NCBI RefSeq assembly: GCF_003572205.1
Contig: NZ_QXNY01000004.1
Coordinates: forward strand, 682,548-746,547
Direction: 5' to 3'
From: Algihabitans albus
GTDB lineage: Bacteria > Pseudomonadota > Alphaproteobacteria > Kiloniellales > DSM-21159
Length of the DNA stretch: 64,000 nucleotides
Shown here piece by piece: positions 1-64,000 of this stretch (positions are counted from its first letter, which is position 1; each line of letters opens with the position of its first letter). The notes under the pieces were generated by a model. It ran no database searches and had not been told where the DNA came from. It saw nothing but the letters and a program-made list of their open reading frames with translations. The translations under genes and the position numbers were made by a program.

Positions 1-211
<211 letters not shown>

Positions 212-241
212 AGCAGCAGATCTATGAAGGAGGGGCTAGAG

Positions 242-1591
242 ATGCAGCTCTGGCGTAAGTCTCTCGGTTTGATAGCCTTGGCCGGCGTGACCGGTCTGGT
301 GATGACGGGCCCGGCGCATGCCGAGGTTTCGGCCGAGTCTCAGTATGTCTTCAACACGCTTTCGTTCATGTTCCACGGCGTTCTGGTCATGTGGATGGCC
401 GCAGGTTTCGCCATGCTGGAATCGGGTCTGGTGCGGTCAAAGTCGACTGCCTCGATCTGCCTGAAGAACATCGCGCTCTATTCGATCGCCGGCATCATGT
501 ACTACCTGGTCGGCTACAACCTCATGTACACCGATGTGAGTGGGTTCATCGGGTCGTTCAGCCTGCTCTACAATACGACGGGCGATGAGTTGGCTCTGCT
601 GGAGGGCACGGGTGACGCGGCCGCGATCGTCGGCGAAGGCACCTACTCCATCATGTCCGACTGGTTCTTCCAGATGGTCTTCGTCGCGGCTACGGCCTCG
701 ATCGTGTCGGGCACCCTGGCCGAGCGCATCAAGGTCTGGCCCTTCCTGATCTTCGTCGCGATCCTCACCGGCATCCTCTACCCGATTCAGGGCTCCTGGA
801 CCTGGGGCGGCGGCTGGTTGAGCGAGATGGGCTTCAGCGACTTCGCCGGTTCGACCATCGTGCACTCCGTGGGCGGCTGGGCGGCGCTGACCGGCGCCAT
901 CATCCTGGGCGCGCGCAAGGGCAAGTATGGTCCCGACGGGAAGGTCAATGCGATGCCGGGGGCGAACCTGCCGCTGGCCACGCTGGGCACCTTCATCCTC
1001 TGGATGGGCTGGTTCGGTTTCAACGGCGGCTCGCAATTGGCGCTGGGCTCGGCGTTGGATGCGGCCGCGATCGCGGTGGTCTATGCCAACACCAACATCG
1101 CCGCGGCCGGCGGTGTGGTGACGGCCATGATCCTGACCCAGGTGCTCTTCAAGAAGATCGACCTGACCATGGCGCTCAACGGTGCCTTGGCCGGCCTGGT
1201 CTCGATCACCGCCGGTCCGGATCAGACCAACCACCTCGTCTCCCTGATCATCGGTGCGATCGGTGGTGGGCTGGTGGTCTTCGCCGTGCCGCTTCTCGAC
1301 AAGCTCAAGGTCGACGATGTGGTCGGGGCGATCTCGGTCCACCTGGTTGCCGGCATCTGGGGCACTCTGGCCGTCGGCATCTTCGGCAGCGGCGGTCTCG
1401 GGACGCAAATCGTCGGCATCGTCGCCATCGGTGCCTTCGTGGTGGTCACCACGAGCACCGTGTGGCTGGCCCTCAAGTACACCGTTGGGATCCGGGTCTC
1501 CGACGAGGAAGAGGAAATGGGCCTCGACAAGTCGGAACTGGGCATGGAGGCCTACCCCGAATTCGGGCACGGCTCTCAGACCCTTTCGTAA
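242..1591 (+). CDS. amtB: Ammonium transporter AmtB
   Basis: Inner-membrane ammonium channel of the Amt/Mep/Rh family, 449 residues, with an N-terminal signal-like segment ending near AHA and about eleven membrane helices. The twin pore histidines are visible in IVHSVGGW and SVHLVAGIWG, and the FQMVFVAATASIVSG segment is characteristic. An in-frame ATG at 224 exists, but AAGGAGG at 227-233 overlaps it and sits eight bases before the ATG at 242, so 242 is the likely start. It follows the P-II gene, with which it should be cotranscribed from an NtrC/sigma-54 promoter outside the window. A strong terminator follows. Confidence 0.96.
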   Translation: MQLWRKSLGLIALAGVTGLVMTGPAHAEVSAESQYVFNTLSFMFHGVLVMWMAAGFAMLESGLVRSKSTASICLKNIALYSIAGIMYYLVGYNLMYTDVSGFIGSFSLLYNTTGDELALLEGTGDAAAIVGEGTYSIMSDWFFQMVFVAATASIVSGTLAERIKVWPFLIFVAILTGILYPIQGSWTWGGGWLSEMGFSDFAGSTIVHSVGGWAALTGAIILGARKGKYGPDGKVNAMPGANLPLATLGTFILWMGWFGFNGGSQLALGSALDAAAIAVVYANTNIAAAGGVVTAMILTQVLFKKIDLTMALNGALAGLVSITAGPDQTNHLVSLIIGAIGGGLVVFAVPLLDKLKVDDVVGAISVHLVAGIWGTLAVGIFGSGGLGTQIVGIVAIGAFVVVTTSTVWLALKYTVGIRVSDEEEEMGLDKSELGMEAYPEFGHGSQTLS

Positions 1592-1687
1592 AGCAGCACG
1601 AGAAATTTCCGGGGTGTCGCGCAGGACGCAGGGTGCCCCGGAGATTTCGGAGTTTTCTCGAGTTTAACGGCGATCCTCCGCCTGACT

Positions 1688-1724
1688 GGCCCGGCAGGGA
1701 CACCTGCCGGGCCTCTTTTTTTTT
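1688..1724 (+). terminator. Rho-independent terminator of glnK-amtB
   Basis: An 11-bp GC-rich perfect stem (1688-1698 with 1703-1713, loop GACA) is followed by CTC and a run of nine T. It lies about 100 bp after amtB and faces the convergent trpS gene. The other side of the stem has no matching T-run for the minus strand, so it serves the plus-strand operon. Confidence 0.9.
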
Positions 1725-1750
1725 GAGACTCAGGCTGCCGGAAACGAAGC

Positions 1751-2779
1751 TCAGGGCCGCAGGAAGCCGACGATGTCCTGGGCCTCGCGCAGGATCGGCG
1801 CGGCGATCGCGTTGGCTTTCTCCGCACCCGCCTTGAGGATGCCGTCGACATAGGCCGGGTCGCCGGCCATGCGCTGCATTTCCTCGCCCATGGGCCCGAG
1901 GAGGGCCACGGCCAGGTCGGTCAGCACCTGTTTGAAGTGGCTGAACTGCTGGCCCTCGAACTCCGCCAGAACCTCGACCCAGGAGCGGTCCGACAAGGCC
2001 GCGTAGATGCCCAGCAGGTTACAGGCCTCGGGCCGGGCCTTGCGGAGTTCGTCCGGTAGATTGCCCTCCGGGTCCAGCACGTCCGGGCCAGGCAGAAGCT
2101 CCGTGTCGGTCTTGGCCCGGCGGATCTTCTGAGCGACCTCGTCGGGGCCGTCGGTCATGTTCAGGCGGCTGGCGTCGGAAGCGTCCGATTTGCTCATCTT
2201 CTTGCTGCCGTCGCGCAGGGACATGACACGGGCGGCGGCGGAGAGGATCAGCGGCTCGACGATCGGGAAGAACTCTGTTCCGTAGTCGTGGTTGAACTTC
2301 TGCGCGATGTCCCGGGTCAGCTCCAGGTGCTGCTTCTGGTCCTCGCCCACGGGCACGTGGGTCGCCTTGTAGGCCAGGATGTCCGCGGCCATCAGGTTGG
2401 GATAGACATAGAGCCCGGCCGAGGCCTGCTCGCGGTGCTTGCCCGCCTTCTCCTTGAACTGGGTCATGCGGTTAAGCCAGCCGAGGCGCGCGACGCAGTT
2501 GAAGATCCAGGCCAGCTCGGCATGGGCCGGCACCTGCGATTGGTTGAAGATGATGCAGCGCTGCGGATCGACGCCGGCGGCCAGGTAGGCGGCCGCGACT
2601 TGGCGGATCTGATTGCGCAGCTCGCCCGGTTCCTGCCACTGGGTGATGGCATGCAGGTCGACGACGCAGTAGATGCAGTCGTAGTCGTGCTGCAGCGCTA
2701 CGAACTGTCGGATGGCTCCGAGGTAGTTCCCGAGATGCAGATTTCCGGTGGGCTGGACGCCCGAGAAGATGCGTTTCAT
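1751..2779 (-). CDS. trpS: Tryptophanyl-tRNA synthetase
   Basis: Class I aminoacyl-tRNA synthetase that charges tRNA-Trp with tryptophan in the cytoplasm. The protein has 342 residues, close to the usual 330-340. The N-terminus [18 protein letters not shown] contains the HIGH-type motif HLGN at residues 15-18, and the KMSKS loop is intact ([12 protein letters not shown], near residue 195). The ATG at 2779 gives exactly the family N-terminus ([12 protein letters not shown]). It lies 97 bp downstream of murJ on the same strand; murJ-trpS is a common alphaproteobacterial pair, often with glnD upstream, which is not here. It converges on amtB. Confidence 0.97.
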
Positions 2780-2876
2780 CGTGCTTGGGTTCGCTCAGCA
2801 AGGAGAAGCAAGGACTGCGGCGCGCCTTATCGCCGCTGCACCAGATCGGGTCAAGCTATCGGGGTAGCGACGCAGG

Positions 2877-4433
2877 TCAGGCCGGTCTCTCCCGCTTGCG
2901 CCGCAGGAGGCCGCGCAGGTCCTGCAGCTCCACCGCACCGGTCGCCAGAGCCAGCAGGGCATAGACCCCGAGGCCGGCTCCCACCAAGCCCGCCAAGGCC
3001 AGGAAACGCACGAGTTCCGGCCCGGCCAGCCAGGTCTCCAAACCCAGGGCGGCGCCCCAGACGGCGAGGCCCATGGCGGCACTGGCCAGAAGGGCGCGCG
3101 GCAGACGCCGCTTGGCCCGGGCATCCAGTGCGAGATGCCCGTCGCGGCGCAGCCTCCAGGCCAGCAGCCCGGTGTTGACCCAGGACGAGACCGTGGTGGC
3201 CAGCGCGATGCCCAGGAAGCCGATGAGGAAGAACAGCGCCAGGCTGAGGACGATGTTGACCGCCACGCTGACCAGCGCGAAACGCAGCGGCGTCACCGTG
3301 TCTTCGCGGGCGAAGAAGGCGGGCTGCAGGATCTTGACCAGCACGAAGGCGGGCAGACCGAGGGCGAAAGCGGTCAGCGCCAGTGCCGTGTTCTGGGCGT
3401 CGGCCAGATCGAAGGCGCCGCGTTCGAACAGCACCGTGATAATCGGACCCGGCACGACGGCCAAGGCAACCGCGGCCGGCAGGGTCAGGAAGAGACCCAG
3501 CTCCAGCGCCCGGTTGAGCGACTGCAGAGCCGCCTCGGGCGCGCCGCCGCGCAGTTTGCGCGCCAGGTCGGGCAGGAGCACGACGCCGATGGCGATGCCG
3601 ATCAGCCCGAGCGGCAACTGATAGACCCTGTCGGCGTAGTAGAGCCAGGATACGGCGCTGGCCTGGAGAGTCGCGATCATGGTGCCGATCAGCAGGTTGA
3701 TCTGCATGGCGCCCGACGACAGCAGGCCGGGCCCCATCAGTTTGAGTAGCCGTCTGACCCCGGGAGTCAGGCGGGGAACTGGCAAGCGCAGGGACATGCC
3801 GGCGCGCCGCGCCGCCAGCAGCAAGAGTCCGAATTGCAGCACGCCCGCTACGGCCACCGCCCAGGACAGCGCATGCGCCGGCTGTTCGGCCTGCGGCACG
3901 ACGAAGAGCAGCGCCATGACGAAGCAAAGGTTGAGTACGATCGGCGCCGCCGCCGCCGCCGCGAAGCGCTGCATGGAGTTCAGCAGCCCCGAAAGCAGTG
4001 CCACCAGTCCCATGAACAGAAGGTAGGGAAAGCAGATGCGCGTCAGCTCGACGGCCAAATCGAACTGCTCCGCGTCGCCGATGAAGCCGGGCGCGATCAC
4101 CGGCATGAGCCAGGGCATCGCGGCCATGGCGGCGGCGGTCAGCAGCAGAAGCCAGAACAGCAGAAAGGCCAGGGCTTCCTCGGCAAACCGCCGTGCCGGT
4201 TCCTGTCCTTCGGCCTCCAGCCTGCCGGCGAAGAGCGGCACGAAGGCGGCGTTGAAGGCGCCTTCGGCGAAGAGGCGGCGAAAGAGGTTCGGGAACTTGA
4301 AGGCGACGAAGAAGGCGTCGGCCAGTGGACCGGCGCCCAGCGTGCCCGCGATCAGCACGTCGCGGATAAAGCCGAGCACTCGGCTGACCGCTGTGTAGCC
4401 CCCGACCGTGGCGAAAGCGCGGATCAATGCCAT
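2877..4433 (-). CDS. murJ: Lipid II flippase MurJ (MviN)
   Basis: Integral inner-membrane MOP-superfamily flippase that moves lipid II across the membrane for peptidoglycan synthesis. It has 518 residues and about 14 hydrophobic helices. The N-terminus TVGGYTAVSRVLGFIRDVLIAGTLGAGPLADAF carries the conserved SRxLGFxRD motif with the essential arginines, and FKFPNLFRRLFAEGAFNAAFVP is the MurJ signature. It precedes trpS on the same strand. The upstream neighbour here is an unrelated aminotransferase rather than glnD. Confidence 0.96.
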   Translation of the reverse strand: MALIRAFATVGGYTAVSRVLGFIRDVLIAGTLGAGPLADAFFVAFKFPNLFRRLFAEGAFNAAFVPLFAGRLEAEGQEPARRFAEEALAFLLFWLLLLTAAAMAAMPWLMPVIAPGFIGDAEQFDLAVELTRICFPYLLFMGLVALLSGLLNSMQRFAAAAAAPIVLNLCFVMALLFVVPQAEQPAHALSWAVAVAGVLQFGLLLLAARRAGMSLRLPVPRLTPGVRRLLKLMGPGLLSSGAMQINLLIGTMIATLQASAVSWLYYADRVYQLPLGLIGIAIGVVLLPDLARKLRGGAPEAALQSLNRALELGLFLTLPAAVALAVVPGPIITVLFERGAFDLADAQNTALALTAFALGLPAFVLVKILQPAFFAREDTVTPLRFALVSVAVNIVLSLALFFLIGFLGIALATTVSSWVNTGLLAWRLRRDGHLALDARAKRRLPRALLASAAMGLAVWGAALGLETWLAGPELVRFLALAGLVGAGLGVYALLALATGAVELQDLRGLLRRKRERPA

Positions 4434-4520
4434 GGGAAGAGGGTTCTAGAGAATTGCGGCGAGTCCGGGAAGCGGGCAGGTCGCGTCGACGGCAAAGCGC
4501 CTAGCCAGTTCAGGGCCCCC

Positions 4521-5717
4521 TTAGCAGCGCAACGCCCTGCGGACTTTCTCGCCAAGGCCGCGCAGTCGCGGTACCGGCTCGTTGGCGTAGACGAAACGAA
4601 GGTACTGTGCGCCGTGTTCGATGCCCCAGCCGGTCATGGGCGTCGCGCAGACGCCCTGCTCGAAAAGGCGCTCCGACAGCTCGGCGCCGTCGAGGCCGAA
4701 GTCGGAGGCACGCAGCAACAGCGACCAACCGCCTGCCGGCACGCCGAACGGTAAGCCCTTCAGTTCCTCGATCAGAAGGTCGCGGCGTGCCTGCAGCTCG
4801 GCCACATAGGGTGGCAAGGTTTCGGCCGAACGCTCCAGCGCAATGGCCGCGGCTTCCTGCGCGATGCCGACGGGGACGACCACATTGGCGAGCGAGACGG
4901 CGGTCAGGTCGGGCAGGTAGGCCTCGGGTGCGACGATCCAGCCAATCCGCCAGCCGATCATCCGCAGCTCCTTGGAGGCCGAGCCGACCGTGACGGTGCG
5001 CTCCGCCATGCCGGGCAGACCGGCGGGATGCAGAGGCTTCCGACCGTCGAACAGCAGCCGTTCCATGGCACTGTCGAGGATCAGCAGCAGATCCCGCGCA
5101 ACGCAAAGCTCGGCCACGAGGCGCCAGTCGTCCTCGTCCAGCAGACCGCCGCTGGGCATGGAGGGCGACATGAGCAGCAGGGAGCGGGTCTTGGGGCCGA
5201 CGGCCCGACGCAGCGCCTCTCGATCCAGCTTCCACGCAGCGCCGGGCTTGAAGACGAAGGGAACGAAACGCGGCTCGCCGCCGGCCAGCCGGACTCGATT
5301 GATCAGTCCGGCGTAGGTCGGGTCGGTGACGATCACCTCGTCGCCCACCTCGGTGGTGGCGAGCAGGACGTTCAGGATGCCGGACAGCCCGCCGGCGCAG
5401 ATCACGCAGTTGCGCTGGCCGTCATAGGGCACGCCAGCGATCTTCGAGACATGATCAGCCGCCACCTCACGCAGCCGCTCTTGCCCGACAAAAGGCAGGT
5501 AGCTGTTGTCCGAATCGGTTTCGGCGGCGCGGCGGGTGCGTGCGACGACCTCCGGATCGGGCGGAATGTCGACATCGAGATTTTCGAGCCGCAGGACGTC
5601 GCAGTCAGCGCCGTCGGCGCGCGATCCCATGCGGTCGACGCCGATTCCCGCGATAGACTGTAGGCGTGCCGGACGCCGGCGAGTCGCGGTAGCGGACGAT
5701 GGATCGGTGTGGGGCAT
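4521..5717 (-). CDS. PLP-dependent class I/II aminotransferase
   Basis: Fold-type I pyridoxal-phosphate aminotransferase of 398 residues. The PLP lysine is in VGSASKELRMIGWRIGW (about K249), the phosphate-binding region includes the CAGGLSGILN glycine loop near 108-116, and an aspartate is found in LLILDSAMER. The usual NPTG motif is replaced by SPSMPSGG (residues 184-191), so the asparagine that contacts the cofactor oxygen is a methionine. The substrate cannot be read from sequence; similar proteins are annotated loosely as aspartate or arginine:pyruvate transaminases. It is divergently transcribed from a GntR regulator with only 35 bp between the starts, which suggests that the regulator controls it. 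Confidence 0.85.
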   Translation of the reverse strand: MPHTDPSSATATRRRPARLQSIAGIGVDRMGSRADGADCDVLRLENLDVDIPPDPEVVARTRRAAETDSDNSYLPFVGQERLREVAADHVSKIAGVPYDGQRNCVICAGGLSGILNVLLATTEVGDEVIVTDPTYAGLINRVRLAGGEPRFVPFVFKPGAAWKLDREALRRAVGPKTRSLLLMSPSMPSGGLLDEDDWRLVAELCVARDLLLILDSAMERLLFDGRKPLHPAGLPGMAERTVTVGSASKELRMIGWRIGWIVAPEAYLPDLTAVSLANVVVPVGIAQEAAAIALERSAETLPPYVAELQARRDLLIEELKGLPFGVPAGGWSLLLRASDFGLDGAELSERLFEQGVCATPMTGWGIEHGAQYLRFVYANEPVPRLRGLGEKVRRALRC

Positions 5718-5733
5718 GGCAATTTCCTAGATA

Positions 5734-5746
5734 ATAGATAATCTAT
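5734..5746. promoter_or_regulatory. Palindromic operator between aminotransferase and gntR
   Basis: A perfect 13-bp palindrome, ATAGAT-A-ATCTAT, lies in the 35-bp space between the divergent starts, in an AT-rich patch that repeats TAGATA just to its left. GntR/FadR-type regulators bind short palindromes of this size, usually in the promoter they share with their target. Binding by the adjacent regulator is inferred from position. Confidence 0.55.
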
Positions 5747-5752
5747 GAAAAC

Positions 5753-6433
5753 ATGACGAATCTCAAAGGGCAAGACGACGGTGAGGACGATCGCTCTCTG
5801 GCGGGACAGATCGCACGCACACTGTCGCGACGGATCGTCGTGGGCGAATTGGCGCCGGGAACGCCGCTTCGCCAAGACCATGTCGCCGGCGAGTTCAGGG
5901 CCAGCCACGTTCCGGTACGCGAGGCCTTTCGAAAGCTTGAGGCCCAGGGCCTCGTGACCGGCGCGCCCCGGCGCGGCGTGCGCGTGACGCTCTTGAACCC
6001 GGCCGCTCTGCTGGAGATCACGGAGATGCGGGCGGCTCTGGAGGTGCTGGCGCTGGTCCACGCGATCCCGAAACTGACCGAGGCGGATCTAGCGGAAGCC
6101 CAGGCCACCCTGGAGGCGGGAGAGACGAGTGACGACATCGCTGTTTGGGAAGCGGCCAATCGCCGTTATCACGCCGCGCTCTGGCGCCCTTGCGGGATGC
6201 CACGCCTGCTGGCGACGCTCGACGACCTGAACAGGGCCGCCGCCCGCTACCTCTACGCGACCTGGAAAGAGTTGGACTGGCAGCCCCGCTCCGACCGGGA
6301 GCATCGTGCACTGCTGGCGGCTCTCCGCGCCGGCGATGGCGCCCTGGCTTGCGAGCGACTGGGCGACCACATCCGGGACGCAGGCAAGGCCCTCCATGCG
6401 CGCCTGACCGACGTCGGTGCTTCACAAGCCTAG
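5753..6433 (+). CDS. GntR family transcriptional regulator (FadR/FCD type)
   Basis: DNA-binding regulator of 226 residues. The N-terminal winged helix-turn-helix spans roughly residues 10-80 (LAGQIARTLSRRIVVGELAPGTPLRQDHVAGEF, then the HVPVREAFRKLEAQGLV recognition part). The C-terminal FCD ligand-binding domain is all-helical and includes EMRAALEVLAL, NRRYHAALW and the EHRALLAALRAGD segment, whose histidines usually bind a metal that holds a small acid. The divergent aminotransferase gene and the palindrome between the two starts make it the probable local repressor. The effector is unknown, perhaps an amino or keto acid. Confidence 0.9.
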   Translation: MTNLKGQDDGEDDRSLAGQIARTLSRRIVVGELAPGTPLRQDHVAGEFRASHVPVREAFRKLEAQGLVTGAPRRGVRVTLLNPAALLEITEMRAALEVLALVHAIPKLTEADLAEAQATLEAGETSDDIAVWEAANRRYHAALWRPCGMPRLLATLDDLNRAAARYLYATWKELDWQPRSDREHRALLAALRAGDGALACERLGDHIRDAGKALHARLTDVGASQA

Positions 6434-6543
6434 GGCTTGGTCCGGGCCCTACCCGGCAGAGCGCTGCCTGCGAGCTGCACGGCCGGCGGCGTGCGAGCCC
6501 CGAAACCACGAGAACCCGCAAAGAATAAGACCTCGGAAACGAC

Positions 6544-6575
6544 TTGGGGCGCCGCGGTTTCCCACGACGCCCCAA
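6544..6575 (-). terminator. Possible terminator of the OmpA-like gene
   Basis: An 8-bp inverted repeat (TTGGGGCG with CGCCCCAA, 16-base loop) lies 25 bp beyond the minus-strand gene that ends at 6600. The minus strand continues with only a short T-run (GTCGTTTCC), so termination would be weak. Confidence 0.35.
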
Positions 6576-6599
6576 TCGTAACGGCTATGTCGGGATCGT

Positions 6600-7451
6600 T
6601 TACTGGATGACGATCTCGACACGACGGTTGGCAGGCTCGCGCACACCGTCCGGGGTCGGCACGGCCGGCTCGGCCTCACCGCGACCGGCAACCGAGATGT
6701 TCTGGCTCAGGATACCCCTGGCAACCAGCGCATCGCGGACGGCATTGGCCCGGCGCAACGACAGAGCCAGGTTGTAAGCCTCGGCACCGGCGCGGTCAGC
6801 GTGACCGGTGACGGAGAAGTCGATGATGCCCATCTGCTGAGCAGCGGCGACGGCGTCGTCGACGATGCCCATGCCACCGGCATCGATCTGGGCGCTATCG
6901 AACGAGAAGAAGACGATGTAGGGCTCGGGAGCTCCCATCGGCGCCGGCTCGCTCTGCATCGCGGCTTCCAAGGCTTCCATGGCAGCATAGAAGCCCTCAC
7001 GGCAGGCAGCGATGTGATCGGGTTGATGGTTCTCTTCCTGCTGCTCGACCCAGCAATCGAAACGACCCTGTGCGTGGGCGGCTTCCATCGGAGCCTGCAC
7101 GCGCGCGGTCGCGTCAAGGGCTGACGTCAAGCGCGCCCGCGCTGCCGTCAACTCGCCGATGCTTTCGTCGGGCAGATCCCAGTTGCCCAACTCCTCGGGC
7201 AGAACGACGTCGTTGTTCGCCGCCGCCATGGCCTTGCGTGCGAAGAGGCCGGCGTCCGGCCAATCGTACATCTGGTCGGCTTCGAACAGGGTCAGCTCTT
7301 TATACTCGGAAAAGAGCGCCTGGTTGAAAGGCGTGCCGCCGACGGCATCCATTCCCCGCAGGTCGTCGACGTCATTCATATCGGAGAAGCTGGCGCAGCC
7401 AGCAAGCATGCCGAGGGCGGCAAAGGCGCCAACCACTTTCATGCGGAACAT
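6600..7451 (-). CDS. OmpA family lipoprotein
   Basis: Outer-membrane peptidoglycan-associated lipoprotein of 283 residues. The N-terminus MFRMKVVGAFAALGMLAGC is a lipoprotein signal with the lipidated cysteine at residue 19. The C-terminal third is an OmpA/Pal domain: YIVFFSFDSAQID, then FSVTGHADRAGAEAYNLALSLRRANAVRDALV and a final PDGVREPANRRVEIVIQ. The TGHAD...N...R..V residues bind diaminopimelate. The middle is helical and of unknown function. A near-consensus promoter lies about 130 bp upstream and the leader can form hairpins. It is a monocistronic envelope gene, not the Tol-linked pal. Confidence 0.92.
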   Translation of the reverse strand: MFRMKVVGAFAALGMLAGCASFSDMNDVDDLRGMDAVGGTPFNQALFSEYKELTLFEADQMYDWPDAGLFARKAMAAANNDVVLPEELGNWDLPDESIGELTAARARLTSALDATARVQAPMEAAHAQGRFDCWVEQQEENHQPDHIAACREGFYAAMEALEAAMQSEPAPMGAPEPYIVFFSFDSAQIDAGGMGIVDDAVAAAQQMGIIDFSVTGHADRAGAEAYNLALSLRRANAVRDALVARGILSQNISVAGRGEAEPAVPTPDGVREPANRRVEIVIQ

Positions 7452-7517
7452 AAAGCTAGTCCTCCATACGCGGTGAGGGTCTCAAGGCTTGTTTCGACCT
7501 CCGGGTACGCAAAAAGC

Positions 7518-7571
7518 GCCCCGGTCCTTGATAATGGGGCCCTGAACCTTTGGAGGAATGCCCCCCTCCAA
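7518..7571 (-). other. Structured 5' leader of the OmpA-like gene
   Basis: Between the predicted promoter and the start codon are two hairpins: a perfect 7-bp stem at 7550-7556 with 7565-7571, and a 5-bp GC stem at 7518-7522 with 7536-7540 followed on the minus strand by five T. Stable leader hairpins are known to protect ompA mRNA in enterobacteria. The second could also be a leaky terminator. The rest of the 7452-7776 gap holds a further 7-bp hairpin (7651-7657 with 7668-7674) upstream of the promoter and no convincing gene. Confidence 0.4.
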
Positions 7572-7589
7572 GTCAGAACTTCGGCGCGA

Positions 7590-7618
7590 ACCATAGTTGA
7601 GCTTCGCGGCATTGTCAA
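7590..7618 (-). promoter_or_regulatory. Sigma-70-type promoter of the OmpA-like gene
   Basis: On the minus strand TTGACA (7618-7613) is separated by exactly 17 bases from TATGGT (7595-7590). This is a near-consensus housekeeping promoter in an otherwise GC-rich genome, pointing at the lipoprotein gene with a leader of about 130 nucleotides. Confidence 0.7.
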
Positions 7619-7776
7619 AAGACCATGTTATGACGCCAAGCCAATTTTTTGCCGCAAAATCGAGAGCTTGCGGCATCTTTTAACCACTTTCGGAGTAGAG
7701 ATCCTAGGGGTCATCAGCAGTGTCGTTTGCCGACCTCTCTCCACTTAAAGACGTAGTCTGCGCCGCCGGCACTTCG

Positions 7777-8445
7777 TTAGATCGCGGAGGCGGGTCCCGA
7801 GCCACCCTCGACAGCGGCGAGCGCCACGACGGGTCCACGCGCCGCCTCCGCATCGTCCGGGTCGTGGGTCACCAACAAGGTCGGCAAACCGCGAGCGCGG
7901 GCGTGCGAGAAAACGAAAGCGCGTATCCTGTCGCGTAGACTAACGTCGAGCTTGGCAAAAGGTTCATCCAACAAAAGACCGCGTGGCCGCGCCAGCAAAG
8001 TTCGCAGCAGGGCGACCCGCGCCCGCTGGCCGCCCGAGAGGGTCGCCGGATCGCGCTGCTCGAAGCCCTCCAGTCCCGCTTCGGCCAAGGCGCCGAGAAT
8101 TTCGGCCCGGCGTGCCGCCCGTCCCCGCACCTCCGACGGCAAGCCGAACGCCAAGTTTTCCCCGACGCTCAGGTGGGGGAACAGCAAGTCGTCCTGGAAT
8201 AGAATGCCCACGCCGCGGCGTTCGGGCGGTAGAGCGGCCAGATCGCCGCCATCTAGCAGGGCCCGCCCCTCGGCCGTGAAGCCGGGTTCGAGCGTACCGC
8301 AGAGAAAACCCAGCAGACTCGACTTGCCGCTGCCCGAAGCGCCCATGACGGTTACGATCTCTCCGTCCGGCACGGTGAAGCTGAGCGGTGCGAAGAGGCG
8401 GCGTCCGGCGAGACGCAACGACACGGACTGCAGTTCCAGGGTCAT
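7777..8445 (-). CDS. ynjD: ABC transporter ATP-binding protein, YnjD-like
   Basis: ATPase subunit of 222 residues. Walker A is GASGSGKS (residues 35-42), followed by the Q-loop FQDDLLF, signature LSGGQRAR, Walker B LLLDEP and the switch histidine in LLVTHD. The start chosen (MTLELQSV) overlaps the stop of the permease by four bases (ATGA), implying translational coupling. Together with the next two genes it matches the three-gene YnjBCD importer of E. coli in order, size and family, rather than a simple thiamine ThiBPQ system. The transported substrate of the family is not established. Confidence 0.85.
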   Translation of the reverse strand: MTLELQSVSLRLAGRRLFAPLSFTVPDGEIVTVMGASGSGKSSLLGFLCGTLEPGFTAEGRALLDGGDLAALPPERRGVGILFQDDLLFPHLSVGENLAFGLPSEVRGRAARRAEILGALAEAGLEGFEQRDPATLSGGQRARVALLRTLLARPRGLLLDEPFAKLDVSLRDRIRAFVFSHARARGLPTLLVTHDPDDAEAARGPVVALAAVEGGSGPASAI

Positions 8446-10139
8446 TGCAGGGCGCGCCTGTTTCGATAGCACCAGGCCGGAATGCCGACGGCGGCAGCGA
8501 AGGCGGCGAGCGGCAGAAGGGCTTGCAGGAAGGCATAGACGCCGACCACCCGCCGAGCCGCGCCGGCGGACAGAGCCACGGCTTCGGTCGTCAGGGTGCT
8601 GTAGCGGCCGGCGCCCGCGAAGAGGGTGGGCAGGTACTGCGCCACGCTGACCGCGAATCCGACCGCAGCGGCGAAGAGGACTGGACGCAGCAGCATCGGG
8701 AGCTTGACCCGCCAGAAGACCGTGAGCGGCGTGGCGCCCAGGCAGCGCGCGCTGCGCAGATAGCGGCTGTCGAGCCGCCGCCAGGGTTCGGCCAGAGCCA
8801 GGAAGACGTAGGGCAGCACGAACAACAGATGACTCCAAACCAAGGCGGCGAAGCTGCCGTCGAGTCCGGTAAGGATCGCCAGAACCTGGGCGCCGAAGAG
8901 GAAGGCGACCTGCGGTACCAGCAGCGGCAGATAGAGCAGCCAGAGTGCACGAGTCGGTCGGCGCCCGCTGCGCTGTTCCTGTTCCAGACAACCGAGCACC
9001 AACGCCAGGGCCAGCCCGGCGACCGCCAGGCCGAGCAGTAGCGTGGTCCAGCCGGTCTCTGCCGCGGGTTCGAGCTGCCGCGCCCAGGTCGCCGCCGTCA
9101 GGCTGTCGGGCCAGGCCTCCGGCCAGCGCCAACGGCCGGCGAAGGACCAGAGGGCCATCAGCAGCAGGCTGGCGAGCCCCAGGCCCAACAGGATGAAAAT
9201 ACCGGCCGACCATCCGCCTCGGGCAACCCCTCCTGTGCCGCCGCGGGCGCCTCCGGCGATCCAGCGCCGGCCGAGCCGGGCGACACAGATTTCCGCTAGC
9301 CTCCAGAGTGCGATGCCGGTCACCACGACCAGGAGCTGCAGGGTGGCGCCTGCGGCGCCGACGAAGCGCAAGGCAAGGTCTGGATCGTTGAACCAGCGGA
9401 ACACCAGGACAGCTAGTGTCGGCGGCGCCGTCGGTCCCAGGATCAGGGCCATATCGATGACCGAAAGTGAAAAAGCGAGCACGGCATAGACTGGCAGACG
9501 CAGCTGGGGATAGACGGCGGGCAGGACTGTCTTCAGCCAAGCCGTCACCGGGCCATAGCCGAGCGCGCGGGCGGTGGCGAGGCGTTGGGGGCTCTGTACC
9601 TGACCCAAGGCGCCCAAGAGCATCAGCAGCAGAAAGGGCGTTTCCTTGACCGCCAGGGCCAGGGCCAGGGCGATGCCGTAGCGGTCCTGGGTCGTCGCGA
9701 CGTCGGGAGGCAACTCAAAGCCGGTCGCCCAGGGAGAGAAGAGGCGCAGCAGGAAACCGCTGGGTGCCAGCAGGAAGGCAATGCCGATGGCAATCGCCGC
9801 ATGCGGCACGGCCAGCAAGGGCGCGAGCAGCCGAGTCGCCTGACGATAGGCCCAGGTCTTCTGGGCCGCCGCCGCGAAGCCGACGGTGAGTGCGAAGGCG
9901 AGCAGCGTCGAGCCGAACCCGGAGACCAGAGTGGCGGTCACGGCGCCGGGCAGAGCCGGGTCTGCCAGCAGCCGCGCCCAAGGTTCGAGCGTCGGACCCG
10001 TCCCGCCGAGACTGGGGAGAATGCCGAAGGCCGGCAACCATGTCCCGATCAGTCCGGCTGCGATCGGCAAGAGAAAGAGGGCCAAGGTCAGCGTCGGAAC
10101 CAAGGCCAGAGGAGATGCGGCGAGCCGGCGCAGTTGCAC
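8442..10139 (-). CDS. ynjC: ABC transporter permease, fused two-domain YnjC-like
   Basis: Inner-membrane permease of 565 residues with about twelve helices. It is a tandem fusion of two binding-protein-dependent permease domains, as in YnjC, ThiP and FbpB. The coupling EAA-like loops appear in the first half (ATARALGYGPVTAWLKTVLPAVYPQLR) and the second half (RSARCLGATPLTVFWRVKLPMLLRP). It follows the binding protein by seven bases and overlaps the ATPase start by four bases, so the three genes form one operon. Confidence 0.87.
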   Translation of the reverse strand: MQLRRLAASPLALVPTLTLALFLLPIAAGLIGTWLPAFGILPSLGGTGPTLEPWARLLADPALPGAVTATLVSGFGSTLLAFALTVGFAAAAQKTWAYRQATRLLAPLLAVPHAAIAIGIAFLLAPSGFLLRLFSPWATGFELPPDVATTQDRYGIALALALAVKETPFLLLMLLGALGQVQSPQRLATARALGYGPVTAWLKTVLPAVYPQLRLPVYAVLAFSLSVIDMALILGPTAPPTLAVLVFRWFNDPDLALRFVGAAGATLQLLVVVTGIALWRLAEICVARLGRRWIAGGARGGTGGVARGGWSAGIFILLGLGLASLLLMALWSFAGRWRWPEAWPDSLTAATWARQLEPAAETGWTTLLLGLAVAGLALALVLGCLEQEQRSGRRPTRALWLLYLPLLVPQVAFLFGAQVLAILTGLDGSFAALVWSHLLFVLPYVFLALAEPWRRLDSRYLRSARCLGATPLTVFWRVKLPMLLRPVLFAAAVGFAVSVAQYLPTLFAGAGRYSTLTTEAVALSAGAARRVVGVYAFLQALLPLAAFAAAVGIPAWCYRNRRALQ

Positions 10140-10146
10140 CAGGGCG

Positions 10147-11364
10147 TTACCTCAGGTAGCGCCGGCGCCAATCGTCCTCCAGTGCGGTCATCCAAGTCGG
10201 ATGCGGCTCCAGCAGGACGGGGCCCAGCGCTTCCGGCGCCAGGGTCGCGACACCGCGCGGAACGGCTTCGAACAGCGCGCGAGCTTCGTCGCTCAGGCGG
10301 TCCAAGGCCAGCACCGTGTCATCGCCCCAGATCTCGGGATTCTGCTTTTCCGCTTGCGCCTCCGGGCTCATCAGGAAATTCGTGACGACCATCGCGGCCT
10401 CGGGCGACCGCGCGTTGAAGGGAATGGCCACGAAGTGGGTGTTACCGATCGTGCCCTCGGGAAAGACGAAGGTGCGCGCGCTGTCCGGCAGTTGCCCGGC
10501 TACGATCAGCGATGAGGCTTCGCCGGGATGGAAGGACAAGGCCATATCGACCTCGCCGTCGTCGAGCAGACGGCGCTGTGCGGGACCGTTCGTCGGAAAA
10601 GCCTGTCCGCTGCGCCAGAGATGCGGATGGAGCCCGTCCAGATAAGACCAGAGCGGGGCGGTGGCCTGCGCGAAGAGATCGTCGCTCTCGACCGGCCGCT
10701 GCAGAAGGTCCGCGTCCTCAGTCAGCTCGATCAGCAACTGCTTGAGAAAGGTGGAGCCCATGAAGTCGGGCGGCGCCGGGTAGGTGAAGCGCCCGGGCTG
10801 GCTCGCCGCCCAGTCCGCCAGTTCTCCGGCGTTGGCGGGAGTCGCGGAGATGCGGTCCGAATCGTAGATGAAGTTGAATTTGGCCATGCCCCAGGGCGCT
10901 TCCAGCCCGTCGGTCGGCACGGTGAAGTCGATCACGGTGGTCGGCTTGCGCTCGGTATCGACCAGCGCGAAGTTCGGCAATTCGGGGACGAAGGGTCCGA
11001 ACAGCAGATCGGCTTCCTTCATCGCGGCAAAGTTCTCGCCGTTGATCCAGATGAGGTCGACGCTGCCGGCCTCCAGGTTTCCGGCTGCCCGTTCCGCCAG
11101 CACGCGGGCAACGGCGTCGGCGGTGTCCGACAGCTTGACGTGCACCAGCGTGATGCCGTGGCGCGCGTCCATCTGCGCGCCGACCCAGTCGAGATAGGCG
11201 TTGATCCGCTCGTCTCCGCCCCAGGCGTTGAAGTAGACGGTCTGGCCTTGCGCCGCCGTCATCGCCTCGTCGAACCGAGGAACGGCCCGTGGCTCGGCCG
11301 CAAGCGGGGATGCGGCGAGCAGCCCGCAACCGAGAAGGAGTGCGATCGAGCGGAGTGGGAACAT
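10147..11364 (-). CDS. ynjB: ABC transporter substrate-binding protein, YnjB-like
   Basis: Periplasmic solute-binding protein of 405 residues with a Sec signal peptide ending near SPLAAEP. The body has family features: VYFNAWGGDERINAYLDWV at residues 44-62 and the distinctive DLIWINGENFAAMKEADLLFGPFV. This relates it to the YnjB group, distantly similar to thiamine and iron binding proteins. It heads the operon ynjB-ynjC-ynjD. No thiamine-pyrophosphate riboswitch is recognisable upstream, which argues against thiamine control. Confidence 0.86.
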   Translation of the reverse strand: MFPLRSIALLLGCGLLAASPLAAEPRAVPRFDEAMTAAQGQTVYFNAWGGDERINAYLDWVGAQMDARHGITLVHVKLSDTADAVARVLAERAAGNLEAGSVDLIWINGENFAAMKEADLLFGPFVPELPNFALVDTERKPTTVIDFTVPTDGLEAPWGMAKFNFIYDSDRISATPANAGELADWAASQPGRFTYPAPPDFMGSTFLKQLLIELTEDADLLQRPVESDDLFAQATAPLWSYLDGLHPHLWRSGQAFPTNGPAQRRLLDDGEVDMALSFHPGEASSLIVAGQLPDSARTFVFPEGTIGNTHFVAIPFNARSPEAAMVVTNFLMSPEAQAEKQNPEIWGDDTVLALDRLSDEARALFEAVPRGVATLAPEALGPVLLEPHPTWMTALEDDWRRRYLR

Positions 11365-11598
11365 CGGCGACTCTCTGCTGTTTAGCCGGCCGGTGGAGTT
11401 TAAACCGCCCGGCGCCGGAAGCCAGCCGGCAAGCTAGGGTCCTGCTCCGGCCCTGTCAGCCCATGGAGGCGTCGTCTCACGCAGGCGTGACCGTCTTCAT
11501 GATTATCGGGTCATCCAGCGGCCGGAGAGCCAGCCTGGCAAGATCGTACATCCGACGCTTGCGCGCAGGGTCGCCGCCCGCTTACATGAAGGCGCGGC

Positions 11599-11673
11599 GC
11601 GGGTGTAGCTCAGTGGTAGAGCAGTAGCTTCCCAAGCTACGTGTCGTGGGTTCGATTCCCATCACCCGCTCCA
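11599..11673 (+). tRNA. tRNA-Gly (anticodon CCC)
   Basis: A complete cloverleaf: acceptor GCGGGTG pairs with CACCCGC, the D arm is GCTC-AGTGGTA-GAGC, the anticodon stem is GTAGC/GCTAC around the loop TTCCCAA (anticodon CCC), and the T arm contains TTCGATT. The 3' CCA is encoded in the DNA (11671-11673). It reads GGG codons. Confidence 0.97.
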
Positions 11674-11716
11674 ACCTTTCGCCAGTTTTCCGGCCCGAAG
11701 CTCCGACAAGCCTGGC

Positions 11717-12561
<845 letters not shown>

Positions 12562-12565
<4 letters not shown>

Positions 12566-13059
12566 AGCTCCCGGCCCCGCAGATGCTCCGTGACCGCGAC
12601 GTAGGAGGGAGAAAAGCCGTCGCGCAGGACATCGACCGCCTTGTGCGGTTGGGCGTCGCCGCACATGAAGATGTCGAGCGCCGCATATTCGCGCTCCGGC
12701 CAGGAGTGGATCGAGATGTGCGACTCGGCCAGCACCGCGACGCCGGAGATGCCGTCGTTCGGGGTGAAATGGTGCAGATGAATATGAAGCAGCGTTGCGC
12801 CTGCCGCTTCGACGCAGCGCTTCAGCACCGCTTCGACATGTGCAAGCTCGTCGATGCGCTTCGCACCCCAGAGGTCGACAATCAAATGCGTACCGGCATA
12901 CTCCTGGCCGTCACGCAAAATGAAGTGATCTTTGCGCTCCTCCGATGCCGCAACGGCGGTCTCGGAAACAGCGGCAGAAACGGACACTTCCTCCTGGGTG
13001 GTGCTTGAACCTCGATCCAAGTCCATCCCCAATTGGAAGAGGGCGGCATCGCGAGACAT
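12562..13059 (-). CDS. speD: S-adenosylmethionine decarboxylase proenzyme
   Basis: Pyruvoyl enzyme that supplies the aminopropyl donor for SpeE. The start at 13059 (MSRDAALFQLGMDLDRG) is preceded by GGGGAGG at good spacing and gives 165 residues; an ATG at 13146 would add an atypical 29-residue extension. The self-cleavage site is AES-HISIHSWPE, with Ser113 becoming the pyruvoyl group, and GTHLIVDLWG is the N-terminal family motif. The extended N-terminus before KDHF is typical of alphaproteobacterial forms. The stop overlaps the speE GTG start. Confidence 0.95.
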
Positions 13060-13289
13060 CTCGTCCTCCCCAACCAGCAGATGAGCTTCGCCGGACCGGC
13101 CGGCGAGCAAGCGGGCGGATATGACGTCTTTGCCGCCGAAGATCAAGGGGTGATTGTGTGAAATTCGCCCAAGCGATGAAACGCCGCGTTATCAGGCCCA
13201 CCGACGCAATCTTCGGTGCGTTTGTTCTGCTCTTCGCGACAGTAAAAAATCGTCCGTCGCAGGCCGCCCTCGCTCGGGCGCCGGCGTTT

Positions 13290-13856
13290 CTAGAAAATGC
13301 CTTCGAAGATCCCGCGCTGGCGACGTTCGATCGTCGGGGTTCCGGCACCGGTCACCGGCTCACCGATCGCACTCGCCTCACGCAGGCGTCGCGCCTCGGA
13401 CTCGGCGTCTACGATGTCTCCGCTCGGCAAGCTGTCCCGCCAGAAGATCAGATCCTCCAGGAAGTCTTGACTCTCCTCGTTGACCTGCTGCGTTTCGCGG
13501 TCCACCACCTGGCGAATGTCCGGCTGCACCTGGTTCGCTCCGGCCTCCAGCAGAATCGCACGCTCGCCCAGGGAGCGACCGTCGTCGGGCATGATTTCCT
13601 GAACGCTGGGCTGCTGATCGCCCAAACGGAACACGGTGCGCCTGGCCTGGTCTGTCGGCGTGCCCACTTGCGGGCGGGGCGCGCCGGGGCGCGGCGGACG
13701 CAGCGCGAACTCGGGCGGTACCGTCAAGGGCGCACGCGAAACCACGCGGAACTCGTCGGGTGCCTGCTTTTCGAGCCCCAACTGTTCACGTGCGCTTTCG
13801 CATCCGGCAAGTGCCAGTGCCGCCAGCGCTAGGCAGAAGACTCCTGCTCTGCGCAT
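13290..13856 (-). CDS. bamF: DUF3035 lipoprotein, BamF-like
   Basis: A 188-residue lipoprotein with signal MRRAGVFCLALAALALAGC and lipid cysteine at residue 19. The conserved stretch DEFRVVSRAPLTVPPEFALRPPRPGAPRP is diagnostic of the DUF3035 family found in Alphaproteobacteria, described as the BamF subunit of the beta-barrel assembly machinery in Caulobacter. The remainder is acidic and helical and ends with RRQRGIFEGIF. It lies downstream of lspA, whose product removes signal peptides from exactly this kind of lipoprotein. The Bam role is by family, not shown here. Confidence 0.85.
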   Translation of the reverse strand: MRRAGVFCLALAALALAGCESAREQLGLEKQAPDEFRVVSRAPLTVPPEFALRPPRPGAPRPQVGTPTDQARRTVFRLGDQQPSVQEIMPDDGRSLGERAILLEAGANQVQPDIRQVVDRETQQVNEESQDFLEDLIFWRDSLPSGDIVDAESEARRLREASAIGEPVTGAGTPTIERRQRGIFEGIF

Positions 13857-13895
13857 CTTCGATTCGTATCCCTATGAGTTCCAGCCACGCTTCTT

Positions 13896-14402
13896 TTACC
13901 TCTTGGAGGCCGGTGTGAACAAGCCGTCCAGCAATAGCAGGCCGACGCCGATCACGATCGCGCAATCGGCCAGGTTGAAGGCAGGCCAGTGATATCCGTT
14001 GAGGTGGAAGTCCAGAAAGTCGACCACGCCGGGCTGGCGGAAGCGGTCGATGACATTGCCTACGGCGCCGCCGACGATCAAACCCGTGGCCAGCCGGGGC
14101 AGAAGCTGGGCCTGGCTGCGGAGCCACAGCAGCAGTCCGCCGACGATCAGGAGGGCAATGCCGACCAAAAGGTATGGCTTCCACCAGTAGTCGCTGGCCA
14201 GCAGACCGAAGGCGACCCCGCGATTATAGGTGAGCACGAGATTGAAGAAGCCGGTGACCGCCACGCGCTCCCCATGCTCGAGGGTCGCGAGCACCCATCC
14301 CTTGGTGGCCTGATCCGCCAGCATCACCACCGTGGCCAGTCCAAGGGTCACGGGCGGCAAGAGCCGCTTCCACGCGGGTTGGTGGGGCAGGCTGGTCGAC
14401 AC
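13896..14402 (-). CDS. lspA: Lipoprotein signal peptidase (signal peptidase II)
   Basis: Inner-membrane aspartic protease that cleaves prolipoprotein signal peptides. It has 168 residues and four membrane helices. Catalytic aspartates lie in GAVGNVIDRFRQPGVVDFLDFH and FNLADCAIVIG, and the NRGVAFGLL motif is present. It follows ileS by only seven bases, the widespread ileS-lspA pair, and precedes the bamF-like lipoprotein gene. Confidence 0.97.
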   Translation of the reverse strand: MSTSLPHQPAWKRLLPPVTLGLATVVMLADQATKGWVLATLEHGERVAVTGFFNLVLTYNRGVAFGLLASDYWWKPYLLVGIALLIVGGLLLWLRSQAQLLPRLATGLIVGGAVGNVIDRFRQPGVVDFLDFHLNGYHWPAFNLADCAIVIGVGLLLLDGLFTPASKR

Positions 14403-14409
14403 GGCGTGG

Positions 14410-17244
14410 TTACTCCGCGGCCTTGAGCTGAGCGACTGCGTCCGCGCAGCGCCGACAGGTCTGCGGCGCCTCGGGCACCCGGCCCACCTCGGGCAGCAGT
14501 TTCCAGCAGCGCTCGCACTTCTCGCCCTCGGCCGGCTTCGACACGACCCAGACGCCGGGGACTTCCTCCAGGCTGTAGGCGTCGCTCGGTCCGTCGCCTT
14601 CCAGCACCTTGATGTTCGAGACGATGCAGACCTCGGCGAAGTCGATCGAGTCGACCGCCGCCTTGGCCGCGGCCTCCTCGACCCAGACCTTCGGGTGCGC
14701 CTGCAAGGAAGCGCCGATCCGTTTTTCCGCCCGCTCCAGTTCCAGCGCGCCGGTGACGGCGCGGCGAACCTGTCGGATCTTCGCCCATTTGGCAGCGAGG
14801 TCTTCGTCGCGCCAGTCGTCCGGCAGGTCGGGGAAGAGGCGCAGGTGGATGGAGTCCGGCGCTTTGCCGCGATGCTCCCAAGCCTCTTCGGCGGTGAAGC
14901 AGAGGATCGGAGCCAGCCAGGCGGTCAGATGATCGAACACCAGATCCAGAACCGTCCGGCAGGCCCGTCGTCGCAGCGCATCGGCCCGGTCGCAGTAGAG
15001 ACTGTCCTTGCGGACGTCGAAGTAGAAGGCGGAGAGATCGACGGCGCAAAAGCTGTGCAGATCCTGGTAGACAGCATGGAAGTCGAAGTTTTCGACATTG
15101 CGGCGCACCGCTTTGTCGAGGTCCCACAGGCGGTGCAGAACCCAACGCTCCAGCTCGGGCAACTGGTCGAGCGGCAGGCTTTCGGATTCGTCGTAACCCT
15201 CCAGGGCGCCCAGCAGGTAGCGCAGCGTATTGCGGAACCGCCGGTAGCTGTCCTTGAGCTGCTTCAGGATGTGTTGCCCGATGCGGATGTCGTCGGAATA
15301 GTCGGAGGCGACCACCCAGAGCCTTAGGATATCCGCGCCGTCCTGGCCGACGATGTCGTGCGGGCTGACGACATTGCCCAGGGACTTGGACATCTTGCGG
15401 CCGTCCTCGTCGAGCACGAAGCCATGGGTCAGCACCGCCTCGTAGGGCGCCCGCCCCCGGGTGCCGGCGGACTCCAGCAGCGAGGTGTGGAACCAGCCGC
15501 GATGCTGGTCCGAGCCTTCCAGGTAGAGCGAGGCCGGCCATTGCAGTTCCGGGCGCGCCTCCAGCACGAAGGCGTGAGTCGAGCCGCTGTCGAACCAGAC
15601 CTCCACGACATCGAAGATCTGCGTGTAGTCGGCCGCATCGTAGTCGTTGCCGAGCCAGCGCTGCGGCGGCGACTCGAACCAGGCATCGCCGCCCTCCTCC
15701 TCGAAGGCGGCGGCCACGCGGTCGATCACCGCCTGATCGCGCAACGGCTCTCCGGTCGCCTTCTGCACGAAGAGCGGCAGCGGCACGCCCCAAAGGCGTT
15801 GGCGCGAGATACACCAATCGGGCCGCTGCTCGATCATCGACCGCAAGCGCGTCTGCCCGCCCGCCGGCACGAAGCGTGTCCGATCGATCGCCTTCAGCGC
15901 CTTTTCTCTCAGCTCGTTCGTCTCCATCGAGATGAACCACTGCGGCGTGTTGCGGAAGATCAGCGGAGCCTTGGAGCGCCAGGAGTGCGGGTAGCTGTGC
16001 CGCAGGCTACTCTTGTGGACCAGTTTCTCAGCCTCGATCAGGGCGCGGATCACGGCCCCGTTGGCATCGCCGTCCTTGCCCTCGGGCGTCAGCACGCGGG
16101 TGCCGGCGAACAGGGGGACGTGATCGAAGAAGCTGCCGTCGGCATCGACGGTCTGCGGGATCTCGAGGCCCTTCTTGCGGCCCAAGGCCCAGTCGTCCGC
16201 GCCGTGACCCGGCGCGATGTGCACGAAGCCGGTTCCCTGATCCATGGTCACGAAATCGCCGGGGAACAGCGGGACGTCGAAGTCGTAGCCTTCGCCCCGC
16301 AGGGGATGGGCACAGATCGTACCGGCCAGATCCTGCCCCTTACCCTGCCAGATCACCGTCCGTTCGAGAATGCCGGCCGCCTCACAGAAAGCCTCCGCCA
16401 GATCGGCTGCCACAATCAGCAGCTCGTCGCGCTGCGCGCGGCTGTTTTCGCCGACGGCATCCACCTCCAGGCAGAGATAGGTCTCGTCCTCTCCGTAGGC
16501 GACGGCGCGGTTGCCTGGCAGCGTCCAGGGCGTCGTGGTCCAGATCACCACGCTCGCGCCCTGCAGTCGTGCGGGGGCCTCGATGAGGGGGAACCGGACC
16601 CAGACGGTGGCCGACTTATGCTCGTGGTACTCGACCTCGGCGTCGGCCAGCGCCGTCTTCTCGACCACCGACCAGAGCACCGGCCGCGCGCCGGCATAGA
16701 GACCGCCGCCGATCAGGAACTTGCCGATCTCGCGCACGATCTGCGCCTCGGCGGCGTAGTTCATGGTCGTATAGGGGCGCTGCCAATCGCCGATCACCCC
16801 GAGCCGCTTGAACTCCTCGATCTGGATCCCGATCCACTTCTCGGCGAAGGCGCGGCATTCGCGGCGGAACTCGACCTTATCGACGGCGTCCTTGTCGGCG
16901 CCGCGCGCGCGGTAGCTCTCCTCGACCTTCCACTCGATCGGCAGGCCGTGGCAGTCCCAGCCCGGCACGTAGTTGGCATCCTTGCCCAACATCTGTTGCG
17001 AGCGGTTGATGACGTCCTTCAGCACCTTGTTGAGCGCATGGCCCATGTGCAGGTGGCCGTTGGCGTAGGGCGGCCCATCGTGCAGCACGAACTTCTCGCG
17101 TCCCTCCGCGCTTTCGCGCTGGCGGGCGAAGAGATCCATCTGCGCCCACTTCGCCAGGATTTCCGGCTCGCGCTTCGCAAGTCCGGCACGCATGGGAAAG
17201 TCGGTCTTCGGCAGGAAAACGGTTTCGCGGTAGTCGACGCTCAT
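14410..17244 (-). CDS. ileS: Isoleucyl-tRNA synthetase
   Basis: Class I synthetase of 944 residues that charges tRNA-Ile and edits misactivated valine. The HIGH motif appears in PYANGHLHMGHAL, the editing domain in VVIWTTTPWTLPGNRAV, and KMSKS in DEDGRKMSKSLGN. The C-terminal zinc finger CERCWKL...CRRC is present, so this is the bacterial IleS1 type rather than the mupirocin-resistant type. It is followed closely by lspA. Long open frames on the opposite strand are codon-bias shadows. Confidence 0.98.
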   Translation of the reverse strand: MSVDYRETVFLPKTDFPMRAGLAKREPEILAKWAQMDLFARQRESAEGREKFVLHDGPPYANGHLHMGHALNKVLKDVINRSQQMLGKDANYVPGWDCHGLPIEWKVEESYRARGADKDAVDKVEFRRECRAFAEKWIGIQIEEFKRLGVIGDWQRPYTTMNYAAEAQIVREIGKFLIGGGLYAGARPVLWSVVEKTALADAEVEYHEHKSATVWVRFPLIEAPARLQGASVVIWTTTPWTLPGNRAVAYGEDETYLCLEVDAVGENSRAQRDELLIVAADLAEAFCEAAGILERTVIWQGKGQDLAGTICAHPLRGEGYDFDVPLFPGDFVTMDQGTGFVHIAPGHGADDWALGRKKGLEIPQTVDADGSFFDHVPLFAGTRVLTPEGKDGDANGAVIRALIEAEKLVHKSSLRHSYPHSWRSKAPLIFRNTPQWFISMETNELREKALKAIDRTRFVPAGGQTRLRSMIEQRPDWCISRQRLWGVPLPLFVQKATGEPLRDQAVIDRVAAAFEEEGGDAWFESPPQRWLGNDYDAADYTQIFDVVEVWFDSGSTHAFVLEARPELQWPASLYLEGSDQHRGWFHTSLLESAGTRGRAPYEAVLTHGFVLDEDGRKMSKSLGNVVSPHDIVGQDGADILRLWVVASDYSDDIRIGQHILKQLKDSYRRFRNTLRYLLGALEGYDESESLPLDQLPELERWVLHRLWDLDKAVRRNVENFDFHAVYQDLHSFCAVDLSAFYFDVRKDSLYCDRADALRRRACRTVLDLVFDHLTAWLAPILCFTAEEAWEHRGKAPDSIHLRLFPDLPDDWRDEDLAAKWAKIRQVRRAVTGALELERAEKRIGASLQAHPKVWVEEAAAKAAVDSIDFAEVCIVSNIKVLEGDGPSDAYSLEEVPGVWVVSKPAEGEKCERCWKLLPEVGRVPEAPQTCRRCADAVAQLKAAE

Positions 17245-17575
17245 CGAATTTGGGCCTTCGGCTGCAGTGCCCGACGGACGGCCTCTTGCGCATCTGTTCG
17301 GCGCGTGGGCGTGGCAGGCAAGCTGTGGTAGCGGATCGTGGCGTTCGGGGAAAGCCCGCGCTGACAGTCAGCTGATGGATCTCTGAAATCCGCAAGGCCG
17401 CAGGCGAGCAGATGCGTCCCGGCCCTCGTTCAGAGGACCGGGCCGATAATTCGCCCGGGAAAGCGGCGAAGGGTCTGTCGCCCGTGAGGCAGTCGTGACG
17501 TCATGATGAAAAGATAAGCGGCTATGGCAGCGGGCGCTACTCTCGGGCTGTAGCGCTGGGCTGCTCTCTACGCGC
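17245..17575. other. Intergenic region upstream of ileS
   Basis: No convincing gene is seen in this 331-bp stretch. It holds a 6-bp GC hairpin (CGGCCC ... GGGCCG, about 17422-17447) and the likely ileS promoter, which I cannot place with confidence. No ribF gene, often found before ileS, is present. Confidence 0.5.
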
Positions 17576-18025
17576 TTACTCCGCCGCCTTCTTCAGATCC
17601 GCACGACGATCGACCATCAGCTTGGCCTCGCCCTCAACCACCACGGTCTCGCCGACCTTGCAGACGGTGTCGAAAACGACGCGGGCCTTTTCCGGCAGGA
17701 GTTCACGGATCGTGACGGTCGCGGTCACGGTCTCGCCGATTTTGACCGGTGCCTTGAAGCGCAAGTCCTGCGACAGATAGATGCAGCCGGGGCCCGGAAG
17801 GCGAGTTCCGAAGACGGTCGAGATGAAACCGGCCGAGAGCATGCCATGGGCAATCCGGCCGCGGAACATCGTGCCTGCGGCGAAGTCCTGGTTCAGATGC
17901 ACCGGGTTCGTGTCGCCGGAGACGCCGGCGAAGTTGACGATGTCCGCCTCGGTCACTGTCTTCGCGAAGCTCGCCGACATTCCGACCGACAAATCCTCGA
18001 GATAGTAACCGTGCAAGTCCTGCAT
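17576..18025 (-). CDS. MaoC family (R)-specific enoyl-CoA hydratase
   Basis: Hot-dog fold hydratase of 149 residues from the ATG at 18025, which is preceded by GGGGAG. The active-site motif is FAGVSGDTNPVHLNQDFAAGTMFRGRIAHGML, with the Asp/His pair that hydrates trans-2-enoyl-CoA to (R)-3-hydroxyacyl-CoA. Such enzymes supply monomers for polyhydroxyalkanoate (PhaJ) or act as mesaconyl/crotonyl hydratases; nothing nearby decides between these. It stands alone and is divergent from a serine hydrolase gene. Confidence 0.88.
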   Translation of the reverse strand: MQDLHGYYLEDLSVGMSASFAKTVTEADIVNFAGVSGDTNPVHLNQDFAAGTMFRGRIAHGMLSAGFISTVFGTRLPGPGCIYLSQDLRFKAPVKIGETVTATVTIRELLPEKARVVFDTVCKVGETVVVEGEAKLMVDRRADLKKAAE

Positions 18026-18192
18026 CGCGCGCCGCTCCCCAAGCCCAACTCTGCCGCACCGCACTTGTTGCAGCGCCGTAATCTCTTCGCACCTGCACCA
18101 TAGCAGCGCCGTTCGGCAGCGGCAATGTGCGCCTGTTTGGCGTTCAACCTCCGCACCCTGCAGATTGCGGCTATTATTTCTTCTCTTCGAGG

Positions 18193-18212
18193 CTGTAGTT
18201 TTGTTGCTACAG
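18193..18212. promoter_or_regulatory. Inverted repeat upstream of the serine hydrolase
   Basis: CTGTAG and CTACAG are separated by eight bases, 50 bp before the proposed TTG start, just after a TATTAT box (18172-18177). The spacing suits a dimeric regulator or a small leader hairpin. No regulator gene is adjacent. Confidence 0.3.
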
Positions 18213-18262
18213 ATCGGCCATGGCGCGAAGACCGGTCGGTACTCATCCGGGGAGCGGTCGTC

Positions 18263-19396
18263 TTGGCACGGACCTTCGATCGACGTCAGGTGGTCTTTGG
18301 CGTCGGCGCTGGCCTGATGTTCTCGCCAATGGCTGCGGCACTGCCGGTCCAGAGCTGGAAATCCGTTGCACCCTCGGAGGTTGGCTTTGCCACAGACCTG
18401 GGGGAGAAGCTGGAAGCCGGCATTAACTCCGGCCTGCTGCGTGAGCTTCACAGCGTTCTGGTCGTACGATCCGGCAATCTGGTGTTAGAGCGCTACTACG
18501 AGGGCTCCGATGAGAGCTGGGGCGACCCACTGGGGCATGTTGTCTTCGACAAGTGGACGCTGCACGATCTGCGCTCGGTCACAAAGAGTGTCGTCGCGAT
18601 TCTCTACGGCATCGCTCTGGACAGGAACTTGGTCCCGCCGCCCGAGGCCCCCTTGCTCGGCCAGTTCCTGGAGTATGCCGATCTTGCGGCGGATGAGCAG
18701 CGGGCAGCCCTGACGATCCAGCATGTCCTGACGATGACGCTCGGTACCGAGTGGAACGAGCAGACGCCTTACACGAACCCTGCCAACAGCGAGCTCATGA
18801 TGGAGCGTGCCGCGGACCGGTATCGCTTCGTACTCGACCGTCCCATGGTGGATAAGCCCGGCCAGCGCTGGACCTACAACGGCGGCTGCTCGGCCCTGCT
18901 GGGTTTGCTGATCGCCAGAGGGTCGGGACAGACGCTTGCCGATTTCGCTGTCGAAAACCTGTTCGCGCCGCTTGGAATCTCGGAGTTCGAGTGGGCTCAG
19001 GGTCGCGACGGCGTTCACTCCGCCGCGTCGGGGCTGCGTCTGCGTCCGCGCGATCTGGCACGGATCGGAGCGCTGGTTCTTCGGCAGGGCCTTTGGAACG
19101 ACCGGCGAATCGTGTCCCAGGCTTGGCTTTTGGAGTCTTTTCGGCCTGCGATCGCCACCGGCGATGGGCTGGACTACGGTCGCCAGTGGTTTCTTGGTCG
19201 CGACCGGGCTCCTGCTTTCGATGCTGCCCAACGCTGGATCGCCGGCTTCGGAAACGGCGGTCAACGACTCTGGATCATGCCCTCGGCTGACCTCTGCACG
19301 GTTATCACCGCGGGACGATACAATAAGAGGGACGCTTGGATCTCGCCGATGCGGGTTTGGCGGGAAATCGTGCTGGCCAATCTCGAGACGCTGTAG
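18263..19396 (+). CDS. Beta-lactamase-family serine hydrolase with Tat signal
   Basis: Penicillin-binding-protein-like serine hydrolase of the class C beta-lactamase/EstB superfamily. I place the start at the TTG at 18263 because GGGGAG (18249-18254) sits eight bases before it and the resulting N-terminus carries a twin-arginine signal, FDRRQVVFGVGAGLMFSP, ending near AAALP; the open frame extends back to an ATG at 18125. The catalytic SxxK is SVTK (about S105/K108 from the TTG), and the second motif is YNGG. The protein is probably a periplasmic esterase or amide hydrolase; a true beta-lactamase is unlikely. Confidence 0.82.
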   Translation: MARTFDRRQVVFGVGAGLMFSPMAAALPVQSWKSVAPSEVGFATDLGEKLEAGINSGLLRELHSVLVVRSGNLVLERYYEGSDESWGDPLGHVVFDKWTLHDLRSVTKSVVAILYGIALDRNLVPPPEAPLLGQFLEYADLAADEQRAALTIQHVLTMTLGTEWNEQTPYTNPANSELMMERAADRYRFVLDRPMVDKPGQRWTYNGGCSALLGLLIARGSGQTLADFAVENLFAPLGISEFEWAQGRDGVHSAASGLRLRPRDLARIGALVLRQGLWNDRRIVSQAWLLESFRPAIATGDGLDYGRQWFLGRDRAPAFDAAQRWIAGFGNGGQRLWIMPSADLCTVITAGRYNKRDAWISPMRVWREIVLANLETL

Positions 19397-19506
19397 GTTT
19401 CGGTTCCTTGTACTTCGTTTCGGCCAGTTGGTCGGCGCGACGCCTGGACCCGACCCGCGGCGCGTTGCTAGCCTTTCCGAGTGTCCACCCGAAAGCGGAA
19501 CAGGTC

Positions 19507-19995
19507 ATGTATCGTCTCGCGGTCCTCAGTGCCCTCCTGGTACTGCTCTCAGGCTGCGCCTCGGCCGACCGGGACTACTGGCAGCCGATGCCCGAGAGCG
19601 CTCAGGCGCCTGAACTGGCGCGCATCCACTTCTATCGGCCCGAGGCCGCTTTCCTGTGGGCGGCCGAACCCCAGGTGATCGTGAATGAAAAGCGCGTTGG
19701 CCGCTTGCGCAACGGCGAGACCTTCTATCGGGATGCGCGGCCCGGGCGGTACCGCATCTACCTCGTCGGAGCGGAGGACGATGTGGTCGAGGCTGTCTTG
19801 AAAGCCGGCGACCGTATCTACGTGAAGGCGGACATCGCGTGGCGGGTGCTGGGCTTCCGCTTCGTCACGGAGCCCGCATCGGCGGCGCAGGCCGAGCCGG
19901 AGATTGCAAATCTGCAGCGCGTGACCGGGCTGGAGAGCGATCTGAGGCGCAGCAACCCGCCGCCGCCGGATCTGGATCCGCGCCCAGACATCTGA
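19507..19995 (+). CDS. DUF2846-like lipoprotein
   Basis: A 162-residue lipoprotein with signal MYRLAVLSALLVLLSGC (lipid cysteine 17). The core ARIHFYRPEAAFLWAAEPQVIVNEKRVGRLRNGETFYRDARPGRYRIYL matches the DUF2846 pattern, a small beta-sandwich domain of unknown function. The C-terminal tail is proline-rich (SNPPPPDLDPRPDI). It lies 110 bp after the serine hydrolase on the same strand and could be cotranscribed. Confidence 0.8.
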   Translation: MYRLAVLSALLVLLSGCASADRDYWQPMPESAQAPELARIHFYRPEAAFLWAAEPQVIVNEKRVGRLRNGETFYRDARPGRYRIYLVGAEDDVVEAVLKAGDRIYVKADIAWRVLGFRFVTEPASAAQAEPEIANLQRVTGLESDLRRSNPPPPDLDPRPDI

Positions 19996-20496
19996 CTCTT
20001 TGTCGGACAGGCATCCGCCAGACGGACCAGTGACCTTCCGGGGATCTCCGTTGAACTCCCAGATTGCTGTGCCGACCAGGACCGAGCCGGGTCCCACGTG
20101 CGTCCGTCAGGGGAAGGTCTCATCGGAGATATGAAGCCTGGCACACAGAATTGCTCGGTTGGCGAGCAGTTCGTGTCGCTATCGGCTATGTCCCGTCCAC
20201 CGAGAAATACCACTTACGGGGTGCATGCGGGCCTGTCATTAGATTATCGCGTGCGCCCTCTCTGGCCCTCTGATATCGTTGAGTTTGCCGTGCTTGCAGT
20301 ACAGGAAATCGATGTGTTGGTTCGCATTTCAAGGCGGGATTGCGGCCTATCAGGAGAGCACAGCCTGTCGTCCGAGGTTCGACCGGGAGTAGAAGAATAT
20401 CTGGCTATTTCGGTTAGGCGCGGGGAGCTTGCGGGTACTTCGGGACTGTCACCGGAGGACCGGTGCGATCAACCCTCTTGGAGTTAGTTAACGGAC
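19996..20496. other. Intergenic region with lower GC, upstream of the cold-shock gene
   Basis: This 501-bp stretch has no gene I can support. The second half is clearly richer in A and T than its surroundings and probably contains the promoter and a long leader of the cold-shock gene, as is usual for csp genes. A 129-residue open frame (20098-20487) shows no recognisable domain and no ribosome site. Confidence 0.4.
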
Positions 20497-21060
20497 ATGC
20501 GTGAGTTTGCTCCTTCGGCGCCCGAACGCACGGGCGTCAAGGCCATGGTCAAGTGGTTCAACCCGACGAAGGGTTTCGGGTTCGTCCAGTTCGACGATGG
20601 TTCACCCGACGCTTTCCTGCACGTCTCCGTGATCGAGCGCCTCGGTCATGCCGATCTGCCGGAGGGAACGGAAGTGATCTGTGACCTCGCCCAAGGCCGC
20701 AAGGGCCTTCAGGTTCATCAGATCACCTCGATAGAGCACCTGCCGGAGGGCCGTCCGGGCGGCGACTTCGGCGGCGGCGGATATGGAGCTGGCGGCGGGG
20801 GCGGTGGCTTGTATGGCGATCGCCCGCGGCGTCCGGCGCCTCCGCCGGCGGGCCCTCCCGTCGAGGGAACCGTTAAGTTCTTCAACGCGGATAAGGGCTT
20901 CGGTTTCGTGGTTCCCGACGATGGCACCCAGGACATCTTCGTCTCGGCGCGGACCTTGCAGTCGAGCGGCTTGGCGTTCCTGGAGCCGGACCAGCGGGTT
21001 CGCGTGACTACTCGCATGGGTCAGAAGGGCCCCATGGCGGCAACGCTGGAACTGGCCTGA
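20497..21060 (+). CDS. Cold-shock protein with two CSD domains
   Basis: A 187-residue nucleic-acid chaperone with two cold-shock domains. The first (about residues 12-80) has RNP1 KGFGFVQF and RNP2-like AFLHVS. The second (about 122-187) has GTVKFFNADKGFGFVVPDDGTQDIFVSA. They are joined by a linker rich in glycine, arginine and proline. Double-CSD proteins are characteristic of Alphaproteobacteria such as Caulobacter CspC/CspD, often tied to stationary phase. It is monocistronic with an AT-rich upstream region. Confidence 0.94.
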   Translation: MREFAPSAPERTGVKAMVKWFNPTKGFGFVQFDDGSPDAFLHVSVIERLGHADLPEGTEVICDLAQGRKGLQVHQITSIEHLPEGRPGGDFGGGGYGAGGGGGGLYGDRPRRPAPPPAGPPVEGTVKFFNADKGFGFVVPDDGTQDIFVSARTLQSSGLAFLEPDQRVRVTTRMGQKGPMAATLELA

Positions 21061-21466
21061 CTGCCCGTGGGCCTGACTGCCGTTTAAACGGAGCGGCGCC
21101 CGAAACGGGATAGTGAAGCGGGGCATAACGTCCCGGGCGACGCGCCCATCGTCGTGCCGGCACGCTTGCCTGCCTGCGATCTCCATCCCGCATCCCGCCG
21201 TTTCGGCCCTGATCGGCGCCTGTCCGTAAAAGTTTCCGGGAAGCGGTGCGACACCGCTTGCGTCCGGTGCGGCGCTTGCGTCGAACGGTCGACAGATCGC
21301 TGAAACGGCCTTCCTCCCGATCGCCATCGCGGTTTCCGACAGAGTGGTCCGCTCGTCGTGGAATAGAACGGGGCACTCCGCCGTTCTCTGGGCAGCGTAA
21401 CCAAACGCTGCTCGGCGGCCATAGGGCGTTCGAAAGCAGCGGCAGCCGCTTCGGCAGGAGGAAACC
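21061..21466. other. Intergenic region after the cold-shock gene
   Basis: I see no gene in this 406-bp stretch and no convincing terminator. The right end carries the ribosome-binding site AGGAGG (21456-21461) of the next small gene. Confidence 0.4.
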
Positions 21467-21709
21467 ATGAACAACTCGCTTCAGCGCTATGTCGATTTCC
21501 GCCAGATGATGACGCGGCAGGCAGAGGCGCCCTGGTCCAATATCCCGGAGATCCTCGATCCGTCCGACGGCGGGGCCGAGGCCTTGTCGGACCGCCTGCT
21601 GTTCGAGCGCTCTGCCGTGCTGCAGGATGCGACCGAACAGGTCGAGGCCATGCGCCTGACGTTCAAGGCTATCGGCGAGGCACCGGCTTTGGGTGCCTTC
21701 GCCGCCTGA
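21467..21709 (+). CDS. Small hypothetical protein, 80 residues
   Basis: No family is recognised. The gene is supported by a perfect AGGAGG five bases before the ATG and a plausible soluble, helical product beginning MNNSLQRYVDFRQMM and ending APALGAFAA. A long helix with regular charge (LLFERSAVLQDATEQVEAMRL) suggests a coiled-coil or interaction helix. It lies 157 bp upstream of the aromatic amino-acid lyase start on the same strand, so the two may share a transcript. Confidence 0.6.
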   Translation: MNNSLQRYVDFRQMMTRQAEAPWSNIPEILDPSDGGAEALSDRLLFERSAVLQDATEQVEAMRLTFKAIGEAPALGAFAA

Positions 21710-21866
21710 TGGCCGTCCTCGGCCGACGACGTCGTCAATCGGACCGGAATCGATGCGTCTCGCGGCGTTTCCTGGTCGCGTGCTTTCCCGTTCCCTCTTT
21801 AGGTCGCTTGGCGTAGCGTCGCTGCGGGGTGCGCGGCAGACGTCGGGCAGGAGGTGCGAGGCGAAG

Positions 21867-23591
21867 ATGGCAGCGACGGTGGAGATCGGGCACGAGCGGC
21901 GCCTGGCGCTTGAGGAGGTATTCGCCGTTGCCGAAGGTGCGGCCGTCTCGGTGAGCTCGGCCACGCTTGACCTCTTGGCCCAGCGGCGGCGGCAGATCGA
22001 AGCCTACGTGACCTCGACCGACGAGCCGGCCTATGGGTTCAATCGTGGCTTCGGCAGCAACGTGCGCGACAAGGTCGATTCGGCACGCCTGAAGGGGCTG
22101 CAGGTCAATCTGATCCGCAGTCACTCGATCGGTCTGGGCGAGGCCGCGCCGGTGGAGGTCGTTCGCGCCACGATGCTGCTACGGGCCCAGTCCCTGGTGC
22201 GGGGTCACTCCGGCGTGCGCCCCCAGGTGGTCGCGCAGCTGGTTGCCTTCCTCAATGCCGGCCTCGCGCCCGTTGTCCCGCAATTGGGCAGCGTTTCCGC
22301 CTCCGGCGACCTCACGCCGCTCAGCCACGTGGCGCTTGGCTTGATCGGCGAGGGCGAGGTCTTCGTCGAGGGTCGGCGTCAGCCGACCCCCGAGGCCTTG
22401 TCCCGCTTCGGTCTGGAGCCGCTCGAACTGGAAATGAAGGAGGGTCTGGCGCTCAACAACGGCGTGCAGTTCACGGCTGCCTTCGGAGCCCTGGCGACGC
22501 TGCGGCTGGAACGGCTGCTGCGGACCGCGGCGGTGTCCACGGCGGTGTCGGCGCAGGTCATGCTGGGGGCCGATACGCCCTTCCGGGCTGATCTGCATGC
22601 GCTCAGACCGCATCCCGGTTCGGTGAAGCTGGCCGGCTGGATCCATGCCCTGATGGCCGGCTCGCCGCTGCGCGAAGCGCATCGCCCTTACGAGATCGAC
22701 GGTGAAATCCAGGACCCCTACAACCTGCGCTGCGCCGCGCAGATCCTTGGTCCCTGCTGGGACTTGGCTGAGCGCGCGCGCAAGACCCTGGAAATCGAGA
22801 TCAACGCGGTCACCGACAACCCGATCCTGCTGCAGGCCGCCGAGCATCGGGACAACGGGGAGGGCTGGGGCGACTGGGCCGGGCAGATGGTCGAGATCGT
22901 CTCCGGCGGCCACTTTCACGGTATGCCAGTGGCGGTCGACATCTACGGCCTGCTGCAGGCGCTCGGAATTCTGTCGAGCCTGACCAACGCGCGCTGCCAG
23001 CGCTACGTCGATGCGGATCGGAACAAAGGCCTTGGGCCGCAGCTCAAGTGGCCTGGGGCCGACCGGGACCTGAGCGAGAAGCCGGAGCTGTTGGCCGAGC
23101 GGGCGACTCGCTCGGGCATGATGCTTCCGGAGTATGCGACGGCGGCGCTGACCAACTGGATCTGGGGTCAGGCGCTGCCCAGCCATCTGATGAGCCTGTC
23201 GACCGACAGCGGGCAGGAGGATCACGTCTCCATGGGCGTCAACGTCGCGATCCGTGCCTACGAGGCCCTGCCGCGTGCGGCCGAAGCGCTGGCCGTCGAA
23301 CTGGCCTATGCCAGCCAGGCCGCGGCGTTGCGCCGGGAGATGCGGCATCTGCCCTCGCGCGCCGGCCGCGACGATCCGGCGGCCGGCAAGACGCCCGTGG
23401 ACTGGCACCCGATTCCGCCGGAAGCGCGTCGCCTCAGCCCGGCCGGCGAGGCCGCCGTCGCCGCCGTACAGCGCCATGTCCCGCCGGTCATCGAGGACAG
23501 GGTCTTGTCGGGGGAGCTGCAATCGCTCGGCCGTGCCCTGCTGGACGGCGAGATCCTGCAAGCGGTGGGTCCCTACGTGGATCTCAATTGA
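21867..23591 (+). CDS. HAL/PAL family aromatic amino-acid ammonia-lyase
   Basis: Cytoplasmic lyase of 574 residues that eliminates ammonia from histidine, phenylalanine or tyrosine using the MIO cofactor built from Ala145-Ser146-Gly147 (GSVSASGDLTPLSH). The loop tyrosine is in YGFNRGFGSN, and the selectivity position reads RSH (S85-H86), as in histidine ammonia-lyases. The start at 21867 (MAATVEIG) follows AGGAGG and GAGG; longer in-frame starts add low-complexity sequence. HutH is usually about 510 residues and sits with hutU/hutI; here there are no hut genes, so the substrate is open. Its stop lies three bases from the convergent hisS stop. Confidence 0.88.
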   Translation: MAATVEIGHERRLALEEVFAVAEGAAVSVSSATLDLLAQRRRQIEAYVTSTDEPAYGFNRGFGSNVRDKVDSARLKGLQVNLIRSHSIGLGEAAPVEVVRATMLLRAQSLVRGHSGVRPQVVAQLVAFLNAGLAPVVPQLGSVSASGDLTPLSHVALGLIGEGEVFVEGRRQPTPEALSRFGLEPLELEMKEGLALNNGVQFTAAFGALATLRLERLLRTAAVSTAVSAQVMLGADTPFRADLHALRPHPGSVKLAGWIHALMAGSPLREAHRPYEIDGEIQDPYNLRCAAQILGPCWDLAERARKTLEIEINAVTDNPILLQAAEHRDNGEGWGDWAGQMVEIVSGGHFHGMPVAVDIYGLLQALGILSSLTNARCQRYVDADRNKGLGPQLKWPGADRDLSEKPELLAERATRSGMMLPEYATAALTNWIWGQALPSHLMSLSTDSGQEDHVSMGVNVAIRAYEALPRAAEALAVELAYASQAAALRREMRHLPSRAGRDDPAAGKTPVDWHPIPPEARRLSPAGEAAVAAVQRHVPPVIEDRVLSGELQSLGRALLDGEILQAVGPYVDLN

Positions 23592-23594
23592 GAT

Positions 23595-24998
23595 CTAGTC
23601 GAAGCCGACCGGAACGAGGCTGCGGACGACCGGGCCGATCTGGGCGATGGCGACGCGGTCTTCCTGGTTGTAGCGCATGTTCTTGACCACCACCTGGCCG
23701 GCCTCCAGCTCCTCGGGGCTGGCGATGATGACGATGGGAAAACCACGCCGGTCGGCGTAGCGGAGCTGCGCTTTCAGCTTGCGGTCGTCGAGGAAGACTT
23801 CGGTGGCGATGCCGGCGCGGCGCAGCCGGGCGGCCAGCTCCTTGTAGGCCGGCAGGGCGTTGCGGTCCTGCACCGTGACCAGCACCGGCGCGATGGCCGC
23901 CGCCTCCGGCGTCACGATGCCGGCCTCGAACAAGCGGCTCATCAGCCGGGTCAGCCCGATCGAGATCCCCACCCCTGGAAAGGTCTTGTCGACGAAGGTG
24001 CCGACCAGATCGTCGTAGCGACCGCCCGAGCAGATCGAGCCAACCTGCGGGAAGTCGTCCAGGCGCGTCTCGTAGACCGTGCCGGTGTAGTAGTCGAGGC
24101 CCCGGGCGATCGAGAGATCGATCTTGAAGTAGTCGGGGAAGAGGGCGCGTTCGTCGGTAACGTCGACCAGTTCGCCGTCGTCGACGCGCGGCAGAACATT
24201 GTCCGGTGCGGAGCGGACGACGGCCTCCAGTTCCGCGACGCCCTCGGCAAAGCCGGCGTTGACGTCCAGGGCCTTCAGCTGAGCCAGAATCTCTTCGTTG
24301 CTGCCCTTGGTATCGAAGAAATGCAGGATGCGCTCCGCCTGCTCGGCGGCGAGGCCGAGTTCGCCCAGCTTATGCAGGACTTTGCCGGCGCCGATCTTCT
24401 CCAGATCGTCCACGACGTTCAGCGCGGCGCGGACCGCGACGTCCTCGGTCAGCCCGACCGACTGGAACAGGCCGGTCAGGATCTTGCGGTTGTTGACGCG
24501 GATGGTGAACTTGCCGATCCCGAGACGGCGAAAGAGCTGAAAGATCACGGCCGGGATCTCGGCGTCGTACTCCAGGCTCAGCGCCTCGTCGCCGATGACG
24601 TCGATGTCGCACTGCACGAACTGGCGGTAGCGCCCGGCCTGGGCGCGCTCGCCGCGCCAGACCGGTTGGATCTGATAGCGCCGGAAGGGGAAGCGCAGCT
24701 TGCCGTAGTGCTGTGCCACGTAGCGTGCCAGCGGCACGGTCAGATCGAAGCGCAGCGCGAGTTCCTTTGCGCTGTCCTCGGCCCCCTCCTCCTGGACGCG
24801 GCGCAGGCCGTAGACCTCCTTCTCCGCGATGCCCTTGGCCAGCAGGACCTCGGTGCGCTCGACCGCCGGCGTCTCGATCGGCAGAAAGCCGAAGGACTCG
24901 TATGTCGCGCGAATCACGTCGACCGCCCGGTTGATGGCGATCTGCTGCTCGGGCAGGAACTCGGGAAAGCCGGAAATCGGCTGGATGCGCAGGCTCAT
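23595..24998 (-). CDS. hisS: Histidyl-tRNA synthetase
   Basis: Class II synthetase of 467 residues. Motif 2 is FRRYQIQPVWRGERAQAGRYRQFVQCDIDVIG, the histidine-specific loop is ARGLDYYTGTVYE, and the C-terminal anticodon domain begins near VLVTVQDRNALPAYKELAARLR. I chose the ATG at 24998 (MSLRIQPISGFPEFLPEQQIAI), which gives the family N-terminus; an open frame continues 55 codons upstream with unlikely sequence. It is convergent with the ammonia-lyase gene, leaving no room for a separate terminator. Confidence 0.97.
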   Translation of the reverse strand: MSLRIQPISGFPEFLPEQQIAINRAVDVIRATYESFGFLPIETPAVERTEVLLAKGIAEKEVYGLRRVQEEGAEDSAKELALRFDLTVPLARYVAQHYGKLRFPFRRYQIQPVWRGERAQAGRYRQFVQCDIDVIGDEALSLEYDAEIPAVIFQLFRRLGIGKFTIRVNNRKILTGLFQSVGLTEDVAVRAALNVVDDLEKIGAGKVLHKLGELGLAAEQAERILHFFDTKGSNEEILAQLKALDVNAGFAEGVAELEAVVRSAPDNVLPRVDDGELVDVTDERALFPDYFKIDLSIARGLDYYTGTVYETRLDDFPQVGSICSGGRYDDLVGTFVDKTFPGVGISIGLTRLMSRLFEAGIVTPEAAAIAPVLVTVQDRNALPAYKELAARLRRAGIATEVFLDDRKLKAQLRYADRRGFPIVIIASPEELEAGQVVVKNMRYNQEDRVAIAQIGPVVRSLVPVGFD

Positions 24999-25104
24999 GG
25001 GTCGCTGGCAGACTTGCTTTTTCGGGGAAGACGGCGAGCGCTTGATAAAGGAGGTATGGGCGCGGCGCAACCGCTTGGCCGAACGATCGAAGGTCTCGGA
25101 CGCT

Positions 25105-25920
25105 CTAACTCGGCTCAGCCGGTTTATCGAGCCGGCGAAGCTGGGTGGCGGTGAGGCTGACAAGAAAGATCGCCAAGGCCGCGACCACGATCGACGGGCC
25201 CGAGGGCGTGTCGAAGCGCAGCGAGCCGAACAGGCCCATTAGGGCGGCCAGCCCGCCCAGACCGGCGGCGACCACGGCCATCGCCTCCGGGGTCGTCGCG
25301 AAGCGCCGGGCGGCCGCGGCCGGGATGATCAGGAGCGCGGTGATCAGGAGGATGCCGACCACCTTCATGGCCGTGGCGATCACCGCCGCCATCAGCAGCA
25401 TGAAGATCAGACGCGCGCGCTCGGGCGCCAAGCCCTCCGCGGCCGCCAGTTCGACATTGACGGTGCCCGCCAGCAGCGGCCGCCAGATGGCGATCAGCAC
25501 CGCGATCACCGCCAGCCCGCCGCCGTAGATGAGCAGGAGGTCTTGGCGCGAGACCGCGAGAATGTCGCCGAACAACAGGCCCGTCAGGTCGACCCGCAGC
25601 CAGGTCATGAAGGCGATCAGAACCAGGCCGAGCGCCAGGGTCGAATGGGACAGGATGCCGAGCAGGGAGTCGGCCGGAACGATTTCGCTCCGCGACAGCA
25701 GCACCAGGGCCAGAGCGACGCCGGCGGCTACGAAGAAGACGCCCAGGATCAGATTGAGATCGAGCAGCGCGGCCAGGGCGATCCCGAGCAGGGCCGAATG
25801 GGCCATGGTGTCGCCGAAGTAGGCGAGGCGCCGCCAGACGATGAAGCAGCCCAGCGGCGCGGCGACCAGGGCGACCCCGACGCCTGCCAGCAGGGCCCTC
25901 AGAAAGAAGTCGTCGAGCAT
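25105..25920 (-). CDS. znuB: Zinc ABC transporter permease ZnuB
   Basis: Inner-membrane permease of 271 residues with about eight helices in the ABC-3 family. The start MLDDFFLRALLAG at 25920 follows znuC by four bases. The motifs GCFIVWRRLAYFGDTMAHSALLGIALA and KVVGILLITALLIIPAAAARRFA are characteristic of ZnuB/TroC proteins. With znuC it imports zinc when paired with a periplasmic ZnuA, which is not in this window. Confidence 0.93.
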   Translation of the reverse strand: MLDDFFLRALLAGVGVALVAAPLGCFIVWRRLAYFGDTMAHSALLGIALAALLDLNLILGVFFVAAGVALALVLLSRSEIVPADSLLGILSHSTLALGLVLIAFMTWLRVDLTGLLFGDILAVSRQDLLLIYGGGLAVIAVLIAIWRPLLAGTVNVELAAAEGLAPERARLIFMLLMAAVIATAMKVVGILLITALLIIPAAAARRFATTPEAMAVVAAGLGGLAALMGLFGSLRFDTPSGPSIVVAALAIFLVSLTATQLRRLDKPAEPS

Positions 25921-25924
25921 GGCG

Positions 25925-26770
25925 TCAGTCCAGCTCCCGCTCCGCATCCGGGCGAAGCGGCAGCGGCACGACGCGGCCTTCATGGTCGTGCGCGTGATCG
26001 TGCTGGTGCTCGTAGACCGCCAGCGCCTGGGCCGCCCGCGCGCCGAACAGTCGGCGGTATTCGGCACTCTCGGCAACGGCGTGAGGCGTGCCGCTGCAAC
26101 AGACATGATGGTTCAGGCACACCACCGTATCGGTTGCGGCCATGACGATGTGCAGGTCGTGGGAAATCAGCAGAATGCCGCAGTTGAGCCGGTCGCGGAT
26201 TTTCCGGATCAGGTCGTAGAGAGCGATCTCGCCGGCGAAGTCGACGCCCTGGACGGGCTCGTCCAGGACCAGCAGGTCGGGACGACGCACCAGCGCGCGG
26301 GCGATCAGGGCCCGCTGGAACTCCCCACCCGACAGGGTCTGCAGTTCGGCCTCGGCGAGATGGTCGACGCCGACCTCGGCGAGGGCCCGGTCGATCTCCG
26401 CCGGAGGGTGGCGCTCGGTCAGCGTCATGAAACGATGGACGGTCAAGGGCAGGGTGCGATCGATCGAAAGGCGCTGCGGCACGTAGCCGATGCGCAGTCC
26501 CGGGGCGCGGATCACTCGACCGCTGTCGGGTCGCAGGACGCCGATGGCGGCCCGGACCAGCGTCGACTTGCCGGCACCGTTGGGTCCGATCAGGGTCACG
26601 ATCTCGCCGCGTCCGACGGAGAGGTCGACGTTCCGCAGCAGCCAGCGTTCGCGTCCGGGCGCTCCGCGCCGAATGCCGAGGCCTGCGAGCGTCAGCAGCG
26701 AGTCGGCCGCGGCCGGGGCGGGGACCGGCAACGGGTCGGGTCTTGGGTCCGAGAGCCCTCTTTGCGCCAT
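25925..26770 (-). CDS. znuC: Zinc ABC transporter ATP-binding protein ZnuC
   Basis: ATPase of 281 residues. Walker A is GPNGAGKS (residues 62-69), the signature is LSGGEFQR, Walker B is LLVLDEP, and the switch histidine is in LISHD. The C-terminal tail EHQHDHAHDHEG (about residues 254-265) is a histidine-rich metal-binding segment seen in zinc transporters. A Zur-like palindrome lies 66-84 bp upstream, so transcription is probably switched on by zinc starvation. The usual partner gene znuA is absent from both flanks. Confidence 0.93.
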   Translation of the reverse strand: MAQRGLSDPRPDPLPVPAPAAADSLLTLAGLGIRRGAPGRERWLLRNVDLSVGRGEIVTLIGPNGAGKSTLVRAAIGVLRPDSGRVIRAPGLRIGYVPQRLSIDRTLPLTVHRFMTLTERHPPAEIDRALAEVGVDHLAEAELQTLSGGEFQRALIARALVRRPDLLVLDEPVQGVDFAGEIALYDLIRKIRDRLNCGILLISHDLHIVMAATDTVVCLNHHVCCSGTPHAVAESAEYRRLFGARAAQALAVYEHQHDHAHDHEGRVVPLPLRPDAERELD

Positions 26771-26835
26771 CTCTTGTCCAGCAACGCGCCCGGCGTGACC
26801 GCGGGCCGTCGTCCATCTCAGGTAGGAGGTATCAC

Positions 26836-26854
26836 GTTATGTTATTTCATAACA
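26836..26854. promoter_or_regulatory. Zur box upstream of znuCB
   Basis: TGTTAT-TTC-ATAACA (26840-26854) is a perfect 6-3-6 palindrome and matches the alphaproteobacterial Zur-site pattern GTTAT-N-ATAAC. It overlaps a second palindrome GTTATG-N6-CATAAC (26836-26853). The position, about 70 bp before znuC, fits repression of the zinc importer when zinc is plentiful. Confidence 0.8.
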
Positions 26855-26964
26855 CTGCCCGCTACGCTAGATCCCCGATGACCCCCAAGCAAGCCTGCGC
26901 CTGCGGCGGTCACCCGCGTCCGGGGACCTCTCGTCTCAGACTTCTGTCGAGTCTTCCGTGGCGA

Positions 26965-27738
26965 TCAGTTTCGGTTCGCGACCAGAGTCTCGCCATCGAC
27001 AGTTTCGATCGCCAACTTGCCGTCGGGGCGGATCTGGTAGCGGGCGGCCCCCGCCAGCAGACTAAGGAAGCTGCGCTCCTGCTGCATCAGCGGAAGCGGG
27101 CAGCCTTTCCGGGTGGCTGCAATCTCGCCGAGTGACAGCTCGCCGCCCTCCGCGCTTTCGAAACTCGAGCGATAGCTGTTGCAGGAGGCGAAGCCGCCGA
27201 GAGAGCCGTTCTCGCCGAACTCCAGGGTGGCGCGAGAGCGGTCCAGTAGAGGAACGCCCGCGATCTCTTCGACCTGCCATTGCGGCCCGCTCAAGGTCGC
27301 CGGGGTTGCGGCTTGTACGGGCGTGACGGCGGTGCTGACCCTGCCGCTCTCCGCGTTGCCGGTCGGATCGCTCGCGACGGCGGTCCCGCCATCGGCATCT
27401 GCATCTACGGTGGTCATCAGCGTGCAAGGGGGCAGCCGGCGGAAGCCGATGCTGAAGCTGGCCGCGCGATCCTCCGTGTGAAACACCACCGGGGCCGCTG
27501 TCGTGCCGCCGCTATACTTCACGCCTTGCCCGGCCAGGCCGGGCGACAGGCGGTAGGCACGGTCGTCGATCGTCACCAGCAGATCCCGGTCGATCGGCTG
27601 TGTCTTCAGAAGAACGGAGCCGCATTGGTAGCTCGCGGTCTGTCCCAGGCCCTGCGGCAGTTCGGAATCGGACGAACCACAGCCAGCCAGCAGAGCCGTC
27701 GCCGCCAGCCCGGCTATCAAAAACCCTGATTTTCCCAC
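26965..27738 (-). CDS. MliC/META-domain lipoprotein
   Basis: A 257-residue lipoprotein with signal MGKSGFLIAGLAATALLAGC (cysteine 20). An N-terminal domain (about 35-100, ASYQCGSVLLK ... FHTEDRAASFSIGFRRLPPC) resembles the MliC lysozyme-inhibitor fold. The C-terminal domain (about 150-257, GPQWQVEEIAGVPLLDRSRATLEFGENGSLGGFASCNSY ... TRKGCP) is a META/HslJ domain. Both are small beta domains of the cell envelope associated with stress tolerance. The combination in one lipoprotein is seen in other Proteobacteria. The role is inferred from domains only. Confidence 0.83.
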   Translation of the reverse strand: MGKSGFLIAGLAATALLAGCGSSDSELPQGLGQTASYQCGSVLLKTQPIDRDLLVTIDDRAYRLSPGLAGQGVKYSGGTTAAPVVFHTEDRAASFSIGFRRLPPCTLMTTVDADADGGTAVASDPTGNAESGRVSTAVTPVQAATPATLSGPQWQVEEIAGVPLLDRSRATLEFGENGSLGGFASCNSYRSSFESAEGGELSLGEIAATRKGCPLPLMQQERSFLSLLAGAARYQIRPDGKLAIETVDGETLVANRN

Positions 27739-27797
27739 GTCCGTTAACCGCCCGCCGTACCTGACTCTTTATTGCTTGGCGGCAGCTATCGCCGCGC

Positions 27798-27882
27798 TGG
27801 TGCCCCTGGAGGGAATCGAACCCCCACTCCTTTCGGAACGCGATTTTGAGTCGCGCGCGTCTACCAGTTCCGCCACAGGGGC
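27798..27882 (-). tRNA. tRNA-Leu (anticodon CAA)
   Basis: Class II tRNA with a long variable arm. On the minus strand the acceptor GCCCCTG pairs with CAGGGGC, the D arm carries TGGTAGACG, the anticodon stem CGCGA/TCGCG holds the loop CTCAAAA (anticodon CAA), the variable arm is GTTCCGAAAGGAGT, and the T arm has GTTCGATTC. The 3' CCA is encoded. It reads UUG codons. Confidence 0.97.
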
Positions 27883-27930
27883 ACCGTGGGGCGCAGAATA
27901 GTCGCTCTCGGGCGCGGTGCAAGTGCCACG

Positions 27931-28353
27931 CTACTGCAAGGGGCTGAGCGGCGGTTTCGTATGCGCTTCGGCGGGGGGTTCGTTGCAGGGACCGGCCTGG
28001 TGGTGGACCAGGCGCCACCCGCTTTCCGACTTTCGGAAGATGTTGGTGGCCACCAGCAATGCGTTGCCGATGGCCTCGTAGCAGACCACCATGCCCAGCG
28101 GTTCGCCGTCGCCGCTTGCGATCAGCAGCGCCTCGGGGGCCCGGCAGTCGATGTTGGCGGGGCCGCCGCCCTCGAAGATCGCACGCCAGGACTCCAGGAC
28201 TTCGTGACGGTCCGTCAGCGCGCGCCACCCCGGATGGATACAGGCGACAGGCCCGGAATCGTCCCAAAGCTCGGCCAGGGCCAGAAGGTCGCGGTCGTTG
28301 AAGGCGTCATAGAAGCGCGTGTTCGCCTCCAGCAGTTCGGCCAGCGGATTCAT
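27931..28353 (-). CDS. SnoaL/NTF2-like protein
   Basis: A 140-residue single-domain protein of the NTF2-like superfamily. The start MNPLAELLEANTRFYDAFNDRDLLALAELWDDSGPVACIHPGW and the later GWRLVHHQAG are typical of the DUF4440/SnoaL-3 group. These form a cone-shaped dimer with a ligand pocket; some are enzymes, others only bind ligands. No neighbour indicates a pathway. It sits just upstream of the tRNA-Leu gene on the same strand. Confidence 0.82.
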   Translation of the reverse strand: MNPLAELLEANTRFYDAFNDRDLLALAELWDDSGPVACIHPGWRALTDRHEVLESWRAIFEGGGPANIDCRAPEALLIASGDGEPLGMVVCYEAIGNALLVATNIFRKSESGWRLVHHQAGPCNEPPAEAHTKPPLSPLQ

Positions 28354-28495
28354 CGCGTCTCCCGTTTCTTCCTCGTTGCCTATCCCCCCTCTGTCACAAC
28401 ACCCTAACAGGCCGAACGGCAGACGGCGATTGAAGGAACACCGCCGGTGCGGCTATAGCAGCGCGGCGGCAGTTTAACTGGGAGGGGCTTCGGCA

Positions 28496-29083
28496 GTGCG
28501 CTGGGTACGCAGCCTATACGACTGGACCATGGCGCAGGCCGAGCGGCGCTATGCGCTATCGGTCCTCTTTGCCGTCTCCTTCATCGAATCCTCGGTCTTT
28601 CCAATTCCACCGGACGTGTTGCTGATCCCCATGGTCTTGGCTGCACGCGACAGAGCTTGGCTGATCGCCGGCGTCTGCACCGTGGCATCTGTGCTGGGCG
28701 GGGTCGCCGGCTATGCCATCGGGTATTACTTCTATACGGGGATCGGCGAGCCGATCCTCGAGTTCTACGGCTACATCGACCGGTTCGAGGCCTTTGCCGA
28801 GTCCTATAACGAGTGGGGCGCCTGGATCGTCGCGGGCGCCGGCTTCACGCCCTTTCCCTACAAGCTGATCACCATCGCCAGCGGCGTGACGCAGCTCGAT
28901 ATCGGCACTTTCATGATCGCGTCGGTGGTTTCGCGCGGTGGCCGCTTCTTCCTGGTCGCCGCCTTGCTCTGGTGGTTCGGCCAGCCGATCCGCCGATTCA
29001 TCGAGAACAACCTGCCGCTGCTTACCTGGCTGTTCTTCGCCCTGCTGCTGGGCGGCTTCCTGGTAGCCCGTTTCCTGGTGTGA
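28496..29083 (+). CDS. YqaA-type DedA family membrane protein
   Basis: A 195-residue inner-membrane protein starting with GTG, with GGGAGGGG upstream. It has about four to five helices. The motifs AVSFIESSVFPIPPDVLLIPMVLA and GAGFTPFPYKLITIASGV with a following SRGGRFFLVAALLWWFG mark the VTT/DedA group, subfamily YqaA. DedA proteins are thought to move phospholipids or undecaprenyl phosphate across the membrane. It starts a plus-strand run with dsbB and coq7. Confidence 0.9.
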   Translation: MRWVRSLYDWTMAQAERRYALSVLFAVSFIESSVFPIPPDVLLIPMVLAARDRAWLIAGVCTVASVLGGVAGYAIGYYFYTGIGEPILEFYGYIDRFEAFAESYNEWGAWIVAGAGFTPFPYKLITIASGVTQLDIGTFMIASVVSRGGRFFLVAALLWWFGQPIRRFIENNLPLLTWLFFALLLGGFLVARFLV

Positions 29084-29093
29084 GGTCGCGGCC

Positions 29094-29630
29094 ATGACCA
29101 TATTCCGGGTCATGAGTACGCGCTCTTCGAGCTTCGCGCCCCAGATTGCGACCCGGTTCACGCCGTGGCTCGCCGCCGCCGTGGCGGCGGCGGCACTGCT
29201 TGGCGCCCTCGCTTTTGAGTATATCGGCGGGTATCCCCCCTGCCTGCTCTGTCACTGGCAGCGCTATGCCCATATCGCCGCCTTGGGTCTGGCTCTGGCA
29301 GCCTTGCCGCTTACGGGCCAGGCGCGACGCTTTGCCACGATCGCCTCGGCCCTGGCCTTTCTGGTCGGGGCGGGCATCGCCGGTTTTCATGTCGGTGTCG
29401 AGCAGGGCTGGTGGACAGGCCTGCCCGGCTGCAGTGCGCCTGACATCCAGGGGCTCGATGTGACCCAGCTCCGCGAGCTTCTGATGCAGGCCGAGGTGGT
29501 TCCTTGCGACGAGATCGCCTGGTCCCTGATAGGGATCTCGATGGCTGGCTGGAACCTGCTCTTGTCGGCCTTCACCGGGGCGGCCATTGTTTGGCTCACG
29601 GCCTTCGGAGAACGTAGGAGCGAAGCATGA
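29094..29630 (+). CDS. dsbB: Disulfide bond formation protein B
   Basis: Inner-membrane quinone reductase of 178 residues that reoxidises DsbA. Four helices are visible. The first redox pair is PPCLLC (C50, C53) and the second is C113 (LPGCSA) and C138 (VVPCDE). A conserved QRY follows the first pair. An in-frame ATG at 29112 is an alternative start. The stop overlaps the next ATG by four bases. The link with a ubiquinone-synthesis gene is sensible, since DsbB passes electrons to ubiquinone. Confidence 0.93.
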   Translation: MTIFRVMSTRSSSFAPQIATRFTPWLAAAVAAAALLGALAFEYIGGYPPCLLCHWQRYAHIAALGLALAALPLTGQARRFATIASALAFLVGAGIAGFHVGVEQGWWTGLPGCSAPDIQGLDVTQLRELLMQAEVVPCDEIAWSLIGISMAGWNLLLSAFTGAAIVWLTAFGERRSEA

Positions 29631-30205
29631 GCGAAACCGCAAAGCCCGAGCGACCCGAAAGACGGCGCGCCCTGCCGGGCGATCCCGACCGCCGCGAGCG
29701 GCTCGAGCGGCTCCTGCGCGTCGATCTGGCTGGCGAATACGGTGCCCGGCGGATCTACGAAGGGCAACTTGCGGTGCTTGGCCGCTCCAGGGCTGGCCCC
29801 ACGATCCGCGAGATGTGGGAGCAGGAGGCCAAGCATCTCGACTACTTTGAGAAGGCCCTGCCGAAGCATAGGGTGCGTCCGACTGCCCTCCAGCCGGCCT
29901 GGCATGTCGCCGGCTTCGCCTTGGGCGCGGTGACGGCCTTGATGGGTGAGAAGGCGGCGATGGCCTGTACCGTCGCGGTCGAGGAAGTGATCGACGAGCA
30001 CTATGCCCGGCAGGCCGAGCAGCTCTCCGACGACGGTGAGGAAGGCGAACTGAAGCAGGCGATCCTCGAGTTCCGCGAAGACGAAATCGAGCACCGGAAC
30101 ACCGGCATCGCCCATGGCGCCGAGGAAACCGTCGCCTACGAAGGCCTGACCGGCATCATCAAAACCGGTTCGCGCTTGGCCATTTGGTTGAGCGAGCGCT
30201 ACTGA
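29627..30205 (+). CDS. coq7: Demethoxyubiquinone hydroxylase, COQ7 family
   Basis: Di-iron monooxygenase of 192 residues that hydroxylates the ubiquinone ring at C6. The metal-ligand motifs are LAGEYGA (E37), EAKHLDYF (E67, H70), EEVIDEHY and EDEIEHR, giving the ExxH pairs of the four-helix bundle. The N-terminal 20 residues are charged and disordered. It overlaps dsbB by ATGA and is probably cotranslated. COQ7 replaces UbiF in many Alphaproteobacteria. Confidence 0.95.
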   Translation: MSETAKPERPERRRALPGDPDRRERLERLLRVDLAGEYGARRIYEGQLAVLGRSRAGPTIREMWEQEAKHLDYFEKALPKHRVRPTALQPAWHVAGFALGAVTALMGEKAAMACTVAVEEVIDEHYARQAEQLSDDGEEGELKQAILEFREDEIEHRNTGIAHGAEETVAYEGLTGIIKTGSRLAIWLSERY

Positions 30206-30236
30206 GACCGCCGCGCTGCGGCGCGCGACCGCCCGT

Positions 30237-30768
30237 TTGCAAGACCCCGTCGGTTGGCTCCGGCAACACCGTGTCCTACCGGTGATCGCCCAATCCTTCT
30301 TCATTCAGGCCCTGAAGCGGGTCAACGCTGGCTTCGTCATCCCCGTCTTCTGCGCCACGCCGGTCTTCGCTGCGCTTTACGATCCGGCAATTCTCGGCGA
30401 GCGGATGGGTCCCGTCGCGGAGGGGGCCGGTCGCATCTGCGAGGGCACTGCCGGTCGTGATCGGCGCAGTCCTGCTGGCCTGGCGCGAAGGCCGCAAGGT
30501 TCATCCGCGAGATACGATTTTTTTACGACCTGGGGCGCAGTCTGTCGGCCTTGCATTTCGCAGCGGCTGGCAGGATGTCATGGCCCTTATCGTACAAGAC
30601 CCCTCAGGTCCCAAAAGTTGGTGGCGGGAGCTGACCGGCTTCCTTTATGATCTCTTACATAGCGAGGAGCAGGCCGAACGCCGCGAGCTTCTGGCCCGCG
30701 CCGCCGCCGAGCGCGCGCGCCAGGATCCGAAGGAGCCCGCCGCGCCGCAGTGGCTGCGTCTGGACTGA
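30237..30768 (+). pseudogene. Frameshifted small membrane-protein gene (possible)
   Basis: After coq7, one frame from about 30237 (TTG) to 30420 has strong coding-like third-position GC and encodes DPVGWLRQHRVLPV and a helix VNAGFVIPVFCATPVFAALY. From about 30440 the signal moves to the +1 frame, which encodes a second helix ALPVVIGAVLLAWREGRK and continues to a stop at 30768 with WWRELTGFLYDLLHSEEQAERRELLARAAAERARQ. A single-base slip near 30420-30440 would join them into one protein of about 175 residues. No family is recognised. The 3' part alone could be read as a small protein from GTG 30457 or ATG 30580. A sequencing error is possible. Confidence 0.4.
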
Positions 30769-30770
30769 CG

Positions 30771-31322
30771 TCAGGACTCCAGCTCGGAATCCCAATAGAG
30801 AAAGTCCGACCAGCTTTCGTGGAGGAAGTTGGGCGGAAAGGCGCGGCCGTTTTCCTGAAGCTGCCAGGTGCTCGGCTGATGCGGCGCATTGAGCGGGAAC
30901 ATGTCGACTTCGCGCGGCAAGCGGTTGCCCTTGACCAGGTTACATCCTTGGCAGGCCGTGACGATGTTGTCCCAGGTCGTGCGCCCGCCGCGCGAGCGCG
31001 GGACGACATGGTCGAAGGTCAGTTCCTCGGTCCGCCGCCGGTCGCTACAGTATTGACAGGCGAAGCGGTCGCGCAGGAACACGTTGAAGCGCGTGAAGGC
31101 GGGCCGGCGATCCAGATGAACATATTCCTTCAGCGCGATCACGCTGGGGAGTTGGATCTCGATCGAGGGCGAGTGCACCTTCTGCTCGTAGTTCGCGAGG
31201 ATGTTCACCCGGTCGAGGAAGACCGCTTTGATGGTGTCTTGCCAGGACCATAGCGAAAGCGGGAAATAGCTGAGCGGACGGAAATCCGCATTCAAGACCA
31301 AGGACGGATAACTGTCGGCCAT
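30771..31322 (-). CDS. HNH endonuclease family protein
   Basis: A 183-residue protein with a zinc-structured HNH nuclease domain: CQYC (C89, C92), LTFDHVVPRSRGG (H105), TTWDNIVTACQGCN (N119, C124, C127). The N-terminal half (YPSLVLNADFRPLSYFPLSLWSWQDTIKAVFLDRV) is the conserved leader of a broadly distributed alphaproteobacterial chromosomal HNH protein, not of a mobile intron or restriction system. No restriction methylase or toxin partner is nearby. The cellular role is unknown. Its stop lies two bases from the convergent frameshifted gene. Confidence 0.9.
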   Translation of the reverse strand: MADSYPSLVLNADFRPLSYFPLSLWSWQDTIKAVFLDRVNILANYEQKVHSPSIEIQLPSVIALKEYVHLDRRPAFTRFNVFLRDRFACQYCSDRRRTEELTFDHVVPRSRGGRTTWDNIVTACQGCNLVKGNRLPREVDMFPLNAPHQPSTWQLQENGRAFPPNFLHESWSDFLYWDSELES

Positions 31323-31547
31323 ATCTGAGGCCCGTCTCCCTATCGGTCGAAGTATCGCGACACCCGGGCCGCAATGACTGTCTTTACATAAAGCAGCCCC
31401 GGACAGAACACAAGATGTGGTGCGGGTTAGCCGGGAATCTTCATGCTCTTGTCATAAGCGCCTGCGCGAAGATACTGATTTGATTGTGCGATCGCCTGCC
31501 TTGGACAAGCCGAGACCGCACTGCGACTTGTGGTCACCGGCCTGGCG

Positions 31548-32228
31548 TCAGTCTTCGACTTCGCCGAACAGCTCTTGAAGGAAGTTCGCGGCCATCGCAA
31601 CGCCTGCCTCGTCGATGCCGTGCCCCAGGCCGGGGCGCAGGTCGGGCGTCACCTCGACCCCCGCCGCCCTCAAGGCCTGGGCCGCGGCGTCGAGGGCTTC
31701 CGGCGACACCACCTCGTCCTGGTCGCCGTGAACCAGAAGGACCGGCGGCCGGCTTACGATCTCCTGCATCAGCCGCTCGCCGCCGACCAGCAGGCCGGAG
31801 TAGCCGATCACGCCGGCACAGGCTTTCCGCCGCCGGAGTGCCGTGTGGAGCGCCATCATTGTGCCCTGGCTGAAGCCGGCGAGCACCAGGCTCTCGTCAC
31901 CTAGTCCGTAGCGGGCCAGTTCGTCGTCCAGGAAGCGGTCGAGCAGGGTCCGGGCCTCTTCGGCGCCGACATAGAGCGACTCGGGCGTGCGAACCTGCAG
32001 GCTGAACCACTGGTAGCCGAAAGGTGCCATATCGCAAGGACTTGGGGCGTCCGGTGCCACGAAGACGGCATCCGGCAGGACTGTCCCGAGAACGGGCGCC
32101 AGCGCGATCAGATCCTGGCCGTTCGCGCCCAGGCCATGCAACAGCACCACCAACTGGCGCGGCGTGGCGCCGCTGCGTGGGCCTTCGCGCGGTCCGTCGA
32201 GCGTGATGTCGTCACTCGCGGTGGTCAT
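31548..32228 (-). CDS. Alpha/beta hydrolase, phospholipase/carboxylesterase family
   Basis: Cytoplasmic serine esterase of 226 residues in the YpfH/carboxylesterase-2 group. The nucleophile is in GFSQG (S120), the acid in HGDQDEVV (D171) and the histidine in GLGHGID (H203). HGLGANGQDLIALAP is the oxyanion-side motif and WFSLQVR is typical of the group. It has no signal peptide. Substrates are probably short acyl esters. It stands alone between HNH and glycosylase genes. Confidence 0.92.
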   Translation of the reverse strand: MTTASDDITLDGPREGPRSGATPRQLVVLLHGLGANGQDLIALAPVLGTVLPDAVFVAPDAPSPCDMAPFGYQWFSLQVRTPESLYVGAEEARTLLDRFLDDELARYGLGDESLVLAGFSQGTMMALHTALRRRKACAGVIGYSGLLVGGERLMQEIVSRPPVLLVHGDQDEVVSPEALDAAAQALRAAGVEVTPDLRPGLGHGIDEAGVAMAANFLQELFGEVED

Positions 32229-32474
32229 GATTGTCCCCTGGCGCCTGTCCCATGGTGGCGACTCACGCCATCTTCGAAGTTCGATCGCCCGTCCGACAAC
32301 AAGCGATGGCCAATCGGTCCGAGGCTTCAGGCCGCGGTTGCCGAGTCTTACTGCATGCGGTCAGGCGCGTCAGCCCTTTATCCCGAACCCGGTCGCGCTA
32401 GTGGACAAGAGGGACGTCGCCATTCCTTTTGGACCGCCTTGCGGTCGCGGAAGGCTTCCTGCGCCGCCGCCAAT

Positions 32475-33128
32475 TCATCCCCAGTCGTCGGGGATCGCAT
32501 CGGCCTGGCGCCGGTAGTGCCAGAGCATTCGGGCGGCAACGGCGCGATAGGGACGCCAAGCTTCGGCCAGGCCCGCGAGGGTTCTGGCGTCCGGCCGCAC
32601 CTCCAGTCCCTTGAGGAGCTGTGCGCCCGTCATCAGACCGATATCGTCGGCCGGAAAGACGTCGGCGCGACCGAGAGAAAACAACAGATAGACCTGAGCC
32701 GACCAGCGGCCGATGCCCTTCGCGCGCGTCAAGGAGTCGATTGCCGCCTCGTCGTCGAGCGTGGTCAGTTGCTCCAGATCGATGGCACCTTGGCCGACCG
32801 TCTCGGCCAGCGCACGGGCGTAGCGTTGCTTCGGACGCGACAGGCCGATTGCGCGCAGGTCCTCGTCCGTCAGGGCCAGAAAGGTCTCTGGCGTGATGGG
32901 GTCGCACCGAGCGGCCAGCCGATCCGCGATTGCCTGGGCCGAAGCGAGCGAAACCTGCTGGGCGATGATGATACGCAGAAGCGTCGCAAAACCGGGTGCC
33001 CGGTACCGCAGCGGCGGTAGCCCGACCTCTTCCAGGGCGCGGAGGAAATCCGCGTCGATCCGGCCCAATGCCTCCAGCGCTGCGGGCAAGGTCTCTTGCG
33101 TGACGATCAAAGCTCTGTCTCTTTTCAT
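32475..33128 (-). CDS. DNA-3-methyladenine glycosylase, AlkA-like
   Basis: Base-excision repair glycosylase of the HhH-GPD superfamily, 217 residues. The helix-hairpin-helix is LTRAKGIGRWSAQVYLLF (about 133-150) and the catalytic aspartate is in VFPADDIGL (D161/D162). It lacks the N-terminal extra domain of E. coli AlkA, like the compact MAG-type enzymes. It removes alkylated bases from DNA. It is divergent from gluQ, with a 19-bp inverted repeat between them. Confidence 0.93.
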   Translation of the reverse strand: MKRDRALIVTQETLPAALEALGRIDADFLRALEEVGLPPLRYRAPGFATLLRIIIAQQVSLASAQAIADRLAARCDPITPETFLALTDEDLRAIGLSRPKQRYARALAETVGQGAIDLEQLTTLDDEAAIDSLTRAKGIGRWSAQVYLLFSLGRADVFPADDIGLMTGAQLLKGLEVRPDARTLAGLAEAWRPYRAVAARMLWHYRRQADAIPDDWG

Positions 33129-33163
33129 GGCAACTCGTTTCGATCCCGGTCGGCTGCCCCGCA

Positions 33164-33222
33164 GCCGCGGAGCTTAGAGCAAAGGGATAGCTACGATGTC
33201 CTCTTGCTCTAAGCTCCGCGGC
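33164..33222. repeat. 19-bp perfect inverted repeat between divergent genes
   Basis: GCCGCGGAGCTTAGAGCAA (33164-33182) is repeated as its exact complement at 33204-33222, with a 21-base loop. It lies between two divergent starts, so it is not a terminator of either gene. The arm ending in TTAGAGCA resembles small palindromic repeats dispersed between genes in other Alphaproteobacteria. It may be a REP-like or MITE-like element; no second copy is seen in this window. Confidence 0.75.
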
Positions 33223-33262
33223 AGATTATCCGACCTTGAGCCAGGGCGTGTCTCTCCGAAAT

Positions 33263-34144
33263 ATGATCGCCAGTTTCTCATCGACCGGTAGCGACGTGAG
33301 TCGCTTCGCCCCCTCGCCGAGCGGACGCTTGCATCTGGGCCATGCCCACTCCGCGCTCTTCGCGGCGCGCGCTGCCGGCCGGCAGGGCCGCTTTCTGCTG
33401 CGCATCGAGGATATCGATGCCGGCCGCTGCCGGCCCGAATTCGAGGCGGCGATCTACGAGGATCTGGCCTGGTTAGGCCTCCACTGGGCGCAGCCGGTCC
33501 TGCGCCAGTCGGAGCGTTTCGCAGTCTACGATGCGGCGCTCCGCCGGCTCGAAGAGCGAGCCCTGGTCTATCCCTGCTTCTGTACCCGCAAGGAGATCGC
33601 CGCCGAGATTGCCGGCGCGGGCGCCGCGCCGCACGGTCCCGAAGGGCCGCTCTATCCCGGGACCTGCCGCAGCCGCAGCGCGTCCGAGCGTCGCCGGCGT
33701 CTTGCCGCCGGAGACCCTCATGCCTGGCGTCTCGATCTGGTTAGAGCCGTCGCGGAAACGCCCGCCTTGACCTGGCACGATTGCGGCAGAGGCACGCAGA
33801 GAGCGCAGCCGGAACTTCTGGGCGACGCGGTGTTGGCGCGAAAGGATGTCCCGACCAGCTACCACCTGGCCGTCGTGCTGGACGACGCGGCTCAGGGCGT
33901 CACCCTCGTGACCCGCGGCGCCGACCTTTTCGTCACCACGCATCTCCATCGCCTGCTGCAAGCGCTGCTCGATCTCCCGGTTCCCCGGTGGCATCACCAT
34001 GACCTGCTCTCCGACGCCAAGGGCCGGCGTCTGGCCAAACGCCACGACGCCCTCTCTCTGGCTGCATTGCGCGAGGCGGGTCTCAGTCCTGCCGAGGTCC
34101 GCGCTCGGGCCGGCTTTCCGGAGGCCCCGCCGTCGCCCTCTTGA
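33263..34144 (+). CDS. gluQ: Glutamyl-Q tRNA(Asp) synthetase
   Basis: Short GluRS paralogue of 293 residues that attaches glutamate to queuosine in tRNA-Asp. It has the catalytic part only: SRFAPSPSGRLHLGHAHSAL (HIGH-type motif HLGH at 24-27), zinc ligands in YPCFCTRKE and LYPGTCRS, and the KMSKS equivalent RRLAKRHDALSL. It lacks the anticodon-binding domain. ATG 33263 is the simplest start, but neither it nor the in-frame TTG at 33236 has a clear ribosome site. Confidence 0.94.
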   Translation: MIASFSSTGSDVSRFAPSPSGRLHLGHAHSALFAARAAGRQGRFLLRIEDIDAGRCRPEFEAAIYEDLAWLGLHWAQPVLRQSERFAVYDAALRRLEERALVYPCFCTRKEIAAEIAGAGAAPHGPEGPLYPGTCRSRSASERRRRLAAGDPHAWRLDLVRAVAETPALTWHDCGRGTQRAQPELLGDAVLARKDVPTSYHLAVVLDDAAQGVTLVTRGADLFVTTHLHRLLQALLDLPVPRWHHHDLLSDAKGRRLAKRHDALSLAALREAGLSPAEVRARAGFPEAPPSPS

Positions 34145-34202
34145 ACAGGCCCTGGCCACAACCTTGAATAAGTTAACCTAATATAAAATACCAATTAATA
34201 GT

Positions 34203-34847
34203 ATGACGGGCTGGTCGTGGAAGCGGTCGAAGGAGCGGCAAGCGGATCGCGGCGACGGGTTCCCGGAAGAGGGTTACAGGAAGACCATGGGCGAGGAGGT
34301 CTTGTCGGAAATCCACGGATATTGGAGCCGCCATCTGAGAGGGCGCCGGATGCCGGCTCGTGCGGATATCGATCCGGCCGACATCCCGCACCTGCTGCCT
34401 TACCTGATGTTGACCGACGTTCTGGAGTCCGGGCACTACCGCTACCGCCTTGTCGGCACCGAAGTCGAACGCAGCTTCGGCGCACCCATGACCGGTCGCA
34501 CACTCGAGGAATTGATGTTCGGCGACTACCTCGTCTACATGACCGGTCTCTACCATCGCGCCGTCTTCGAGAAGCGTCCGATTTTCTCCACGTCGCGCTA
34601 TGGCGGTGTGGACCGCGATTGTCCGCTCTTCACCAAACGGGTGATGATGCCTCTGTCGAACGACGGCGAGCGTGTCGATATGCTGCTGTCGGCTCAGGTG
34701 TTTCTTCGGATGAGCGCCCTGGACGACCGAACGGCCCACATGCTGCTGCATAGTGTCGGCCACAGCAGCTTCGAAGAAACGGGCTACACGACGAAAGAAG
34801 CGGAGATGCCTGTCTTGGAAATGCCTGCCGACACGACCTCGGACTAG
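34203..34847 (+). CDS. PAS-domain protein (PAS_5 type)
   Basis: A 214-residue protein with one PAS-like domain. The core GYWSRHLRGRRMPARADIDPADIPHLLPYLMLTDVLESGHYRYRLVGTEVERSFG is the signature of the PAS_5 family, abundant in Rhodospirillales and lacking any output domain. The ligand and role are unknown. The first ATG is at 34203, in an AT-rich leader; ATG 34287 (MGEEVLSEIHGYW), with AGGAAG in front, is an equally good start and would remove a charged 28-residue extension. It is monocistronic. Confidence 0.82.
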   Translation: MTGWSWKRSKERQADRGDGFPEEGYRKTMGEEVLSEIHGYWSRHLRGRRMPARADIDPADIPHLLPYLMLTDVLESGHYRYRLVGTEVERSFGAPMTGRTLEELMFGDYLVYMTGLYHRAVFEKRPIFSTSRYGGVDRDCPLFTKRVMMPLSNDGERVDMLLSAQVFLRMSALDDRTAHMLLHSVGHSSFEETGYTTKEAEMPVLEMPADTTSD

Positions 34848-34917
34848 GAAGTCACCTCGAAGTAGAAAGGCAGCCGCGCGCCGGCGGCCGCCGTTTCCTG
34901 GCTCTCCGACAGCTCGA

Positions 34918-35523
34918 CTACTGCTTGAAGGCTTCGATCTCCAAGATGATCGCGACCTCGTCGCCGACGGCTGGGACGAAGGCATTCATTCCGAAGTCGG
35001 ACCGATTGATTGTCGTAGTGCCGGAGAAACCGGCGGTCATGACACCGTCGTAGCTGGGGATCGGGTGCGCCTTCAGGGCGTTTAGGGTTGTCTCTAAAAC
35101 GACCGTCTGCGTGACGCCGAGAAGCGTGAGTTCGCCCGTCACCATCGCTGTCTCATCGCCGGTGCGCTCGACCGATGTCGAAACGAAGGTGATGGTCGGA
35201 TGAGCTTCGACGTTGAAGAAGTCGGCGCCGCGCAGATGACCGTCGCGCTCCTCATGGTTGGTATCGAGACTGGCCGCCTGGATGGTCACCTCCACGCGCG
35301 AGTTGTCGGGGTTGGCTTCATCCAGCACGATGACGCCATCGGCATCGTTGAAGCGGCCGATGGTGTCGGAGAAGCCAAGATGGTCGATGCGGAAGACGAC
35401 GTCCGTGTGGCTCTTGTCGAAGGCATAAGTATCGGCGGCGATGGCCGGCACGGACGAAACGGCGAGCACCGCGACGGCGGTCGCGCCCAGGAGAGCGCCG
35501 GTCGGAAAGGCGATAGGGATCAT
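34918..35523 (-). CDS. YceI family periplasmic protein
   Basis: A 201-residue secreted lipocalin-like protein. The start at 35523 has AAGGAG nine bases upstream, and the signal peptide ends at PAIAA. The mature part begins DTYAFDKSHTDVVFRIDHLGFSDTIGRFNDADG, the YceI signature for binding a polyisoprenoid such as ubiquinone-8, and ends with FGMNAFVPAVGDEVAIILEIEA. It is the last of three genes (cytochrome b561, YceI, YceI), a known grouping thought to handle quinones and electrons at the membrane surface. Confidence 0.93.
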   Translation of the reverse strand: MIPIAFPTGALLGATAVAVLAVSSVPAIAADTYAFDKSHTDVVFRIDHLGFSDTIGRFNDADGVIVLDEANPDNSRVEVTIQAASLDTNHEERDGHLRGADFFNVEAHPTITFVSTSVERTGDETAMVTGELTLLGVTQTVVLETTLNALKAHPIPSYDGVMTAGFSGTTTINRSDFGMNAFVPAVGDEVAIILEIEAFKQ

Positions 35524-35574
35524 CGATTTGACTCCTTCTCTTGATTGAAAATCTTGCACTTCGGCTCCGGACGG

Positions 35575-36147
35575 CTATCGCCGCGTCGCCAGAATCTCGA
35601 AGACGATGCGAACTTCCGCCGCGATCATCGAGGTGTCGGCCCACAGGCCCTGTCCCACGCCGTAGTCCAGGCGGTCGAGGGCCAGCCCGCCGGCCGCCTC
35701 GGCCGTCTCGCCGGTCACCGCGAGGGTGAAGGGCAGAACGACCGGGCGTGTCGTGTCGCGCAGCGTCAGATCGCCATGTGCTTCGAAGCTTCCCTCTCCG
35801 GTCGCCTCGAAGCGTTCGGCCAGGAAGCGGGCTTCCGGGAAGGCTTCGACATGCAGCAGCCCGTCGCCCTTGACGGAATCGTCGCGGTCGCGTGCGCCGC
35901 TGTCGACGCTGGCCGTCTGGACGACGATCTCCACGCGGCCGGTCGCGGTCTCGGGATCGAACGCGATGTCGGCGCTCCACTCGTCGAAGTATCCCTCCAC
36001 GTCGCTACCCGACTGGATGGCGATGAAGCCGACCCGGCTCTCGTCATGGTTCGCCACCCAGATGGGCGCCTCTTGGGCGGCTGCCGGCAGGGCGAGCAGA
36101 AACACCAGGACGGCGACGACGGGAAACAACGGTGTAAGAAACGGCAT
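35575..36147 (-). CDS. YceI family periplasmic protein, second copy
   Basis: A 190-residue YceI-domain protein with signal peptide ending at PAAAQ. The core differs from its neighbour: WVANHDESRVGFIAIQSGSDVEGYFDEWSADIAFDPE, and the end is LDYGVGQGLWADTSMIAAEVRIVFEI. The two copies are too different for a recent duplication. It lies 33 bp after the cytochrome b561 gene and 51 bp before the other YceI gene. YceI proteins bind long isoprenoid chains in a beta-barrel pocket. Confidence 0.92.
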   Translation of the reverse strand: MPFLTPLFPVVAVLVFLLALPAAAQEAPIWVANHDESRVGFIAIQSGSDVEGYFDEWSADIAFDPETATGRVEIVVQTASVDSGARDRDDSVKGDGLLHVEAFPEARFLAERFEATGEGSFEAHGDLTLRDTTRPVVLPFTLAVTGETAEAAGGLALDRLDYGVGQGLWADTSMIAAEVRIVFEILATRR

Positions 36148-36180
36148 GGGCGGCGGATCTCGCTTACTGTTCGGGAAAGG

Positions 36181-36810
36181 CTACCGGCGTGCCTGCGGCA
36201 ACATGCGGCGCAACACCGTATCTTTCTTGATGAAATGGTGGCGCAGGGCGGCACCGGCGTGCAGGGCGATCAGCGTCAGGAGAACCCAGGCCGACCAGAA
36301 GTGGACGGCGGAGAGCGTGTCGAAGAGCGCCTGGTCGGTCCCGATCGGGTTGGGCAGAATGAAGCTGCCGAAGAGGATGGTCGGGAAACCCGAAGCCCAG
36401 GACATCACCAATCCGACCAGCGGTTGGCTGAAGAGGAAGAGGTAGAGGCCAAGGTGGGCGGCGTGGGCGGCCAGACGCTCCCAGGTTGCCATGTTGGCCG
36501 GCATTGGGGGCGGAGGGTGACGGAGGCGCCAAGCCAGCCGCAGAACGGCGAGAGCCAGAATCGTCAGCCCCACGGTCTTGTGCCAGTTGTAGAGATCGAT
36601 CTTGAGCGGACCGAGCGGCAGCTCGACCATGATGACAGCCAGAAGGAAACTGCCGGTCATCAGTAGAGCGGTCAGCCAGTGGAAGATCTTCGCGCCGGCC
36701 GTATAGCCCGCTGCGTCGTCCTGCGTCGTCTGCACCGCGGCGGTCCTGTCTTCCGACGCGGGGGATCGTGACGTTGGGGGTCCTTGGGCGGCGGGCGAGT
36801 TGCTGGCCAT
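36181..36810 (-). CDS. Cytochrome b561 family protein
   Basis: Inner-membrane diheme cytochrome of 209 residues with four helices after a 35-residue polar N-terminus. Candidate heme histidines are in KIFHWLTALLM, LYNWHKTVGL, HAAHLGLYLF and ALHAGAALRHHF. Members transfer electrons between ubiquinol and oxidants such as superoxide. It leads the operon with the two YceI genes. Confidence 0.93.
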   Translation of the reverse strand: MASNSPAAQGPPTSRSPASEDRTAAVQTTQDDAAGYTAGAKIFHWLTALLMTGSFLLAVIMVELPLGPLKIDLYNWHKTVGLTILALAVLRLAWRLRHPPPPMPANMATWERLAAHAAHLGLYLFLFSQPLVGLVMSWASGFPTILFGSFILPNPIGTDQALFDTLSAVHFWSAWVLLTLIALHAGAALRHHFIKKDTVLRRMLPQARR

Positions 36811-36917
36811 GGGCGCGCGTCCTCCTTGCCATTCATATGGCCCGCCGCGGCGCGCGCGCTAGCCGCGCATCTGGAAACGCTCTGTTCGCCAGAGTTTGTC
36901 TGAGGAAACGATCGCAG

Positions 36918-38957
36918 TTAGGCCGCCTCGCGGCAATTGCCTTCTACGATCTTCAGGATATCGGCCATGATTGCTGTCAGATCGTAGTCCTTGGGCGTAT
37001 AGACGGCGGCGACGCCGGCGTCGCCCAGCAGCTTGGCGTCCTCCGGCGGGATGATGCCGCCGACGACGACCGGCAGGTCGCCCAGGCCTTGTGCCTTCAA
37101 CTCGGTCAGGGTGTCCTGGACGAGCGCCACGTGGCTGCCGGAGAGGATCGAGAGGCCGATCACATGGACGCCCTCCTCCAGGGCGGCGTTGACGATCTGC
37201 TGGGGGGTCAGGCGAATGCCCTCGTAGACCACCTCGAAACCGCTGTCGCGGGCGCGCACGGCGATTTGCTCGGCGCCGTTCGAATGGCCGTCGAGGCCGG
37301 GCTTTCCGACCAGCATCTTGATCCGACGGCCGAGCCGCTCGGAAACTTCAGCGACGCGTCCGCGCAGGCTCTCCAGGCCTTCTCCCGCCTCGGGACGGGC
37401 AGCGGCCTTGCCGACTCCCGTCGGAGCGCGGTATTCGCCGAAGACTTGACGCAGCGCATCGCCCCACTCGCCGGTGGTGACACCCGCATGGGCGCAGGCG
37501 ATCGAGGGCTCCATGATGTTGCGGCTCTCGGCAGCGGCGTCTCTCAGCTCAGTCAGAGCCTTATGGGCGGCCGCTTCGTCGCGTTGGGCGCGCCAGGCCC
37601 GCAGGGCTTCGACCGTGGCGCGCTCGCTCGCCGGGTCGACCGTCATGATGCCGCCGTCGACGCCTTCAAGCAGAGGCGAAGGCTCGCTCTCAACGAACTT
37701 GTTGACGCCGACTACGGTCTGCGCGCCGCTCTCGATGGCTTGGAAGCGGGCCGTCGCCGCAGCGACGAGCTGTTCCTTCATGTAGCTCGATTCGACCGCT
37801 GCGATGGCGCCGCCCTGCGCCTCGATCCGGGCCATCTCCTCGCGCGCGGCGGCGCAGAGCGATTCGACCCGCCCCTCGATCTCCGGGTTGCCGGCGAAGA
37901 TGTCGCCAAATTCCAGCAGGTCGGTCTCATAGGCGACGATCTGCTGCAGGCGCAGGGACCACTGCTGGTCCCAGGGACGCGGCAGACCCAACGCCTCGTT
38001 CCAGGCCGGCAGTTGCACGGCGCGCGCCCGCGCGTCCTTCGACAGGGTGACGGCCAGCATCTCGAGCAGGATCCGGTAGACGTTGTTCTCCGGTTGCTGC
38101 TCGGTCAGGCCCAGGGAGTTGACCTGCACGCCGTAGCGAAAGCGGCGGTAGCGCTCCTCCTCGACACCGTAACGCTCGCGGCAGATCTCGTCCCATAGGC
38201 GCGTGAAGGCGCGCATCTTGCAGATCTCGCCGATGAAGCGGATGCCGGCATTGACGAAGAAGGAGATGCGTCCGACCGCGCGCGGAAAGTCGCCGGGGTC
38301 GATGCGTTCGCGCAGCGAATCCAGGATCGCGATGGCCGTGGAGAGCGCGAAGGCCAGCTCCTGAACCTCCGTCGCGCCGGCCTCCTGCAGATGGTAGCTG
38401 CAGACGTTCATGGGATTCCACTTCGGCACCTCGCGATAGGTGAAGGCGACCACGTCGGCGGTCAGCCTGAGCGAGGGCTTGGGCGGAAAGATATAGGTCC
38501 CGCGCGAGAGATACTCCTTGACGATGTCGTTCTGCACCGTGCCCTGCAGCTCGGCGCGGGGCACGCCCTGGCGTTCGGCGGCGGCGATATAGAGCGCCAG
38601 CAACCAGGGAGCCGTCGCGTTGATCGTCATGGAGGTGTTCATGCGGTCGAGCGGGATCTCGTCGAACAACGCCTGCATGTCGCCGAGATGGCCGACCGGT
38701 ACGCCGACCTTGCCGACTTCGCCCTTGGCCAAGGGATGGTCGGAGTCGTAGCCGGTCTGGGTCGGCAGATCGAAGGCGACCGACAGACCCGTCTGCCCCT
38801 TGGCCAGATTGCGTCGATAAAGCGCGTTCGAAGCCTGGGCCGTCGAATGGCCGGCGTAGGTGCGCATCAGCCAGGGTTTGTCCCGCTCGCGTTGCTCTTC
38901 GCTTTTGCGGGAGGATTCTTGCTGCGCTGCATCGGCGCTAAGCCTCTGAACGGTCAT
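36918..38957 (-). CDS. ecm: Ethylmalonyl-CoA mutase (MeaA type)
   Basis: Cobalamin-dependent mutase of 679 residues that converts (2R)-ethylmalonyl-CoA to methylsuccinyl-CoA. Substrate and catalytic domain: LMRTYAGHSTAQASNALYRRNL and SVAFDLPTQTGYDSDHPLAKGEVGKVGV. The C-terminal B12 domain has the DxHxxG motif GKPGLDGHSNGAEQ. One polypeptide carries both domains, and the position opposite ccr favours ethylmalonyl-CoA over methylmalonyl-CoA mutase. It is transcribed divergently from ccr, sharing a 365-bp regulatory region. Confidence 0.95.
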   Translation of the reverse strand: MTVQRLSADAAQQESSRKSEEQRERDKPWLMRTYAGHSTAQASNALYRRNLAKGQTGLSVAFDLPTQTGYDSDHPLAKGEVGKVGVPVGHLGDMQALFDEIPLDRMNTSMTINATAPWLLALYIAAAERQGVPRAELQGTVQNDIVKEYLSRGTYIFPPKPSLRLTADVVAFTYREVPKWNPMNVCSYHLQEAGATEVQELAFALSTAIAILDSLRERIDPGDFPRAVGRISFFVNAGIRFIGEICKMRAFTRLWDEICRERYGVEEERYRRFRYGVQVNSLGLTEQQPENNVYRILLEMLAVTLSKDARARAVQLPAWNEALGLPRPWDQQWSLRLQQIVAYETDLLEFGDIFAGNPEIEGRVESLCAAAREEMARIEAQGGAIAAVESSYMKEQLVAAATARFQAIESGAQTVVGVNKFVESEPSPLLEGVDGGIMTVDPASERATVEALRAWRAQRDEAAAHKALTELRDAAAESRNIMEPSIACAHAGVTTGEWGDALRQVFGEYRAPTGVGKAAARPEAGEGLESLRGRVAEVSERLGRRIKMLVGKPGLDGHSNGAEQIAVRARDSGFEVVYEGIRLTPQQIVNAALEEGVHVIGLSILSGSHVALVQDTLTELKAQGLGDLPVVVGGIIPPEDAKLLGDAGVAAVYTPKDYDLTAIMADILKIVEGNCREAA

Positions 38958-39052
38958 GCAATCCTCCGGAATGTCACCAAATTACCTACATGCATATTTT
39001 TCAGACCTAAAGTTGCTACAGAACGACCAGATCCGAAAGAAACGTGTTATTG

Positions 39053-39085
39053 TGCATTGCAAAAGCCATGTTTGGCTTGTAAGAG
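39053..39085 (+). promoter_or_regulatory. Promoter/operator candidate of ccr in the ecm-ccr gap
   Basis: TTGCAA (39057-39062) and TAAGAG (39080-39085) are 17 bases apart. Between them lies a perfect palindrome AAGCCA-TGTT-TGGCTT (39063-39078), and TGCA-T-TGCA (39053-39061) overlaps the -35. A regulator bound here would block or tune RNA polymerase. The ccr leader would be about 230 nucleotides. The rest of the 38958-39322 gap contains an AT-rich patch with ATGCAT near 38990 and no gene. Confidence 0.45.
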
Positions 39086-39322
39086 TCAAGTCCCCGCTGG
39101 AAGTAATGGTATGCTAGCCAGACCACCGGTGTCGTACAAGCTGTCGAGAGAGTGACCCCTGCGGCGCCCTTTCCGGCGGTTTCCATGGCGGTGGTGACGG
39201 AGCGACAGCGGAGGACCGACGACCCGGCCGAGGGCACGCCAGCGAAGCGAGCGGCCCCGCGCCAACCGAGCGGACGATAACCGATTCGGGCCAACCAGTT
39301 AGGCAGAGGACCTTTCACACCC

Positions 39323-40615
39323 ATGACTCAGACATCATCGGAGGCGGCGGAGGTCGTGCAGTTGCACCCCGGACAGTCCGCCAAGGAACTCTATGAACTC
39401 GGCGAGATTCCTCCGCTCGGCCACGTGCCGAAACAGATGCACGCCTGGGCGATCCGAAAGGAACGTCACGGCGATCCCGACAAGGCGATGCAGGTCGAAG
39501 TCGTGCCGACGCCGGAGCTCGACAGTCACGACGTCCTCGTCATGGTGATGGCCGCCGGCGTCAACTACAACGGCGTCTTCGCCTGCCTGGGCAAGCCCGT
39601 CTCCGTCTTGGACTATCACGACTGGGGCTATCATGTGCCCGGGTCGGACGCCACCGGCATCGTCTGGGCGGTCGGCAGCAAGGTGAAGCGCTGGAAGGTC
39701 GGCGACGAGGTCGTGGTGCACTGCAACCAGGACAACGGCGACGACGAGGAGTGCAACGGCGGCGATCCGATGTTCTCGCCGAGTCAACGGATCTGGGGCT
39801 TCGAGACGCCTGACGGCTCCTTTGCACAGTTCTGCCGCGTGCAAGATCGTCAGCTTATGCCACGGCCGAAGCACCTGACCTGGGAAGAGTCGGCCTGCTA
39901 TACGCTGACCCTGGCGACGGCCTATCGTATGCTGTTCGGCCATCGGCCCCACATTCTGCGTCCGGGCGACAACGTTCTGGTCTGGGGCGCGTCGGGCGGC
40001 CTGGGCACCATGGCGATCCAGTTGATCGCGACCGCAGGCGCCAACGCCATCGGTGTGATTTCCGACGAGTCGAAGCGCGACTTCGTGCTGTCGCTCGGCG
40101 CCAAGGGCGTGATCAACCGGAAGCACTTCGACTGCTGGGGTCAGATGCCCCAGGTGAACAGCGACGACTACAAGACCTGGTTCACCGAGACCCGCAAGTT
40201 CGGCAAGGCGATATGGGAGATTACGGGCAAGGGCAACAACGTCGACTTCGTGTTCGAGCATCCGGGCGAAGCGACCTTCCCGGTCTCGGCCTTCGTCGTG
40301 AAGCGCGGGGGCATGGTCGTCTTCTGTGCGGGCACCACCGGCTACAACCTGACCTTCGACGCCCGCTACGTCTGGCAGCATCAAAAGCGTATCCAGGGCA
40401 GCCACTTCGCCAACCTGATGCAGGCCAGCCAGGCCAATACTCTGATGGTGGAGCGGCGCATCGATCCCTGCATGAGCGAGGTTTTCGGTTGGGACGAGAT
40501 CCCGGAAGCGCACATGAAGATGCTGAGGAACGAGCACAAGCCCGGCAACATGTCGGTTCTGGTGCAGGCCAAACGCCCCGGTCTCCGCACCCTCGAGGAT
40601 GCGATCGAGGCGTAG
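39323..40615 (+). CDS. ccr: Crotonyl-CoA carboxylase/reductase
   Basis: NADPH-dependent reductive carboxylase of 430 residues that makes (2S)-ethylmalonyl-CoA from crotonyl-CoA and carbon dioxide, the key step of the ethylmalonyl-CoA pathway. Family motifs include LGHVPKQMHAWAIRKERHG, LDYHDWGYHVPGSDATGIV, HCNQDNGDDEECNGGDPMF and the NADPH site VLVWGASGGLGTMAIQLI. The length equals known Ccr enzymes and exceeds simple MDR reductases. Lower GC and preferred codons fit high expression. A strong hairpin follows before mcd. Confidence 0.98.
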   Translation: MTQTSSEAAEVVQLHPGQSAKELYELGEIPPLGHVPKQMHAWAIRKERHGDPDKAMQVEVVPTPELDSHDVLVMVMAAGVNYNGVFACLGKPVSVLDYHDWGYHVPGSDATGIVWAVGSKVKRWKVGDEVVVHCNQDNGDDEECNGGDPMFSPSQRIWGFETPDGSFAQFCRVQDRQLMPRPKHLTWEESACYTLTLATAYRMLFGHRPHILRPGDNVLVWGASGGLGTMAIQLIATAGANAIGVISDESKRDFVLSLGAKGVINRKHFDCWGQMPQVNSDDYKTWFTETRKFGKAIWEITGKGNNVDFVFEHPGEATFPVSAFVVKRGGMVVFCAGTTGYNLTFDARYVWQHQKRIQGSHFANLMQASQANTLMVERRIDPCMSEVFGWDEIPEAHMKMLRNEHKPGNMSVLVQAKRPGLRTLEDAIEA

Positions 40616-40636
40616 ATTTCACGCGGGAGTGCGTTA

Positions 40637-40672
40637 TCGAGGGGGTCGCCGGCATAAAGGTGGCCCCCTCGA
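40637..40672 (+). terminator. Hairpin between ccr and mcd
   Basis: A 14-bp stem (TCGAGGGGGTCGCC with GGTGGCCCCCTCGA, two G-U pairs, 8-base loop) lies 22 bp after ccr. There is no T-run, so it may be a factor-dependent stop, an attenuator or a 3' stabiliser that sets a lower level of mcd than ccr. Confidence 0.45.
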
Positions 40673-40788
40673 ATCGCCTTGAGAGCGCCGCGTCTCTTGT
40701 CTCTCCGGCGGACGTGCTAGATTTCAGACTTCGGCACCGACACACCCGCACCGACGAACGACTTAACGGAAGAGCACGGAAGACTCCC

Positions 40789-42471
40789 ATGACCGATGCA
40801 GCCCTTGCCCAGACTGAAGACGACGTTCTCACGCTGCCCGATCTCCTGACGCTGACGGCCGAAGCGATTCCGGCCGCCGAAGCGTTCGAGGCGGCTGCGC
40901 GGGACGCGCTGGCGCGCCGCGTTGCGCCCGCCGGCAAGGTGGACGCCGCCGCGCTCGAGCGCGAACAGTTTGCCGGCCATGGTCTGGCCTGGCTTTCGAC
41001 CTATGTCGCCAGCCTGCGGGAGATGGACCGCTGGGCCCGTCGGCTGCAGGACGAGGGCGGCCTCGGCGAACTCGAGCAGTTGATGCTGCAGGCGGCGTTC
41101 GGCGAGTACCTACAGCAGATGACCGGCGGTCTGGCGATGAGCCAGGTTGAGGTCGTCCGCCCGAACGATCTCGGTGTTTCGGCGGAGCAGGTGCTGGCCT
41201 TGCGGACGCCGGCCGTCGAGATGCTGATCGAGCGCGGTAACACGGCCGCGGTGCGCCTGCGTCTCGCCGAGCTGATCGCGGACGGAGGTTTCGGAGCGCG
41301 CGGCTACGACGAAACCGAGGCCATGATCGCCGAACAGTTCCGCAAGGTGGCCGACTCCTATGCCGACGACGCCCATCATTGGCACCTAGCCGATGAGCTG
41401 ATTCCGCTGGAGGTGATCGGGCAGCTTGCCGAGCTCGGCGTCTTCGGCCTCACCGTGCCGGAGGAATGGGGCGGCCTCGGCATGGGCAAGACCGCCATGT
41501 GCGTTGTGACGGAGGAGTTGAGCCGTGCCTACATCGGCCTCGGTTCGCTCGGCACCCGCTCCGAGATTGCGGCCGAGCTGATCCGCCTGGGGGGCACCGA
41601 CGCTCAAAAGCGGGCTTACCTACCTAAGATTGCGAGCGGCGAGATCCTGCCAACCGCAGTCTTTACCGAACCCAACACCGGCTCCGACCTCGGCGCCTTG
41701 CGCACCCGGGCGGTGCGGGAGGGCGACGCCTACCGCGTGACCGGCAACAAGACCTGGATCACCCACGCCGCCCGAACCGATCTGATGACCCTGCTCGCTC
41801 GCACCAATCCGGAGGAGGCGGGGTACAAGGGACTCTCCATGTTCCTGGCGGAGAAGCCGCGCGGGACCGATGCCGAACCCTTCCCTGCCGATGGCATGAC
41901 CGGCGGCGAAATCGAGGTACTCGGCTACCGCGGCATGAAGGAGTACGAGATCGGGTTCGACGGTTTCGAGGTGCCGGCCGCCAATCTGCTCGGCGAGGCG
42001 GAGGGGCAGGGCTTCAAGCAACTGATGGAAACCTTCGAGCCCGCCCGCATTCAAACCGCCGCACGCGCCGTCGGCGTTGCGCAGAATGCCCTGGAGCTGG
42101 GCCTGTCCTACGCCCAGGAACGCAAGCAGTTCGGCAAGGCGCTGCAGGCCTTTCCGAGGGTCGCCGGCAAGCTTGCCTGGATGGCGGTCGAAACGATGGT
42201 GGCGCGTCAGCTCACCCTTTTCGCCGCGCGCGAGAAAGACAGCGACCGGCGTTGCGATATCGAAGCGGGGATGGCCAAGTTGTTGGCGGCCCGCGTCGCC
42301 TGGTCCAACGCGGACAACGCGCTGCAGATCCATGGCGGCAACGGCTATGCCCTCGAGTACAAGATCTCGCGCGTGCTCTGCGACGCCCGCATTCTTAATA
42401 TCTTCGAGGGTGCGGCCGAGATCCAGGCGCACGTCATCGCGCGCGGGCTCCTCGGCTCCAGCCGGAACTGA
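40789..42471 (+). CDS. mcd: (2S)-Methylsuccinyl-CoA dehydrogenase
   Basis: FAD-dependent acyl-CoA dehydrogenase of 560 residues that oxidises methylsuccinyl-CoA to mesaconyl-CoA. The C-terminal 390 residues are a normal dehydrogenase: LFGLTVPEEWGGLG-like entry (GVFGLTVPEEWGGLGMGK), AVFTEPNTGSDLGALRTRA, FETFEPARIQTAARAVG-type helix and ALQIHGGNGYALEYKISRV, followed by the catalytic glutamate region NIFEGAAEIQ. The extra N-terminal helical domain of about 150 residues is characteristic of Mcd. The location behind ccr confirms the assignment. Confidence 0.94.
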   Translation: MTDAALAQTEDDVLTLPDLLTLTAEAIPAAEAFEAAARDALARRVAPAGKVDAAALEREQFAGHGLAWLSTYVASLREMDRWARRLQDEGGLGELEQLMLQAAFGEYLQQMTGGLAMSQVEVVRPNDLGVSAEQVLALRTPAVEMLIERGNTAAVRLRLAELIADGGFGARGYDETEAMIAEQFRKVADSYADDAHHWHLADELIPLEVIGQLAELGVFGLTVPEEWGGLGMGKTAMCVVTEELSRAYIGLGSLGTRSEIAAELIRLGGTDAQKRAYLPKIASGEILPTAVFTEPNTGSDLGALRTRAVREGDAYRVTGNKTWITHAARTDLMTLLARTNPEEAGYKGLSMFLAEKPRGTDAEPFPADGMTGGEIEVLGYRGMKEYEIGFDGFEVPAANLLGEAEGQGFKQLMETFEPARIQTAARAVGVAQNALELGLSYAQERKQFGKALQAFPRVAGKLAWMAVETMVARQLTLFAAREKDSDRRCDIEAGMAKLLAARVAWSNADNALQIHGGNGYALEYKISRVLCDARILNIFEGAAEIQAHVIARGLLGSSRN

Positions 42472-42522
42472 CGTCGGCGGGCAACGCCTTGCCCCTTTAT
42501 GAGGATCTCGTCCGAGAACGAT

Positions 42523-42577
42523 GCCGGTCCCGCCCCTGGGACTGCGGGGGGAGGGGGCCACTGGGGGCGGGGCCGGC
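42523..42577 (+). other. G-rich hairpin downstream of mcd
   Basis: A 14-bp stem with one G-U pair (42523-42536 with 42564-42577) encloses a 27-base loop. The loop and 3' arm carry five plus-strand runs of three to six G (42538-42572), enough for a G-quadruplex that would compete with the hairpin. It sits 50 bp after the mcd stop, in the 305-bp gap before tetR. Confidence 0.45.
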
Positions 42578-42675
42578 CAATGACGCGCGCCTCATCCAAA
42601 AATGGACTGCAACGCGGGCCATTGAGGTTTGCGCTGGGGACCGGCTGCCCGGTTCCGCAGCAGCTTTCGCCTTAA

Positions 42676-42699
42676 CGGTTTTATAAACCGAACTGTTTA
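42676..42699. promoter_or_regulatory. Overlapping palindromes upstream of tetR
   Basis: CGGTTT-TAT-AAACCG (42676-42690) overlaps the imperfect 16-bp palindrome TAAACCGAACTGTTTA (42684-42699). TetR proteins usually bind sites of this size just upstream of their own gene, whose ATG is 78 bp away. Autoregulation is the simplest reading. Confidence 0.6.
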
Positions 42700-42776
42700 G
42701 TCAGTAATTAGATTGGTGGTAGAACCCGAGAGGTCAAGAACGACCTCCGGCTTTTTGCGGCTTTGGAGCTCCTACG

Positions 42777-43490
42777 ATGCCAAGCGGTGACCTCGATGCT
42801 TCCGGTCTCGCCGATTCGGGCCGCCTGGCCCACCCCGGTCATCTCGCCGACCCCGTTCATCCAATCGATTCCGGTCATCCCATCGACCCTGGTCATCCGA
42901 AGGTCCGGCAGATTCTGGCAGGTGCCCGCGCGACCTTCCTGGAATGCGGCTACGGGGGCGCGAGCGTGGACGAAATCGCGCGCCGGGCACGAGTCTCGAA
43001 GGGAACGCTCTACAACTATTTCCCCGATAAACGCAGGCTCTTCGCCGCCGTCGTCGATGAGGAATGTCGGGAGTTGTCTCAGCGACTCTTTACCATCGAG
43101 ACCGATGGTGAGAGCGTCGAAGCGACTTTGACGAGAATCGCCACGTCGTTCGTGCGCTTCGTCGTTTCGCCTTTCGCTCTGGGCATGTACCGGATCGCCG
43201 TGGCCGAATCGCAGCGCATTCCGGAGGTGGGGCGTGTCTTCTACGCTTCCGGTCCGGAGCTCGGCACGGCGCGTCTCGCAGCTTTTCTGGCGGCGGCGAG
43301 GGAGAGGGGCGAACTCGTCGTGGAAGACGCCGACCTGGCAGCCTGCCAGTTCGCCGAACTTTGTCGTGCCGAGCTCTTTCACAAGGTACTTTTCGGCGTC
43401 ATAGAGGCGCCGAGCGGAGCCGATATCGACCGGATTGCGGAAGCGGCGGTTCGCCTGTTCCTGATCGCGCACGGCCCAAAGGCTCGGTGA
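42777..43490 (+). CDS. TetR family transcriptional regulator
   Basis: A 237-residue regulator. The helix-turn-helix spans about residues 43-90 (ARATFLECGYGGASVDEIARRARVSKGTLYNYFPDKRRLFAAVV). The C-terminal domain (RFVVSPFALGMYRIAVAESQRIPEVGRVFY) is of the AcrR-C type. Residues 11-40 form five hexapeptide repeats rich in His, Pro and Asp ahead of the DNA-binding domain. It lies directly behind the ethylmalonyl-CoA genes; the known activator CcrR of ccr in Methylobacterium is also TetR-type, so a role in this pathway is possible but unproven. Confidence 0.9.
   Translation: MPSGDLDASGLADSGRLAHPGHLADPVHPIDSGHPIDPGHPKVRQILAGARATFLECGYGGASVDEIARRARVSKGTLYNYFPDKRRLFAAVVDEECRELSQRLFTIETDGESVEATLTRIATSFVRFVVSPFALGMYRIAVAESQRIPEVGRVFYASGPELGTARLAAFLAAARERGELVVEDADLAACQFAELCRAELFHKVLFGVIEAPSGADIDRIAEAAVRLFLIAHGPKAR
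42807..42896 (+). repeat. Five 18-bp tandem repeats in the 5' end of tetR
   Basis: Five consecutive 18-base units encode LADSGR, LAHPGH, LADPVH, PIDSGH and PIDPGH. The units share a CCGGTCAT-like end and keep the reading frame. The repeat lies outside the conserved TetR fold. Confidence 0.75.
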
Positions 43491-43508
43491 GCCGCGGCGC
43501 TATCCGCG

Positions 43509-45926
43509 CTAGCCGCGCAGGCTACCGCCGGTCTGCTTCTCGACGGCGGCCACGATCTTCTTCGCCACTGCCTCCAGGTCGTCGTCGGTCAAGGTCCGTT
43601 CCGTCGGCTGCAGGGTGATCGCAAGCGCAATGGACTTTTGACCATCCGGGACGCCCTGACCGCGATAGACATCGAAGATTCGGGCAGCGGTGACCAACTG
43701 CTTGTCGGCCCCTTTGGCCGCGCGCAACAGCTTCTCGCCCGGCACCTCTTCGGCCACCAGGAAGGCGAAGTCGCGCTCGACCGGCTGAAACGGCGACAGG
43801 ATGAGGGCCGGTCTTGTCTTTCCGGCATCCTTGCGCTTCGGCTCGGGAATTCGCTCCAGGAAGATTTCGAAGGCGGCCACGGGGCCTTTCAGGTCGAAGG
43901 CCTGCAACACCCGTGGATGGAGCTCGCCGAAGGCCGCCAAGACGTTCGGTCCGAGACGCAGACGGCCGGAGCGGCCGGGATGGTACCAGGCCGGGGCGTC
44001 CGCCGTGGTTTGAAGATTCTCCACGGGCGCGCCCGCCGCCTCCAGAACGGCCAGGGCATCCGCCTTGGCATCGAAGGTGTCGAGGGCGCGCGCCTCAATT
44101 GCCCAGTGCCGGGCCTGGGCTTGACCGCTGCGCAAGCCGGCCGCGACCAGGGTTTGGCCCTCCGGCGTGTTGTCGTCGTACTGAGGACCGACCTCGAAGA
44201 GCCCGACGTCGGGAAAACCACGGTCGCTGTTGCGAACGCCGGCCTCGACCAGCGTCGGCAATACGCTGGGCCGCATGATGTCGAGTTCGCTGGAGATCGG
44301 GTTGAGCAGTCTTAACTGCGCGTCGGTCCAGCCGAACAGGACAGCCTGCTTGGCGGACAGGAAGGAAAAGGTCACCGCCTCCTCCAGGCCGCGCCAGGCC
44401 AGCGCGGTCCGCGCGGCGGCTACCCGTCTCTGGCGTTGGCTCAGCGCCGGCAACGGTAGAGTGGTGTCGAGTTCCAGCGGGGTGATCGGCAACTGGTCGT
44501 AGCCGACGATGCGCAGCACTTCCTCGACCAGACAGGCCTCGCCTTCCAGATCGGGACGCCAGGTCGGAGTGGTGACCTGCAGGGTCTCGCCGGCGTCGCC
44601 GATGTCGCAGCCCAGCGATTCCAGAATCCGCTGTTGCCGCTCGCCCTCGACGGCCAGACCGCCGAGCGTCTCGCAGCGGGTCTTGCGCAGGGCGATACGC
44701 TGGCGCGGATCGGGGCGTTTGCCGGCGCTTACGGCGCGGCTGGCTTCGCCACCGCAGAGCTCGGCGATCAGACGACTGGCGACCTCGACGCCCCAGACGG
44801 CGCTTTCCGGATCGAGCTTGCGCTCGAAGCGATAGCGGGCGTCGGAATGGATGCCGAGTTTCCGGCCGGTCATGGCGACCGAGACCGGGTCGAAGAGCGC
44901 GACCTCCAGGAAGACCTCCCGGGTCTCGCCGGTACAGCCCGACTCCTCGCCGCCCATGATGCCGCCGATCCCCTCGGGAGCGTCTCCGCCGTCGATGATC
45001 AGCATGGTCTCGTCGAGGCCGTAGGTCTTGCCGTCGAGCGCCAGGATCTCCTCGCCGCGACGGGCGAAGCGCATGGTCGGGTTGCCGCTGACCTTGGCCG
45101 CGTCGAAGACGTGGAGCGGCCTGCCGAGATCGTAAGTGACGTAATTGGTGATATCGACCAGGGCCGAAATCGGTCGCAGGCCGATGGCCGTCAGGCGGCG
45201 CTGCATCCAGGCGGGGGCCGGGCCGTTGGTCAGTCCCCGGAAATGCCGCCCGGCGACGAAGGGACAGGCGCTGGTCGCGTCGGGGTCGATCTGCCAGCTC
45301 ATCGGTGAGTCGTAGCTGCCGGCGACTTTCGGTGCCTGCAGCGGCTTGAGCTGACCCAGGCCGGCGGCCGCCAGGTCGCGCGCGACGCCGCGCACGCCCA
45401 GGCAGTCGCCGCGATTGGGAGTGATGGCGATTTCGACAACCGGGTCGTTCAGGCCCAGCAGGTCTGCGAGCGGCATGCCGACCGCCGGTGCGGCCTCGCC
45501 GTCCGCCGGGGTCAGATCGATGATGCCGGCGTGCTCGTCGCTCAGCCCCATCTCCCGCTCCGAGACCAGCATTCCGTTGGACTCGGCGCCGCGGATCTTG
45601 CCCGGCTTCAGTTCCATCTCGGTGCCGGGGATCCAGCTGCCCGAAGGGGCGAAGACGCCGATCATCCCGCTGCGTGCGTTGGGTGCGCCGCAGACGACCT
45701 GCACGGTTCCGTGGTCGGCCGTCTCGACCTGGCAGACCTTCAGGCGGTCGGCGTTGGGGTGCTGTTCGGCGGAGAGCACGCGCGCCACCGTGAAGGGCGC
45801 CAGCTTCGCCGCAGGGTCTTCGACGCCTTCGACCTCCAGGCCGATCAGGGAGAGCTTCTCGACAATCGTCTCGAGGCTGGCGTCGGTCTCCAGATGGTCC
45901 TTCAGCCAGGACAGGGTGAACTTCAT
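43509..45926 (-). CDS. pheT: Phenylalanyl-tRNA synthetase beta subunit
   Basis: Beta subunit of 805 residues of the tetrameric enzyme. An N-terminal tRNA-binding EMAP-like domain is at about 40-150 (VARVLSAEQHPNADRLKVCQVET), then B3/B4 editing (FVAGRHFRGLTNGPAPAWMQRRL), B5, the core with SSELDIMRPSVLPTLVEAGVRNSDRG, and the FDX-ACB anticodon domain (SPFQPVERDFAFLVAEEVPGEKLL). It ends the thrS-infC-rpmI-rplT-pheS-pheT cluster, 21 bp after pheS, and converges on tetR. Confidence 0.98.
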   Translation of the reverse strand: MKFTLSWLKDHLETDASLETIVEKLSLIGLEVEGVEDPAAKLAPFTVARVLSAEQHPNADRLKVCQVETADHGTVQVVCGAPNARSGMIGVFAPSGSWIPGTEMELKPGKIRGAESNGMLVSEREMGLSDEHAGIIDLTPADGEAAPAVGMPLADLLGLNDPVVEIAITPNRGDCLGVRGVARDLAAAGLGQLKPLQAPKVAGSYDSPMSWQIDPDATSACPFVAGRHFRGLTNGPAPAWMQRRLTAIGLRPISALVDITNYVTYDLGRPLHVFDAAKVSGNPTMRFARRGEEILALDGKTYGLDETMLIIDGGDAPEGIGGIMGGEESGCTGETREVFLEVALFDPVSVAMTGRKLGIHSDARYRFERKLDPESAVWGVEVASRLIAELCGGEASRAVSAGKRPDPRQRIALRKTRCETLGGLAVEGERQQRILESLGCDIGDAGETLQVTTPTWRPDLEGEACLVEEVLRIVGYDQLPITPLELDTTLPLPALSQRQRRVAAARTALAWRGLEEAVTFSFLSAKQAVLFGWTDAQLRLLNPISSELDIMRPSVLPTLVEAGVRNSDRGFPDVGLFEVGPQYDDNTPEGQTLVAAGLRSGQAQARHWAIEARALDTFDAKADALAVLEAAGAPVENLQTTADAPAWYHPGRSGRLRLGPNVLAAFGELHPRVLQAFDLKGPVAAFEIFLERIPEPKRKDAGKTRPALILSPFQPVERDFAFLVAEEVPGEKLLRAAKGADKQLVTAARIFDVYRGQGVPDGQKSIALAITLQPTERTLTDDDLEAVAKKIVAAVEKQTGGSLRG

Positions 45927-45947
45927 GGCCGCGCTTTCCGCCCTACC

Positions 45948-47030
45948 TTAGAGCCCGCGCACCAGAGACGGCGCTTCCAGCGGCACGAAGCCGTAGTGCC
46001 GCAGCCAGCGCAGGTCGCTGTCGAAGAAGGTGCGCAGGTCCGGGATGCCGTACTTCAGCATGGCGATGCGCTCGATGCCCATGCCGAAGGCGTAGCCCTG
46101 GTAGACCTCGGGGTCGATGCCACAGTTTTCCAGGACCTTGGGATGCACCATGCCGGAGCCGAGGATCTCCAGCCAGTCGCCCCCGGCCCCGATCTTCAGC
46201 CGTCCGCCCTCGCGCGAGCAGCCGATGTCCACTTCCGCCGAAGGTTCGGTGAAGGGGAAGTAGCTCGGCCGGAAGCGAACCGGCAGATCGTCGATCCCGA
46301 AGAAGCTTCGGCAAAACTCGATCAGGGTGCCCTTCAGGTGACCCATGTGGGTCTTCTTGTCGATCACCAGCCCCTCGACCTGATGGAACATCGGCGAGTG
46401 GGTGGCATCGGAATCGGCGCGGAAGGTGCGGCCGGGGCAGATGATGCGGATCGGCGGTGCCACCTGCTGCATGGTGCGGATCTGAACCGGGCTGGTATGG
46501 GTGCGCAGCACCAGCGGCGACTCGCCCGCCGCGCGCGGCGGCAGAAAGAAGGTATCGTGCTCCTGCCGCGCCGGATGCTCGGGCGGAATGTTCAGGGCAT
46601 CGAAGTTGTGAAAGTCGTCCTCGATGTGCGGACCTTCCGCGACCGAGAAGCCCATCTCGCCGAAGATCGCGACCAGTTCTTCGATGGTCTGACTGATGGG
46701 ATGGATGCGACCGACCGAGAAAGGCCGGGGCGGCAAGGTGACGTCGATCGTCTCGCTTGCCAAACGCGCTTCCAGTTCGGCCTCGGCAAGCGCGGCCTTG
46801 CGCGCCTCGATCGCGGCGGAAACGGCTTCCTTGACGACGTTCAATCTTTGCCCGGCGTCTCGGCGTTCGTCGGGTGAAAGACCGCCCAGGCCCTTCATCA
46901 GCTCCGTGACGCGGCCCTTCTTACCCAGGGCCGCCACGCGCGCTTCGTCCAACCCGCGGCTGTCGGCCGCCGTCGCGATCTCCGCGAGCAGCTCGTCCTT
47001 CAGTGCGTCCAGACTGGTTTGGTCGAGCAT
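45948..47030 (-). CDS. pheS: Phenylalanyl-tRNA synthetase alpha subunit
   Basis: Catalytic alpha subunit of 360 residues. It has the N-terminal coiled coil, motif 2 ([11 protein letters not shown] ... [31 protein letters not shown]) and the phenylalanine pocket [14 protein letters not shown], ending with motif 3 [22 protein letters not shown]. The class II signatures are complete. It follows rplT by 39 bp. Confidence 0.98.
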
Positions 47031-47069
47031 GCCGGCCGCTTTCTCGCGCGCTTGGGCGTTCCTGGCTGC

Positions 47070-47438
47070 TTAAGCCGCGGCGCGGGCGGCCTTGGCTTGC
47101 GTGACCAATGAAGCGAAGGCCTCGGGTTCGTGCACGGCCAGGTCGGCCAGGACCTTGCGGTCGACCTCGATGCCGGCCTTGTTGATGCCGTCCATGAAGG
47201 TCGCGTAAGTCATGGCCTCGTCGTTCAAGCGCACGGCTGCGTTGATGCGCTGGATCCACAGGCTGCGGAAGCTGCGCTTGCGCACCTTGCGGTCGCGATA
47301 CTGGTACTGCAGCGCCTTCTCGACGCGCTCGATCGCGACGCGATAGACGTTTTTACCGCGGCCGCGGTACCCCTTGGCCAGCTTGCGGACCTTCTGGTGC
47401 CGCGCGTGAGCGGTCACACCGCGCTTGATGCGTGCCAT
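47070..47438 (-). CDS. rplT: 50S ribosomal protein L20
   Basis: Ribosomal large-subunit assembly protein of 122 residues with the basic N-terminal helix [34 protein letters not shown] and core [17 protein letters not shown]. It binds 23S rRNA and, in enterobacteria, represses its own operon by binding the rpmI leader. It follows rpmI by 32 bp. Confidence 0.98.
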
Positions 47439-47470
47439 CTGTTTCTACTCCTCGGGTGTGCCTGAACGGG

Positions 47471-47671
47471 TCAGTCGTTCGGCAGGAAGTTCTTGCGGAC
47501 GATCTTGGCGTCCGCGGAGGCCAGAATGATGGTGCCGCGAGAGTTGCGCAGCATCTTCTGAGACCGCTTTCGGTTGTTGTGGCTCCGGAAAGCGGCACTG
47601 GCCCGAACCTTGCCCGAGGCAGTGAGACGGAAGCGCTTCTTGGCTCCGCTCTTGGTCTTCATCTTCGGCAT
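47471..47671 (-). CDS. rpmI: 50S ribosomal protein L35
   Basis: A 66-residue basic ribosomal protein, [20 protein letters not shown], with the conserved [17 protein letters not shown]. The start at 47671 has AGAGGA just upstream. A 292-bp gap with a terminator-like hairpin separates it from infC, so rpmI-rplT may also have their own promoter. Confidence 0.97.
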
Positions 47672-47789
47672 TTCGTCCTCTTGTGTCGTCGTTGTCGATT
47701 GGGCCTCGAGCCGCCGGGCCCCCGGTGAGGGTGGCCTGGAAAGTCGGGCCGGCGAGCGACTGGGCATGCCGTAGCCGCGCCGCTCACGC

Positions 47790-47826
47790 AAAAACCCACG
47801 GCCGCACCGCACTGCGGCACGACCGT
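47790..47826 (-). terminator. Terminator or attenuator between infC and rpmI
   Basis: On the minus strand a 13-bp stem (47826-47814 with 47810-47798, three G-U pairs, loop AGT) is followed by GGG and five T. It lies 138 bp after infC and 119 bp before rpmI. It may end most infC transcripts or act as an attenuator. Confidence 0.65.
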
Positions 47827-47963
47827 CGGGAGCGCGGGTTATAGCTCCGCACCTTTGGCGTTGCAAGGGCCGGTGCCAGGAGGCGGCACTCGCTCGAGAG
47901 CCCCTTCGGTCCCGGACCGCGACCCCGGCAGTCGTCAAGAAAGGCCGAGCCGGCCGTTCTTGC

Positions 47964-48500
47964 TCAGCGCGGCGCCAGGATCATGATCATCTGGCGCCCC
48001 TCCATGCGGGGGAACTGTTCGACCTTCGCGATTTCCTCGACTTCGTTCCTGACCTTGTTCAACAGATCGAAGGCCAGGTTCTGATGAGCGATCTCACGGC
48101 CGCGGAAACGCAAGGTCACCTTGACCTTGTCGCCCTCGGCGATGAACTTGTTGATCGCCCGCAGCTTCACGTCGTAGTCGTGCTGGTCGATGTTCGGGCG
48201 CATCTTGATCTCTTTGACCTCGATGACCTTCTGCTTCTTGCGCGCCTCGTTGGCCCGTTTCTGCGCCTCGTATTTGTATTTGCCGTAGTCGAGAATCTTG
48301 CAAACAGGCGGATCCGCCTGCGGTGCGACCTCGACCAAATCCAAGCCCGCGTTGTCGGCGCGGCTGCGCGCATCCTCGATCGTTACGACGCCGACGTTCT
48401 CTCCGTGCTCATCGACCAGTCGCACCTGCGGCACCCGAATGTGCTCGTTGGCGCGCGGTCCGTCGCGGGTGGGCCCGCTGTCCATGGGTGGTCTGCGTAT
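47964..48500 (-). CDS. infC: Translation initiation factor IF-3, AUA start
   Basis: Initiation factor of 178 residues that inspects start codons on the 30S subunit. The N-domain is [23 protein letters not shown], the linker is lysine-rich, and the C-domain contains [31 protein letters not shown] (48513-48508) is exactly seven bases before an in-frame ATA (48500), whereas the first ATG (48485) is 22 bases away. Rare start codons are a hallmark of infC and let IF-3 repress itself. The cluster order thrS-infC is conserved. Confidence 0.93.
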
Positions 48501-48643
48501 GGAGACTTCTCCTACTTCCGTGTCATTGAATCAGGGCGTACATGCCGAGTGTAGACCGCCGAGCCTTGCAGCGGTCTTTATATCTGCCGGCCGGGGCCGG
48601 TCTTTTCCGAAGCTCGTCGAACGCCGTCAAGTTCGGGCGCCTC

Positions 48644-50629
48644 TCACCCCGCAACGGCGGCACTCCCTGCAACGGCCATATCCCTGGCCGGTGAGGCCTC
48701 CGCCTCGGGTTCCGCCAAGTCCGGTGCGGTCGCTTCCAGGCAAAGTCTATGAATCGCCTCGGGCAGCGCAAGCACCTCTTGCGATTGCCCGCCGAGCCGG
48801 CGCAGCGCGACGGCGCCTTCGGCCGCCTCCCGCGCGCCGACAACCGCGATCACCGGGACTTTCCGCAGGCTGTGCTCGCGGACCTTGTAGTTGATCTTCT
48901 CGTTGCGCAGATCGACCTCGGCCCGCAGCCCCGCCTTGCGGAGCGCGGCCAGCACCTCCATCGCATAGTCGTCGGCATCGCCGGTGATGGTGGCGACCAA
49001 GACCTGCAGCGGCGACAGCCAAAGTGGCATGCGGCCGGCGAAATGTTCGATCAGGATGCCGGTGAAGCGCTCCAGCGATCCGAGCTTGGCGATGTGCAGC
49101 ATCGCCGCGCGATGCCGCTCGCCGTCCTGACCGATATAAGTGGCGTCCAGCCGCTCGGGCAGATTCATGTCGACCTGCACCGTGCCGCACTGCCAGTCGC
49201 GGCCGATCGCGTCGCGCAGCACGAACTCGAGCTTCGGCCCGTAAAAGGCACCCTCGCCGGGATTTAATTCGTAAGGCTGATCCATCTCCTCCAGGGCGCC
49301 ACGCAGGTCGGCTTCCAGCCGGTCCCAGACGGCGTCCGATCCGATTCGCTTCTCGGGCCGGTCGGAGAACTTGATCCGCACAGTGCCGAAGTCGAAGTCC
49401 CGATAGATGTCGAGAATCAGCCGGGTCGAGTCCTGTACCTCCTGCTTCACCTGGTCCGGCGTGCAGAAGATGTGGGCGTCGTCCTGGGTGAAGGCGCGCA
49501 CGCGCATCAGGCCGTGCAGCGCGCCGGACGGCTCGTAGCGATGCACCTTGCCGAACTCGGCGAGACGCAGGGGCAGCTCGCGGTAACTGCGCAGACCTTG
49601 GTTGAAGATTTGCACATGACCGGGGCAGTTCATCGGCTTGATCGCGAAAGTGCGGCCGTCCTCGGTCTGGGAGGTGTACATGTGCTCGTGGTAGGCCTCC
49701 CAGTGGCCGGAGGCTTCCCACAGCGCGCGGTCCATGATCTCCGGCGCGTTGACTTCCAGGTAGCCGCCCTCGGTGTTTCGGCGCTTCATATAGTCGATCA
49801 GCGCACTGAACAGGGTCCAGCCGTGGGGATGCCAGAAGACGGCGCCCGGCGCCTCTTCCTGAAAATGGAACAGGTCCATCTCGCGGCCGAGCCGGCGGTG
49901 GTCGCGCTTCTCCGCCTCCTCCAGCATGTGGAGGTGCGCCTTCAGCTCCTTCTCGTCGCGCCAAGCCGTCCCGTAGATGCGCTGGAGCTGCTCGTTGCGG
50001 GCATCGCCGCGCCAGTAGGCGCCCGAGACCCTCATCAACTTGAAGGCATGTCCCAGGTGCTTGGTCGTTGGCAGGTGCGGGCCGAGGCAGAGATCGAGCC
50101 ATTCGCCCTGGCGGTAGATCGTGATGATCTCATCGCGCGGCAGGGTCTCGATATGCTCCGCCTTGTATTTCTCGCCTTGCTCCATGAAGAAGCGGATCGC
50201 CGCGTCGCGTTCCCAAACCTCCCGTTGGAGGGCGAGTTCGCTGTCGACGATCTCATGCATCCTCTGCTCGATCTTCTCCAGGTCGTCCGGCGTGAAGGGC
50301 TCCTTACGCGCGAAATCGTAGTAGAAGCCGGTCTCGGTCGCCGGTCCGAAGGTCACCTGGGTGTCGGGAAAGAGCTCCTGCGCGGCCTGCGCCATGACAT
50401 GCGCCGCGTCGTGGCGCAGCAGGTCCAGAGCCTCTTGCGACTTGCGGGTGACGATCTCAAGAGCCGCATCGGCCTCTATCTCGCGCAGAAGATCACGCAG
50501 CTCGCCGTTCACCTTCACGGCAAGCGCGGCCTTGGCCAGGCCGGGGCCGATCGACTCGGCCACCTGAAGGCCGGTGACCGCGCCGTCGAACTGTTTGACC
50601 GATCCGTCGGGCAGGGTAATGGCAACCAT
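48644..50629 (-). CDS. thrS: Threonyl-tRNA synthetase
   Basis: Class II synthetase of 661 residues. The TGS domain covers about 1-63, the zinc editing domain about 64-240 (with [16 protein letters not shown] and the later C/H ligands), the core includes [12 protein letters not shown] and [26 protein letters not shown], and the C-terminal anticodon domain has [14 protein letters not shown]. About 20 residues after the usual end ([20 protein letters not shown]) form an acidic, alanine-rich tail. It heads the translation cluster. Confidence 0.98.
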
Positions 50630-50695
50630 TTGCCTAGCTCTCGTCTGACGTCAGCTTACAACTATTGCACCTGCCCAGGTAAGGCGGGGAGGCGC

Positions 50696-50723
50696 ACATT
50701 AGAAGGAATCGAAAGGCAGTCAA
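50696..50723 (-). promoter_or_regulatory. Predicted promoter of the thrS cluster
   Basis: On the minus strand TTGACT (50723-50718) and TAATGT (50701-50696) are 16 bases apart, 67 bp before the thrS start. The spacing and location suit the main promoter of thrS-infC. Confidence 0.5.
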
Positions 50724-50802
50724 GGAAGCCGCAGCGGTGGCGGTGCCGTTGCGGTCGCGCCTGCCGGGCTCGAGGGGCCTGAATTCGACGCCGGATCCGG
50801 CT

Positions 50803-52026
50803 CTAGCCTCGGGTGCCGATCCGCTGCATTTCAAGATCGTTCAGCACTTCGCGATAGACCGCCAGCGTTCCGTTGCACATGGCGTCCTTGGAAAAGTGCG
50901 TCCGAACCCGGGCTATCGCCCGCTCAGCCAGGGCGCTGCGCGCTGTCTCGTCGAGCGCCAGGGCTTCTCGCAAGGCCTCGGCCAGAGCGTCCAGATCGCC
51001 CGGCGGGTAGACGAGCCCGGTTTCGTTGACCAGCAGTTGCTCGGGCGCGCCGCCGTGATCGCTGGCCACCACCGGCCGGCCCATGGCCTGAGCTTCGCCG
51101 ACCACACGGCCGAAGCCCTCCGGATCGGTCGAGGCCGACACCACCACGTCGCTCAGCATGTAGGCGGCGGCCATGTCGTTGCAGGGGCCGGCGATCATCG
51201 CCTTCGAGTCCAAGTTCAGGCGGCCGACCAGCTGCTCCAGCTCCTCGCGGTAGGCCGCTCGGCCCTGGTCGTCGCCGACGAGAACCAGCAGGAAGTCCAG
51301 GTCGGTCAGTTTGGCGGCGGCGCGCAGCAGGTCGATCTGCCCTTTCCATCGGGTCAGACGTCCCGGCAGCAGGATGACCGGCACGCCGTCGGGCAGCCGC
51401 CAGCGCTGGGCGAGCTGGATCACCCGCTCCGGCGAGACTCGCGCCGGATCGAAGACCTCCAGATCGACGCCGCGGTGAACCAGCCGCAGGCGGGCCGGGT
51501 CGATCCCATAAATGCGTTGTACGTGCTGACGGACGAAGTCGGAGATGCAGATGACGCGGGCGCCGCGCGCCATCACCGAATTGTAGAGTCTCTTCAGGGG
51601 CAGATTGAGCGCGTAAGGCGCATGAAACGTGGTGACGAAAGGCCGGCCGGTGCGCCGCGCCGCCCAAAGAGCCGACCAGGCCGGTGCCCGGCTGCGCGCA
51701 TGCACCAGGTCGACCCCGAAGGTCTCGATCACCGAAGCCAGGCGCGAGGCGTTGCGCCGAAGCGTGATGGGGTTCTTGCTGGCCAGCGGCAGTTCGATGT
51801 GGCGCGCGCCAGTGCGTTGCAACGCATGCACCATCGCGCCGCCCGCCGAAGCGACAAGCGCCGTGCCGCCGGCCTGGACGATGGCCCCGGCGATGTCGAC
51901 CGTGCCGCGCTCGACCCCTCCGGTCTCCAAGGCCGGCAGCACCTGGAGGACCACGGGCCGACCGCTTTCGTTCCGAATAGCGCCGGTGCTACCGTCTGCG
52001 TGAGTCGTCTGCACGTGAACCGTCAT
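50803..52026 (-). CDS. Glycosyltransferase family 4
   Basis: GT-B retaining glycosyltransferase of 407 residues. The N-domain begins VVLQVLPALETGGVERGTVDIAGAI and contains VHARSRAPAWSALWAARR. The C-domain has ILLPGRLTRWKGQIDLLRAA and the nucleotide-sugar motif SASTDPEGFGRVVGEAQAMGRPVVASDHGGAPE with the EX7E pattern. It is probably cytoplasmic and acts on lipopolysaccharide or another surface glycan. It is isolated, divergent from a hydrolase gene, with no other sugar genes in the window. Confidence 0.92.
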   Translation of the reverse strand: MTVHVQTTHADGSTGAIRNESGRPVVLQVLPALETGGVERGTVDIAGAIVQAGGTALVASAGGAMVHALQRTGARHIELPLASKNPITLRRNASRLASVIETFGVDLVHARSRAPAWSALWAARRTGRPFVTTFHAPYALNLPLKRLYNSVMARGARVICISDFVRQHVQRIYGIDPARLRLVHRGVDLEVFDPARVSPERVIQLAQRWRLPDGVPVILLPGRLTRWKGQIDLLRAAAKLTDLDFLLVLVGDDQGRAAYREELEQLVGRLNLDSKAMIAGPCNDMAAAYMLSDVVVSASTDPEGFGRVVGEAQAMGRPVVASDHGGAPEQLLVNETGLVYPPGDLDALAEALREALALDETARSALAERAIARVRTHFSKDAMCNGTLAVYREVLNDLEMQRIGTRG

Positions 52027-52057
52027 TTCTTGTCATTCTTCAAAGAGGCTCGTCGCC

Positions 52058-52885
52058 ATGATTGAAACACCTGGGAGTAAAACACCCGGGAGTGAAACCC
52101 CTGTAAACGAATCGCCAGTGAGCGAATCCGCCAACCCCTCGTTCCTGGAGCGCAAGGGAGGCCACCGTCTTGCCTACCACAAGACGGACGGCGAGACGCC
52201 AGGTGTCGTCTTTCTCAGCGGCTATATGTCTGACATGACCGGCACCAAGGCGACCTGGCTAGAAGGACAGTGTCGGGCGCGCGGGCAGGCTTTTCTGCGC
52301 TTCGACTATCTGGGGCACGGTCAGGCCTCCGGCGCTTTCGAGGACGGCACGATCGGACGGTGGACGGCCGATACGGTGGCGGCGCTCGACGCCTTGACGA
52401 AGGGGCCGCAGATCCTGGTCGGCTCTTCCATGGGCGGTTGGCTGATGTTGCTGGCCGCGCTCGCACGTCCGGACCGCATTGCCGGTCTGGTGGGCATCGC
52501 CGCGGCGCCCGACTTCACCGAGGAACTGATGTGGCGGCGTTTCTCCCCCGAGATCCGGGCCACCCTGGCGCGGGACGGTCTCTATCGCGAGCCCAGTCCC
52601 TACGGCGATCAGCCCTACACCATCACCCGGCGGCTGATCGAGGAGGGGCGAGATCATCTTCTGCTTGGCAGCGCGATCCCGCTGGCCTGCCCGGTTCGCC
52701 TCCTGCACGGCATGGCCGATCCGGACGTGCCCTACCAGATGTCTCTCCGGCTGGCGGAGGCCTTGGCGAGCGAAGACGTCGAAGTCTCTCTGGTCAAGGA
52801 CGGCGACCACCGGATGAGCGCACCGGAGGATCTTCTGCGGCTCGGCGAGACCCTGCGCGCGCTTTCGGAACGGCTGTCTCGCTAG
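52058..52885 (+). CDS. Alpha/beta hydrolase with N-terminal repeat
   Basis: A 275-residue serine hydrolase. The fold starts at RKGGHRLAYHK; the oxyanion loop is FLSGYMSDMTGTKA, the nucleophile is in VGSSMGGWL, the acid is in HGMADPDVPY and the histidine in KDGDHRMS. This pattern matches the ABHD10-like thioesterase/depalmitoylase group. Residues 4-23 are four pentapeptide repeats (TPGSK, TPGSE, TPVNE, SPVSE) with low-GC codons unlike the rest. Its stop overlaps the convergent SDR gene by four bases. Confidence 0.9.
   Translation: MIETPGSKTPGSETPVNESPVSESANPSFLERKGGHRLAYHKTDGETPGVVFLSGYMSDMTGTKATWLEGQCRARGQAFLRFDYLGHGQASGAFEDGTIGRWTADTVAALDALTKGPQILVGSSMGGWLMLLAALARPDRIAGLVGIAAAPDFTEELMWRRFSPEIRATLARDGLYREPSPYGDQPYTITRRLIEEGRDHLLLGSAIPLACPVRLLHGMADPDVPYQMSLRLAEALASEDVEVSLVKDGDHRMSAPEDLLRLGETLRALSERLSR
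52067..52126 (+). repeat. Four 15-bp tandem repeats in the hydrolase 5' end
   Basis: Four in-frame 15-base units encode TPGSK, TPGSE, TPVNE and SPVSE. The first two differ at only a few bases, the later two have diverged, which gives the gradient of a young expansion. Codons such as ACA, GTA and AAA are unusual for this genome. Confidence 0.75.
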
Positions 52886-53808
52886 ATATCGGAAGCCCGC
52901 GCTTCCGCTTCCAGAACGGCGCGGAAGCCCTCGCGATAGGTGGGGTAGAGCAGCGCCACCCCCAGGTCGTCCTTGATCCGGGCATTCGAGACCCGCTTGC
53001 TGTCGCGGTAGAAGCTGCGCCCCATCTCGCTGAGTGCGGCAGCCTCGAAGGGGACCAGCGGCGGCGGTTCGATCCCGAGCAACGCGGCCGCGTAGGCGGT
53101 GACCTCGGCGGGATTCGCGGCTTCGTCGTCGCAAAGGTTGTAGGCGCTACCGGGATCGGGTCGGGCCATCGAGGCGGCCAGAACCTGGGCGATATCCTCG
53201 ACATGGATGCGGTTGAAGACCTGACCCGGCTTGTCAATCCGGCGGCTCTTGCCCTCGCGCAGGGCGCGGAACTGGCTGCGCCCCGGTCCGTAGATACCGG
53301 CCAGCCGGAAGATGTGCACTGGCAAGCCGCTGCTTTCGTGGAGGCGGAGCCACTGGCGTTCCGCATCGACCCGGCGCTGCCCGCGCGGGCCGGTCGGCTG
53401 CAGCGGCGAGGCCTCCTCGACCCAATCGCCGCCGCGGTCGCCGTAGACTCCGGTCGTCGAAAGGTAGCCGGCCCATCGCAGCGCCGTCAGTGCGGCGATG
53501 TCATCGACGTGCGCGGCAAGCACGGGATCGCCCTCCGCGTCGGGTGGGACGGAGGACAAGAGATGCGTGGTGCCGGCGAGAGCTTTCGCCGCGTCTTCCA
53601 AGGGCTGGCCTCGGTCGAACAGAAAAACCTCGGCTTTCCGATAGAGATCGTGGTCGGCCAGGGCGCGCGCTTTCTCGGCCGAGCGGACCGTTCCGGCGAT
53701 CTGCCATCCCTCCGCGACCAGACCGCGGGCAAGCGTCAAGGCGGAGTAGCCGAGGCCGAAGCAGAAGAGGCGTTTGGCGGGAAGCTTGGCTGTCGAGGTA
53801 TCCGTCAT
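52882..53808 (-). CDS. NAD-dependent epimerase/SDR family protein
   Basis: Extended-SDR-like protein of 308 residues, related to YeeZ. The nucleotide site is RLFCFGLGYSALTLARGLV, followed by STTGVYGDRGG (active Y) and FRLAGIYGPGRS. The lysine of the YxxxK motif is not in its canonical place, as in other members of this atypical group. The substrate is unknown. It overlaps the stop of the alpha/beta hydrolase and is divergent from a TPR protein. Confidence 0.86.
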   Translation of the reverse strand: MTDTSTAKLPAKRLFCFGLGYSALTLARGLVAEGWQIAGTVRSAEKARALADHDLYRKAEVFLFDRGQPLEDAAKALAGTTHLLSSVPPDAEGDPVLAAHVDDIAALTALRWAGYLSTTGVYGDRGGDWVEEASPLQPTGPRGQRRVDAERQWLRLHESSGLPVHIFRLAGIYGPGRSQFRALREGKSRRIDKPGQVFNRIHVEDIAQVLAASMARPDPGSAYNLCDDEAANPAEVTAYAAALLGIEPPPLVPFEAAALSEMGRSFYRDSKRVSNARIKDDLGVALLYPTYREGFRAVLEAEARASDI

Positions 53809-53875
53809 CCTTGACTAGAATGGGATTGCTTCGGCGTCTCGCCAAGGCCAAGGTCTCTATGTTATCTCGGCGCCC

Positions 53876-54643
53876 ATGACGAGACACCTTGCCGCTTTCT
53901 GCGCCCTGGTCTGGGTCGCGCTGGCCACGCCTGTCGCCGCGCAGCAGATCAATGCGGAACAAGAGTACATGGCCTGCCTGCAGCTCGCGCGCACGGCGCC
54001 GAACGACGCGGAGGCCAGTGCCGAAGCTTGGGAAGAGCAAGGCGGCGCCGGTCCGGCCCGGCACTGCCGCGCCGTCGCCCTGGCTCGCCTCGGCCGTTTC
54101 GCGGAGGCGGCGGAGATGCTGGAGGCGTTGATCGGCGACGTGCCGGAGACGATGAAGGCCGGCTTGTTGATTCAGGCGGGACAGGCCTGGCTGATGGCGG
54201 ACGACGCCGTCCGCGCCTACGGCGCTCAGACGCAGGCCTTGGAGTACCAGCCTAACGACGTCGAACTGCTGATCGACCGCTCGATCACCTTGGCCGGCCT
54301 GGGTCGCTTCTGGGAGTCGATCGACGACCTGAACCGGGCCAGCGACCTCGCGCAAGACCGTGTCGATGTCTACGTCTATCGTGCCACGGCCTATCGCTTC
54401 GTCGAAGCCTACGACCTGGCGCTCGAGGATGTCGGCCGTGCGCTTCAACTCGATCCGGGTCATCCCGAAGGCCTGATGGAGCGCGGCATTCTGCGCTACC
54501 AGAACGGCAACGTCTCCGGTGCGCGCCAGGACTGGCAGGCGGTCGTCGATGTCGCCCCCAACACGCCGGCGGCCGTCGCCGCGCGGGAAAATCTCTGGCG
54601 GACGGAAAACGGCGGCGCGCCCTCGCCGACGCCGGGCGGTTAG
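53876..54643 (+). CDS. Periplasmic TPR protein
   Basis: A 255-residue exported protein with signal peptide MTRHLAAFCALVWVALATPVAAQ and five to six tetratricopeptide-like helical pairs. Clear units include ARHCRAVALARLGRFAEAAEMLEALI, YQPNDVELLIDRSITLAGLGRFWESIDDLNRA and PGHPEGLMERGILRYQNGNVSGARQDWQAVV. TPR proteins serve as scaffolds. The partner is unknown, and neither neighbour points to one. Confidence 0.88.
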   Translation: MTRHLAAFCALVWVALATPVAAQQINAEQEYMACLQLARTAPNDAEASAEAWEEQGGAGPARHCRAVALARLGRFAEAAEMLEALIGDVPETMKAGLLIQAGQAWLMADDAVRAYGAQTQALEYQPNDVELLIDRSITLAGLGRFWESIDDLNRASDLAQDRVDVYVYRATAYRFVEAYDLALEDVGRALQLDPGHPEGLMERGILRYQNGNVSGARQDWQAVVDVAPNTPAAVAARENLWRTENGGAPSPTPGG

Positions 54644-54694
54644 GGCCCGGAAAGCCCAGCGAAGTCGAAACGCTTTCTGGAAATCCGGGTCGGC

Positions 54695-55369
54695 CTAGAA
54701 ATCCAGATCGGCGTAGTGGGCCGGTGGCGGAAAGCCTGGAATCAGGTCGGCGAGGATCGGCCGCATGGAGGGGCGCGACTTGATGCGTCCGTACCAGTCG
54801 CGTGCGCCGGCGTGCTCGTCCCAGGGCACGCAGTCCAGATAGTCCAGGCAGGACAGGTGAGCCGCCGCCGCGAAGTCGGCCAGGCTCAGGTCCTCGCCGG
54901 CCAGCCAGTTCCGCCGGTCGCTCAGCCAGCCGATGTAGTCCAGATGATAGTGGATGTTCTGGTTGGCGGCCCGGATCGCCGAGGAGTCGGGCGTACCGAC
55001 GCCGAGAAAGCGCTTCATCACCTTCTCGTCGATCATGAGGTCTGAGACCTCTCGCGCGAACTTCCGGTCGAACCAAGCGACCAGCCGGCGCACCTCGGCG
55101 CGATCCAGCGCGGTGGTGCCCATCAGGTTCTCGCCGACCTCGGCGTAAGCGTCGTTGAGATACTCGGCGAGGACCCAGGCGTCGGGGATGCTGCTGCCGT
55201 CCTCCTCGATCAGGACGGGAACTTCGCCGGCCGGATTGAGCTGCAGGAAACCCTCGCGCCGTTCCCAGGTCTTCTCAGGCTTAAGCTCGACCTCCACGCC
55301 CTTCTCGTGCAGCAGGAGACGGACCTTGCGGCAGCCGGGATCGAGCGGCAGGTGGTAGAGGGTACGCAT
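54695..55369 (-). CDS. Glutathione S-transferase family protein
   Basis: A cytosolic GST of 224 residues. The thioredoxin-like domain (1-80) has LYHLPLDPGCRKVRLLLHEKGVEVEL and the glutathione motif NPAGEVPVLIEEDGSSIPDAWVLAEYL, with the cis-proline of VPVL. The helical domain follows with LAGEDLSLADFAAAAHLSCLDYL. It is typical of beta/zeta-like bacterial GSTs that detoxify or reduce electrophiles. It lies 33 bp downstream of the DMT transporter gene and may share its transcript. Confidence 0.92.
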   Translation of the reverse strand: MRTLYHLPLDPGCRKVRLLLHEKGVEVELKPEKTWERREGFLQLNPAGEVPVLIEEDGSSIPDAWVLAEYLNDAYAEVGENLMGTTALDRAEVRRLVAWFDRKFAREVSDLMIDEKVMKRFLGVGTPDSSAIRAANQNIHYHLDYIGWLSDRRNWLAGEDLSLADFAAAAHLSCLDYLDCVPWDEHAGARDWYGRIKSRPSMRPILADLIPGFPPPAHYADLDF

Positions 55370-55402
55370 AAGGCTGGGCGTTACCCCCTGCCTGCCGCGC
55401 CG

Positions 55403-56404
55403 TCAAGCATCCTCGGAGGTCCGTCGGTCCAGGCCGCCGGACCGCGCCGGAGACCTGGAGCCGTCGCGAAGGAGCACCAACAGAAGGCCGGCGCCGGCGA
55501 TCAGGGCCATGCCCAGCAGCGTCGCGAGGTCGGGGATTTCACGGAACAGCAGAAAGCCCCAGATCGCCGCGAAGACCAGATAGCTGTAGTCGAAGGCCGC
55601 GATCGTTTGCGGCGGCGCGGACTGGTAGGCCTTGGCGAGCGCCAGGTGAATGATGACGTTGGCGACGGCAAGCCCGCCCAGGACTGCCCATTCGCTCCAG
55701 GCGACCGGCACCCACGCGCCAAGGAGGAAGGGATTGACCGCCACCGTCTTCGGAGAGAGCTGAAGCACGGCAAGCAGCGCCGTGAGCCCGCCGCCGCAGA
55801 GAATGAAGCAGAAGTTGAGGGCGAGCGAGAGCGACAGAGGCGATTCCTCGAGGCATTTCCCGCGTGTCAGAATATTTGCCAGTGCATAGAAGACAGCCGC
55901 CGCAATCGGCACCAGCATCGCCGGTGAAAAGGCCTCCGTACCCGGCCGCAGAATCACGAGCACGCCGGCAAAGCCCAGTAGAATGGCGAGAATCTCACGG
56001 CGGCCGACATGTTCGCCGAGCAGAAGGGCCGCGAAGAGAGTGATGAACAAGGGGCCGGTGTAGTAGGCCGCCGCGACCAGGGACAGGTCCAGGAAAGGCA
56101 GGCTGGCATAGAAGGCGATGTACATCGCAACCAACAGCCCGCCGCGCAGCATGGCCCACGACAGGGCGCGCGGCCGCAGCGTCGTTGCGCCGCCGAACAG
56201 AAACACCACGGCAACGAGCATCGGGATCGCGATGAAGGATCGCAAGGTGTAGATCTGCCAAAGCGGAAAATCGGCGCTGACGAACTTCACCACGGCGTCC
56301 TGAAGCGCCATGGTGAAGACGGCACTAACGATCAAAAAGATACCCAACCCAACGCGGGCTGGAGGTACGCTCCCGGCCACTGTCACGCTCCCCCATTTCG
56401 CCAC
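55403..56404 (-). CDS. DMT superfamily EamA transporter
   Basis: Inner-membrane transporter of 333 residues with ten helices in two EamA repeats (first around 20-155, second around 165-310). Typical features are MALQDAVVKFVSADFPLWQIYTLRSFIAIPML and LLLGEHVGRREILAILLGFAGVLVILRPG, repeated in form as FREIPDLATLLGMALIAGAGLLLV. DMT proteins often export amino acids or metabolites. The C-terminal tail is polar. The substrate cannot be read. Confidence 0.92.
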   Translation of the reverse strand: MAKWGSVTVAGSVPPARVGLGIFLIVSAVFTMALQDAVVKFVSADFPLWQIYTLRSFIAIPMLVAVVFLFGGATTLRPRALSWAMLRGGLLVAMYIAFYASLPFLDLSLVAAAYYTGPLFITLFAALLLGEHVGRREILAILLGFAGVLVILRPGTEAFSPAMLVPIAAAVFYALANILTRGKCLEESPLSLSLALNFCFILCGGGLTALLAVLQLSPKTVAVNPFLLGAWVPVAWSEWAVLGGLAVANVIIHLALAKAYQSAPPQTIAAFDYSYLVFAAIWGFLLFREIPDLATLLGMALIAGAGLLLVLLRDGSRSPARSGGLDRRTSEDA

Positions 56405-56541
56405 CCCGATCGACGTCCCAGTCTATCGCGGCAAATCACGCAGGAGCGAGTCTGGGGTCAGAGCGTCACGAATAAGGAGCGATCCGTCGATGCGGAGCCG
56501 ATCCAGGCCGCCCGACGCTTTCTGTCCGAAGATCGACGGCG

Positions 56542-56802
56542 CTACTCGGCCGGCAGGGAGGCGACGTGCGACGGCGTCGCTTGCGGTGCGCCTCCGGCGG
56601 CACGCGCGCTGCGCGGGCCCATGCGGGCCTGCAGGTCGCAGACCACCCGGCTCCCCGTTGTGACGAAGAGAAACGGGAGGACGGCGTGGACCAGGCAAGC
56701 CAAACCGGCCAGGACCATGGCGAACCCGAAGCTTGCCGCATGGCGGGCGTGGGTGCCGTAGCTCTCGCCGACCGCTTCGGGATGTTCGGTGAAGATCCGC
56801 AT
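56542..56802 (-). CDS. DUF6356-like small membrane protein
   Basis: An 86-residue protein from the ATG at 56802, MRIFTEHPEAVGESYGTHARHAASFGFAMVLAGLACLVHAVLPFLFVTTGSR. This N-terminal half, with one membrane segment after a conserved EHP..VGESY motif, matches the DUF6356 family of alphaproteobacterial small proteins. The C-terminal 30 residues are basic and variable. The function is unknown. An in-frame ATG at 56877 would add 25 poorly conserved residues. Confidence 0.78.
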   Translation of the reverse strand: MRIFTEHPEAVGESYGTHARHAASFGFAMVLAGLACLVHAVLPFLFVTTGSRVVCDLQARMGPRSARAAGGAPQATPSHVASLPAE

Positions 56803-56922
56803 GATCGCGCTCGCTCGCTCGCTGCCTCGACTTAACGCCTGGGAGTCTAGGCCAGCGCGCTTGGAATGTGCTTGCAAAGCTATGGCGTCCGGGTAGGGTT
56901 TGGGGTGAAATTATTCTCAGAA

Positions 56923-56937
56923 CTCAAAGTTTTTGAG
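56923..56937. promoter_or_regulatory. Palindrome upstream of the Lrp/AsnC gene
   Basis: CTCAAA-GTT-TTTGAG is a perfect 6-3-6 palindrome, 36 bp before the regulator start, in an AT-rich stretch. Lrp-family proteins commonly autoregulate from such 15-bp sites. Confidence 0.55.
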
Positions 56938-56972
56938 ATTTTTCTTCCTTATTCATGCCGAGGCTATGAAAC

Positions 56973-57425
56973 TTGGACGCAATCGACCGCAAGATTCTGG
57001 CCGAACTGCAGCGCGACGCCTCCTTGGCGAATACCGACTTGGCGGAGCGGGTCGGTCTTTCGCCCACACCCTGCTGGCGGCGAGTCAAGCAGTTGGAGGC
57101 CAGCGGCGTGCTGCGGCGGCGGGTGGCTTTGCTCGATCCGGCTGCGCTCGGCCTCGGCACCACGGTCTTCGTCGCGGTGAAGACGAGGCATCACACCGCC
57201 GACTGGCTGGACCGCTTCGCCCGCGTCGTCTCGGCCTTCGAGGAGATTACCGAGTTCTATCGCCTCTCGGGGGAGATCGACTACCTGCTCAAGGTCGTCG
57301 TGCCGGACATCGCGGCTTACGACGCCTTTTACAAGCGCCTGGTGGCGGCGATCGAACTCAGCGACGTTTCCTCCTCCTTCGCCATGGAGGAGATCAAGTA
57401 CACGACCGAACTGCCGCTGGGATAG
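56973..57425 (+). CDS. Lrp/AsnC family regulator
   Basis: A 150-residue feast/famine regulator. The N-terminal helix-turn-helix is AIDRKILAELQRDASLANTDLAERVGLSPTPCWRRVKQLEASGVL, and the C-terminal RAM domain contains SGEIDYLLKVVVPDIAAYDAFYKRLV. The start must be TTG at 56973, since no in-frame ATG precedes it; GAGG lies nine bases upstream. It is convergent with the two methyltransferase genes; amino acids such as methionine could be effectors, but this is inference. Confidence 0.92.
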   Translation: MDAIDRKILAELQRDASLANTDLAERVGLSPTPCWRRVKQLEASGVLRRRVALLDPAALGLGTTVFVAVKTRHHTADWLDRFARVVSAFEEITEFYRLSGEIDYLLKVVVPDIAAYDAFYKRLVAAIELSDVSSSFAMEEIKYTTELPLG

Positions 57426-57479
57426 CCGCCTCCCGCGACCGATCCCCCTCCAACCGGGCGAGAGCGCAGGTTTTACGTT

Positions 57480-58538
57480 CTAGAGTTCGCCTGCATGGGC
57501 GCGGTTGCGCTCGGTCGTATCCGTCGAACTGCCGCCGGACGTTCCGAAGAAGGCGTGGCGCGTCATGTCCGGGGAGTAGCGGCTGGCGGCGGGCTGCCGT
57601 CCCCAGGCCTCGGCCATGGCGCGGACGTGGTGGGGTGCGCCGCCGCAACAGACGCCGATGTAGCGAAGGCCCAAGTCCCAGCAGTCGCTGGCGAAGGCCC
57701 CGACTTCGTAGCGGTTGCAGGTGAAGGGATCGAGCGCTGTCGGGAAGGGCCGCTCTCCGGGAATGCAGCCGCAGGTCGGATCGTCCAACGACTGGAAGGT
57801 CGGGTGCGCCGCGTCGGTGCGGTAGGGGACCGGCAAGGCGGCGATATGGCAGGAGACGGCGAGCCGCAACTCCTGCACCAGGGACAGCATGGTCGCCGGG
57901 CCGCGCATGCAGTTCAGCCCGACCACATCGGCGCCGGCTTGTTCGAGGCGTTTGGCCGCTTCCAACACCGGTACGCCGTCCCACAGCGTCGGATCGCGGT
58001 GGGCGGAGAGGGTGACGACCGCCGGCAGGCCGTGTGCCTTGATGACCTCAAGCGCCGTCGCGGTTTCGCCGAAGTAGTCGTTGGTTTCGGAGACGATGAA
58101 GTCGACGCCGGCTTCCGCCGCCCAGCCGATCTGCTCCTCGTACATCGCGCGCACGTCGCGTTGCGACTGCGGGTCGTTCGGGCTCCAGTGGTTGGTGTTG
58201 CAGACGTTGCCGGCAACCAGTGACCCGAACTCCTCGGCCACCTCACTGGCGAGCTTCAGGGCTTCGCGGTTGAGGGGCTCCAGCAGGTGTTCCTTGCCGA
58301 CCAGCCGCATTTTTTCGCGGTGCCCGTAGTAGGTGAAGGCAAGAACGACGTCGGAGCCGGCGTGGGCGAACTCCCGATGCAAACCCTGCACCACCTCCGG
58401 GTGGTCAAGGACGACTTCGGGAACGAAGGGGCCAGCCTGAACGTAGCCGCGCCGCTCCAGTTCGAAGAGATAGCCTTCGGCGCAGATCACGCCCTCGGCC
58501 TCCAGCCTGTCCTGCAAGCTCCTTACCGATCTCGTCAC
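57480..58538 (-). CDS. Betaine-homocysteine S-methyltransferase family protein (copy 1)
   Basis: A zinc methyltransferase of 352 residues in a (beta/alpha)8 barrel, family Hcy-binding. The N-terminus GYLFELERRGYVQAGPFVPEVVLDHPEVVQGLHREF follows animal BHMT closely. Zinc ligands are C210 (VVGLNCMRGPATM) and C297-C298 (YIGVCCGGAPHH). It would move a methyl group from glycine betaine or another methylated donor to homocysteine. It lies 73 bp downstream of a paralogue, from which it differs clearly, suggesting different donors. Confidence 0.88.
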   Translation of the reverse strand: MTRSVRSLQDRLEAEGVICAEGYLFELERRGYVQAGPFVPEVVLDHPEVVQGLHREFAHAGSDVVLAFTYYGHREKMRLVGKEHLLEPLNREALKLASEVAEEFGSLVAGNVCNTNHWSPNDPQSQRDVRAMYEEQIGWAAEAGVDFIVSETNDYFGETATALEVIKAHGLPAVVTLSAHRDPTLWDGVPVLEAAKRLEQAGADVVGLNCMRGPATMLSLVQELRLAVSCHIAALPVPYRTDAAHPTFQSLDDPTCGCIPGERPFPTALDPFTCNRYEVGAFASDCWDLGLRYIGVCCGGAPHHVRAMAEAWGRQPAASRYSPDMTRHAFFGTSGGSSTDTTERNRAHAGEL

Positions 58539-58611
58539 TGTGCCTCCTTCTCTGGTGCCAGATATTCTGCTCGTTTCGGTGGCTGCACCGCCGTCCGAAA
58601 GCGACCGCGGT

Positions 58612-59700
58612 CTACAGTCGGCTGCCGGCGGTCATATCGCCTGCATACTGACGATTATGTTGCTTCAAGGAGTCATGATCGCCAAGCGCATAGTGCTTGC
58701 TCATGTCCGGGCTGTACTTGCTGGCTTCCGTCTCGCGGCCCAGGGCTTCGGCCATCGCGCGGATGTGGTGTGGCCCGGTTCCGCAGCATCCGCCGACGTA
58801 GCGCAGGCCCAGTTCCTTCGTCCGGCGCGCGAACTCGCCCATCTCGAAACGGGTGCAGACGAAGGGGTCGAGACCGACCGGAAAGGGAATCCCGCCCGGC
58901 ACCTGCTCCGGATAGGGCATGGCGGGGTCGCGCAAAGCCCCGAAGGTCGGCTCGTCGGGCGTCGTGCGGTAGGCGACCGGGAAGGCGCAGACACGGTTCG
59001 CCGCGACGCTGCCGACAATCTCCTCGACCAGCGGCATCATGGTCGCCGGACCGCGATGGCAATTGACGCCGACCACGTCGGCACCGTGATCGCGCACGAC
59101 CTCGCAGGCCTCGGCGATCGAGCCGTCGAAGTCGCGCAGGGCGCCGCTGCGATGCACGGCGAAACCCAGTACGAGAGGCAGATCGAAGGCCTGTGCCACT
59201 TCGACCGCGATCTTGGCCTCGCCCAGATAGGCGATGGTTTCGCAAACGACCAGGTCGACGCCTTCTTCGGAGGCCCAGGTGAGCTGTTCGGTGAAGATGC
59301 CGCGCACCTCCGCCTCGCTCTTGGCGTCGCCGGGTTCGAAGACGTTGGTGTTGCAGATGTTGCCGGCGACGAAGCAGTTCGGATGGCGGTCCGCCACGCG
59401 CCGGGCGATACGCACGGCTTCGCGGTTGAGCGGCTCCAGCAGGTCCTCCTTGCCGATCAGCCGCAGTTTCTCGCGGTGGCCGTAATAGGTGAAGGCCAGC
59501 ATGATATCGGTTCCGGCGCGGGCGAACTCGGCGTGGAGCTCTTCTAGAGCTTCGGGATGCTCCAGGACCACTTCCGGCACGTAGGCACCGGCCTGCAGGT
59601 AGCCGCGCCGCTCCATCTCGAAAAGGTAGCCGCCGGCATGCAGGACGGGGTCGTCACTCTCCAACCTGCTCAGGAACGCGCGACTCTTCTCACTGCTCAT
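58612..59700 (-). CDS. Betaine-homocysteine S-methyltransferase family protein (copy 2)
   Basis: Paralogue of 362 residues from the ATG at 59700, which has GGAG six bases upstream. GGYLFEMERRGYLQAGAYVPEVVLEHPEALEELHAEF and zinc ligands C214 (VVGVNCHRGPATM) and C305-C306 (YVGGCCGTGP) match BHMT. It is transcribed before copy 1, so the two probably form an operon. Known members use glycine betaine, and marine relatives may use dimethylsulfoniopropionate. The exact donor is unproven. Confidence 0.88.
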   Translation of the reverse strand: MSSEKSRAFLSRLESDDPVLHAGGYLFEMERRGYLQAGAYVPEVVLEHPEALEELHAEFARAGTDIMLAFTYYGHREKLRLIGKEDLLEPLNREAVRIARRVADRHPNCFVAGNICNTNVFEPGDAKSEAEVRGIFTEQLTWASEEGVDLVVCETIAYLGEAKIAVEVAQAFDLPLVLGFAVHRSGALRDFDGSIAEACEVVRDHGADVVGVNCHRGPATMMPLVEEIVGSVAANRVCAFPVAYRTTPDEPTFGALRDPAMPYPEQVPGGIPFPVGLDPFVCTRFEMGEFARRTKELGLRYVGGCCGTGPHHIRAMAEALGRETEASKYSPDMSKHYALGDHDSLKQHNRQYAGDMTAGSRL

Positions 59701-59957
59701 CTGGATCTCCGTTGTTCTCCTCGGTTTCGGCGCACCCGGGCCCTGCGGGCTCCGCTCGTAGCACTGCGAACCACTGCGGATCGGCGACCGAAACGACCTG
59801 TTCAAGCAACGTATTTAGCCGGAAAGCGCGGCGGGGCGGTTGCCTGAAATCGACGGCTAGTGACGCGAAAAGTCGCGATTTCGATAGATCCGAAGCCCGG
59901 GTCGAGGCCGGTTCCGGAGAGGATTCGCTGTCGCGAAATCGAAAAAAGCGTCGTGAT

Positions 59958-59985
59958 TTGACCATAAGCCGCGAGCCGGTATAGT
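59958..59985 (+). promoter_or_regulatory. Promoter of the 97-residue orphan gene
   Basis: TTGACC (59958-59963) and TATAGT (59980-59985) are 16 bases apart, predicting a start of transcription near 59992 and a 30-nucleotide leader. The rest of the 59701-60020 gap is AT-richer than its surroundings; it should also hold the promoter of the divergent methyltransferase operon, which I cannot place. Confidence 0.65.
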
Positions 59986-60020
59986 GCTTCAGTGTAAAAA
60001 CGACGTTCGGGAGGTCGTAA

Positions 60021-60314
60021 ATGAGCGAAAATATTCTACGCTTTCCGACCGAGCGCTGCCGCGGCGGCACTCAGTCTTTGCTCGCCCAGGCCTATCGCTT
60101 CGCAGCCGAGCATCCTCGATTCGCCTATGCCGGCGTCGGTCGTGCTCCGGGCCTGACGACCCTTGTGTTTCGGGATCGGAATCCTGGCCGCGACGGCGGC
60201 TTCAGCGCGCATATCCGTGAAAACGGCGTGGCCCACGCGCTGGACGAGGCCGGTGCGTTCCTGGCCGGCGGCAGGACCTTGCAAGCCGTGCTGGCCCGCG
60301 TCGCACGCCGCTAA
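60021..60314 (+). CDS. Small hypothetical protein, 97 residues
   Basis: No family is recognised. The gene is well supported: a near-consensus promoter, GGGAGGT (60006-60012) eight bases before the ATG, and a strong hairpin after the stop. The product is soluble, mixed alpha/beta, begins MSENILRFPTERCRGG and ends in a basic tail (LARVARR). It is the only plus-strand gene between two minus-strand methyl-transfer genes. Confidence 0.72.
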   Translation: MSENILRFPTERCRGGTQSLLAQAYRFAAEHPRFAYAGVGRAPGLTTLVFRDRNPGRDGGFSAHIRENGVAHALDEAGAFLAGGRTLQAVLARVARR

Positions 60315-60335
60315 GCGGGATCGCCTCTCACAGCG

Positions 60336-60374
60336 AAAAAAGAAACCCCCGCCGGCTTGGCCGGCGGGGGTTTC
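60336..60374 (-). terminator. Strong terminator of the GcvT/DmdA-family gene
   Basis: A perfect 15-bp stem with a TTG loop (60342-60356 with 60360-60374) is followed on the minus strand by six T (60341 side to 60336). It ends the minus-strand gene at 60396, and the same hairpin lies 28 bp after the plus-strand small gene, which it may also stop. Confidence 0.9.
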
Positions 60375-60395
60375 CCGTCTCGATAATCCCGACGT

Positions 60396-61712
60396 TTAGA
60401 AGGCCGCGTCGCGGCCTTCGGCCTTGGCGATTTCGCGCGCGTTGGGATTGACCGAGGGGCGGAATGGCATTTCCACCACTTCCGCCTCGACCGCTTGCCC
60501 GGGCGATTCGGCGTAGAGGTCCGGCAAATGGACCTTCAAGCGGGTGCCAAGGGTAGCTTGCGCCAACGGAACGTACCCCATGGCGATGTTGCTGCCGAGT
60601 TCCGGCGAATACCAGGGGCTGGTGACATAGCCCAGCGCCTCGCCGCCGCCCTCGCCGGAGATCAGCCAGAAATCGTTGGCGTAGTCTTCGATCGGCTTGC
60701 CGCCCAGCCTGAGGCCGATCAGCGTCTGCTTGTAGGGCGGATTACCGGCTTCCAGTTCGGCGCGGACCTCCTCCAACTTCGCCTTCCCGATGTAGTCGGC
60801 CGTCTTGAGCCGCGGCACCTGGTAGCCGAGGTTGCACTGGAACGGCAGGGTCTCGGCGTCGAGATCCTGGCCCCAGGAGAGGATGCCGGCGGCGATGCGG
60901 CGGTGGTGCGCCGGGGCGATCACCATCAGATTGTGGGCCTTACCCGCCTCCAGCACGGCGTACCACATGTCCTCGGCGTAGAGCGTGGCGTCGCGCAGGT
61001 AGATCTCGTAGCCTTTCTCGCCGGAGAATCCGGACTGGGAGATGACGACGTCACGGCCGCCGACCTTGGCCTCCAAAAGGCCGTAGACCGGCACCTCCTT
61101 GATCGCCTCGCCGACGAGATCGGCCAGCAAAGCCTCTGACTTCGGTCCCTGGATCTGCACCGGAGAGACGTCGATCTCGTTGATCTCCACGTCGAACTTC
61201 CTGCCGACGTTGACGCCCTGCAGCCAGAACATCAGGTCGCTGTCGGAGAGGGAGAACCAGAATTCGGTCTCGCTGAGACGCAGCAGGACGGGGTCGTTGA
61301 GAATGCCGCCCTGATCGTTGCAGAGGATGACGTACTTGCCGTGCATCGGCTTGATGCGTTTGGCATCACGGGTGATGACATAGTTGACGAAGGCCTCGGC
61401 GTCGGGACCGATGACCTGGATCTGCCGCTCGACGGCGACGTTCCACATGGTGACGTGATTGACCAGCGCGTCGTACTCGACCATCGCCCCGCCGTCTTCC
61501 GGCCGAACGTAGCCGCGCGGGTGATACATGCGGTTGTAGACGGTGGCGCGCCAGCAGCCGGCCTCCATGGAGAGATGCCAGTAGGGCGACTTGCGCACAC
61601 GGGTGGAAATCAGCATCTCGACCGGCGTCGGGCCGGACTGACGCAAGTTGATGGGCACCTTGCGATCGGACTGGTCGACGCCGGTGGGCATGCGGGCGGT
61701 GGTCTGGGCCAT
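60396..61712 (-). CDS. GcvT/DmdA-family folate-dependent methyltransferase
   Basis: A 438-residue tetrahydrofolate enzyme of the aminomethyltransferase family. Stretches such as YDALVNHVTMWNVAVERQIQVIGPDAEAFVNYVITRD, NDPVLLRLSETEFWFSLSDSDLMFWLQGV and SGFSGEKGYEIYL are shared with DMSP demethylase DmdA and related proteins. The family also includes O-demethylases, so demethylation of DMSP, betaine or an aromatic methoxy group is possible. The ATG at 61712 is chosen with GGAG upstream. A strong terminator follows. Confidence 0.83.
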   Translation of the reverse strand: MAQTTARMPTGVDQSDRKVPINLRQSGPTPVEMLISTRVRKSPYWHLSMEAGCWRATVYNRMYHPRGYVRPEDGGAMVEYDALVNHVTMWNVAVERQIQVIGPDAEAFVNYVITRDAKRIKPMHGKYVILCNDQGGILNDPVLLRLSETEFWFSLSDSDLMFWLQGVNVGRKFDVEINEIDVSPVQIQGPKSEALLADLVGEAIKEVPVYGLLEAKVGGRDVVISQSGFSGEKGYEIYLRDATLYAEDMWYAVLEAGKAHNLMVIAPAHHRRIAAGILSWGQDLDAETLPFQCNLGYQVPRLKTADYIGKAKLEEVRAELEAGNPPYKQTLIGLRLGGKPIEDYANDFWLISGEGGGEALGYVTSPWYSPELGSNIAMGYVPLAQATLGTRLKVHLPDLYAESPGQAVEAEVVEMPFRPSVNPNAREIAKAEGRDAAF

Positions 61713-61946
61713 GATCTGCAATGCTCCTCTCGGGCAGCGGTCTCTGGGCGGGCGGTCCTTGGACTGGCCGAACCGGGGCATGCGGAACGACCCTCCGGAA
61801 GACTGCTATCGAGCCGATGGGGCGAGTTTCCGAGAAACGACGCCTCCTGGAGGGGCTGCGACCCGCAAATCCCAGGGACGACCGGCTTTTTCGTGAAAGC
61901 GACAGGACAGTTCGGCGGCAGTCGCAAAGCGCCGGAAGGCCGTGTC

Positions 61947-62882
61947 TCAGTCGCGTTCGAGGAGCGCCATCAGCTCGCGCCATTCGCGCGGCGAGAGGCC
62001 GGAGTCCGCCTGCTCGACGGTCTCGCCCGCCAGCAGGCGCTTGACCACCGACAGACCGGCGGCCGAGAGCTGCGCACCGCCCACGGCATAGTCCTGAAAG
62101 GCCTGATAGGTGATCGGAACCCAGCGGCGGACAACGTCCAGCATGGCGTCGGCGTAGGCGCGGATCTCGTATTGGGCGTGGCTGTCGGCGCGCAGCGACA
62201 GGAAGTGCAGCAGATTGTGCAGGTCGATCTTCCAATACCACTGGGTATAGGTCGACAAAGGCAAGGTCATGCGGGCCAACTCGCGCGCCAGGCCCTGGCG
62301 ATTCGGATCGCGCGGCTGGCCGTCGGGCGTCTCGTTCAGCATGGTTTCGTAGTGGCCGAAGGCCTGCTCCGCGTCGTCCCGCAGCCAGGCCAGCACTTCG
62401 GTTGCTTCCTCGCCCTCCAGGACGTCGCCGCGGCCCTGGCGGTTGGCCGTCGACTGGGCGGCCAGGTGCTCCGGCGCCGGCGTATAGAATTCCCGGTCGA
62501 GAATGGAATAGCGCGCGGAGTACTCGTTGACGTTGGCGGTGCGATGGCGGATCCACTGCCGCGCCACGAAGATCGGCAGCTTCACGTGGAACTTGATCTC
62601 GCACATCTCGAAGGGCGTCGTGTGGCGATGGCGCAGCAGGTAGCGGAGCAAGCCTTCGTCGTTGCGCAGCGACTTGGTGCCGCGTCCGTAGGACACGCGC
62701 GCCGACTGCACCACGGCCGCATCGTCGCCCATATAGTCGACGACCCGGACGAAGCCCCGATCGAGCACCGGAATTGCCTGGTAGAGCACTTCTTCCAGCG
62801 CCGGCGCGACAGGTCGCAGGGTCTGGCGCGTCTCGTTGCGCGCCTCTTCGATTTCAGCTTGTTGGTCGGGTGTCAAACTCAT
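61947..62882 (-). CDS. thyX: Flavin-dependent thymidylate synthase
   Basis: FAD-dependent enzyme of 311 residues that makes dTMP from dUMP using methylene-tetrahydrofolate and NADPH. The ThyX motif RHRx7S is [11 protein letters not shown] (R112-S122), and [31 protein letters not shown] and [25 protein letters not shown] are diagnostic. It replaces ThyA, as in many Alphaproteobacteria. It lies 35 bp downstream of an ornithine cyclodeaminase-family gene. Confidence 0.97.
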
Positions 62883-62917
62883 GGTGAGCGGAACCTAGCG
62901 CGACCGACCCGAGTCGG

Positions 62918-63862
62918 CTAGAGCCGGCTCTTCCACACCTGCGCGATCAGGTTCGCCGTCATGAGATCCAGATGCGCGCCGCCGCCGTTCTTGTAGAGGG
63001 TGACGGCCTGCGGGCCGCTGCGTCCGGCACCGCCGCCGGCCAGGTCGTGCAGGTCGCCGCGCAAGTCGCTCTCCGAAATGACGCCGGCGGCAATGGGGAT
63101 CGCCAACTCGCCGATGTCGTGGATCGCGGTCTCTCGGCTGTCGACGAAGAGCTCGGCCTTGGCGATCAGGGCATCGTCGGCCTCGCGCATGTCGGGCCGG
63201 AAGGCGCCGATCAGATCCACGTGGCAGCCGGGCCCGACCCAGTCCCCGCGCAGGATCGGCGCGGTCGCCATGGTGGCGCAGGCGATGATGTCGGCCTGCC
63301 GCGCCGTCCGCTCCAGATCCTCGACCGCGCGGACCCGGACCGGGTCGTCCGGGTAGGCGGCGGCCAGTTTGGCGGCGTTTGCCGGCTTGCGGCTCCAGAT
63401 CGCAATCTCCCGCAAATCCGGAAAGATCTCGCGGTAGGCCTCGATCAGCGAGGCCGCGACCACGCCGGAGCCCAGGATCAGCAACCGCCGGGACTCCGGC
63501 CGGGCGAGCAGGCGGGCGCCCAGCACCGAATCGCCGGCCGTCTTCCACTTGGTCACCAGGGGGCCGTCGATCAGCGCCGTGACGCTGCCGTCCGCGTCGT
63601 CGAACAGCACCACAACGCCCTGAACCGAGGGCAGCGGCGGGTGACGCGCGACGTTGCCGGGAAAGACGGTAACCGACTTGAGCGCCAGACCGACTCCGTC
63701 GAGCCAGGCGGCCCGGTTCAGGCAGGCGTCGGTGCCGCGCCGCAGCAGCAGGTCGCCGATCTCCGCCTTGGGGCCGCGATGGCCGGCCGCGATGGCGTCG
63801 GCCACGGCGGTCCAGGTCAGCCGGTCCTCGACGGCTGCGGCGTCGATCAAGGGAATCTGCAT
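62918..63862 (-). CDS. Ornithine cyclodeaminase/mu-crystallin family protein
   Basis: NAD(P)-binding protein of 314 residues from ATG 63862; an in-frame ATG at 63925 would add 21 unlike residues. The Rossmann site is LLILGSGVVAASLIEAYREIFP, and LALKSVTVFPGN...P...GVVVLFD and the LIDGPLVTKWKTAGDSVLGARLLA motif are typical. Members reduce cyclic imines such as pyrroline-2-carboxylate or deaminate ornithine to proline. The substrate is undecided. It is followed by thyX. Confidence 0.88.
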   Translation of the reverse strand: MQIPLIDAAAVEDRLTWTAVADAIAAGHRGPKAEIGDLLLRRGTDACLNRAAWLDGVGLALKSVTVFPGNVARHPPLPSVQGVVVLFDDADGSVTALIDGPLVTKWKTAGDSVLGARLLARPESRRLLILGSGVVAASLIEAYREIFPDLREIAIWSRKPANAAKLAAAYPDDPVRVRAVEDLERTARQADIIACATMATAPILRGDWVGPGCHVDLIGAFRPDMREADDALIAKAELFVDSRETAIHDIGELAIPIAAGVISESDLRGDLHDLAGGGAGRSGPQAVTLYKNGGGAHLDLMTANLIAQVWKSRL

Positions 63863-64000
63863 AAGCTGGGATCTCTCGAGGTGGGAGGCAGGGGTAAATC
63901 CTTGTCGGACGGGGCCTTTCGCCACGCCGCCAAGGGTCTTATACTCTTTTACTGCCGGGTAACCGGCTATGGCGCTAAACGGGCTAACGAAATAAGCGCA

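Follow-up and report, generated by a model that had tools for sequence, protein, structure and literature searches.

The closest described systems to the structure reported here are the CIR elements, the CcrM-associated intergenic repeats of Caulobacter (PMC2229807). They are about 110 bp long, with a linker that joins two arms, GANTC at the terminal loop and TA at the ends. The perfect inverted repeat at 33164-33222 of the window (the whole 64-kb stretch of DNA that was analysed) resembles them in being an intergenic, alphaproteobacterial and stable hairpin, and TA lies near both its ends, inside its TTAGAGC/GCTCTAA ends, as it does in the CIR termini (PMC2229807). The same TTAGAGC/GCTCTAA ends are common to the hairpin and the CIR-like repeats found in this work. 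It differs from CIR elements in being one hairpin only, which lacks both linker and GANTC, was found in one copy and has an extra 10 bp of outer pairing. With REP/REPIN elements, which have RAYT transposases, it has in common the form of a short intergenic palindrome, but it was found in a single copy, no RAYT gene was found in its genome, and its perfect stem is long. Intrinsic terminators are likewise stable GC-rich hairpins; this one differs from them by its 21-nt loop, the lack of a T-run and a site between divergent genes. Overall, of the CIR features that gave a clear result the hairpin has only the TA-containing tag, the arm-model score pointing both ways; of the REP/MITE features that gave a clear result it has none, the comparison for an empty site being ambiguous. 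The reading we prefer, to which we would give about an even chance, takes it for a lone palindrome, peculiar to its species and probably young, that was made or perfected by hairpin-templated copying and has at most an effect in a 5' leader. The parts of the hairpin and its surroundings are as follows.

33164..33182, no strand: left arm, 19 bp (from inverted-repeat comparison)
33183..33203, no strand: loop, 21 nt, part of which could pair as a weaker inner stem in RNA (from sequence and RNA fold)
33204..33222, no strand: right arm, 19 bp (from inverted-repeat comparison)
33174..33212, no strand: 39-bp core with the TTAGAGCA / TGCTCTAA tags at its ends; outside the core, 10 bp more are paired
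32475..33128, minus strand: gene for an alkA-like DNA-3-methyladenine glycosylase, 217 aa (AlkA-type match of 31.9 bits, below the curated cut-off of 229)
33236..34144, plus strand: gluQ (GluQRS), 302 aa from TTG 33236 (358.3 bits, cut-off 250)
33225..33254, minus strand: putative promoter, a sigma-70-like consensus match GAGACA-18-GATAAT, 9/12, directed towards the alkA-like gene (consensus match only)

The coordinates and lengths given in an earlier note on this DNA are exact: the 19-bp arms pair with 0 mismatches around the 21-nt loop, 59 bases in total. No longer perfect inverted repeat occurs across the 64-kb window (loops up to 45), and 464 kb of the hairpin's own genome (the window plus 20 further stretches) holds a single longer one, of 22 bp with a loop of 3. 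In that same sample the 33164-33222 hairpin alone combines a loop above 16 with arms over 12 bp. By our own estimate, chance would supply arms of 19 bp about 2e-3 times per genome. The predicted RNA fold has -48.8 kcal/mol on the plus strand (z -7.65) and -43.2 kcal/mol on the minus strand (z -5.70), and 0 of 200 shuffles folded equally well in each of four tests (RNA and DNA, both strands). Inspection of the sequence found no T-run after either arm; a terminator scan listed nothing at the hairpin, though it covers loops of 3-8 only and is thus blind to one of 21 nt. Elsewhere in the window, a terminator-like perfect 15-bp inverted repeat with a 3-nt loop lies at 60342-60374.

The two neighbours were correctly recognized in the earlier note as a divergent pair, with the hairpin in the spacer between them, although the AlkA-type match is weak. 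The start of gluQ is either TTG 33236 or ATG 33263; the L044 record (congener G001, or a near-identical record) has ATG where TTG 33236 sits, while congener G002 has ATG at the counterpart of 33263 and, by reading, no ATG, GTG or TTG at the equivalent of 33236. The gene after gluQ (window 34203-34847) is MopJ-like (a cell-cycle regulator), with 69.2 bits, far under the curated cut-off of 200.

A relative of alkA adjoins gluQ in many related genomes. When the region upstream of gluQ was screened at 111 loci with orientation corrected (L014-L123 and L125, with several genomes present twice and one upstream region short), the hairpin and tag were found in their own locus, L014, alone. Unrelated long inverted repeats do occur upstream of gluQ at two other loci, L030 (15-bp arms, loop 24) and L063 (26-bp arms, loop 5). 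The alkA-gluQ spacers of the only two congeners compared, G001 (L015; L044 is the same or a near-identical record) and G002, contain no hairpin. Taken between the putative gene starts, which were placed by reading (TTG 33236 here, its counterpart there), the G001/L044 spacer measures 43 bp versus 107 bp in this genome. G002 is the closest genome by AlkA identity (80 percent), and its spacer to the ATG is 136 bp long (135 bp of it aligned) versus 134 bp here, with a fold z of 0.24 versus -6.82.

Alignment of the whole spacer with that of G002 is better than 500 of 500 shuffles. The gluQ-proximal end, alone among five pieces, aligns locally (0.9 percent of 1000 shuffles scored as high); the hairpin, its halves and the left flank give no local alignment to the G002 spacer. 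In global alignment with G002 the spacer middle, where the hairpin sits, is matched by 144 of 1000 shuffles, and by 199 of 1000 when taken from the hairpin start. The nearly equal lengths of the two spacers had suggested a replacement of homologous sequence by the hairpin; this was rejected, the middle alone not aligning. Both congeners lack the hairpin, yet the middle cannot be aligned to G002, and no clean empty site or target-site duplication can be drawn from the comparison. A target palindrome does remain when the tagged core is removed on paper, and this is no evidence of insertion, as any perfect hairpin yields one.

In its own genome, too, the palindrome was found alone. Tagged in this way it occurs once in 4.68 Mb, and BLAST of an 87-base query returned the self-match alone. 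A 14-mer with up to 3 mismatches gave 79 and 74 matches there, versus 109 and 89 for the reversed control, and the only ones with fewer than 2 mismatches are the hairpin's own two arms. The looser pattern TAGAGCN{21,50}GCTCTA is found at 7 places, of which 2 are clear members of a dispersed repeat and 1 is the hairpin; since the reversed control gave 53 places, the pattern tells little by itself. Beyond this genome, none of the 60 other genomes of the order contains the palindrome extended by one base on each side. A 71-base query against 384 other genomes of the class gave 1 match, in G112 (E 0.009 for one genome); it covers 21 nt of a single arm at 95 percent, and no surrounding inverted repeat reaches 9 bp. 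The copy count that the earlier note had proposed for the genome and its relatives thus came to a single copy, with no second in the order or class genomes searched. That note had set a single copy conserved only with gluQ against a mobile repeat: the copy is indeed single, but it is not conserved with gluQ.

Thus, among the genomes compared the hairpin is species-specific, and because its arms are still perfect it is probably young. We suggest that hairpin-templated copying (intrastrand template switching) gave rise to the palindrome or else perfected and lengthened it, that the setting would have been a fast-evolving spacer between two divergent genes, and that the hairpin would play no role as a mobile repeat. 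The arms paired at 19 of 19 positions, the single copy and the two congener spacers without a hairpin all argue for this reading. Against a templated origin, G002 offers no demonstrable parent arm: in a search for one, loop plus right arm was equalled by 75 of 1000 shuffles, and left flank plus left arm plus loop by 43 of 1000. If transcribed, the hairpin would give the alkA-like mRNA (or that of gluQ) a 5' leader with a very stable stem-loop, which would have an effect at most on mRNA stability. The promoter scan found 1 sigma-70-like match (shuffles: mean 0.0, sd 0.2); if this putative promoter at 33225..33254 is real, its start point would lie within the right arm, and the hairpin would lie at the 5' end of the alkA-like mRNA. 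A one-off, species-specific hairpin of this kind would matter little by itself.

The main rival is that the hairpin is a solo, degenerate CIR-type arm. On this view a TTAGAGCA...TGCTCTAA hairpin entered the spacer, its linker and second arm being lost or never present, and it either went into the middle of a GC-rich palindrome or had its arms extended later. We regard this as somewhat unlikely, and the case for it starts with the tag, whose eight letters are common to a known kind of alphaproteobacterial repeat and identical to those of multicopy palindromes in other Alphaproteobacteria. The earlier note had remarked on a likeness to dispersed palindromes in this class, and the likeness is borne out: the pattern TTAGAGCAN{8,38}TGCTCTAA occurs at 58 places in 16 of the 384 other genomes of the class, with a maximum of 14 per genome (59 in 17 of 385 with the hairpin's own genome), versus 7 matches in 7 genomes for its reversed control. 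A lone tag match whose inner arms are short may be due to chance. The main text of PMC3733652 does not contain TTAGAG, and a literature string search for ttagagca gave, among the matches listed, no title on such repeats.

Tagged palindromes lie at L179-L182 (G305), L183-L186 (G428), L187-L189 (G370) and L190 (G384), and 31 of the 58 tag places were inspected with their flanks (36 rows, five of which repeat a place). Tagged copies have a one-sided flank in common within G305, within G428 and within G370, while those inspected in G171 and G319 have no clear common flank. By eye, a second hairpin is present in the flank at the inspected loci of G305, G370 and G334. GANTC lies within 90 bases in 6 of 8 inspected loci, where about half of such stretches would be expected to have it by chance (there are 158 GANTC in the window); at L179 it falls outside the repeat, and L180 has the CIR anatomy, two arms with GANTC at a loop. 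In several genomes the tagged palindromes resemble a single arm from a two-armed repeat of CIR type. The hairpin differs from them in its pairing beyond the tag, which is 10 bp long versus 0-2 bp at the 31 other distinct places, and this counts against the solo-arm explanation. A known repeat tag on a perfect palindrome need not mean a repeat copy.

Through the tag we also came upon an abundant two-armed repeat in the hairpin's own genome (G000), which could help in the study of how such repeats spread. It is dispersed and CIR-like, about 142 bp long, with 30 loci aligned (L199-L228), a few of them divergent. Its consensus has the ends CTAG...CTAG, GATTC before the linker and GAGTCC in the second arm (GANTC), and it looks like a CIR-type element. 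Rfam has no match over four of its loci (L162, L200, L204 and L205). An arm model built from five sequences of one arm finds at least 43 distinct places in this genome at E below 1e-5 (strands merged), the best 150 of 1955 genome-wide candidates having been scored. The same model gives 23 matches in congener G001, 1 in G002, 13 in G010 and 1 in G006 (both strands counted). The abundance of these repeats here and their presence in G001 are in keeping with a lone arm in the spacer, as is TA at both tag ends, as at CIR termini (PMC2229807).

The arm model bears on the hairpin in both directions. With filters off and 401 bases searched it gives the hairpin two scores, 17.6 bits (E 7.8e-5) and 15.6 bits (E 3.2e-4), and the chance of the tag in a 19-bp arm is about 6e-5 to 1.7e-4 before allowing for the choice of motif; the tag chance and the E for 401 bases both speak for a connection to CIR arms. 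The loop GGGATAGC..CGATGTCC also looks, by eye, like the GGRATCGC..GCGAGTCC of the genome's other repeats. Over the 464-kb sample, however, the hairpin's 15.6 bits have E 0.38, and 17.6 bits would correspond to about E 0.9 genome-wide; the hairpin is not among the scored genome-wide matches (best 150 of 1955 candidates). The profile of the 142-bp repeat has no match at 33101-33300, there is no GANTC within 33100-33300, and reading of the flanks found no linker-like sequence or second arm, the folded spacer being one long hairpin. Moreover, the own-genome consensus has TTAGAGT...GCTCTAG, not TTAGAGCA...TGCTCTAA.

A cis-regulatory site for the divergent pair, whether a structured RNA leader or an operator with a dimeric regulator on its two inverted arms, is quite improbable. 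The position between divergent genes beside a promoter-like match would suit it, as would the very stable fold predicted for both strands. It is opposed by the two congeners without the hairpin and by the failure to find a second genomic site. A centre-to-centre distance of 40 bp between arms would be unusual for an operator, and the best Rfam score of the hairpin, 24.2 bits, is below the gathering cut-off of 75.

It is very doubtful that a single-armed CIR derivative entered, on its own, the middle of a palindrome that was already there; if it did, CIR arms can be mobile units themselves. The weakest reading takes the hairpin for a REP or MITE, as the earlier note had suggested, that was moved by a RAYT or an IS. 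It has the hairpin form and intergenic position to recommend it, but the single copy, the absence of a PF01797 match, the two congener spacers without a hairpin and phage and plasmid collections without the element make it highly improbable. Multiple copies with shared borders, a REP/MITE feature, were not found for the hairpin. The transposase search, which that note had proposed and which was limited to the Y1/RAYT type (PF01797), gave 0 matches in the hairpin's own genome at E 0.001, with 5 of 14 control genomes positive. The plasmid collection has no match to the hairpin and the phage collection one 20-nt match (E 0.8), and in neither does a match cover the hairpin; a 16-mer of one arm occurs in 19 viral contigs, with the partner arm in 0 of the 19.

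Hairpins with similar loops at L137, L140 and L141 were considered as copies of this one and rejected, as they are arms of another two-armed repeat. This second repeat type of the same genome (L137:7854-7992, L140:6244-6358 and L141:13876-13968) also contains GANTC, and the differences between its arms preserve pairing.
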